Source: Desulforegula conservatrix Mb1Pa (GTDB lineage: Bacteria; Desulfobacterota; Desulfobacteria; Desulfobacterales; Desulforegulaceae). From it: DNA of 33,170 nt. The number at the start of each line of letters is the position of its first letter. Position 1 is the stretch's first letter. Below the pieces are notes generated by a model that had not been told where the DNA came from, ran no database searches, and was given only the letters and a program-made list of their open reading frames with translations. The stretch spans positions 1 through 33,170 of the forward strand of contig NZ_AUEY01000044.1 in NCBI RefSeq assembly GCF_000426225.1, read 5' to 3'. A program made the position numbers and the translations under genes. Below are positions 1 through 33,170 of this stretch, in pieces.

Positions 1-57
1 CTGGAAAAGTCAAAACAGAAAATTAACGAGGAAAAAAGTGAGGAAAATGCGCCTTAA
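1..57 (+). CDS. C-terminal tail of an upstream gene (partial)
   Basis: Frame 1 is open from the first base and ends at TAA (55-57), giving 18 residues rich in Glu, Lys, Asn and Ser (ending E-E-N-A-P). A charged, flexible tail like this is typical of the end of a cytoplasmic or membrane protein, but nothing in it identifies the family. The main gene lies outside the window. It could also be a chance open frame. Confidence 0.4.
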   Translation: MEKSKQKINEEKSEENAP

Positions 58-119
58 ATTAGGAAACTGGATCGGGAATTATAACTGTCGCTGACACGGA
101 AAAATAATTGTCGTTGATC

Positions 120-197
120 AATCTTTGTATTTTCAGATACTTCTGGATTCAGGCCTGGCCGGAATGATGGTAGTTTGACTTTTTGCGATGTTGTCAA
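120..197. repeat. Dispersed palindromic repeat, half copy A
   Basis: This stretch, ending in GACTTTTTGCGATGTTGTC, is nearly the exact reverse complement of the first half of copy B (996-1133). Both contain the CCGGCCAGGCC core and the GTATCTGAAAATACAAAGAT block. It is the left-hand member of an inverted pair around the tetR gene. It has no coding capacity of its own. Confidence 0.85.
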
Positions 198-255
198 AAA
201 ATACGGCATGTCTAAATGTGTGCGTATTATGTATCTGCTTGTTTTAATAAAACGA

Positions 256-284
256 TTGATTTAAACGAATGTTTAAAATATGTA
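256..284 (+). promoter_or_regulatory. Candidate promoter of the tetR gene
   Basis: TTGATT (256-261) and TATGTA (279-284) are separated by 17 bp and would act as a sigma-70-type -35 and -10. The palindromic operator at 260-277 fills the spacer, a usual place for a repressor to block RNA polymerase. The -10 match is imperfect, so this is only a candidate. Confidence 0.4.
260..277. promoter_or_regulatory. PsrA/TetR-type operator palindrome
   Basis: A perfect inverted repeat with 7-bp arms, TTTAAAC-GAAT-GTTTAAA. The core AAAC-N4-GTTT has the form described for Pseudomonas PsrA boxes (G/C-AAAC-N2-4-GTTT-G/C). It lies 42 bp upstream of a gene whose product looks like a PsrA-type TetR repressor, so autoregulation is the simplest reading. 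Confidence 0.65.
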
Positions 285-319
285 TGTATCATTCGGAAAA
301 ATTATCAAGGAAAGCAGAC

Positions 320-994
320 ATGGTGGATAACTCAAAATGCATGGACAATCCGGGCACCAAGGACAGAATTCTTGGTGCGGCCGAAAGGCTTTTTGCAGTC
401 AAAGGGTATCATAATACCTCTTTGAGGGAAATAACATCTACTGCAATGGTAAATCTTGCTTCGGTCAACTATCATTTCGGGTCAAAGGACAAACTCCTCA
501 AGTCAGTTTTTGAACGAAGGCTGATTCCCATGAATGAAATTAGATTCAGGCTTCTTGATGAAATTGACCAAAAATGTAAAGATGAAAACAGGAAGCCTGA
601 CGTCAGGGAAATCCTCGCAGCATTTGTTGAGCCGACGCTGAGGCATATGGAGGCGGGTGAAGGCTGGATGGAATTTTCCATGCTTGTGGGAAGGGCACTG
701 AATGATCCTGACAATGTCCAGGCTGACCCTTTTCTTGAGCTTGTAATCCCTCTTTTTGTCAGGATGTTTGATCTTCTTTCCCTTGCCCTTCCCGAGCTTC
801 CCGGCAAAATTCTTCTTTTAAAACTCTATTTTTCAATAGGAGTCGTCCAGCAGACTATATCAGGATGGAAAAGGGTGGACAGATTTGATCATATGCCTGA
901 GATGGAGAAACACTATACATCAGATCTTGACACAATAATTGATACAATCCTTGATTTTATTGAGGCTGGAACAAAATCACACCTTACTTCCTAA
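320..994 (+). CDS. TetR/AcrR-family regulator, PsrA-like
   Basis: A 224-residue one-component transcription repressor. The N-terminal TetR helix-turn-helix spans about residues 13-60, with the hallmark LREIT...VNLASVNYHFGSK segment. The C-terminal ligand-binding part has the R-x-x-E-x-G-E-G-W-M-x-F pattern and resembles PsrA-type C-terminal domains, which in Pseudomonas and Vibrio sense long-chain fatty acids or acyl-CoA. I chose the ATG at 320 because AAGGAAAG lies 7-9 bases upstream; the longer frame from 269 would begin inside the operator and promoter. The gene stands alone, converges on a metal transporter and is bracketed by inverted dispersed repeats. The PsrA-like operator upstream supports autoregulation. 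The ligand and regulon are inferred from the family only. Confidence 0.88.
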   Translation: MVDNSKCMDNPGTKDRILGAAERLFAVKGYHNTSLREITSTAMVNLASVNYHFGSKDKLLKSVFERRLIPMNEIRFRLLDEIDQKCKDENRKPDVREILAAFVEPTLRHMEAGEGWMEFSMLVGRALNDPDNVQADPFLELVIPLFVRMFDLLSLALPELPGKILLLKLYFSIGVVQQTISGWKRVDRFDHMPEMEKHYTSDLDTIIDTILDFIEAGTKSHLTS

Positions 995-995
995 G

Positions 996-1133
996 TTTGA
1001 CAAGATCGCAAAAACTTCAATTACCATCATTCCGGCCAGGCCCGAATCCAGAAGTATCTGAAAATACAAAGATGCCGGATCAAGCCCGGCATGATGACAC
1101 CGCCCATTTTTGAGTTTTTGCGAGACCATCAAG
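996..1133. repeat. Dispersed palindromic repeat, copy B
   Basis: A full copy of the roughly 135-bp element. It begins GACAAGATCGCAAAAAC and ends GAGTTTTTGCGAGACCATC, so the termini are inverted repeats of each other. Two CCGG-centred sub-palindromes lie inside. It occupies the whole gap between the convergent tetR and CDF genes, where transcripts from either side would fold it into a hairpin. Confidence 0.85.
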
Positions 1134-1134
1134 C

Positions 1135-2019
1135 TTATTTCAAGTGTTCTTCTTCAATTGGTTCAAGGTGGGTTATTACAGTAACACCTTGGATTGATGC
1201 AGATATCTCATCTTCTATGTCTTCCACAAGCTGGTGACCTTTTTGAACCGTCCATGATCCAGGTACAAGAACATGCATTGAGACGAACTTTTTAGTGCCC
1301 GCCTGTCTTGTGCATAGCTCGTGGTATTCAACCAGACCGTTTTGGGAGTACTTGCTCATTATATCAGTTATGAGTGCCTGTTCTTCAGGCTGAAGGGCTA
1401 TATCCATGAGTCCTGATATGGATTTTGAAACCAGCCTGAATCCTGTCAGCAGAATACTCATGGCTACGATTATCGCAACCACAGGGTCAAGCCACAACCA
1501 CCCGGTTATCTTTACAGCCCCTACTCCTATGAGAACCCCTGCTGAGGTCCAGACATCAGTCATGAGATGCCTAGAATTTGCCTCAAGGGTGATGGAATTG
1601 TTTTTTTGACCCGCTTTGCCAAGTATTCTGGCCGCCACGAAGTTTATGGCTGACGCTCCTACTGAGACAGCAAGGCCTATGTCTATTTTTTCAATGGGCC
1701 TGGGATTAAAAAGTCTTATCCCTGCGGCATATGCAATGCTTATTGCAGCAACAACTATCAGAGCTCCTTCAAATCCGCTGGAGAAGTATTCCGCTTTTCC
1801 ATGACCAAAATTATGATCCCTGTCAGGAGGCTTTGAGGCTATTGCGAGCATTGCAAGGGCCATTAATGCACCAGCTAAATTGACAAAGGACTCCAGGGCA
1901 TCTGACAAAAGACCAACTGAGCCTGTCAGAAAATAGGCTTCGGCCTTCATAAGAATTGTTACCATGGCCGCTGCTATGGACAACCATGCAAATTTTGAAA
2001 GATTTTTGGTCAAAGTCAT
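1135..2019 (-). CDS. Cation diffusion facilitator (CDF) family metal transporter
   Basis: A 294-residue inner-membrane divalent-cation/proton antiporter of the FieF/ZitB type. Six hydrophobic segments precede a cytoplasmic C-terminal domain from about residue 205. Family landmarks are GSVGLLSDALES (residues 33-44), the FGHGKAE loop (71-77) and TM5 H151-x3-D155. C-terminal histidines and the VITHLEP ending match the cytoplasmic metal-sensing fold. The TM2 half of the transport site is unusual: where FieF has Asp-x3-Asp, this protein has Glu43-x3-Asn47, so the transported metal cannot be assigned from Zn/Fe paradigms. Only a weak AAAGAAA lies before the start. The gene converges on tetR and is not in an operon with galE, from which a 444-bp repeat-filled gap separates it. 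Confidence 0.9.
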   Translation of the reverse strand: MTLTKNLSKFAWLSIAAAMVTILMKAEAYFLTGSVGLLSDALESFVNLAGALMALAMLAIASKPPDRDHNFGHGKAEYFSSGFEGALIVVAAISIAYAAGIRLFNPRPIEKIDIGLAVSVGASAINFVAARILGKAGQKNNSITLEANSRHLMTDVWTSAGVLIGVGAVKITGWLWLDPVVAIIVAMSILLTGFRLVSKSISGLMDIALQPEEQALITDIMSKYSQNGLVEYHELCTRQAGTKKFVSMHVLVPGSWTVQKGHQLVEDIEDEISASIQGVTVITHLEPIEEEHLK

Positions 2020-2084
2020 TTAATATTTTCTTTCAGCATCCGGAAATATCACTAATGCATGAAATGGATTTATGATTTCAGTAA

Positions 2085-2335
2085 TTCGGATTACTATACT
2101 CATCAATGTAAGAGCTTGAACATTTGAAATGAGTCAGGCCATTTAAATGGCAAGCTTGTTGTTGCATTATTACTGGCAAACCCTTTTCCAAAATTTTTAT
2201 GGTTTTTTTGCAAGTTGAGAACATATGTTTCTCAAGTAAAAGAATCCATAACCGAAAAGTTTTTGCCAAGCTTTTTTCAAAAAGCGGCCTTTGACCTTTC
2301 GTCTAACAGAAGAGTTCAATTCATGACGATGTGAA
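2085..2335 (-). repeat. 250-bp dispersed element, copy 1 (degenerate coding remnant?)
   Basis: This element is repeated in the opposite orientation at 26942-27215. Shared landmarks on the minus strand, in order, are GAACTCTTCTGTTAGA, AAAAAAGCTTGGCAAAAACT, TATGGATTCTTTT, GCCAGTAATAATGCA, GGCCTGACTCATT and ATTGATGAGTAT. A short minus-strand frame (2269-2078) runs through its second half with ACHxNGLTH and KCSS...IDEY. The same peptide pattern recurs in copy 2 with different third bases. The 2020-2463 gap holds this element, a hairpin at 2361-2386 and nothing else I can recognise. Confidence 0.75.
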
Positions 2336-2360
2336 ATATATCAAAGGTCGTTCTTATTCG

Positions 2361-2386
2361 GTGCGCAAGCATTGCTGCTTGAGCAC
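2361..2386. repeat. Intergenic hairpin downstream of galE
   Basis: Arms GTGCGCAAGCA and TGCTTGAGCAC pair at 10 of 11 positions around a TTGC loop. Neither strand has a following T run, so this is not a clear intrinsic terminator. It lies about 80 bp past the galE stop and might stabilise or end the sugar-operon transcript. Confidence 0.4.
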
Positions 2387-2463
2387 TCTACGATCATCTT
2401 TGTGTCGTCAATTTTGATATGAGCTTGGGTGAAAAGGTTGCGTTAATAAAAAAACTGGGAAAT

Positions 2464-3483
2464 CTACACATATCCATTAGGATTAGTTGACTGCCATTTC
2501 CATGAATCCCTTGCCATTTCTTCAAGACCGTATTTTGTTTTCCAGTTGAGCTCGGTTGCTGCAAGGGTGGGGTCCGCAAAACATTCGGCTATGTCACCTG
2601 ATCTTCGCGCGGCAATCCTGTATGGAATTTTTTTGCCAGTGGCTTTTTCGAATGCCGCGACCATATCAAGAACGCTGTAGCCATTTCCGGTTCCAAGATT
2701 GTATGTGAACAGGCCTGATCCTTTGGATAGTTTTTCCAGAGCCTTTACGTGGCCTTCGGCAAGGTCAACGACGTGGATATAGTCCCTTACTCCTGTTCCG
2801 TCCTTAGTTGGATAATCATTGCCGAAAACCTGTAATTCCTTGAGTCTTCCTATGGCAACCTGGGTAATATATGGAGTAAGGTTATTGGGTATGCCATTTG
2901 GATCTTCGCCTATAAGGCCGCTGGAATGAGCTCCTGTCGGATTGAAGTATCTAAGGATTGCTATGCTCCAGGATGGATCCGACAGATGAAAATCCCTGAG
3001 TATTTCCTCAATCATGAGTTTTGTGCGGCCATAAGGGCTCGCTGTCTGGAGCGGGAAATCCTCTCTGATCGGGACGCTCGGAGGAGTTCCGTAAACAGTC
3101 GCGGAAGAGCTGAATACAAGGCTCTTTACCCCATTTTTTTTCATGGACTTCATGAGGCAGATGGCGCCGTAAACATTGTTTTCATAGTATTCCAGAGGTT
3201 TTTCGGTCGATTCTCCCACTGCCTTGAGCCCTGCAAAATGAATTACAGCGTCTATCTTATTATTTTTAAAAACTGAATCAAGAGCGTCATCGTCCCTTAC
3301 ATCGGCCTTTATGAATTTGGGCATTACCCCTGAAATTTCTTTTATTCTCGCAATGGATGACTCTTTGCTGTTTGAGAAATTGTCAAGTATGATCGTTTCG
3401 TAGCCGCCTGCGGATAGGGCTACGCAAGTATGGCTGCCTATGTATCCTGCTCCGCCAGTGACCAGTATTGTGCCTTTTTTCAT
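2464..3483 (-). CDS. galE: UDP-glucose 4-epimerase
   Basis: A 339-residue cytoplasmic extended short-chain dehydrogenase/reductase that interconverts UDP-glucose and UDP-galactose with bound NAD. The Rossmann motif is G10-x2-G13-x2-G16 (GGAGYIGS). The catalytic set is the SSSATVYG segment (125-132) with Y151-x3-K155. The sugar-binding RYFNPTGAH segment and total length fit GalE closely. Its ATG shares one base with the stop of the UDP-glucuronate 4-epimerase gene (TAATG), with AAGGAA just upstream, so the two are translationally coupled. It is the last gene of the nucleotide-sugar block and should supply UDP-galactose for surface polysaccharide. A UDP-GlcNAc epimerase activity cannot be excluded from sequence alone. 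Confidence 0.95.
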   Translation of the reverse strand: MKKGTILVTGGAGYIGSHTCVALSAGGYETIILDNFSNSKESSIARIKEISGVMPKFIKADVRDDDALDSVFKNNKIDAVIHFAGLKAVGESTEKPLEYYENNVYGAICLMKSMKKNGVKSLVFSSSATVYGTPPSVPIREDFPLQTASPYGRTKLMIEEILRDFHLSDPSWSIAILRYFNPTGAHSSGLIGEDPNGIPNNLTPYITQVAIGRLKELQVFGNDYPTKDGTGVRDYIHVVDLAEGHVKALEKLSKGSGLFTYNLGTGNGYSVLDMVAAFEKATGKKIPYRIAARRSGDIAECFADPTLAATELNWKTKYGLEEMARDSWKWQSTNPNGYV

Positions 3484-4502
3484 TATTGTTCCTTATTTTC
3501 TATCCTGTAATATGACTTATACCAGCCAACGAAGTCTTTAAGTCCTTTTTCAAGGGGAGTGTAAGGCTTGAATCCGACATCGTTTTCAAGGCTGCTTATA
3601 TCCGCAAATGTCGAAGGAACATCTCCCGGCTGCATAGGAAGCATGTTTTTGACAGCTGTTTTGCCCAGGGCATCTTCGAGGGTCTTGATGAAATCACCAA
3701 GTTCAACCGGATTATTATTGCCGATATTATATAGCTTGAACGGGGCTCCCTTGCTGTCTTCATATGTTATGATCTTGCTTTTGGGGGGCGGGTTGTTCAT
3801 GACCCTGACCGTTCCTTCGATTATATCATCTATATATGTGAAGTCCCTTTGCATGTGACCATTATTGTAAACATCAATGGACTCGCCATCCAAAATTGCT
3901 TTTGTGAATTTGAAATAAGCCATGTCTGGTCTACCCCAGGGGCCGTAGACCGTAAAAAATCTTAGGCCGGTACATGGAAGCTGGTACAGATGGGCATATG
4001 TATGTGCCATCAGCTCATTTGCTTTTTTTGTGGCGGCATAAAGAGAAACTGGCTTGTCCGTTCTTTGTTTGATGGAAAAAGGAGTGTCGTCACTGGCTCC
4101 GTACACTGAGCTTGATGACGCGAAAACAAGATGTTCGGGAGGTCTTCTCCTGCAGTTTTCCAGAATATTTGCGAAACCCACCAGATTTGTGTCAACGTAG
4201 GCTTCTGGATTTGTGAGGGAATATCTGACTCCTGCCTGGGCAGCAAGATTTACGACAATATCAAAAGAAGGTTTTCTGAATATGCGCTCGACTTTTTTTC
4301 TGTCCGCGATATCAGTCTTGTAAAAATTGAATTTTCTGTGCTCATGGAGCATATTCAGTCTGGCTTCCTTGAGAGCTGGGTCATAATAGTCATTAATATT
4401 ATCAACGCCTGTGACCTCATGTCCTTCTTCAAGAAGCCTTCTGGAAAGATAAAAACCAATGAAACCCGCTGCCCCGGTTATCAGGATTCTTTTCTTTTTC
4501 AT
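3483..4502 (-). CDS. UDP-glucuronate 4-epimerase (CapI/LpsL type)
   Basis: A 339-residue NAD-dependent extended SDR. Its best family match is the UDP-glucuronate/UDP-galacturonate 4-epimerase group: GAAGFIG (10-16), the diagnostic AAQAGVRYSL stretch (87-96), SSSSVYG (129-135), Y155-x3-K159 and PWGRPDMA further on. It would make UDP-galacturonate for capsule or lipopolysaccharide. The start ATG follows directly on the rfbD stop (TAAATG) and its own stop overlaps the galE start, so it sits in the middle of a coupled cluster. No UDP-glucose 6-dehydrogenase, needed to make the substrate, is in the window, so that enzyme must be encoded elsewhere. Confidence 0.9.
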   Translation of the reverse strand: MKKKRILITGAAGFIGFYLSRRLLEEGHEVTGVDNINDYYDPALKEARLNMLHEHRKFNFYKTDIADRKKVERIFRKPSFDIVVNLAAQAGVRYSLTNPEAYVDTNLVGFANILENCRRRPPEHLVFASSSSVYGASDDTPFSIKQRTDKPVSLYAATKKANELMAHTYAHLYQLPCTGLRFFTVYGPWGRPDMAYFKFTKAILDGESIDVYNNGHMQRDFTYIDDIIEGTVRVMNNPPPKSKIITYEDSKGAPFKLYNIGNNNPVELGDFIKTLEDALGKTAVKNMLPMQPGDVPSTFADISSLENDVGFKPYTPLEKGLKDFVGWYKSYYRIENKEQ

Positions 4503-5384
4503 TTACGCGTAAAGCCTTTTAATCATTCTGTTTAAACTTTGGTTCCATTCAGGGATCCGTATTTTGAAACTATTTGAAAATTTTGTGCAGTCAAGAACCG
4601 AATTTGCAGGTCTTTTTGCCGGTGTAGGGTATTCTGAAGTGGTTATGGCTTGAATTTTTCTAACCTTGAATTTTTCAAATTTTCTGGCCTCTTCAAAAAT
4701 GGCTTCGGCGAATCCGTGCCATGTGACTCTACCTGCTCCGCAGAAATGGTAAGTGCCCCATAAATCCGTTCTGCCATCTTTTACGACTGATTCCGCCGCT
4801 GTCAGGAGTGCCGCCGCAAGGTCAAAACTGTCTGTGGGGCATCCGGTCTGATCGCTTACCACCCTCAGTTCTTCCCTGTCTTTGCCGAGGGCAAGCATGG
4901 TTTTGACGAAGTTTTTACCGTGAGTCCCATATACCCAGGCTGTTCTGACAATTATATGATTCTTGAGGATTGACTGAACCGCCTTTTCACCTTTCAGTTT
5001 CGTTGTTCCGTAAACACCTATGGGATCCGGTAGATCATTTTCAGTATACGGATCTTTTTTTGAGCCGTTAAAGACATAGTCGGTCGAAACATGGATAAGA
5101 TGTGTATTTGTCTTAGCACAGGCTTCTGCAATATACTGAGGGCCTTTTGCGTTGACGTTTTCAGATTTTTCTTGCTCAGTTTCAGCAAGATCAACAGCCG
5201 TATATGCAGCAGCGTTGATTACAATATCAAAATGACCATTTGAAATAATATCAGATATTTTTTTCTGATCAGATATATCAAGTTCAGGTATGTCATAGCC
5301 CGACATTTCATGCCCACGTTCTGAACCCTGAATCATGAGTTCTGATCCGAGCTGCCCTTTTGATCCTGTTACAAGAATTTTCAT
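4503..5384 (-). CDS. rfbD: dTDP-4-dehydrorhamnose reductase
   Basis: A 293-residue RmlD-type reductase that makes dTDP-L-rhamnose, the last step of the pathway. The NAD(P) motif is G7-x2-G10-x2-G13 (GSKGQLG). The family signature HVSTDYVFNG spans 98-107, Y125-x3-K129 is the catalytic pair, and RTAWVYG follows. GGAG lies 6 bases upstream of the ATG and only 12 bp separate it from rfbC, so the two are co-transcribed. The downstream epimerase gene begins at the next base after the stop codon. Confidence 0.95.
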   Translation of the reverse strand: MKILVTGSKGQLGSELMIQGSERGHEMSGYDIPELDISDQKKISDIISNGHFDIVINAAAYTAVDLAETEQEKSENVNAKGPQYIAEACAKTNTHLIHVSTDYVFNGSKKDPYTENDLPDPIGVYGTTKLKGEKAVQSILKNHIIVRTAWVYGTHGKNFVKTMLALGKDREELRVVSDQTGCPTDSFDLAAALLTAAESVVKDGRTDLWGTYHFCGAGRVTWHGFAEAIFEEARKFEKFKVRKIQAITTSEYPTPAKRPANSVLDCTKFSNSFKIRIPEWNQSLNRMIKRLYA

Positions 5385-5396
5385 TTTTTTCTCCGG

Positions 5397-5954
5397 TTAT
5401 TTATGAAAAACCGGCAGGTTTTCTGGTTTGATTTCAGATAGTTTGGGATAATCAGAGTCTTTTTGCGAAAGCACCGGTTTGTTTAGCGGCCATTCAATAC
5501 CTATTTCAGGATCGGACCAGATTATGCCGCCTTCGTCAGCCGGATTATAGTAATTACTGCACTTGTAATTGAAAAGTGCTGTGTCACTCAGTACGCAGAA
5601 TGCATGGGCAAAGCCCTCAGGAATGAAAAACTGTCTGTGGTCGTTTTCAGAAAGCTCAATCCCCACCCATTTCCCGAACGTCGGAGAGCCTGGCCTTATG
5701 TCAACTGCAACATCATAGACACTCCCTTTGAGAACCTGTACAAGTTTGGCCTGGGGCTGTTTTATCTGAAAATGAAGGCCCCGCAGAACGCCTCTTTCAG
5801 AAAAAGAAAGATTGTCCTGGACAAAGTCGCAGCCTATACCCGCATCTCTGTATCTGTCCGCCTGAAAAGTTTCAAGGAAATAGCCCCTCTGATCTCCGAA
5901 AACCTTTGGCTCTATGATGAGAACCCCGGGAATATCTGTTTTTATAACATTCAT
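5397..5954 (-). CDS. rfbC: dTDP-4-dehydrorhamnose 3,5-epimerase
   Basis: A 185-residue RmlC cupin enzyme acting between the RfbB and RfbD steps. It shows the substrate-binding RGYFLETF (23-30), the active-site GVLRGLHFQ with catalytic His61, Tyr130 in LFNYKCSNYYNP, and the SxKD region with Asp166, the probable dyad partner. Length and motif spacing match RmlC enzymes across bacteria. The start at 5954 lies 40 bp after the rfbA stop, with AGG upstream. It is third in the rml sub-block, whose transcription order is rfbB, rfbA, rfbC, rfbD. Confidence 0.95.
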   Translation of the reverse strand: MNVIKTDIPGVLIIEPKVFGDQRGYFLETFQADRYRDAGIGCDFVQDNLSFSERGVLRGLHFQIKQPQAKLVQVLKGSVYDVAVDIRPGSPTFGKWVGIELSENDHRQFFIPEGFAHAFCVLSDTALFNYKCSNYYNPADEGGIIWSDPEIGIEWPLNKPVLSQKDSDYPKLSEIKPENLPVFHK

Positions 5955-5994
5955 AATCTGTAATACCTGATCTAAATATAATAATATCTTTGTG

Positions 5995-6867
5995 TTATAT
6001 ACCGGTTTTGAGAAGCCTCATCAGATACTTCCCGTATTCGTTTTTAAGCATGGGTTTTGCAAGTTCTTCGAGCCTTGCCTCATTTATGTATTTCATCCTG
6101 AACGCTATTTCCTCTATGCATGCTATTTTAAGCCCCTGTCTTTTTTCAACAGCCTCAATAAAGGCAGATGCCTGATTCAGGGATTCGTGTGTTCCAGTGT
6201 CAAGCCATGCAAAGCCACGTCCGAGTTTTTCCACCATGAGTTGGTCTTTTTCAAGGTAGCGCTGGTTTATGTCTGTAATTTCAAGCTCTCCCCTTGGAGA
6301 AGGCTTGAGCGATTTTGCGATTTCAACAACCTGGTTGTCATAAAAATAAAGGCCTGTTACAGCGTAATTTGATTCAGGTTTTTCAGGCTTTTCAATTATT
6401 CTTGCGGCATTTCCTGATTCATCAAAAGACACGACTCCATATCTTTCAGGATCATTTACCCAATAACCGAAAACCACAGCGCCTTTTTCAAGCGAAGCAG
6501 CGCTCTGTAGTTTTTGGGTAAGTCCCTGGCCATAGAAGAGGTTATCTCCAAGAATGAGACAAACATTTTCTTTGTTTATGAAGTCCTCCCCAATTGTGAA
6601 CGCCTGGGCCAGGCCATCTGGGCTGGGCTGCTCGGCATACGAGAACTCTAATCCCCACTGCTTTCCTGTCTGGAGAAGATCCTTGAATCTTGGCAGATCC
6701 GTTGGCGTTGATATGATCAGTATTTCCCTTATGCCAGCCAGCATGAGTACAGAGAGAGGATAGTATATCATTGGCTTGTCATATATGGGCAACAGCTGCT
6801 TGCTGACAGCTCTTGTAATCGGATATAGCCTTGTGCCGCTACCTCCTGCGAGGATTATTCCCTTCAT
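5995..6867 (-). CDS. rfbA: Glucose-1-phosphate thymidylyltransferase
   Basis: A 290-residue RmlA nucleotidyltransferase, the first committed step to dTDP-L-rhamnose: glucose-1-phosphate plus dTTP to dTDP-glucose. The nucleotide-binding GGSGTRLYP spans 8-16, [11 protein letters not shown] spans 23-33, PSPDGLAQA spans 81-89, and D108 in LGDN is the expected metal ligand. GLYFYD and [10 protein letters not shown] further on are also typical. AGGACA lies 7 bases before the ATG. A 310-bp gap containing two dispersed repeats separates it from rfbB, so rfbA may have its own promoter or depend on read-through. Confidence 0.96.
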
Positions 6868-6948
6868 AGTCTTGTCCTAAAATTCTGGTAACTGTTTACC
6901 CAGGCTTTTTGCCTTTTATGGTTAATTTTCCGTCAAAAATGTCGATTA

Positions 6949-6991
6949 TCTGCCGTCGGGCCGTTTTTTGAAAAAGCTCCGCAAAAATGTT
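6949..6991. repeat. 45-bp hairpin repeat (copy between rfbA and rfbB)
   Basis: A member of the short family with consensus TGCCTTCGGCGGGTCGC-TTTTTGAAAAA-AGCTCCGCAAAAACTTT. Here it reads TGCCGTCGGGC, TTTTTTGAAAAAGCTCCGC, AAAAATG. The inner TTTTTGAAAAA forms a small stem. It lies in the rfbA leader. Confidence 0.65.
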
Positions 6992-7013
6992 ATATTTTAT
7001 GCCTGTTGCCATC

Positions 7014-7152
7014 AATGACAAGGTTGCAAAAAATCTGATTTTCGTCGTTCCGGCAAGGCCGGAATCCAGACCTGTCTGAAAATACAAAGATGCAGGATCA
7101 AGTCCGGCATGACACTGACACGTTTTTTTGACTTTTTGCGAGACAATCAACA
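7014..7152. repeat. Dispersed palindromic repeat, copy C
   Basis: A full copy of the 135-bp element, with GCAAAAAATC on the left, GACTTTTTGCGAGACAATC on the right, and the CCGGCAAGGCCGG core plus CTGAAAATACAAAGATGC inside. It is the bulk of the rfbB-rfbA gap (6868-7177), which has no believable gene. Confidence 0.85.
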
Positions 7153-7177
7153 ATAATGATGGTCCCAAACGCCGGCA

Positions 7178-8257
7178 TTAAACCATCAGCTTGCCGTAAT
7201 TGGTTTCAAGCCATTTTCTGTATTCTCCGCTTCGTATTCTTTCTACCCAGTTCAGGTTTGAAAGATACCATTCCACTGTTTTCTTTATGGCCCCTTCAAA
7301 GCTGTAAGCAGGTTCCCATCCAAGTTCATCCCTGATTTTGGAGGAATCTATGGCGTATCTGTAATCATGTCCAAGCCTATCTTTGACGAATGTAATCAGA
7401 TCCCTGTTTTTGCCCTCTGGCCTGCCTAATACCGAATCCAGCATATCGCAGAGGAGTTTGACTATTTCAATGTTTTTTTTCTCTGCTCCTCCGCCTATGT
7501 TGTAAGTCTCGCCGGGCGTCCCTTTTTCAAATACGGTTATAAGTGCGTTGCAGTGATCTTCAACGTAGAGCCAGTCCCTGACATTTGTCCCGCTTCCGTA
7601 AACAGGCAGAGGTTTTTCCTCAATTATGTTCATGATCATCAGGGGAATCAGTTTTTCAGGAAACTGGTAAGGACCGTAATTATTAGAGCAGTTTGTGATT
7701 ATTGCCGGGAATCCGTAGGTTCTGTGCCATGCTGCCACAAAATGATCCGAGGATGCTTTTGATGCAGAGTAGGGACTTGAAGGATCATAGGGTGTTGATT
7801 CAGTGAATCTGCCTTCATCCCCAAGGCTTCCGTAAACTTCGTCTGTCGAAACATGTATGAATCTGAAATCCGTTTCTACGTCAAGGGCCTTCAGATGTTT
7901 TTCCGAAGCCTCAAGAAGTCTGAACGTGCCTTCCACATTTGTTTTGAGGAAGGCAAGCGGTCCATGAATGGATCTGTCGACATGGGATTCTGCGGCAAAA
8001 TGAAAAACGCCCGCAACAGGTGAGTGCTTTCTGAAAACAGATTCGAGGAATACAGGGTCTATAATATCCCCATTTTCAAAAACATACCTTTTTTCAAGTT
8101 CCTTATCCATGTCAGACAGATTTTCAGGATTGCCCGCATATGTCAGGGCATCTATGTTTATTATTCTCCAGTCCTTCTGTTCTGAAAGAGCCTTTCTTAT
8201 GAAGTTGGAGCCTATGAAGCCGCATCCGCCTGTCACTATTATGTTTTTTAAAGCCAT
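7178..8257 (-). CDS. rfbB: dTDP-glucose 4,6-dehydratase
   Basis: A 359-residue RmlB extended SDR converting dTDP-glucose to dTDP-4-dehydro-6-deoxyglucose. Motifs are GGCGFIGS (10-17), FAAESHVDRSI (88-97), the catalytic STDEVYG with D139-E140, Y163-x3-K167, and NCSNNYGPYQFPEKLIP. These are diagnostic of dTDP-glucose dehydratases. The GGAGG ribosome binding site is 11 bases upstream of the ATG and sits inside a copy of the 45-bp hairpin repeat (8268-8320). That means a repeat insertion, or its ancestral position, now supplies translation initiation. It belongs with rfbA, rfbC and rfbD, although repeats interrupt the spacing on both sides. Confidence 0.96.
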   Translation of the reverse strand: MALKNIIVTGGCGFIGSNFIRKALSEQKDWRIINIDALTYAGNPENLSDMDKELEKRYVFENGDIIDPVFLESVFRKHSPVAGVFHFAAESHVDRSIHGPLAFLKTNVEGTFRLLEASEKHLKALDVETDFRFIHVSTDEVYGSLGDEGRFTESTPYDPSSPYSASKASSDHFVAAWHRTYGFPAIITNCSNNYGPYQFPEKLIPLMIMNIIEEKPLPVYGSGTNVRDWLYVEDHCNALITVFEKGTPGETYNIGGGAEKKNIEIVKLLCDMLDSVLGRPEGKNRDLITFVKDRLGHDYRYAIDSSKIRDELGWEPAYSFEGAIKKTVEWYLSNLNWVERIRSGEYRKWLETNYGKLMV

Positions 8258-8267
8258 TTTACAGATT

Positions 8268-8320
8268 GCCTCCGGCGGGTTGTGTTAAATTTAAAAAAGC
8301 TCCGCAAAAAACTTTTCGGT
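8268..8320. repeat. 45-bp hairpin repeat carrying the rfbB ribosome binding site
   Basis: It contains GCCTCCGGCGGGT, then AAAAAAGCTCCGCAAAAAAC, matching the family seen at 23510-23556. On the minus strand GCCGGAGGC presents GGAGG to the ribosome 11 bases before the rfbB start. Confidence 0.65.
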
Positions 8321-8325
8321 TTATT

Positions 8326-8461
8326 ATTTGATGGACTCGCAAAAAGTCAAAAAAGGGCGACGGCGTCATGCCGGACTTGATCCGGAATCCAATATTCTCA
8401 GGCATTTCTGGATTCCAGCCTGCGCCGGAATGACGGTAATCGGACTTTTTGCGACATTATC
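8326..8461. repeat. Dispersed palindromic repeat, copy D
   Basis: A full copy: GATGGACTCGCAAAAAGTC on the left and GGACTTTTTGCGACATTATC on the right, with CCGGACTTGATCCGGAATCC and GGATTCCAGCCTGCGCCGG inside. It is the most symmetrical copy and lies between manC and rfbB. Confidence 0.85.
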
Positions 8462-8462
8462 A

Positions 8463-9896
8463 TTATTTTGTTCTTCCATAAACATCTTCAAAACGGGCGA
8501 TGTCGTCTTCCCCCAGATACGGGCCTGTCTGTACCTCTATCAGTTCGAGCGGAATTCTTCCAGGATTCTCAAGCCTGTGTGTGACGCCAAGAGGAAGGTA
8601 GGTCGATTCATCTTCTTTTAAAAGAAAAGATTCATTGTCCTTTGTAACAAGAGCTGTCCCATGCACAACAATCCAGTGTTCGGCCCTGTGATAATGCTTC
8701 TGAAGGCTCAGTACTCCGCCGGGTTTGACTGTTATTCTTTTTACCTGAAAGCGGTCAGCAAAGTCTATACTTTCATATGCTCCCCACGGTCTGTAAACTT
8801 TTCTGTGTATTGTTGCCTCTGATCTTTTTGAGGATTTCAGCTTTGATACAAGATGTTTGATATCCTGGCTTCTGTCCATGGGAGATACAAGGACTGCGTC
8901 AGAGGTTTCCACAATAATATGATTTTCAAGACCAATGGCTGCGACCATTCGCTCTGATGCATGTATATAAGAATTTTTAACATCATGAAGCAGGGTGTCA
9001 CCGTGGAGCACGTTCATATTGCAGTCTTTTTTGCCCGTCTGCCACAGAGACTGCCATGATCCCAGATCGTTCCAACCTGCTTTTAAAGGAATCATTACTC
9101 CTCTGTCTGTCTTTTCCATAACAGCATAGTCAATGGAGTCGCTCGGACATGCCTTGAAAGCTTCGGCATCAAGCCTGAAAAAATCGAGATCAGCCTTGCC
9201 GAGTTTTACTGCTGTTTCGCACTGCTTAATCATTTCTGGAGCATATTTTGAGAGCTCTTCAATATAAGTCCCGGCCCTGAACATGAACATGCCGCTGTTC
9301 CAGTAATACTCTCCAGATTCCACATATTTTTTTGCGGTTTCAAGATCAGGCTTTTCTACAAAACTGTCTATAAGAAAGGCTTCTGTTTTTTCATTTATGT
9401 CATCTGAGCAGCAGGCTTTTCCTTTTTTTATATATCCGTATCCTGTCTCAGGAGATTCAGGAACAATTCCGAATGTTATCATGACATTGTTTGTTGCAAT
9501 TTTTGCAGCTGTATTCATGGCTTTTGCAAATGCCTCGGAATTTTCTATGTGATGATCCGCAGGCATGACAAGAAGGACTGCGTCATGATCGGAACGAAAA
9601 GCATGGAACGCGGCAACTGCAACTGCTGGTGCGGTGTTTCTGCCCGCAGGCTCAAGAATGATTGTCGGAGTTTGGGTGCCGATCTGTCTGATCTGTTCTG
9701 CGACCATGAATCTGTGATCTTCGTTACATATTATTATGGGCGAACCTTTTTTTTCGACACCATTAAGTCTGGTCAATGTGTTCTGGAGCATTGTGTCTTC
9801 GTTAACAAGATTGATAAGCTGCTTAGGATAAAGCTCTCTGGATAATGGCCATAGTCTTGTGCCTGAGCCGCCTGCAAGAATTACTGATATTATCAT
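8463..9896 (-). CDS. manC: Mannose-1-phosphate guanylyltransferase / mannose-6-phosphate isomerase
   Basis: A 477-residue bifunctional type II enzyme (AlgA/CpsB/XanB class) making GDP-mannose. The N-terminal pyrophosphorylase has GGSGTRLWP (9-17), YPKQ (23-26), MPADH (111-115), FVEKP (179-183) and WNSGMF (199-204). The C-terminal cupin isomerase, from about residue 365, has RPWGAYE, the metal-binding QKHYHRAEHW (399-408, His401 and His403) and GVTHRLENP with His440. AGGAGA lies 10 bases before the ATG. It is the first gene of the nucleotide-sugar block. No phosphomannomutase or GDP-mannose dehydratase is in the window, so mannose itself, or a sugar made by enzymes elsewhere, is the likely end use. 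Confidence 0.95.
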   Translation of the reverse strand: MIISVILAGGSGTRLWPLSRELYPKQLINLVNEDTMLQNTLTRLNGVEKKGSPIIICNEDHRFMVAEQIRQIGTQTPTIILEPAGRNTAPAVAVAAFHAFRSDHDAVLLVMPADHHIENSEAFAKAMNTAAKIATNNVMITFGIVPESPETGYGYIKKGKACCSDDINEKTEAFLIDSFVEKPDLETAKKYVESGEYYWNSGMFMFRAGTYIEELSKYAPEMIKQCETAVKLGKADLDFFRLDAEAFKACPSDSIDYAVMEKTDRGVMIPLKAGWNDLGSWQSLWQTGKKDCNMNVLHGDTLLHDVKNSYIHASERMVAAIGLENHIIVETSDAVLVSPMDRSQDIKHLVSKLKSSKRSEATIHRKVYRPWGAYESIDFADRFQVKRITVKPGGVLSLQKHYHRAEHWIVVHGTALVTKDNESFLLKEDESTYLPLGVTHRLENPGRIPLELIEVQTGPYLGEDDIARFEDVYGRTK

Positions 9897-9922
9897 TCGT
9901 TTATAGTCTCCTGAAATAAACT

Positions 9923-9941
9923 CAGGCCTTTTAAAGGCCTG
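9923..9941 (-). terminator. Palindrome in the manC leader, possible terminator
   Basis: CAGGCCTTTTAAAGGCCTG is an almost perfect palindrome. On the minus strand it is followed by AGTTTATTT, a weak T-rich tail. It lies 140 bp past the response-regulator stop and 26 bp before manC, so it could end the regulator transcript or attenuate read-through into manC. Confidence 0.4.
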
Positions 9942-10080
9942 TTTCTACGATAAATAAAGATAAGAATAATCTAAGTAAGGTGGGCAAAAGAATTAATGTT
10001 GCTCAATTTTTTTTGAGGTAATCATTAATCAAGTTCTGGAACTGTTGCCCAGAAATCATATTTAATATTTGAAGAACAAA

Positions 10081-10767
10081 TTACTCTTTCCAAAGATCTA
10101 CATCTATAAGACCAAGTCTTGCTGCGTATCTGACAAGTTCCATTGTGCTGTGTATGTCAAGCTTCTTCATGATATTTGCCCTGTGATTTTCAACTGTTTT
10201 AGGGCTGATGCAAAGTTTATCAGCGATTTCCTTAGGAGTCGAACCTTCTGCCAGAAGCCTCATTACCTCCTGTTCCCTTGGAGTTAGGGAACCATATTCG
10301 CTGTCAGCTATTTTAGCTTCCTTGACAGGGAACTGGAGCAGTTTTTCAACAACCTGATGCGATACTGAGCTGTCAAGAAAATAATCACCTTTAAGAACAC
10401 AGTCTATTCCATGCAGAAGTCTGTCAGATGCCGAGTCCTTGGCGACATATCCAAGAGCTCCTGCCTGAAACGCTTCGGCAATATAATCAATCTTTGAATG
10501 CATGCTGACTATCATGATTTTGATTTTCGGGAGCTGATCTATCATTTCCTGGGTTACCTGAATACCGTTCAGGTCAGGAAGGGATATGTCTATTACTGCA
10601 AGGTCAGGCTTCAGCTCCCTTGCCATTTTTATACCCTGTCTGCCTGTTCCTGCCTCGCCAATTACCTTATACCGCGTATCTCTTTCAATTATTGCCTTCA
10701 GGCCTTCCCTGAAAAGAGGGTGGTCATCTATGATCATGATTTTTTTATGGTTATTCTGATGGTTCAA
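10081..10767 (-). CDS. NarL/FixJ-family response regulator
   Basis: A 228-residue two-component output protein. The receiver domain spans 8-125, with acidic pair D14-D15, phosphoacceptor D60 in AVIDISLPD, and K110. A LuxR-type helix-turn-helix lies at 159-218 (LTPREQEVM...EIADKLCISPKTVENHRANIMKKL). The start codon is TTG at 10767, supported by CGGAG about 9 bases upstream. The next in-frame ATG, residue 11, has no ribosome site and would cut the first receiver strand. No histidine kinase adjoins it, so it is an orphan here. Its place just before the manC-galE block suggests a role in polysaccharide control, which is inference only. Confidence 0.93.
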   Translation of the reverse strand: MNHQNNHKKIMIIDDHPLFREGLKAIIERDTRYKVIGEAGTGRQGIKMARELKPDLAVIDISLPDLNGIQVTQEMIDQLPKIKIMIVSMHSKIDYIAEAFQAGALGYVAKDSASDRLLHGIDCVLKGDYFLDSSVSHQVVEKLLQFPVKEAKIADSEYGSLTPREQEVMRLLAEGSTPKEIADKLCISPKTVENHRANIMKKLDIHSTMELVRYAARLGLIDVDLWKE

Positions 10768-10853
10768 TTATTTTTTCTCCGAATCATGAATACAGCTGTA
10801 ATTGTTTAGGATTATCCGGTTTCGCAATTAAATCGCTTCTGATAACGCTCAAG

Positions 10854-10859
10854 ATTATA
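10854..10859 (-). promoter_or_regulatory. Candidate -10 of the response-regulator promoter
   Basis: The minus strand reads TATAAT here, with an A/T-rich but poor -35 (TAATTA) 17 bp further up. It would give a leader of about 80 bases before the TTG start. The 10768-11314 stretch otherwise holds a 17-codon frame (11168-11221), a promoter at 11245-11274, and no larger gene. Confidence 0.3.
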
Positions 10860-11167
10860 CTTTTGAAGGTTACTATTAATTAAAGCTATACATCGTGTCA
10901 ATCCATAAAAAAATCAATAAAAACTTAAATTTTTTTCTGGGGAAACCCGGGAGAACACGGGATAGATCCTTAGATTAAAAGAATCGAGTCCCTTTAAGAT
11001 CCGGGATTTATGGAATAACGGAAAAACAAATAAATTTTACTAGTTAGAGATCTGTAAATCCTTGATGGCCGGTTGTTTGTAGAAGAATTATGCTTATTTA
11101 TTTATTTGAAACCATCTTAAAACATGCGGGATCTGCCTGTCTGACCTTAAGTCCAGGAGATTACCCT

Positions 11168-11221
11168 ATGAAAATGATGCAATTTACTTATAGACATAAA
11201 AGACAAATGAAAAATATATAG
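11168..11221 (+). CDS. Possible 17-residue basic peptide
   Basis: ATG (11168) to TAG (11219-11221) encodes MKMMQFTYRHKRQMKNI. An excellent ribosome binding site, AGGAGA, ends exactly 7 bases before the ATG, better than most genes in this window. The peptide is basic (two Arg, three to four Lys, one His) and contains four Met. It ends 94 bp before the 90-residue gene but upstream of that gene's likely promoter, so it is not an obvious leader peptide. It may be a small protein, or the Shine-Dalgarno match may be chance. Confidence 0.35.
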   Translation: MKMMQFTYRHKRQMKNI

Positions 11222-11244
11222 CTAATCATAAAACAATGATTTTC

Positions 11245-11274
11245 TTGTTTGATTTTCTCAAGTCTATCTATTAT
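11245..11274 (+). promoter_or_regulatory. Sigma-70-type promoter for the 90-residue gene
   Basis: TTGTTT (11245-11250) and TATTAT (11269-11274) are spaced by 18 bp. Transcription would start near 11281, leaving a leader of about 34 bases that includes the GGGAGG ribosome site. Confidence 0.45.
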
Positions 11275-11314
11275 GAGTCCGATTACTATAAAAAAAAGAA
11301 ATATGGGAGGTCTT

Positions 11315-11587
11315 ATGCTTGCACACACTGAAAACAGTACGGACGTATGCGCTACCCTTTTGTGGGAAATGTCTTCAAGGGGAATAAAATCTTCTGAAAT
11401 AAGCAATCTTGTAAAAGATGTATACAAGCTTGTGGAAGATGGCGGTTCATTCACGCTTGAATGGATAAATGAAAGGCTTGCTGAAAGAGGCTGGAAATAT
11501 CAGATAGATGATTTCTGCTTTGAACTTATACTTGCTCTTTTTGAAAACGAGCTGGATTACTCTGTAAATACTCATACCATACATTAA
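11315..11587 (+). CDS. Unknown 90-residue protein
   Basis: I do not recognise this protein. The ATG at 11315 is preferred because GGGAGG ends 4 bases upstream; the open frame runs further up to 11249 without a comparable ribosome site. The product is soluble, acidic and predicted mostly helical, with a central SSRGIKSSEISNLVKDVYKLVE segment and a WINERLAERGWKYQ segment. It has no signal peptide or membrane span. It is flanked by a promoter (11245-11274) and a likely terminator (11789-11829), so it is probably a monocistronic gene. The IS.LV.DVY..V and L.ERGW spacing looks like a small regulatory or adaptor fold, but I cannot name one. Confidence 0.7.
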   Translation: MLAHTENSTDVCATLLWEMSSRGIKSSEISNLVKDVYKLVEDGGSFTLEWINERLAERGWKYQIDDFCFELILALFENELDYSVNTHTIH

Positions 11588-11788
11588 TAGCAGTCGCTTA
11601 CTTTGGAATAGATGCGTACTTGGAATATCTTATAGATACGTCTGATAAACCTCTGCTTTTTCTGCATTACAAGTCTTCGTAAGTATTTCTTGTTTCACAT
11701 TCTTATTGCTTTATTTTATTAAAGATATCCCGGATGTTTTAAAGTAATTAAATAGTAAGCCCCCCTCCCAAGTATTACAATTCGACTT

Positions 11789-11829
11789 TGCAGGAAAGCT
11801 GCTATCATGGATCTCCTGCATTTTTTATT
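11789..11829 (+). terminator. Intrinsic terminator candidate after the 90-residue gene
   Basis: TGCAGGA (11789-11795) pairs with TCCTGCA (11814-11820), immediately followed by TTTTTTATTT. The 18-base loop is long. It lies 200 bp past the gene. The 11588-11985 gap otherwise holds only a repeat fragment at 11901-11922. Confidence 0.45.
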
Positions 11830-11900
11830 TCATATGACACAAAATCCTCAGCCTTGTATTTACCGCCAGTACTGTTTTGTGTTATGAGAGTCATCTAATA

Positions 11901-11922
11901 TTGATGGTCTCGCAAAAAGTCC
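11901..11922. repeat. Terminal fragment of the 135-bp dispersed repeat (copy F)
   Basis: TTGATGGTCTCGCAAAAAGT matches the outer end of copies B, C and D, but the rest of the element is absent. It is a solo end left by deletion or by partial insertion upstream of ispF. Confidence 0.6.
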
Positions 11923-11985
11923 TACAATGTTTAGGGGCTGTTTTTTTTAATTTAAGCATAAACAATTAGGAATGAATTACGGATT

Positions 11986-12474
11986 ATGCGTTCCGGAATA
12001 GGATACGACGTACACAGGCTTGTTGAAGGACGAAAACTTATACTTGGTGGGGTTGACATACCATTTGAGAAGGGTCTTCTTGGGCATTCTGATGCCGACG
12101 TGCTTACCCACGCCATATGCGATGCCCTCCTCGGAGCAGCCGGACTTGGTGATATAGGCCAGCATTTTCCTGACAATGATAATTCCTATAAAGATATTCT
12201 AAGCCTTGTTCTGCTTGAGAAAACAGTCGCCCTGGTTTCAGGGAGAGGATTTGAAATATCTAATATAGACGCCACAATTTTTGCTGAAAAGCCAAAGCTT
12301 GCGCCTTATCGAGATCAGATGGCGTCAAATATTGCTGAATATGCAGGTATTGATCCTTCCCAGGTTAATATCAAGGCCACCACCACAGAAGGACTCGGAA
12401 TGTTCGGAAAAGGTGAGGGGATGGGGGCAATGGCCATTGCCCTTGTATTGAAGAAACCAAATATTGCATTATAA
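11986..12474 (+). CDS. ispF: 2-C-methyl-D-erythritol 2,4-cyclodiphosphate synthase
   Basis: A 162-residue IspF enzyme of the non-mevalonate isoprenoid pathway. It cyclises the CDP-methylerythritol phosphate intermediate and forms a homotrimer with zinc at the active site. The metal ligands are D8 and H10 (GIGYDVHR) and H42. [19 protein letters not shown] spans 33-51 and the conserved [16 protein letters not shown] loop lies near the C-terminus. Length is normal. The ATG is at 11986; an AGGA lies a little far upstream, so translation may be modest. It is followed after 74 bp by cysS, a common pairing in proteobacteria and probably one operon. IspD, often adjacent or fused, is not here. Confidence 0.96.
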
Positions 12475-12548
12475 TGATTCATTGCTGTCTGTGCGGCATG
12501 GAATGAAAATAATAAAAGATTTTATCTTTATATTGACAGGACAATAAA

Positions 12549-13970
12549 ATGACGCTTCGCGTGTACAATACCCTAACCCGTAAAAAGGAAGAATTTCAAC
12601 CCATAACACCAGGGAAAGTCCGCATGTACGTGTGCGGGCCTACTGTCTATGATTACTGTCATATTGGTCATGCCAGGTCTGTGGTGGTTTTTGACGTGGT
12701 TGCCAGATATTTCAGGGAAAAGGGGCTTGAAGTCACATATGTGAGGAATTTCACCGATGTTGACGACAAAATCATAAATAAGGCCAATGCCACAGGCATG
12801 ACCTCGGAGCAGGTCGCCGAGAAATTCATAGAAGAGTTTTACAAGGACATGGGCGCCATAGGTATTGAGAAGGCTGATATAGAGCCGCGTGCCACCGAGC
12901 ATATTGATGACATCATAAATGTTGTGAAGATACTCATAGAAAAGGGACATGCCTATGAGCTTGAAGGAGATGTCTATTTTGAAGTGAGCACCTTTGAATC
13001 ATACGGTAAACTTTCCGGAAGAAAACTCGAGGACATGGAAGCGGGCGCAAGGGTTGGAATCGACGAGAGAAAAAGAAGCCCGCATGATTTTGCTCTCTGG
13101 AAATCCGCAAAACCAGGAGAGCCTTTATGGGAAAGCCCGTGGGGCAAAGGAAGGCCTGGATGGCATATTGAATGCTCTGCCATGAGCAAGGCTTTTCTGG
13201 GTGAAAGTTTCGATATTCACGGTGGCGGCAAGGATCTTGTCTTTCCTCACCATGAGAACGAGATTGCGCAGTCAGAAGCAGCTTTTGGAGTATCATTCGC
13301 CAAATACTGGATGCACAATGGTTTTGTGAATATCAACTCTGAAAAGATGTCCAAGTCCCTTGGGAATTTTCTCATGATAAAGGATGTCCTTAAAAGCTGT
13401 CATCCAGAGGCCTTGAGGGTTTTCCTTCTTTCGAGCCATTACAGGAATCCTGTTGATTATACCCACCAGTATATCGAGGAATCAGAGTCGGGTCTTGAAA
13501 AAATATACGCTCTTCTTCTCAGGATAGAAGAATCGGGAATCACCCCGGAACCCTATGGGGATCTGTGGGAAAGATTTTGTGAGTCCATGGATGATGATTT
13601 CAATACTGCAAAAGCCATCGGCTTTATCTTCGATTCCGTAAGAAACACAAACAGAATTCTTGATAAAGGCGAACTTGACGATGCGGATAAAAAGGCTGTT
13701 GCTGGTGAATTCGAAGCCCTTAAAAAAATAGGCAGAATACTTGGTCTTTTCAACGAATCTCCGGCAGAGTTCCTGAACAAGAAAAAGAGCAGAGCAATTG
13801 AGTCCGGGAATATAGACGCAGAAGAGATCGAAAAGCTCATTGTGGAAAGACGGGAATCAAGAAAAGCCAAAAACTTTGCAAGAGCAGACGAGATCAGAAA
13901 AATTCTCAAAGATCAGAATATCGTGCTTGAAGATAAACCTGACGGAACAACAATATGGAAGATTGAATAA
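12549..13970 (+). CDS. cysS: Cysteine-tRNA ligase
   Basis: A 473-residue class Ia aminoacyl-tRNA synthetase charging tRNA-Cys. The HIGH motif spans 38-41 (CHIGHARS) and KMSKS spans 267-271. The substrate-thiol zinc site is C29, C210, H235 and E239, each one residue later than in the E. coli enzyme. FTDVDDKII (69-77) and [10 protein letters not shown] (205-214) are intact. The C-terminal anticodon-binding helices, rich in Lys and Glu, are complete. AGGA lies 9 bases before the ATG. Two hairpins (13999-14023 and 14091-14120) end the ispF-cysS unit against the convergent giant gene. Confidence 0.97.
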
Positions 13971-13998
13971 ATGTTTTAGACATATTGGTATAATTGAT

Positions 13999-14023
13999 GA
14001 AGACGAGCCATTGGCTCGTCTTC
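13999..14023 (+). terminator. Hairpin after cysS
   Basis: A perfect 11-bp stem, GAAGACGAGCC and GGCTCGTCTTC, closed by an ATT loop, 29 bases after the cysS stop. The tail (GTATTTA) is only partly T-rich, so it may work with the stronger terminator at 14091. Confidence 0.6.
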
Positions 14024-14090
14024 GTATTTATGGGCTTTGAAATAATTCGTCAGGAAAGAGTTTTTCAGATCTTTTCCAAAAAAATTTATA

Positions 14091-14120
14091 GGAGGGATGC
14101 GCTGACATCCCTCCTTTTTT
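14091..14120. terminator. Bidirectional intrinsic terminator between cysS and the giant gene
   Basis: GGAGGGATG (14091-14099) pairs with CATCCCTCC (14106-14114) around a 6-base loop, with six T on the plus strand. On the minus strand the same stem is followed by TATAAATTTTTTT. It therefore fits both convergent transcripts. Confidence 0.85.
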
Positions 14121-14140
14121 ACCTGAAATTTAATCAGGCG

Positions 14141-17100
14141 TTATTTATGTTTCGCTTTCCTGTATGCCGCAGATATTAGGACTACAATCGATGCTATTAT
14201 CCAGAAAAAATCTGCCCGATAGAATTCTGTTACAGAGCTAATGAAACAGGAACTTCCTCCTGATTTTCCAGAAACAGGTTTATCCGTAGGATTTGATGCA
14301 GCAAGTTTTGGCATCGCAGCTTTATGTATGATAATGCCGTTTGAGCATCCGTCTTCGTCTCCATATCCACCGTCCCTGAATTTAAGGGATACTGATTTCC
14401 CGTCTTCAGCAAATGCAGTGTGAGCTGAATAATCAGACCATCCGGTTGTTATGTCATACGAATGCCATCCCGAAGCTTTGTCCAACGCCTGGGAAGAGTA
14501 CAGGATCGCTTCTGCTGTCGCTCCTGGAGTTTTCACTGTTATTCTGATGTCCACAAGCCCGAGAGGAAGTTCGGATGGCGCATTATCTTTACCAGAAATC
14601 CCATCAGCGGTCATGGCAATGAGCGAGTCAACAGAAAAGACATTCTCGGATGATTTAACAGCAATATTTACGTCACCCAATGCTGTTCTGGTGCAGAGAA
14701 TTCCAATCTGGCCCTGATCGTTGACACCGTTTTTGTCAAGATCTGTCTGCGTGTTTATTTCAAATGAATCGGCGACACCGTCATTGTCTGCGTCATCTGG
14801 GCTAACAGCCGATGTGGTGAATTTATAAGGAGAAGACCACATAGTAGCTGTTTCTTGATCATCAATAAACCTAACCCTCCAGAAATATGTCTTGCCAGCG
14901 ATAAGGGATAGTTTCGGAATATTCAGAGACGTCAGGTATTTTGAACTCGTGAGCACAAATACCTGATCGAATGTATCAAAACCGGCTGTGTTGCTGACCT
15001 GCCATTCTGTCTTTTGATGGTTTCCGAATCCTGAAACGCTGCCCGGGGCATTAACTTTTAGGGCAGGAGTAAGAGATGCTGATGTAGCAGCGTTTTCAGG
15101 GGACACAAGCTCAGGAGCAAATGCATTTTCTGTGTCGTTTTCCCTGTTTATGATCGTCACATCTGAAGGATCGATCCCACTATATCCTGGATCGCCTGAA
15201 ACAGCCGCTGCCAGAACAATATAATATGTCTGGTTCCCGTCAACGATTTCGTCATCTATTCCTTTGACTGTAACTGTTTGGGCGATGTTCCAGTTTTCAG
15301 AAGTAAATATGAGGCTTTCAGATGAAACTGTTCCTTCACTCAGATCAGAACTGCTTAAAGGAATGATCACATTTGAAGAAGGACTTGAGTCGAGAACTAC
15401 CGTAAATGTTGCAGTTGAGCCATTTTCGGATGTGTCTCCGCTTGCGTTGCTTACAATTATTCTTCCCTGAACAGGAGGAACATTGACCCTTAATACGGCA
15501 GCGTATGCCGATATCAGGTCAGTGCTTATCTTAATGGCGCTGTTGCCTGTTTTTGTGGATGGGGAAGATTTCCACTGACTTGAAGAATAATCATATGCCA
15601 AGGCAATAAGATTATCTCTGCTGTAGCCATCAGGAATTCTTGCAGCATCATATGGTATTGAAATATCTATGGACGAACTGCTTTTTGCTCCGCTTTCGGA
15701 CAGAACCATGCCGCCGACTATAATATACTCATCAGGTATTGCCGGAATGGAAGTGGCTGTTGATCTGTTTGCAGATCTGTTTCTTATTGCCCAGCCGTTA
15801 TTCTGGGCATAGGAAAGAAGAAGCTGAGGAGTCAGAGCAAGATTGTCCGATGCAAAGGAATCTGGATTTGGGAACACTACATCCTCTGGTATGGTTATCA
15901 CGCAAGATATTCCTGACTCATCCAAGAAACGGACAATTCCTGTCAGTCTTCCTGATCCAGAACCTGGTGAAGCGTTAAACTTTATGATGGTATTGCTGCC
16001 AAAAGTGACGTTGTTCAGAGTTCCGTTATTTATGATGCTACCGCTTATCTGGCCTCCTGAAATGACAGCATCATCGCTTATTGTTACTGCGTAGGTCGGA
16101 TTTTCTGTTAATCCATCTGGTGCAGTGCCGGAAATTATACCGTTATTTGTAATCGCTCCGGAAAGTGTTCCGCCAAAAATATGGCCTTGAATGTTTGAGC
16201 CTGAAACAATGCCGCCTTTGTTGTCAAGAGCCGTGTCTGTGGTAAAAATTACATTGTTAAGCAGGCCAGTATTTGATGAATTTCCTGATACTGTTCCTCC
16301 GGTCACCGTTCCATGATTTGTGAGGTCTGACAGAGTTGCGTTGTTATTCACAGTTCCGCCGTCATTAATTATCACACCAGTGTGATCCGAATTGTTTGGC
16401 AGAATGGTGCCTGGAGGAATTATCTGGGTGTTGTGGTTCACCTCTGGATTCTGCGTAGGTGGTGTCGGAGGTGGAGGAGGGGGTTGTGGTGATGGCGTGT
16501 CATTGTCTGTGTTTGTGACAGATATATCATTAGGGTTAATGCCGCTGTATTTCGGATCTGTGCTTACGGCAGCAGAAGTAATAATTTGGTAAGATTTGCC
16601 TCCATCAACAATCGAATCATCAACACCTGTAACTGTCACGGTTTGGGGAGTATTCCAGTTAGCTGCTGTAAATACGAGGCTTGATGGCGATACTGTGCCT
16701 TCCGATGTATTGCTTGATGCAAGATTGATCGTAACGTCGGCAGTTGGGACGCAGTCGAGAACAACTGTGAATGTTGCCGTTCCTCCGGCTTCTGTTGTCG
16801 TGAGACCGCTTGTGGGCGTGACAAGTATTCCGCATAAACCTGAACCTGAAATAGCGAAGGCGTAAGGATTTGTTGCGGAGTTATTTGCTATGTTTATTGT
16901 GGCGGTTTTTGTACCAGATCCTGCTGGATCGAATGTCACAGTAAAAGTGGTTTCTCCGTTGGTTGCAGAAACAGGTGAGGATGGCTGACTTGAAACAGTG
17001 AATTCGGCAGCATTCGGCCCGGAAATTCCGACTTTTGGCGTTCCTGAAATATCTATAGCCGCTGATCCTGTGTTTTTGATCGTGAAGGTTCTTTGAACAG

Positions 17101-20100
17101 TTCCGCCTGTGACCGCGATGGCTCCGAAATCAGTATGGTCTGCGGACGATGGGGTGGCATCTCCGCTTGCAATGGCTGTTGAATTGCCCTCAATGCTCAT
17201 CAGAGGCGCTGCTGTTCCTGTTCCCTGAATCGAGAAGTTGTAAGGATTCTCGTCAGAGTCGTCATTTGCGATGCTGATCGTGGCGATTCTTGTGCCTGTT
17301 GCCGATGGATCGAACCTGACTGTGAAGGTTGTCGTTCCGCTTGATGCCACTGTCGATGCAGCCTGGCTTGTGACAGAAAAGTCTGAGCCGCTTATTGATA
17401 CGACGGGTGTTCCTGAGAGATTAAGTGCCGTTCCCCCTGTGTTTTCTATGGTGAAGGTTCGGTCTATCGCTCCTGTTGCTATGTCTGCGCTTCCGAAATC
17501 TGTATGATCACCGGATGAAGGCGTTGTATCTCCATCTGCTATCGATAAGTTATTACCCTTTAAATTTATCTCTGGTCCGGTGGTTCCTGTCCCCTGAATC
17601 GAGAAGTTGTAAGGATTCTCGTCAGAGTCGTCATTTGCGATGCTGATCGTGGCGGTTCTTGTTCCTGTTGAAGAAGGATTGAATCTTACTGTGAAGCTTG
17701 AAGTCCCGTTTGAGGCAACAGGCGATGATGGCTGAGCTGTGACCGTAAAGTCTGCTTGATTGGCTCCGCTTATTGCAACTCTTGGAGTTCCGATTAAATT
17801 AAGGTCTGCGCTTCCTGTATTTTCTATTGTGAAGGTTCGATCTATTGTTCCTGTTGCTATGTCCGCACTTCCGAAATCTGTATTATCCCCGGATGAAGGA
17901 GTGGTATCACCGTCTGTTATTGATGTGTTATTGCCCTTAACGTTCATCTCCGGAGCTGACGTACCTGTTCCCTGAATCGAGAAGTTGTAAGGATTTTCGT
18001 CAGAGTCGTTATTTGCTATGCTGATTTCTGCTGTTTTAGCTCCGAGTGATGAAGGATCGAAAGTAACCTGGAAAGTCAGCGATCCTGAGGCTGATATTGC
18101 TGACGATGATGGCTGGGTTGTTACGTTGAACTGATCTTGGTTTGCTCCGCTAATTGTTACTCTTGGCGTCCCGCTTAAATTTAAAACATCTGTTCCTGTA
18201 TTCTTTATTGTAAATGTTCTTACTACTGTGCCAGCTAATATATCAGCATTCCCAAAGTCCGAGTGATCCCCTGCAGATGGCGATGCATTTCCATCTGCTA
18301 TCTCTATGGCATTTCCTTCCACACTCATTTCAGGTGAAAGAGCTTTCACTGTTACAGATTGTTGTGCCGCTAATCCATTTCCATCAGTTATTATAATATT
18401 TATGGTTTGGTTGCCGGGATCTTTTTCAGGCGAATATTTTAAATTTCTTAATAGAGTCTGAACTCTTTGCGGAGTGGCGTTGGTATTAAAAAAAATTTTT
18501 AATTCCTGCCCAGAATTACCAGTTAATAATTGATCAACGACTCCTATATCTTGTTCATCCACCCTAATAGATTCACCGCTGCTTATTATGGCATCTGGAC
18601 CAGACTTTACATTTGTTCCATCAAAAAGAAAACTGCCCTGGGGTCCTTGTGGATTAGTGGTTTGGAGTCTTCCTGGCCAAAAAGTAGGTGAATCCGGATC
18701 TGTTAATACCGCATTCTGACCGACATCCAAATACCCGGACCCGCCTATTGAAATTGAAGGGTTATCGGCATTCAGGTTTGTTATTACAGGTGCTTCGTTT
18801 ACGTTATTTATGGTAATCGTGAAAGCCTTGTCAAATGTCAGGCTTCCCTGATCTGTTGAACGTACACGCACAGAATAGCTGCTTTTTGTTTCATAGTCAG
18901 GACTGTTTGTTATCCGCAGACTGCTTCCGCTTGTATTGAACGAAGCATTGTCAGTATCGCCTGCGCCTGTTACCAAACTATATGTGAAAGTATTGCCTGC
19001 ATCAGTATCAGTGGAGCTTAATGTTCCCACCGTTGTGTTTCCTGCAACATTCTCGTTTACAGAACTTGCAGAGAGGGAAATATCTGTCGGAGTCTCATTT
19101 AAATTGTTTATTGTGATCGTGAATGATTTTTCATAGGTCTGGTTTCCCTGATCAGTAGTTCTGACACGAACGGAATAGCTGTTTTTTGTTTCATAATTAG
19201 GACTGCTTGTTATCCGCAGACTGCTTCCGTTTATATTGAACGAAGCATTGTCCGTATCACCGGCACCCGCAACCAGAGTATACGTGAAGGTATTGCCTGC
19301 ATCCGGATCTGTGGAAGCAAGCGTTCCTACTGCGGTATTTCCAGCAATATTCTCGTTTACAGAACTTGCAGAGAGGGAAATATCTGTCGGAGCCTCATTC
19401 AGATTGTTTATTGTGATTGTGAGTGATTTTTCATAGGTCAGGGTTCCCTGATCAGTAGTTCTGACACGAACGGAATAGCTGTTTTTTGTTTCATAATCAG
19501 GACTGCTTGTTATCCGCAGACTGCTTCCGTTTATATTGAACGAAGCATTGTCCGTATCACCGGCACCCGCCACTAACTCATAAGTGAAGGTATTTCCGAC
19601 ATCAGGATCACTCGTAGATAAAGTTCCTACTGCTGTATTGCCTGCTACATTTTCATTTACAGAACTTGCAGATAAAGAAACATCGGTTGGTGCATTATTT
19701 ACAGTTAAAGTTTTAAAGCTAACCTGGTCTCCGTAACTTGTGCCTGAGGTATTAGTTGCATAAGCACGTACATAATAAGTGGTGTTTGCACTTAATCCGG
19801 TCATTGAACCAGTAAAAGCACCTGTTGCAGAAGCTGTCCCTTTATCGGTCTTGCTATCAGCAGTAGTTGGGGTTCCTGTTGTATTCCAACAAACACCGTG
19901 GGCTGTTGGATTAGGTGTACCTAAAGAGGTAATGTTTCCATTTCCGGTTGCTGTTGCCGAAGTTATTGATGATACGGCTTGAGTCGTTACGGTGGGGGTA
20001 AGCGTTATAACAGTATAAGTATTTGGATATAAAAGCGTTGGCGCTGTACCCGATGCCAATGTTGTCCAGTTAGCGGAATTCGCGACCCTTGATCTCCAAT

Positions 20101-20779
20101 CTGCAGCGGTTGCAGCTGTAGTTGGCCCACTATAATAACCATCATCAACAGTAAGGTCTGTTCCTGATCCTAAATCCGGAAAATAAAGAGCATTTGTCCC
20201 ATTTGTTAAGCCTGATGGTAAATTTGACCAATAATAGTTCGCATAGCTGCCTTGCCCCCATTGGCCTGTATGATGTCCCCAAATAAATATAGGGGAAGTG
20301 AACGAACCTTGAAATACAAGCAATCCATCATGGCCTGTATTCAGAGAATTAAATGAATAAATAAAATTGGGAGGATTCGTCTGACCATTCAGAATATAAT
20401 TATATGTACATTCACTATTTGCAGTAAAAGAATTTCCTCCAATATTAGCCGTATCTTGTCGGATTAGTTTACCGGCTGTAATTGTTTCTGGAGCCGTATA
20501 AGTAATTACATTTCCACCACCACTCGGGGGATTACCGTCTTCATAAGGATGAAAAGCAGTCCCATCCCACCCATAATCAGTAAAATTGATCTGAGTACCT
20601 GGATCTAAATCTACCAATGGCATAAATGTAAAACCATCAGTACCATTCCCATTAAATTCCAGTATTACCACATCACCAGGATTCAGTGTGGTTTGTGCCA
20701 TACCCATCGTCGGGAACAGGCACATCAGAATCAACGAAAGCATCACCCCTGTCATCAATAGTTTTCTTGTTTTATTCAT
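14141..20779 (-). CDS. Giant secreted multidomain surface protein (cadherin / choice-of-anchor D / Calx-beta)
   Basis: A 2212-residue exported protein. In order: signal peptide (about 1-28, ending MGMAQ); an unassigned beta domain (30-255); an FN3-like domain (260-358); three 100-residue cadherin-like repeats (about 360-657, [17 protein letters not shown]); a further beta domain; four 125-residue choice-of-anchor-D-like repeats (about 813-1317); a Calx-beta-like domain ([13 protein letters not shown]...VDD); a Pro-rich hinge with six consecutive Pro; a Gly/Asn-rich beta-helix-like stretch (about 1446-1620); a second Calx-beta-like domain (about 1770-1882); an Asp-rich calcium-type [12 protein letters not shown] segment (about 1991); a choice-of-anchor-U-like domain; and GGSSCFISS with Cys2178, a transmembrane helix (2191-2206) and a basic tail. 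AAAGGAAAG precedes the ATG. The likely role is a calcium-stabilised adhesin or matrix protein. The sorting enzyme is not in the window. Confidence 0.9.
16828..18345 (-). repeat. Four tandem ~125-codon repeats inside the giant gene
   Basis: Choice-of-anchor-D-like units begin near 18345, 17960, 17580 and 17215. A nearly invariant DNA stretch, including CCTGAATCGAGAAGTTGTAA, recurs at about 17223, 17591 and 17971. This marks recent duplication or gene conversion. The fourth unit is the most divergent. Confidence 0.85.
18800..19700 (-). repeat. Three tandem 300-bp cadherin-like repeats inside the giant gene
   Basis: The units have a period of exactly about 300 bp (100 codons). The first two are almost identical over some 130 bp, for example GGAATAGCTGTTTTTTGTTT at both 19171 and 19471. 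The third has diverged somewhat. Confidence 0.9.
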
Positions 20780-20915
20780 ATGTCTTTCCTTTGCTAAAGA
20801 TTGTAGGAACTTGATGATGTAAGTACGACATCGTTAACCCTTGTGATCTATGATTACCATACTTTATAATTATCCAGAGATTGACCACAGATTGAAAAAA
20901 TAAAAAAGTGAAAAA

Positions 20916-20963
20916 AATATCCCCCATTTAATCTCCTTTCAGGAGGAATAAAGGGGGGATATT
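20916..20963 (-). terminator. Strong intrinsic terminator between the Cys protein and the giant gene
   Basis: AATATCCCCC (20916-20925) pairs with GGGGGATATT (20954-20963), and an inner CTCCT/AGGAG stem extends it. On the minus strand it runs into TTTTTTTCACTTTTTTA. It should end transcripts from the 21028-21261 gene, with partial read-through possible. The 20780-20915 stretch then holds the giant gene's leader; I see no convincing -35/-10 there apart from TATAAAGTAT. Confidence 0.8.
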
Positions 20964-21027
20964 AATTCTGTTGTAAATACTGACCCATCACTTATTGACT
21001 TATTGATTGTCATTCATTTTAAAGTAA

Positions 21028-21261
21028 TTATGACCTGAATATCAAAGATTCGTTTAATCCTTGATCTGACATTATATTCTTTTGATCATCATGAGACTTC
21101 GATTTATCGCCTTCTTCTAAACGATAGTATTCACATGCCTCAAATCTGCCCCCGCAGAATTCAACTATCTTTGATATCCAGATGCTCTGCGATCTGAGAC
21201 AATAGCATTCAGGTAAAGGATTTATTAATAAAGGGCATTGTCTGTTTTTATTTACATTCAT
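21028..21261 (-). CDS. Small five-cysteine protein
   Basis: 77 residues with Cys at 9, 19, 21, 36 and 43 in the pattern CP-x8-C-Y-C-x14-C-GG-x4-C-E-Y-Y. I recall similar small deltaproteobacterial proteins with the CYC...YCGG.F..CE.Y spacing, but know no function; a metal or Fe-S site or redox switch is possible. The Cys-poor tail is hydrophilic and probably disordered. There is no signal peptide. It has a terminator downstream and a perfect sigma-54 promoter directly upstream. That promoter would start transcription only about 2 bases before this ATG, with no in-frame ATG, GTG or TTG alternative before the first Cys, so the message would be leaderless. The start is otherwise unsupported by a ribosome site. 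Confidence 0.72.
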   Translation of the reverse strand: MNVNKNRQCPLLINPLPECYCLRSQSIWISKIVEFCGGRFEACEYYRLEEGDKSKSHDDQKNIMSDQGLNESLIFRS

Positions 21262-21272
21262 ACGCGCATGTA

Positions 21273-21290
21273 TAGCAATTATTGTGCCAC
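21273..21290 (-). promoter_or_regulatory. Sigma-54 (-24/-12) promoter
   Basis: The minus strand reads GTGGCAC-AATAA-TTGCTA, a full match to the consensus TGGCAC-N5-TTGC(A/T), with GG and GC at the canonical spacing. The start site would be near 21263. I found no other TGGCAC with the right partner in the window. An NtrC-type activator gene lies just upstream and an ordered palindrome array sits about 137 bp from the start site. Confidence 0.82.
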
Positions 21291-21377
21291 TGATAATCTT
21301 GGCGGTGGATTGTTATATATGCTAATTAGTTGCGGAAAAATGCGTGGTTTTCAGCCTGGAGGATATTCTGAATTAGT

Positions 21378-21423
21378 TGTAACATGTTACAGAGTGTAAT
21401 GTTACAATGTGTAATATGTTACA
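21378..21423. promoter_or_regulatory. Triple-palindrome activator array (UAS)
   Basis: Three sites: TGTAACATGTTACA (21378-21391), TGTAATGTTACA (21395-21406) and TGTAATATGTTACA (21410-21423). Their centres, 21384.5, 21400.5 and 21416.5, are exactly 16 bp apart. Position relative to the sigma-54 promoter is typical of NtrC-family enhancer sites. Confidence 0.75.
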
Positions 21424-21480
21424 AGCTATGTCTTTATATTCATGGTCAGATTCAACATACCTTCCATGACCAAAACCAGA

Positions 21481-21530
21481 GAGTTTTTGGGGTGTTTTTT
21501 TCAAAAAGCGACTTGCCGATGGCATTGTCT
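21481..21530. repeat. 45-bp hairpin repeat (copy after the NtrC-like gene)
   Basis: GAGTTTTTGGGGTGTTTTTT, then TCAAAAAGCGACTTGCCGAT: a diverged copy of the hairpin family, with the CAAAAAGCGAC block and GGCATT ending preserved. Confidence 0.6.
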
Positions 21531-21633
21531 GTTGTTTTGAAATAACCTTTTTTAAAACAGCTTATCAGGTCAATTGTTATAAAATAAAGCATTGGAGAAT
21601 TGATCGAAGATTAGGAAGATTAGAAGAATAACC

Positions 21634-23352
21634 TCACTCTATTCCGGCATCCTTGAGTTTTCTGTAGAGTGTCTGGCGGCTTATTCCGAGTATTCTCGCT
21701 GTTTCGGCCTTATTCCATTTTGTTTCTTTCATGGCAGTCAGAAGTGCTTCAGCTTCGGAATTGTTTTTTTGATCCGATCTTGAGGAATTCTCCGAAGCAG
21801 ATGGCCTTGCAAAATCATCAGGAAGATCTCCAGACGTAATAATAGAGTTACGGCAGATTATAGACGCATGCTCAATGATATGGCGAAGCTCCCTTATATT
21901 GCCGGGCCATGGGTACTCCATAAAAAGCTTAATGACATCTGATGAAACATCTTCAATTTTTTTATTAAACTCTAAACAAAATTCTTTGAGGAAAAAATCT
22001 GTCAGGAGTGGAATGTCTTCTCTTCGATCCTTCAAAGATGGAAGTCTTATTTCAACGACTTTCAGCCTGTAATAAAGATCTTCCCTGAATGTTCCTTGAG
22101 CGACAAGTTCTTTAAGATCTCGGTTGGTGGCAGCAATGATCCTTACATCTACTTTTATTGGTTGTGAGTCTCCAACCTTTTCAAATTCCTTTTCCTGAAG
22201 TACGCGAAGGAGTTTTTGCTGAAGAGTAGGGGATATGTCACCGATTTCATCTAAGAAAAGGGTACCTTCGTCAGCTTTTTCAAATCTTCCAGCTCTGTCG
22301 GTATTAGCGCCTGTAAAGGCCCCTTTAATGTGGCCAAAAAGTTCGCTTTCAAGAACTGATTCAGAAAGCGCAGAACAGTTGACCTTTACAATGGGCTTGT
22401 CGCGCCTGATACCTGAAAAGTGAAGAGCCTCTGCAACCAGTTCCTTTCCGGTTCCACTTTCCCCAGTTATGAGTACAGTGCTTCTGATGTCAGAAAGGCT
22501 CTCTATAAGAGAATAAATTTTCTGCATAGGAGAGCTTTTGCCTATGATGGCTTTTCTGAAATCCCTGCGGCGGTTAAGATCCTTCTCAAGGACGCTGATT
22601 CTTGTTTCATCGCTTATTGCGATTACTGCTCCATTGCTTTCATTATGGCCATTTTTGAATGGAGATACTTTTAGCGTGTAGACAGAGCTGTGTTTCGGAC
22701 ATTCGTATTTGTAGACAGAAGCTGTCTTTCCAGTAGTTATTGATTCCTGAACAGTATTGATAAGTCTGCGCCTGCATTCTTCTGAACAGAGATTTTTATG
22801 TGCATCGCCTTCCTGATGATCCAGTTTTTGACCGACTGACGTATTAGAAAACATGCAGAATTTTACGGCGGACTGATTCAGGTCTGTTATCGTCAGATGC
22901 TTGTCAACTGAGAGCATGGCGTCTGAAACACTCTGGAATATGGCTTCAATATTTCTGCGGTAACGTAATGCCTCTCTGCTTATGGAATTATGTCTTATGG
23001 CTCCACGCGTGACATGAAGAAGTATATCAAGTTCCACAGGCTTGCAGAGATAATCATATCCTCCCTGTCTTACAGCCTCGGCAGCGCTGTTTACAGTCGG
23101 AAAGCCAGTGATGATGACTATGGGTGTAGTAATTCCTCTGGTCTTGCATTCTGCGAGGAAATCCACGCCGGTTTCCTTTCCGGACAGATTGATGTCTGTG
23201 AAAATAACATCGTATTCAGTCTTGCTGGTTAATGTGACTGCTTCCCGAAATTCACAGGCAGTATCGACAGAATATCCATTTTTTGAAAGAAAGCGGCGGA
23301 ATGTTTCTCTCAGACTTGCATCATCTTCAATGATGAGGATTCTCTGAATCAT
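21634..23352 (-). CDS. NtrC-family sigma-54-dependent response regulator with a PAS domain
   Basis: A 572-residue activator. Receiver domain 3-118 with phosphoacceptor D53 and K104; PAS domain about 132-255; AAA+ sigma-54 activation domain about 270-500 with Walker A GESGTGKE (297-304), the sigma-54-contacting GAFTGA loop (344-349) and Walker B GTLFLDE (362-368); Fis-type helix-turn-helix 534-570 (NKAETARILGISRQTLYRKL). The PAS region holds four cysteines (166, 189, 193, 218), suggesting a redox or metal input. I chose the ATG at 23352, with AAGG 7-8 bases upstream, because the receiver begins there; the frame stays open to 23484, but that 44-residue extension resembles no domain. A hybrid kinase lies upstream on the same strand, and a sigma-54 promoter with an activator array lies downstream. 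Confidence 0.96.
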   Translation of the reverse strand: MIQRILIIEDDASLRETFRRFLSKNGYSVDTACEFREAVTLTSKTEYDVIFTDINLSGKETGVDFLAECKTRGITTPIVIITGFPTVNSAAEAVRQGGYDYLCKPVELDILLHVTRGAIRHNSISREALRYRRNIEAIFQSVSDAMLSVDKHLTITDLNQSAVKFCMFSNTSVGQKLDHQEGDAHKNLCSEECRRRLINTVQESITTGKTASVYKYECPKHSSVYTLKVSPFKNGHNESNGAVIAISDETRISVLEKDLNRRRDFRKAIIGKSSPMQKIYSLIESLSDIRSTVLITGESGTGKELVAEALHFSGIRRDKPIVKVNCSALSESVLESELFGHIKGAFTGANTDRAGRFEKADEGTLFLDEIGDISPTLQQKLLRVLQEKEFEKVGDSQPIKVDVRIIAATNRDLKELVAQGTFREDLYYRLKVVEIRLPSLKDRREDIPLLTDFFLKEFCLEFNKKIEDVSSDVIKLFMEYPWPGNIRELRHIIEHASIICRNSIITSGDLPDDFARPSASENSSRSDQKNNSEAEALLTAMKETKWNKAETARILGISRQTLYRKLKDAGIE

Positions 23353-23440
23353 TATTATACCTTGGGCTGTATATGTCTGTTTTATAACTGTAAAACTACG
23401 ATAGTATCCATCGTGACTATGCACTATTTTCAGTATTGTT

Positions 23441-23469
23441 CTTGGGAGCGAAACAATGGTTGTCCCAAG
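23441..23469. repeat. Inverted repeat upstream of the NtrC-like gene
   Basis: CTTGGGA (23441-23447) and TCCCAAG (23463-23469) could form a 7-bp stem. A second overlapping dyad, ACGAT-N7-ATCGT, lies near 23398-23414. Either could be an operator or leader structure in the 322-bp kinase-regulator gap. Confidence 0.3.
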
Positions 23470-23509
23470 CGATGGTTGCACCATCTATTCTTTAAACCAC
23501 ATAACACAT

Positions 23510-23556
23510 AAAGTTTTTGCGGAGCTTTTTTCAAAAAGCGACCCGCCGAAGGCATT
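23510..23556. repeat. 45-bp hairpin repeat (reference copy)
   Basis: AAGTTTTTGCGGAGCTTTTT, then TCAAAAAGCGACCCGCCGAA and GGCATT. It is the cleanest copy and I used it to define the family. It lies between the hybrid kinase and the NtrC-like regulator. Confidence 0.7.
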
Positions 23557-23674
23557 CGGATCAATGTCGGATTACGAGCTACGAATTGGCCTTTTTACGG
23601 CAATTTAACCATACCGGCATACCAATAAACCCCAAATTGATTTCTTAACTGAAAATCAGGCAGAACCACAATAT

Positions 23675-26600
23675 TTATTGGTTCTTATCAATTATTGGAA
23701 AATCTATAATGACCGTGGTTGAAATCCCTGCCTCGCTTTCAATTACCATGGATCCTCTATGATCCGATATTATATTCTGGGACACGCTAAGTCCGAGTCC
23801 TGTACCTTTCCCAACAGGCTTTGTAGTAAAAAAAGGCATCATGATCCTATTAATAAGACTTTCTGGAATTCCTGTTCCGAAGTCCTTAAAAGTCAGTCTC
23901 ACAAGTTTGTCTGATCCAAAATTGATCAGTTCTCCCTCAATTATTATTTTTTTGTTTTCATCCAGACCCTGGTATTTTTCATTCAGGGCGTGGGCCGCAT
24001 TATTTATAATATTAAGAAAAACCTGAGTGATAAGCTGGCTGTTCATGTTGATCTCAGGCAGATTGTCCGCAATGTCTATTTGAAGCCGGATATGATCATT
24101 TCTTAATTTAGCTTCAACCAAACAGATACTTTCTGAAATTATATTGCCAATTCTGCAAGGTGCTTTTTCACCTGAACCTGTTCTGGCGAATGACAGTAGG
24201 GCGCTTACAATTCCTGCTATTCTTCTGCCTTCGCTTTTAATGACCCCTGCATCCTGTTCGAGTTCTTCACGGCTATCTGCCATGAGAATGAGCTGGCTAG
24301 AGTTTATGATTGTATTGATGGGCGTGTTGACTTCATGGGCTATGCTTGCGGCTAATTCTCCAAGCATGGCAAGACGGCCAGCTCTGCGGGCTTCTTCTTC
24401 AGCTCTGATTATTTTCAGCTGAACCCTGGTTCTGGCAAGAAGCTCTTCCCGCGCAAACGGTTTTCCGAGATAATCGTTGGCTCCGCATTCAAGTCCTTTT
24501 GTAATATCAGACAGTCTTTTTCTGGCCGTTAGAATAATAATAGGAAGCTCTGTTATGCTGAACTTCCTGCGTAGCTCTTTGCAGACCTCGAATCCAGACA
24601 AACCAGGCATCATGAGGTCAAGCAGAATAAGATCGAATGATTCACCTGAGTCTACAAGAGCAAGGGCTTCCATGCCGTCCTTGGCGGTTGTGACAGCCAT
24701 TCCTTCAAGCGAAAGATGATTTCTGAGGACCTGAAGATTAACCGGATCATCATCCACGGCGAGAATCCTGGCAAGACCTTTGGTATTGAAAATTGGATTC
24801 AGGTTTTCAAAATCATTTTCCGGCAAATTCTGTATGAACGGAGCAGGAGATTCAGACGGCGCTGCTAAAGCGTCGGGATCTTTACATACAGGAATTGTAA
24901 AATGGAATGTAGAACCTTTGCCTATGCTTGATTCTGCCCATAGCCTGCCGCCGTGAAGCTCTGTAAGGTGGTGGCTTATTGACAGTCCTAACCCTACTCC
25001 TCCCATGGATGCTGAAGAGTCATCCTGTTCAAAGGGCCGGAATATGATTTCCATACTATCAGGATGTATCCCAGTGCCTGTATCGCTGACAGCAATTTCT
25101 ATCATGTCTTTCTTTTTTTTTGCTGAAACTCTTATTTCGCCTTTGTCTGTGAATTTTACGGCATTGCCCAAGAGGTTGAAAAAAATCTGTATAAGCCTGT
25201 CTTCATCGCCTTCTGCAAACGGGAGCCACATGGATATTGCGTTTTCAATGGAGATACCTTTTTTCTGGGCAAGAGGTTTTATTACTCCAATTGCAATATC
25301 TGCTATAGATCTTAAGTCCACAGCCTTAATATCTATTTTGAGGTCGTTATTTTCAAGTCTGGAAAAATCCAGAATATCATTGACAAGCGTGCTTAGCCTT
25401 TTTGCGCTGTTTACTATCATGATAAGATTTGCTGCAGACTGCCGTGAAAGCTCTCCCCCTGATCCAGCTAACATTGATTCTGAAAGTCCTATGATTCCTG
25501 AGAGAGGAGTGCGTAGCTCATGGGATGTGTTTGCCAGGAATTCGTCCTTGATCCTGTCAAGTTTTGAAAGTTTGAGATAGTTTTCTTTTAATTCAGAAGA
25601 CAGGTTTTCAACTGATGAAAAAGCCTTGGAAAATCTGAGGGAAAGTGCAAAAGCCTGAAAAAGAACAAAAAAGAATACGCCCACATGAATCAGATAAACT
25701 GATTGAATAATATGCATATCTGTAAGCATATCATTTATGCCCGCAGACCCAATTATAATAAATCCTATTAGTATGAAGGTTGCTCCTTCAAGCTTTTTCA
25801 GCCTTGCTCTGTTAAGTTTAAAAAAACTGTATACGATCAGAAGAGCAGATGTGGAAAAATAGATCGGTACTAATGCTGTGAGAATAAATACAGGAATCGT
25901 AAGGCCAAGAAGTGTAAAAAAAACAGCCAGAATGCTGGATGCTATCAGTATTTTTCTTGAAAATTCTTTTGGGTAGAGGGATCTGAAAAATTGATAGCCC
26001 ACTGGTATTGTAAGAAAGAAGAATATCTGATCAAGTCGGCTCAAAACCTGGATTGGAGTAACAGGCAAAAAAAGACGAATTACCCATGCACTTGAGTTTG
26101 AAACAAGGAAGTTTGCCATCCATAGAAGACAGTAAAAACCAAAGTAAAGGGTTGAAGGGTTTTTTCTGCGGAACAGAAAGAGGACCAGATGATATCCTCC
26201 CATCACAAGAAGACTGCCAACGAAAAATAGGGCTATGCCCCACTGTTTTGTCTGTTCGGCTGTAATTTGGTTATGATGACCAATTCTGACTGATGAGGTT
26301 ATTCCACCTTCCCTGAAATAGTGATTCGAAACCTGAAGAACCAGCTCAATTGGCTCGCCGTCCGATTGGAATTCCGGCATCAGGACAGACGGATTTGGTA
26401 CTTCGTTTTCTGATGATTTTCCAACTTTACCGCTTTCAGCAAGCAGTTGGCCATTTATCCAGAGCCTGTATGCGGAAGAAATGTCAAAAATGCGCAGGGC
26501 AAGTCTATCTTGTGCTTTTTCAGGTATTATTTTGAGTCTGTATGTGGCGTATCCTTTACCATTTATTTTTTTGCCTTCGTATTCATAATTTCTCCAAGTT

Positions 26601-26857
26601 GATGGAATAGGAAGGTAATCTGATTTTTCATGCCCTGAAATATTCTTAAAATCATCTGGTTCGAGGAGCTGGCCGAAATAAAATTCCCATTCCCCGTCGA
26701 GATTTACAGTGCCGTCTTTTTTTAAATTCCATCCTGACATATCTATTCTGCCCTTAATGGCTAACGGAGTCTTTTTATTCTCAACACATCCGGAGCAAAT
26801 TGATAAAACAAGGATCAGGAAGAGACAAAAAAATATTTTGAATGTTCTTGAAATCAG
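23675..26857 (-). CDS. Lipoprotein-type 7TMR-DISM hybrid histidine kinase with two kinase cores
   Basis: Numbering is from the first in-frame ATG (26740). An extracytoplasmic jelly-roll domain (about 14-155, LDGEWEFYFG) is followed by seven membrane helices (168-372) and kinase core 1 (H407 in SHELRTPL, N526, DTGTG 553-557, GVGLGLS 581-587). A receiver follows (D708 in LLLDLMMPG, K760), then kinase core 2 (H802 in AHEVNTP, N913/N914, GTGLGLS 979-985). The frame continues upstream of the ATG through R-T-F-K, a hydrophobic run and L-S-I-C-S-G-C, a lipoprotein-like signal, so the true start must lie upstream. The only sensible candidates are CTG at 26857 or ATT at 26854, 5 or 8 bases after GAGG. 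From CTG the protein is 1060 residues. The NtrC-like regulator downstream is its probable target. Confidence 0.9.
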   Translation of the reverse strand: MISRTFKIFFCLFLILVLSICSGCVENKKTPLAIKGRIDMSGWNLKKDGTVNLDGEWEFYFGQLLEPDDFKNISGHEKSDYLPIPSTWRNYEYEGKKINGKGYATYRLKIIPEKAQDRLALRIFDISSAYRLWINGQLLAESGKVGKSSENEVPNPSVLMPEFQSDGEPIELVLQVSNHYFREGGITSSVRIGHHNQITAEQTKQWGIALFFVGSLLVMGGYHLVLFLFRRKNPSTLYFGFYCLLWMANFLVSNSSAWVIRLFLPVTPIQVLSRLDQIFFFLTIPVGYQFFRSLYPKEFSRKILIASSILAVFFTLLGLTIPVFILTALVPIYFSTSALLIVYSFFKLNRARLKKLEGATFILIGFIIIGSAGINDMLTDMHIIQSVYLIHVGVFFFVLFQAFALSLRFSKAFSSVENLSSELKENYLKLSKLDRIKDEFLANTSHELRTPLSGIIGLSESMLAGSGGELSRQSAANLIMIVNSAKRLSTLVNDILDFSRLENNDLKIDIKAVDLRSIADIAIGVIKPLAQKKGISIENAISMWLPFAEGDEDRLIQIFFNLLGNAVKFTDKGEIRVSAKKKKDMIEIAVSDTGTGIHPDSMEIIFRPFEQDDSSASMGGVGLGLSISHHLTELHGGRLWAESSIGKGSTFHFTIPVCKDPDALAAPSESPAPFIQNLPENDFENLNPIFNTKGLARILAVDDDPVNLQVLRNHLSLEGMAVTTAKDGMEALALVDSGESFDLILLDLMMPGLSGFEVCKELRRKFSITELPIIILTARKRLSDITKGLECGANDYLGKPFAREELLARTRVQLKIIRAEEEARRAGRLAMLGELAASIAHEVNTPINTIINSSQLILMADSREELEQDAGVIKSEGRRIAGIVSALLSFARTGSGEKAPCRIGNIISESICLVEAKLRNDHIRLQIDIADNLPEINMNSQLITQVFLNIINNAAHALNEKYQGLDENKKIIIEGELINFGSDKLVRLTFKDFGTGIPESLINRIMMPFFTTKPVGKGTGLGLSVSQNIISDHRGSMVIESEAGISTTVIIDFPIIDKNQ

Positions 26858-26941
26858 AAAAGCCTCGTCAGATAACAGTTTTGATGTGCAAAATTTTGGA
26901 TCTTTATTTCTTGGTTTTATTCTTTTTCATTATTGAAAAGA

Positions 26942-27215
26942 TGTATACTTCACATCAATCATAAATTGAACTCTTCTGTTAGATGAAAGGTCAAAGTTCG
27001 CTTTTTGAAAAAAGCTTGGCAAAAACTTTTTGATTATGGATTCTTTTGCTTGAAAAACATATATTCTCAACTCGTGATAAAAAAACCATAAAAGTTTTGG
27101 GAAAGGTCTGGAAACCCCTTTTTCAAAATGGTTTTCCAGTAATAATGCACAACATGCTTGCCATTCAAACGGCCTGACTCATTGCAAATGTTCAAGCTGT
27201 GGCATTGATGAGTAT
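26942..27215 (+). repeat. 250-bp dispersed element, copy 2
   Basis: The inverted partner of 2085-2335. Relative to copy 1 it has an extra segment of about 25 bp near 27112-27136. Past that point one frame reads HACHSNGLTHCKCSSCGIDE and continues with more cysteines to a stop near 27259. The 45-bp hairpin core AAAAAAGCTTGGCAAAAACT is embedded at about 27009. It fills most of the 26858-27401 gap upstream of uvrB; I see no clear uvrB promoter beyond TATAAT at 27355-27360. Confidence 0.75.
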
Positions 27216-27401
27216 GCATTATCATGCTTGATGGACTGTCTGCAACTGATCTGATCTCTTCTGATTATTAATGCTCTTCAACTATGTTTTTAAGGTATTA
27301 CTATTACCAGATGACTATTATCAGATTGGCAGCCGTTCTTTTTTTTATTAGTGTTTATAATTGACAGATGTATCAACAACCTTTTTTGAGCAATAAAGGC
27401 T

Positions 27402-29393
27402 ATGGACGAAAAATTTAAAATAATATCTTCTTTTACCCCTAAAGGCCATCAGCCCAAGGCAATCGAAACCCTCAGCAAAGGAATTATTTCTGGCAAGAAT
27501 CATCAGACCCTTGTTGGTGTTACAGGTTCTGGAAAAACATTTACCATGGCCCATGTAATAGCAAACTGTAACAGGCCGGCTCTCGTTATTGCACCCAACA
27601 AGACCCTTGCTGCCCAGCTTTATCATGAATTCAAGGGGCTTTTCCCTGAAAGCGCCGTGGAATATTTTGTCAGCTATTATGACTATTATCAGCCAGAAGC
27701 ATACATCCCCACGACTGATACATATATACAGAAAGATTCCGCCATAAATGAAATGATTGACAAGATGCGCCATTCAGCCACGAGATCTGTTCTTACCCGG
27801 CGCGATGTTCTGGTCGTTGCAAGTGTTTCCTGTATTTACGGTCTTGGCGCTCCAGAAGATTATCTTGCCATGCGCATAGAATTGGGTGTGGATGATGAAC
27901 ACACAAGGGAAAAGCTTCTTAAAGATCTTGTTTCCATGCATTATGAACGTAATGATATGGATTTTCATCGAGGGGTTTTCAGGGTGAGGGGAGACAGGGT
28001 TGAAATTTTTCCTGCATATGAAGAAGATGTTGCTTTACGCATAGAGTTTTTTGGAGATTTTATTGAAAGCATTTCTGAAATTGACCCTTTAAAAGGGTCT
28101 GTAACAAGAAAGCTGAAAAAAACCGCAGTTTTCCCTGGCAGCCATTATGTAACCATGAAGGAAACCAGAACCAGGGCAATTGAGACAATTTCAGCGGAAC
28201 TTGCCCTGCGTGAGGCTTATTTCAAATCTGTGAACAAACTGATCGAGGCCCAAAGAATAGTTGAGCGCACAAATTTTGACCTTGAAATGATCGAAGAGCT
28301 TGGATACTGCAACGGTATCGAGAATTATTCCCGGCATCTTACCGGTCGAAATCCTGGAGAACCGCCTCCGACGCTTCTTGACTATTTTCCCGATGACCTG
28401 ATTGTATTCCTTGATGAAAGCCACATGGCGGTTCCCCAGATACGGGCGATGTACAGTGGTGACCAGTCAAGAAAAAGCACTCTTGCTGAATTCGGGTTCA
28501 GGCTTCCGTCTGCCCTTGATAACAGACCTCTGAAATTTGAAGAGTTCAATAAAAGGGCTCACCAGGTAATATACGTTTCAGCTACTCCTGCTGATTACGA
28601 GTACGAGGTTTCAGGAGCGAATCTTGTCGAGCAGATAGTAAGGCCAACAGGTCTTGTTGATCCTTTGATTGATATTAGAAGTGCTGAAACCCAGGTTGAC
28701 AATCTCCTTGAAGAGATTCGCCTGAATGTTGAAAAAGGCGGAAGGGTTCTTATTACAACCCTTACAAAGCGCATGGCAGAGGATCTCACCGACTATTACA
28801 CCGATTTCGGGATCAGGGTCAAATACCTGCATTCGGATATCAAGACCCTTGAACGCATGGATATTATCCGCAGTTTAAGACTTGGAGAATTCGATGTTCT
28901 CATAGGAATCAACCTTCTGCGTGAAGGCCTTGATATTCCCGAAGTATCCCTTGTCGCAATAATGGATGCTGACAAGGAAGGTTTTCTGCGTTCAACCAGG
29001 GCCCTCATTCAGACATTCGGACGAGCAGCAAGAAATGTTGGCGGCAAGGTGATTCTTTATGCTGACAGGATGACGGATTCCATGCGCAGGGCGATTGATG
29101 AGACTGACAGAAGAAGAAAAATTCAGGAAGAATATAATATTGTTCATGGAATCATTCCCACAACCATTGAAAAAGAAGTCTCTGTTTATCTTCCTGTTCA
29201 GGAAAAGGCAATACCTCAGGATCTTTTTGTATCTGATAAAACCATAAAATTTGAGACAGTTAATGATATCGAGGCCATGATCAAAACGCTGGATAAAGAA
29301 ATGAAAGAAGCGGCAAAGGAACTTATGTTTGAGAAAGCTGCCCAGATAAGGGACAGGATCAAGTCATTAAGGGCGCTTGAGCAGTTTGGGTGA
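27402..29393 (+). CDS. uvrB: Excinuclease ABC subunit B
   Basis: A 663-residue superfamily 2 helicase-like subunit of nucleotide excision repair, which loads on damage with UvrA and then recruits UvrC. Walker A is GVTGSGKT (39-46). The damage-probing beta-hairpin motif [12 protein letters not shown] spans 92-103, DESH spans 338-341, and helicase motif VI ([12 protein letters not shown]) is intact. The C-terminal UVR domain (about 628-661, [11 protein letters not shown]) binds UvrC. AAAGG lies very close to the ATG, but the N-terminus ([17 protein letters not shown]) starts where UvrB proteins start. I see no E. coli-type CTGT-N8-ACAG LexA box upstream; deltaproteobacterial SOS boxes vary. Confidence 0.97.
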
Positions 29394-29451
29394 GTTCTGT
29401 TTCCTGACAGGAGAGGGTATAATACTCAGTTTATGCCCTTTAATTAAGCAA

Positions 29452-29588
29452 GGCCGCAAAAAAGTCTTATTTTCGTTTTCCGTCATTCATGCGCAGGCCT
29501 GAATCCGCAAGTAATTGAAATTTCTTGATGACTGATCAGCTCAGGAATGACGCACACGCTCTTTTTGCCTTTTTGCGAGGACATCAAA
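29452..29588. repeat. Dispersed palindromic repeat, copy E
   Basis: The most diverged full copy: GGCCGCAAAAAAGTC on the left, TTTTTGCGAGGACATCAAAT on the right, with GGCCTGAATCC inside. It occupies the gap between the convergent uvrB and the 381-residue gene. Confidence 0.75.
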
Positions 29589-29612
29589 TTATCCATTAAC
29601 GAATAGTAGCCG

Positions 29613-30758
29613 TCACCTGGTAGCACGTTTAAACACTCCAATTGAACTGCCATTCTCGATAAAATAATAATCGCCCATTTCCGCTATCAGAGCCCACCTA
29701 CCATCACTTTTACGCACTGCAACCACGTATCCCGGCGTGTTAAAGGTCGGCCATTCCCAGGTAAAAACCAGGGATCGTTTAAATACGTTCTTCTTCAAGT
29801 CGGCCAGTCTTATATCATCTTTTGTGCCGGCCATCGGGATGCTCCAGGCGTTATGCAGCAGGATAACCTGTGCCGGATTCTCAAGCTCTACAGGTACGTT
29901 GTCGTGGAGGATTCCGGTGCCTGTTTTAGGCACTTCGTTCCACCTATCTTTATTAAAAAGATAATACAACGAGCTGAATCCCCAACCGCTATCCAAGCTT
30001 AATGAATTTTCTGTCCGCATTGTTGAAAGAGTCTTGACAGATTTTTGCGGACTGTCCTTGCTTTCCGTCAACGTAACTTTTTTGTTTACAGAGGACGGCC
30101 ATCCTGTGGTGGAGAGTGTTGATCCGTCTACAAAAAACCATGTAATTGAGCCTGTTCCTGATTCGGAGTTAATATATCCAGGACCCAGGAGTTTGACCGC
30201 ATCGCTGACAGTACTGCCTGATTTGATCTTTTCCTTCAGCTCCACCGGAAGTAGCTTGAATCCATTTTTGTTGCATACGACCATGCCATCAAACTTAAGT
30301 TCGAGGCCTTGTTCCCTGATTTTTATATCCGTTTTGTTGGAATCGTAATTATCAGAGCTTTTTACAGAACTGCCTTGGGCGGCTGTCATGGTCTCGGAAA
30401 AGTTTATTTTTGAATCCGCCATGTATAGAATTTCAAAATTATGATCATTGAAACATGCCCAAAAACGACGCAGTGGTTCTCCTTCCTTCTTATACAGGTC
30501 GTTTGCTCCTGGCACGAACCAGGATGACCAGTCGCCGCTGAACCATTGGATTTTATAAGCTATGATTTTGCAACCAAATTTTTTGTCAAGGTTCAGGTTC
30601 AGGCATTGATCCACCCACTCGTTGTCATTTCTGGGGGCGAATATCTGGGTTCCCACGAATGATTGGGTGGACAATTCCGGCAATGATGCGGTATTTTGAT
30701 CAGCGCTGGCGAGTGAGCTAAATAGACCGATTATACATAGTATTATGATTATTCTCAT
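29613..30758 (-). CDS. Unknown exported 381-residue protein
   Basis: I do not recognise this protein. A signal peptide is clear (residues 1-19, cleavage near SLASA-D), so it is probably periplasmic or outer-membrane associated. Cysteines at 52, 63, 102 and 162 could form two disulfides. Residues about 172-215 (LKEKIKSGSTVSDAVKLLGPG...GSITWFF) resemble a BamE/SmpA-type repeat, in which a G-S/T-T-x3-V/A-x3-LG core precedes a beta hairpin. The C-terminus has aromatic beta-strand sequence (GRWALIAEMGDYYFIE). AGGA lies about 11 bases before the ATG. It stands alone between uvrB and uvrC, divergent from uvrC and convergent with uvrB, so context gives no functional clue. Confidence 0.8.
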   Translation of the reverse strand: MRIIIILCIIGLFSSLASADQNTASLPELSTQSFVGTQIFAPRNDNEWVDQCLNLNLDKKFGCKIIAYKIQWFSGDWSSWFVPGANDLYKKEGEPLRRFWACFNDHNFEILYMADSKINFSETMTAAQGSSVKSSDNYDSNKTDIKIREQGLELKFDGMVVCNKNGFKLLPVELKEKIKSGSTVSDAVKLLGPGYINSESGTGSITWFFVDGSTLSTTGWPSSVNKKVTLTESKDSPQKSVKTLSTMRTENSLSLDSGWGFSSLYYLFNKDRWNEVPKTGTGILHDNVPVELENPAQVILLHNAWSIPMAGTKDDIRLADLKKNVFKRSLVFTWEWPTFNTPGYVVAVRKSDGRWALIAEMGDYYFIENGSSIGVFKRATR

Positions 30759-31036
30759 ATAGAATCATCCTGTTCGATAAGTGTAACTGATCGAATCCTG
30801 CATTTTATTATTTTTGAAAATACTATGCAGCAAATAATGAAATCAGCCAAGAATATCTTTTACGGCAAAACAGGGGGCTTTTTCTGGGCATTTTTCAGCT
30901 TGCGTCAGGTTGATCTTTGATGACTGAAAATAAACATTGCACAAGGCTCGGGCTTCCACAGCCTATGATCAGATGATTTTGATAGGAAGTTTTTAATTTT
31001 TTACATTGAAACATAAGGCGCCATCTAAGAATTATT

Positions 31037-32866
31037 ATGAGAAATATTATTTCTGAAAAACTATCTTCAGCCCCGGATTCACCCGGAGTCTATCTGATGA
31101 AGGATGAAAAGGGCGAAATCATATATGTAGGCAAGGCCAAAAGTCTAAAAAAACGTCTTTCTTCATATTTTCTGAAGACAGATGCTCCTGATCTGAAAAC
31201 AGGCATAATGGTTTCTAAGGTCAGGGATTTTGACGTTATTCTTACCCCTTCCGAAAATGAGGCTCTCATCCTTGAAGCAAGCCTCATAAAGAAGCACTCT
31301 CCGAAATACAATATTCTTTTAAAAGATGGCAAACAGTATCCTTGTCTCAGGCTGAATCCCAAAGAACAGTATCCTGTGCTTGAAATTGTCAGAAAAATAA
31401 AAAAAGACGGAGCCATATACTTCGGTCCATTTTCATCTGGTTCAGCAGTTCGCCAGACCCTTGAGCTAATAAACAGAACTTTCAAGCTCAGAAAATGCAA
31501 GAACCCGTCAAAAAACCTTGGAAGGCCATGTCTTAACTATCAGATGGGAGTCTGTCTCGGTGTCTGCTCTGGAATGGTTTCAACAGAAGAATACCTTAAA
31601 ACAGTAAGGGAAGTCATTCTTGTACTTAAAGGCAGGACTTCAAGTCTTCTGAAAAAACTAAGGGAAAACATGCTTGCCGCTGCTGAAACCGAGGATTATG
31701 AAAATGCCGCCGAGATCAGGGACAGAATCTTCAGTCTTGAAAGGCTCATGGAAAAACAGTCTGTTGTCGCCTCCGATCTGCTTGATCGTGATTCCATTGG
31801 TTTTTCGCGGGACGGTGATTATGCTTCTGTTTCAGTAATATTTGTGCGCGGCGGATATGTTTCAGGCAGCAGAAATTATTTTTTTAGGGCTTTTGAGCAG
31901 GATGATCATGAAATACTGTCCTCATTTATTACACGATTCTATGATGATACAGGATTTGTTCCGCGCGAGGTTCTTACTCCGCTTTCTCTGACTGATTCAG
32001 AAGCCTTGTCTGAATATCTGGCAATCATAGCCAAGAGAAAAGTCAGCGTATTTTGTCCATCAAGGGGAGAAAAACCCGGAATAATCAGCATGGCAATGGA
32101 AAATGCAGAAAAACATCTAAGGGACAAAATAAATGCCAGAACTTCTGATATGGCTGTTCTTGAGATTCTGAAACGCAGGCTTTCACTTCCATCTATTCCA
32201 AGAAAAATTGAATGTTTTGACAATTCCAATATGGCTGGCACAGAACCTGTTTCAGCCATGGTCGTTTTTTCAGACGCAAAGCCTGATAAAAAACACTACA
32301 GGAAATATGCTATAAAAGAAGCGTCTGGCCAGGATGATTATGCATGCATGCTTGAGGTTATAAAACGGAGATACTCCAAAATAACCACAGAAGAAGACAT
32401 GCCTGATCTTCTTTTGGTGGACGGCGGAAGGGGACAGCTTGGTATGGCCCTTCTTGCATTGAGGGAGCTTGGCCTTGAAAACAGCTTTCCAGTGGCTTCC
32501 ATTGCAAAGAGGGATGAGAGGGCAGGGGAGACAAGGGATAAAATCTATCTTCCAGGCAGATCAAATCCCGTGAATTTCGGGAAAGAGGATTCAGGTCTTC
32601 TTCTGCTTGAAAGAATAAGGGACGAGGCCCACAGATTCGTAATCACTTTCCAGAGAAAAAGAAGGGAAACCAAAACCATCAGAAGCGTTCTGGATTCAAT
32701 CCAGGGCATTGGTGGTAAAAGAAAACAGACCCTGCTCAGGCATTTCAAAAGTATTGAAGGAATTGCTTCTGCTGAAATATCAGAAATTGCGGCTTTGCCT
32801 GGAATGAACGCTAAAAATGCCGAGTCTTTGAAGACTGCCCTTAAGTTGCTTGGGTTTGGAGAATAG
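31037..32866 (+). CDS. uvrC: Excinuclease ABC subunit C
   Basis: A 609-residue dual-incision nuclease of nucleotide excision repair. The N-terminal GIY-YIG domain (GVYL 17-20, YVGKAKSLKKR 30-40) makes the 3' cut. A UVR domain (about 197-230, YENAAEIRDRIFSLE) binds UvrB. The RNase H-like domain (D395 in CFDNSNMAGTEPVS, later LLVDGGRGQL) makes the 5' cut. A helix-hairpin-helix pair closes the C-terminus (SIQGIGGKRKQTLLRHF...LPGMNAKNAESL). Length is normal. The ribosome site is weak. The 278-bp gap to the divergent 381-residue gene has no clear feature. uvrB lies 1.6 kb upstream on the same strand but is not in one operon. Confidence 0.97.
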   Translation: MRNIISEKLSSAPDSPGVYLMKDEKGEIIYVGKAKSLKKRLSSYFLKTDAPDLKTGIMVSKVRDFDVILTPSENEALILEASLIKKHSPKYNILLKDGKQYPCLRLNPKEQYPVLEIVRKIKKDGAIYFGPFSSGSAVRQTLELINRTFKLRKCKNPSKNLGRPCLNYQMGVCLGVCSGMVSTEEYLKTVREVILVLKGRTSSLLKKLRENMLAAAETEDYENAAEIRDRIFSLERLMEKQSVVASDLLDRDSIGFSRDGDYASVSVIFVRGGYVSGSRNYFFRAFEQDDHEILSSFITRFYDDTGFVPREVLTPLSLTDSEALSEYLAIIAKRKVSVFCPSRGEKPGIISMAMENAEKHLRDKINARTSDMAVLEILKRRLSLPSIPRKIECFDNSNMAGTEPVSAMVVFSDAKPDKKHYRKYAIKEASGQDDYACMLEVIKRRYSKITTEEDMPDLLLVDGGRGQLGMALLALRELGLENSFPVASIAKRDERAGETRDKIYLPGRSNPVNFGKEDSGLLLLERIRDEAHRFVITFQRKRRETKTIRSVLDSIQGIGGKRKQTLLRHFKSIEGIASAEISEIAALPGMNAKNAESLKTALKLLGFGE

Positions 32867-32909
32867 GCAAAAATGCCGGGTCACTTATATCTGGTTCTTT
32901 TTTAGTAAG

Positions 32910-32940
32910 GTTATGATAAGTGGTCGGTTTTGATTGGACA
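32910..32940. repeat. Possible terminal repeat of an IS3-family element
   Basis: About 85 bp beyond the transposase stop, TGATAAGTGGTCGGTTTTGA, then TTGGACAG, looks like an IS3-type end, which usually lies within about 150 bp of the orfB stop. The other end is outside the window, so the boundary is a guess. The rest of 32867-33025 shows nothing I recognise. Confidence 0.3.
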
Positions 32941-33025
32941 GATTTTCTGAAAATATAAGTGAAAATCCTATCAACAAATCCTTATATAATTTTGACCTCT
33001 GTGTCTCATATTTTTAATAAAAGCT

Positions 33026-33170
33026 TCAAGCGGCGATTGGAATTTCCAGACCTTCAAAATATGTTTTATCAGGCGTATTATTCTTAAAGCTCTGGTGAGG
33101 CCTTTTTGTGTTGTAGAACCTCAGATAATCGCCAATTTTGTGTCTCGCTTCTGACATGCTTCCATAGGCC
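33026..33170 (-). CDS. IS3-family transposase, C-terminal part (partial, runs off the window)
   Basis: The minus strand encodes the last 47 residues of an IS3-type OrfB integrase-core transposase. YGSMSEARHKIGDYLRFYN is followed by TKRPHQSFKNNTPDKTYFEG and ends L-E-I-P-I-A-A at TGA (33026-33028). The FYN-x2-RPH-x-S motif and the TP-x2-YF ending are the usual signature of the rve domain end. The upstream part, including the DDE residues, is outside the window, so whether the element is intact is unknown. Confidence 0.88.
   Translation of the reverse strand, partial: AYGSMSEARHKIGDYLRFYNTKRPHQSFKNNTPDKTYFEGLEIPIAA

Follow-up and report, generated by a model that had tools for sequence, protein, structure and literature searches.

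On the minus strand of the window, by which we mean the whole stretch of 33,170 nucleotides analysed here, the gene of a hybrid histidine kinase is followed in turn by that of a bEBP, an array of short palindromes, a predicted sigma54 promoter, a 77-aa frame, a hairpin and the gene of a 2212-aa protein:

23675..26740, minus strand: hybrid histidine kinase with a 7TMR-DISM sensor (Pfam)
21634..23484, minus strand: response-regulator bEBP with receiver, PAS, AAA+ (with GAFTGA) and Fis-type HTH domains (Pfam, translation)
21378..21423, strandless: predicted enhancer array, three palindromes or six half-sites, in a layout also seen in relatives
21378-21391: palindrome 1, TGTAACATGTTACA, centre 21384.5, TGTAA-N4-TTACA
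21395-21406: palindrome 2, TGTAATGTTACA, centre 21400.5, TGTAA-N2-TTACA
21410-21423: palindrome 3, TGTAATATGTTACA, centre 21416.5, TGTAA-N4-TTACA
21289-21275, minus strand: predicted sigma54 -24/-12 promoter, TGGCACAATAATTGC (pattern TGGCAY-N5-TTGC)
21028..21261, minus strand: gene of a Cys-rich small protein of 77 aa (translation; relatives in other genomes)
20963-20911, minus strand: intrinsic-terminator-like hairpin with a U tract (RNA fold)
14141..20779, minus strand: next gene, 2212-aa surface-type protein with choice-of-anchor D, cadherin and HYDIN-like Ig domains (Pfam, NCBIfam)

The Pfam matches in the regulator (21634-23484) are Response_reg, PAS, Sigma54_activat and HTH_8, and residue 45 appears the more likely translation start. 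On the basis of its Pfam domains and its adjacency, the hybrid kinase is the probable partner of this regulator. With regard to the promoter, the pattern TGGCAY-N5-TTGC is matched only once in the whole window, at 21289-21275, where the -24 T of the element lies 111 bp from the array centre; rpoN is present in the genome. The locus therefore combines what characterises a bEBP-dependent sigma54 enhancer, namely a nearby regulator with AAA+, GAFTGA and HTH, rpoN in the genome, and a -24/-12 promoter near enough to be reached by looping.

The promoter points at the 77-aa gene, which is the probable direct target of the predicted enhancer and promoter. Its ATG is about 2 nt past the predicted transcription start, and the -24 element just 28 nt before the ATG, so that the message would be nearly leaderless, judging from the position of the -12 element. 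The hairpin at 20911..20963 folds at -24.9 kcal/mol (z -4.33, with 1 of 200 shuffles equally good), while a simple terminator scan with a loop limit of 3-8 listed none at this place; it presumably closes a small transcription unit. As it separates the 77-aa gene from the 2212-aa gene, the latter is a putative target at most. The 2212-aa protein also carries a choice-of-anchor U domain, and sugar-nucleotide genes are found at 7178-9896 in the window.

Geometry of the array and its recurrence

Direct reading and a pattern search both placed six alternating TGTAA/TTACA half-sites in the 46 bp of 21378-21423, and bore out the three palindromes, their centres and the 4, 2 and 4 bp spacers described in the earlier note. 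The half-sites start at 21378 (>), 21387 (<), 21395 (>), 21402 (<), 21410 (>) and 21419 (<), i.e., with successive spacings of 9, 8, 7, 8 and 9, which makes the layout two-fold symmetric; the centre-to-centre steps are 16 and 16 bp. Among 400 Markov windows generated with intergenic composition, each as long as the window (33,170 bases), the largest number of such half-sites per 46 bp was 2 in 243 windows, 3 in 153 and 4 in 4, and never 6. The six-half-site array is not a chance product.

The genome itself comprises 4.47 Mb in 178 contigs. Allowing at most 3 mismatches, TTACA-N3-TGTAA-N2-TTACA-N3-TGTAA occurs there in two places, the window (0 mismatches) and positions 144-171 of contig C20 (2 mismatches), and its reversed control in one. 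The same 12-bp palindrome at C42:1918 was set aside as a chance occurrence, since it lies, by our own reading, inside the apparent coding frame of an arsA-like ATPase and is not accompanied by an array.

Relatives of the regulator (E 1e-112 or better) were found in 86 of 389 genomes, this one included. The 109 regulator matches yielded 102 fetched loci, to which 3 others were added, making 105; two duplicate fetches were removed, as were 2 loci with less than 100 nt of downstream sequence, leaving 103. Six further loci (L135 and L139-L143), fetched for their arrays and having no regulator match, stand outside all counts on the 103. Periodicity was assessed independently of any motif, by scoring every 5-mer repeated within 250 nt after the regulator stop codon at the 103 loci, window included. 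Repeats at lag 16 were seen 91 times, in 34 loci, versus 24.1 expected (z 12.9), and those at its harmonic, lag 32, 67 times versus 25.3 expected (z 5.8). Leaving out the window and all TGTA/TACA words still gave 79 repeats at lag 16. Other raised lags at the 103 loci were 15 (z 7.9), 18 (4.4), 34 (4.1), 21 (3.1), 14 (3.0) and 12 (2.7). The 62 closest loci gave the stronger signal, with 69 repeats for 15.1 expected; the remaining 41 had 22 for 9.8 expected.

Two controls gave no lag-16 peak: the 250 nt before the matched gene part, with 20 repeats versus 22.3 expected at 101 loci, and a set of 13 other bEBPs from the order, with 5 versus 2.9 expected. In the second set, lag 32 had 11 repeats, contributed by 3 loci (2.6 expected, z 3.7), and lag 14 had 10 (z 3.0). 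In 34 loci of other taxa, lag 16 was weakly raised (16 versus 8.7 expected, z 2.1), and lag 18 reached 21 (z 3.3). The same 101 upstream flanks had a raised lag 18 (63 versus 21.6 expected), with words mostly between -140 and -90 that are probably coding sequence.

A scan for six half-sites of any word in symmetric layouts gave a score of at least 25 at 22 of the 103 loci (nulls, 2/309) and of at least 26 at 12 (nulls, 1/309), with 81 loci below 25. The clean array is thus limited to a minority of loci, though pooling the loci brings out the periodicity. Inverted gaps of 4-2-4 were found in 10 of the 22 arrays scoring at least 25, 3 of the 27 layouts tried qualifying as 4-2-4. When spacings were left free between 6 and 10, 27 of the 103 loci reached 26 (null, 2/103); at least three of these (L186, L089 and L230), kept in the count, resemble A+T-rich simple sequence. 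Among the centre-to-centre steps of the 27 loci, 45 of 54 fall within 15-17, with a mode at 16.0 (22/54; null, 15/206), and the period is therefore preferred rather than fixed. Hence, of the exact 16-bp period proposed earlier, the exactness holds in the window, whereas most steps in relatives spread over 15-17; the recurrence of a period of about 16 bp in related genomes, a check proposed beforehand, was found in both the lag counts and the commonest step. Across the order, TTACA-N3/4-TGTAA-N2/4-TTACA occurs at 50 places in 32 of 389 genomes, and the reversed control at 11, which indicates that single triples are partly due to chance.

The alternating layout stays while the half-site word changes among loci. 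L200 and L215 share the 9-8-7-8-9 spacing and the word TGTAA (five half-sites each, the sixth not recognisable), whereas L224 (TGGAA), L101 (TGTGC) and L218 (TGCGA) show this spacing with other words; hand reading adds L139, with two decayed halves. L171 and L175 carry TGTGC in an 8-8-8-8-8 layout (inverted spacing 3-3-3), and just four or five half-sites are recognisable in L138, L084 and L093. Candidatus Jettenia ecosi (L040, 7778-7825) has TGTCC....AGACA....TGTCA..AGACA....TGTCT....AGACA, i.e., 9-9-7-9-9 with inverted gaps of 4-2-4, after a regulator 50% identical to that of the window; a pattern search of 400 nt gave no sigma54-like site there. Together with the 10 arrays mentioned above, it repeats the 4-2-4 alternation first noticed in the window. 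Three loci of one genus (g41; L135, L136 and L137) have arrays read as 9-9-7-9-9, with outer halves one letter off, preceding genes for products in which CxxCH motifs were noticed by eye.

Promoter, recognition helix and candidate targets

A sigma54-like site lies within 450 nt after the regulator gene at 58 of the 103 loci, versus 3.2 expected and 4 on the other strand; by class, it is present at 17 of the 22 array loci versus 41 of the 81 others. The distance from the array centre to the -24 element is 111-124.5 bp in 14 of the 17 arrays with such a site, and 88, 101 and 171 in the rest. Half-site words were compared with the recognition helix of the regulator, leaving out 16 of the 103 loci that gave no parsed helix. 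At least two TGTAA halves occur at 23 of 32 SRQ/SRP loci versus 2 of 24 [SG]RR loci (Fisher 1.8e-6), at least two TGTGC at 1 of 32 versus 13 of 24 (Fisher 1.4e-5), and TGGGA at 4 of 6 NRK loci versus 1 of 56 (Fisher 1.3e-4), all three being raw counts that ignore kinship. A tree-based covariation test, for which supported branches provided only 3 to 5 independent pairs, gave no clear association between word and helix. It is thus suggestive, at the level of sequence, that the half-site word tracks the recognition helix. Such a rule, pairing SRQ/SRP with TGTAA and [SG]RR with TGTGC, could help to identify regulons in little-studied bacteria.

The array on contig C20 (135-180, locus L102) is in the same register as that of the window, with 35 of 46 bases identical and two of the six half-sites decayed, and is followed about 100 bp on, by our own reading, by a weaker sigma54-like element, AGGCCCAAATTTTGC. 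It stands before the following operon:

L102 135-12769 (contig C20): sulfotransferase, 1888-aa DUF4347/Big_5/cadherin protein, OEP (TolC-type), C39-type ABC and HlyD

This weaker array probably controls the operon, with its sulfotransferase, giant DUF4347-cadherin protein and type I secretion genes. Because it precedes a secretion operon, the predicted regulon is likely to comprise, besides the small 77-aa protein, a surface protein and the system for its secretion. The genome also encodes a paralogous bEBP (L095, contig C4, regulator at 14382-15713), past whose stop codon a TGTAA-N4-TTACA palindrome and a sigma54-like site were noticed; the frame downstream resembles a thiolase when read by eye.

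Relatives of the 77-aa protein occur in 36 of the 389 genomes of the order (E 0.01 or better, window included). In the alignment, which covers 23 of 30 loci, the other 7 having given no frame by regular expression, C9, P10, C19, C36, C43 and Y46 (window numbering) are invariant, and the family signature reads CPF...P..DCYC...S..I.....YC......C..Y. None of the three members scanned matched a Pfam family at E 1, and in NCBIfam one of them gave a single meaningless match (E 0.11); the structure predicted for the window protein is poor (mean pLDDT 51.7, pTM 0.25). The analysis thus points to a small Cys-rich family lacking a Pfam or NCBIfam model, as far as these three members go, and predicted to be under this control. 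Upstream of 12 of the 23 aligned genes, a sigma54-like site is found within 450 nt; in the 11 of them other than the window gene, this site lies 79-284 nt before the ATG. Of 107 loci, only 6, the window among them, carry a family gene no more than 1.5 kb past the regulator, which implies that the target varies among loci; a seventh regular-expression match in this position, in L096, is a different kind of protein.

Readings of the array

The enhancer role of the array is well supported by these sequence comparisons. As the earlier note had supposed, the palindromes very probably serve the NtrC-like protein encoded beside them as its enhancer for a sigma54 promoter, to judge from the array, the promoter and their recurrence. 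In its full form, with the array as the upstream activating sequence of the neighbouring two-component bEBP, accommodating three dimers, i.e., one hexamer, in front of a sigma54 promoter, we give this reading a probability of roughly 0.8. The phosphorylated regulator would bind as three dimers side by side, one per palindrome, the 46 bp offering six helix-turn-helix sites, the number present in one AAA+ hexamer. Adjacent dimers, one and a half turns apart, would lie on alternate faces, and the whole complex would be two-fold symmetric around the central palindrome. Ring assembly would then be templated by the DNA and followed by looping across about 110-125 bp, whereupon the GAFTGA loops would open the sigma54 polymerase complex and the window promoter would express the 77-aa Cys-rich protein. 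Several observations speak against this scheme. The inner spacing ranges from N2 to N4, a variation hard to square with a rigid dimer, and the half-sites are closer together than those of GlrR. Further points are the low share of loci with a clean array, the lack of a clear association on the tree, the arrays with just four or five recognisable half-sites, the other raised lags, the rarity of the small-protein gene behind the regulator, and the Jettenia array with no sigma54-like site in the 400 nt searched.

Possible, though doubtful, is a more specific proposal in which the six half-sites form a mould for one hexamer, its DNA-binding domains winding about once, left-handed, round the DNA. 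At 10.5 bp per turn, the half-site steps round the duplex amount to -51 to -120 degrees in the three complete layouts, and sum to -0.90 to -1.19 turns over the six sites, i.e., about one left-handed turn. The dyad would be at the central palindrome, and the ring would be built both on the enhancer and round it, instead of next to three dimers aligned along a single face. If so, a geometry kept while word and helix change would set these elements apart as an architectural class of their own among sigma54 enhancers.

It seems unlikely that the dimer site is instead the everted element TTACA-N3/4-TGTAA, of which the window would hold two perfect copies 15 bp apart (centres 21393 and 21408), with two flanking single half-sites and a recruited third dimer. 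An arrangement of two sites plus a recruited third dimer is described for NtrC in the part of PMC8899819 available to us; in the window, the everted spacing is constant (8, 8) whereas the inverted one varies (9, 7, 9), and isolated everted pairs exist, GTTACA-N4-TGTAAC in L097 and TTACA-N3-TGTAA in L078 and L081. Nevertheless, the outer half-sites of the window are as good as the inner ones, L171 and L175 have arrays with inverted spacings of 3-3-3, and the two halves of an inverted pair in L079 are separated by N3, as in NorR sites.

That the sigma54 transcript is a small RNA of the CrcZ/GlmY type, with the array as its enhancer and the 77-aa frame incidental, we consider quite improbable. 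The unit of about 345 nt is closed by the terminator-like hairpin, and the region folds more stably than its shuffles (z -2.81). As a precedent, bEBP enhancers drive CrcZ and CrcY according to the portion of PMC6296734 at hand. Another is GlmY, a small RNA driven by a bEBP from a three-site enhancer. However, the frame belongs to a Cys-rich family conserved in 36 of 389 genomes, so that the transcript does not lack a conserved reading frame; Rfam gave no match at the gathering score, and a DNA search of 57 relatives only short matches (E 0.007 or worse). A CrcZ-like RNA, first considered because of the hairpin at 20963-20911, was set aside in view of this conserved family.

We hold it for very improbable that the palindromes serve another DNA-binding protein, such as a repressor, or mark the end of the regulator gene. 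Their position directly past the regulator stop codon at many loci would fit, but L139 and L140 carry arrays, and none of the frames compared there encodes a related regulator. The C20 array precedes an operon whose six scanned frames include no regulator, although its contig starts 143 nt before the array and thus covers this one side. The near-fixed distance to the sigma54 site argues against both variants, as does the agreement, in raw counts, between half-site word and recognition helix. Finally, chance or slippage, i.e., a duplicated 16-bp unit without function, is in our view a negligible option, since three copies of a similar unit would suit slippage whereas the spacers alternate 4-2-4 instead of being identical, the layout recurs with other words, and the Markov windows, the lag test and the cross-genome scans, with the recurrence that these reveal, all disfavour it.

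Comparison with known enhancers

To our knowledge, the assembly of bEBP hexamers on enhancers is still mostly inferred, and no description of a 16-bp six-half-site enhancer was found in the openly licensed literature covered. Array terms were absent from the part of PMC6615313 consulted, single palindromic sites are what the accessible part of PMC4641369 treats, and no tight array was seen in the E. coli zraP-zraS intergenic region. In Desulfovibrio vulgaris, most validated response-regulator sites are inverted repeats of 4 to 6 bp with 3 to 8 bp between them (PMC3333781, in the section available), so that single sites like those of the window are ordinary; it is their packing that differs.

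Several sigma54 systems share some of its features. Like the window, the PEP-CTERM box with PrsK-PrsR pairs a response-regulator bEBP with a kinase. The box, a 17-nt motif ending in TTTACA that precedes a sigma54 motif and is sometimes repeated, is described, in the part of Haft 2006 (PMC1569441) at our disposal, without the tight periodic array of the window. The window regulator scores 367.3 bits against TIGR02915 (PrsR), below the cut-off of 502.6, and the NCBIfam matches of the 2212-aa and 77-aa proteins, the two scanned, include no PEP-CTERM model. At adhA1/adhA2 of Clostridium beijerinckii, the available text of PMC7017808 reports three UAS before a sigma54 promoter, each required for full activity, for AdhR, a GAF-PAS regulator and not, as in the window, a response regulator. 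LurR of the Desulfovibrio lactate operon is a sigma54-dependent response regulator with sites at -389, -350 and -250 (PMC6456213, partial text), i.e., 39 and 100 bp apart versus 16 and 16 bp in the window.

Three further parallels are three-site enhancers as well. GlrR (QseF), which we take to be a sigma54-dependent response regulator binding the three inverted repeats at glmY, has sites of the type TGTC-N10-GACA that we measured in E. coli to be 33 and 63 bp apart, whereas the half-sites of the window are closer together, 7-9 bp apart. With regard to CbrB, whose gene is presumably followed directly by crcZ, the likeness is in a two-component bEBP acting through three short subsites of related words at a sigma54 promoter. 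In the part of PMC6296734 seen, the Pseudomonas putida subsites at crcZ, crcY and PP2810 (two of these three targets being sRNAs) are TGTTAC/GTAACA words, non-palindromic and spaced by 20-25 bp on the same helical face; the window differs in its perfect 5-bp palindromic arms and its 16-bp steps. The NorR enhancer of E. coli norVW resembles the window in having three inverted repeats and a sigma54 promoter. Its sites, of the GTCA-N3-TGAC type with one imperfect, all three scaffold higher-order oligomers, and NorR carries a GAF domain and is not a response regulator, unlike the regulator studied here (PMC2941729, as far as available). The window thus has the three repeats and promoter of the NorR type, and neither its two-turn spacing nor its core, the centres being 21 and 24 bp apart by our measurement in E. 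coli K-12 versus 16 and 16 bp, with GT-N7-AC versus GT-N8-AC, GT-N6-AC and GT-N8-AC.

The 46-bp element is a natural, two-fold symmetric set of six half-sites, in a layout that recurs with different words in relatives within the order and in Candidatus Jettenia. The enhancers that we measured have few and wider-spaced sites. For footprinting and cryo-EM, the element offers a substrate that is compact and well defined. The spacing, whose opposite-face geometry the earlier note had called unusual, is tighter at 16 bp than the 21 and 24 bp of NorR, the 33 and 63 bp of GlrR or the 20-25 bp given for CbrB in the portion of PMC6296734 cited above, a comparison which supports the view that the array is unusually tight among measured three-site enhancers.
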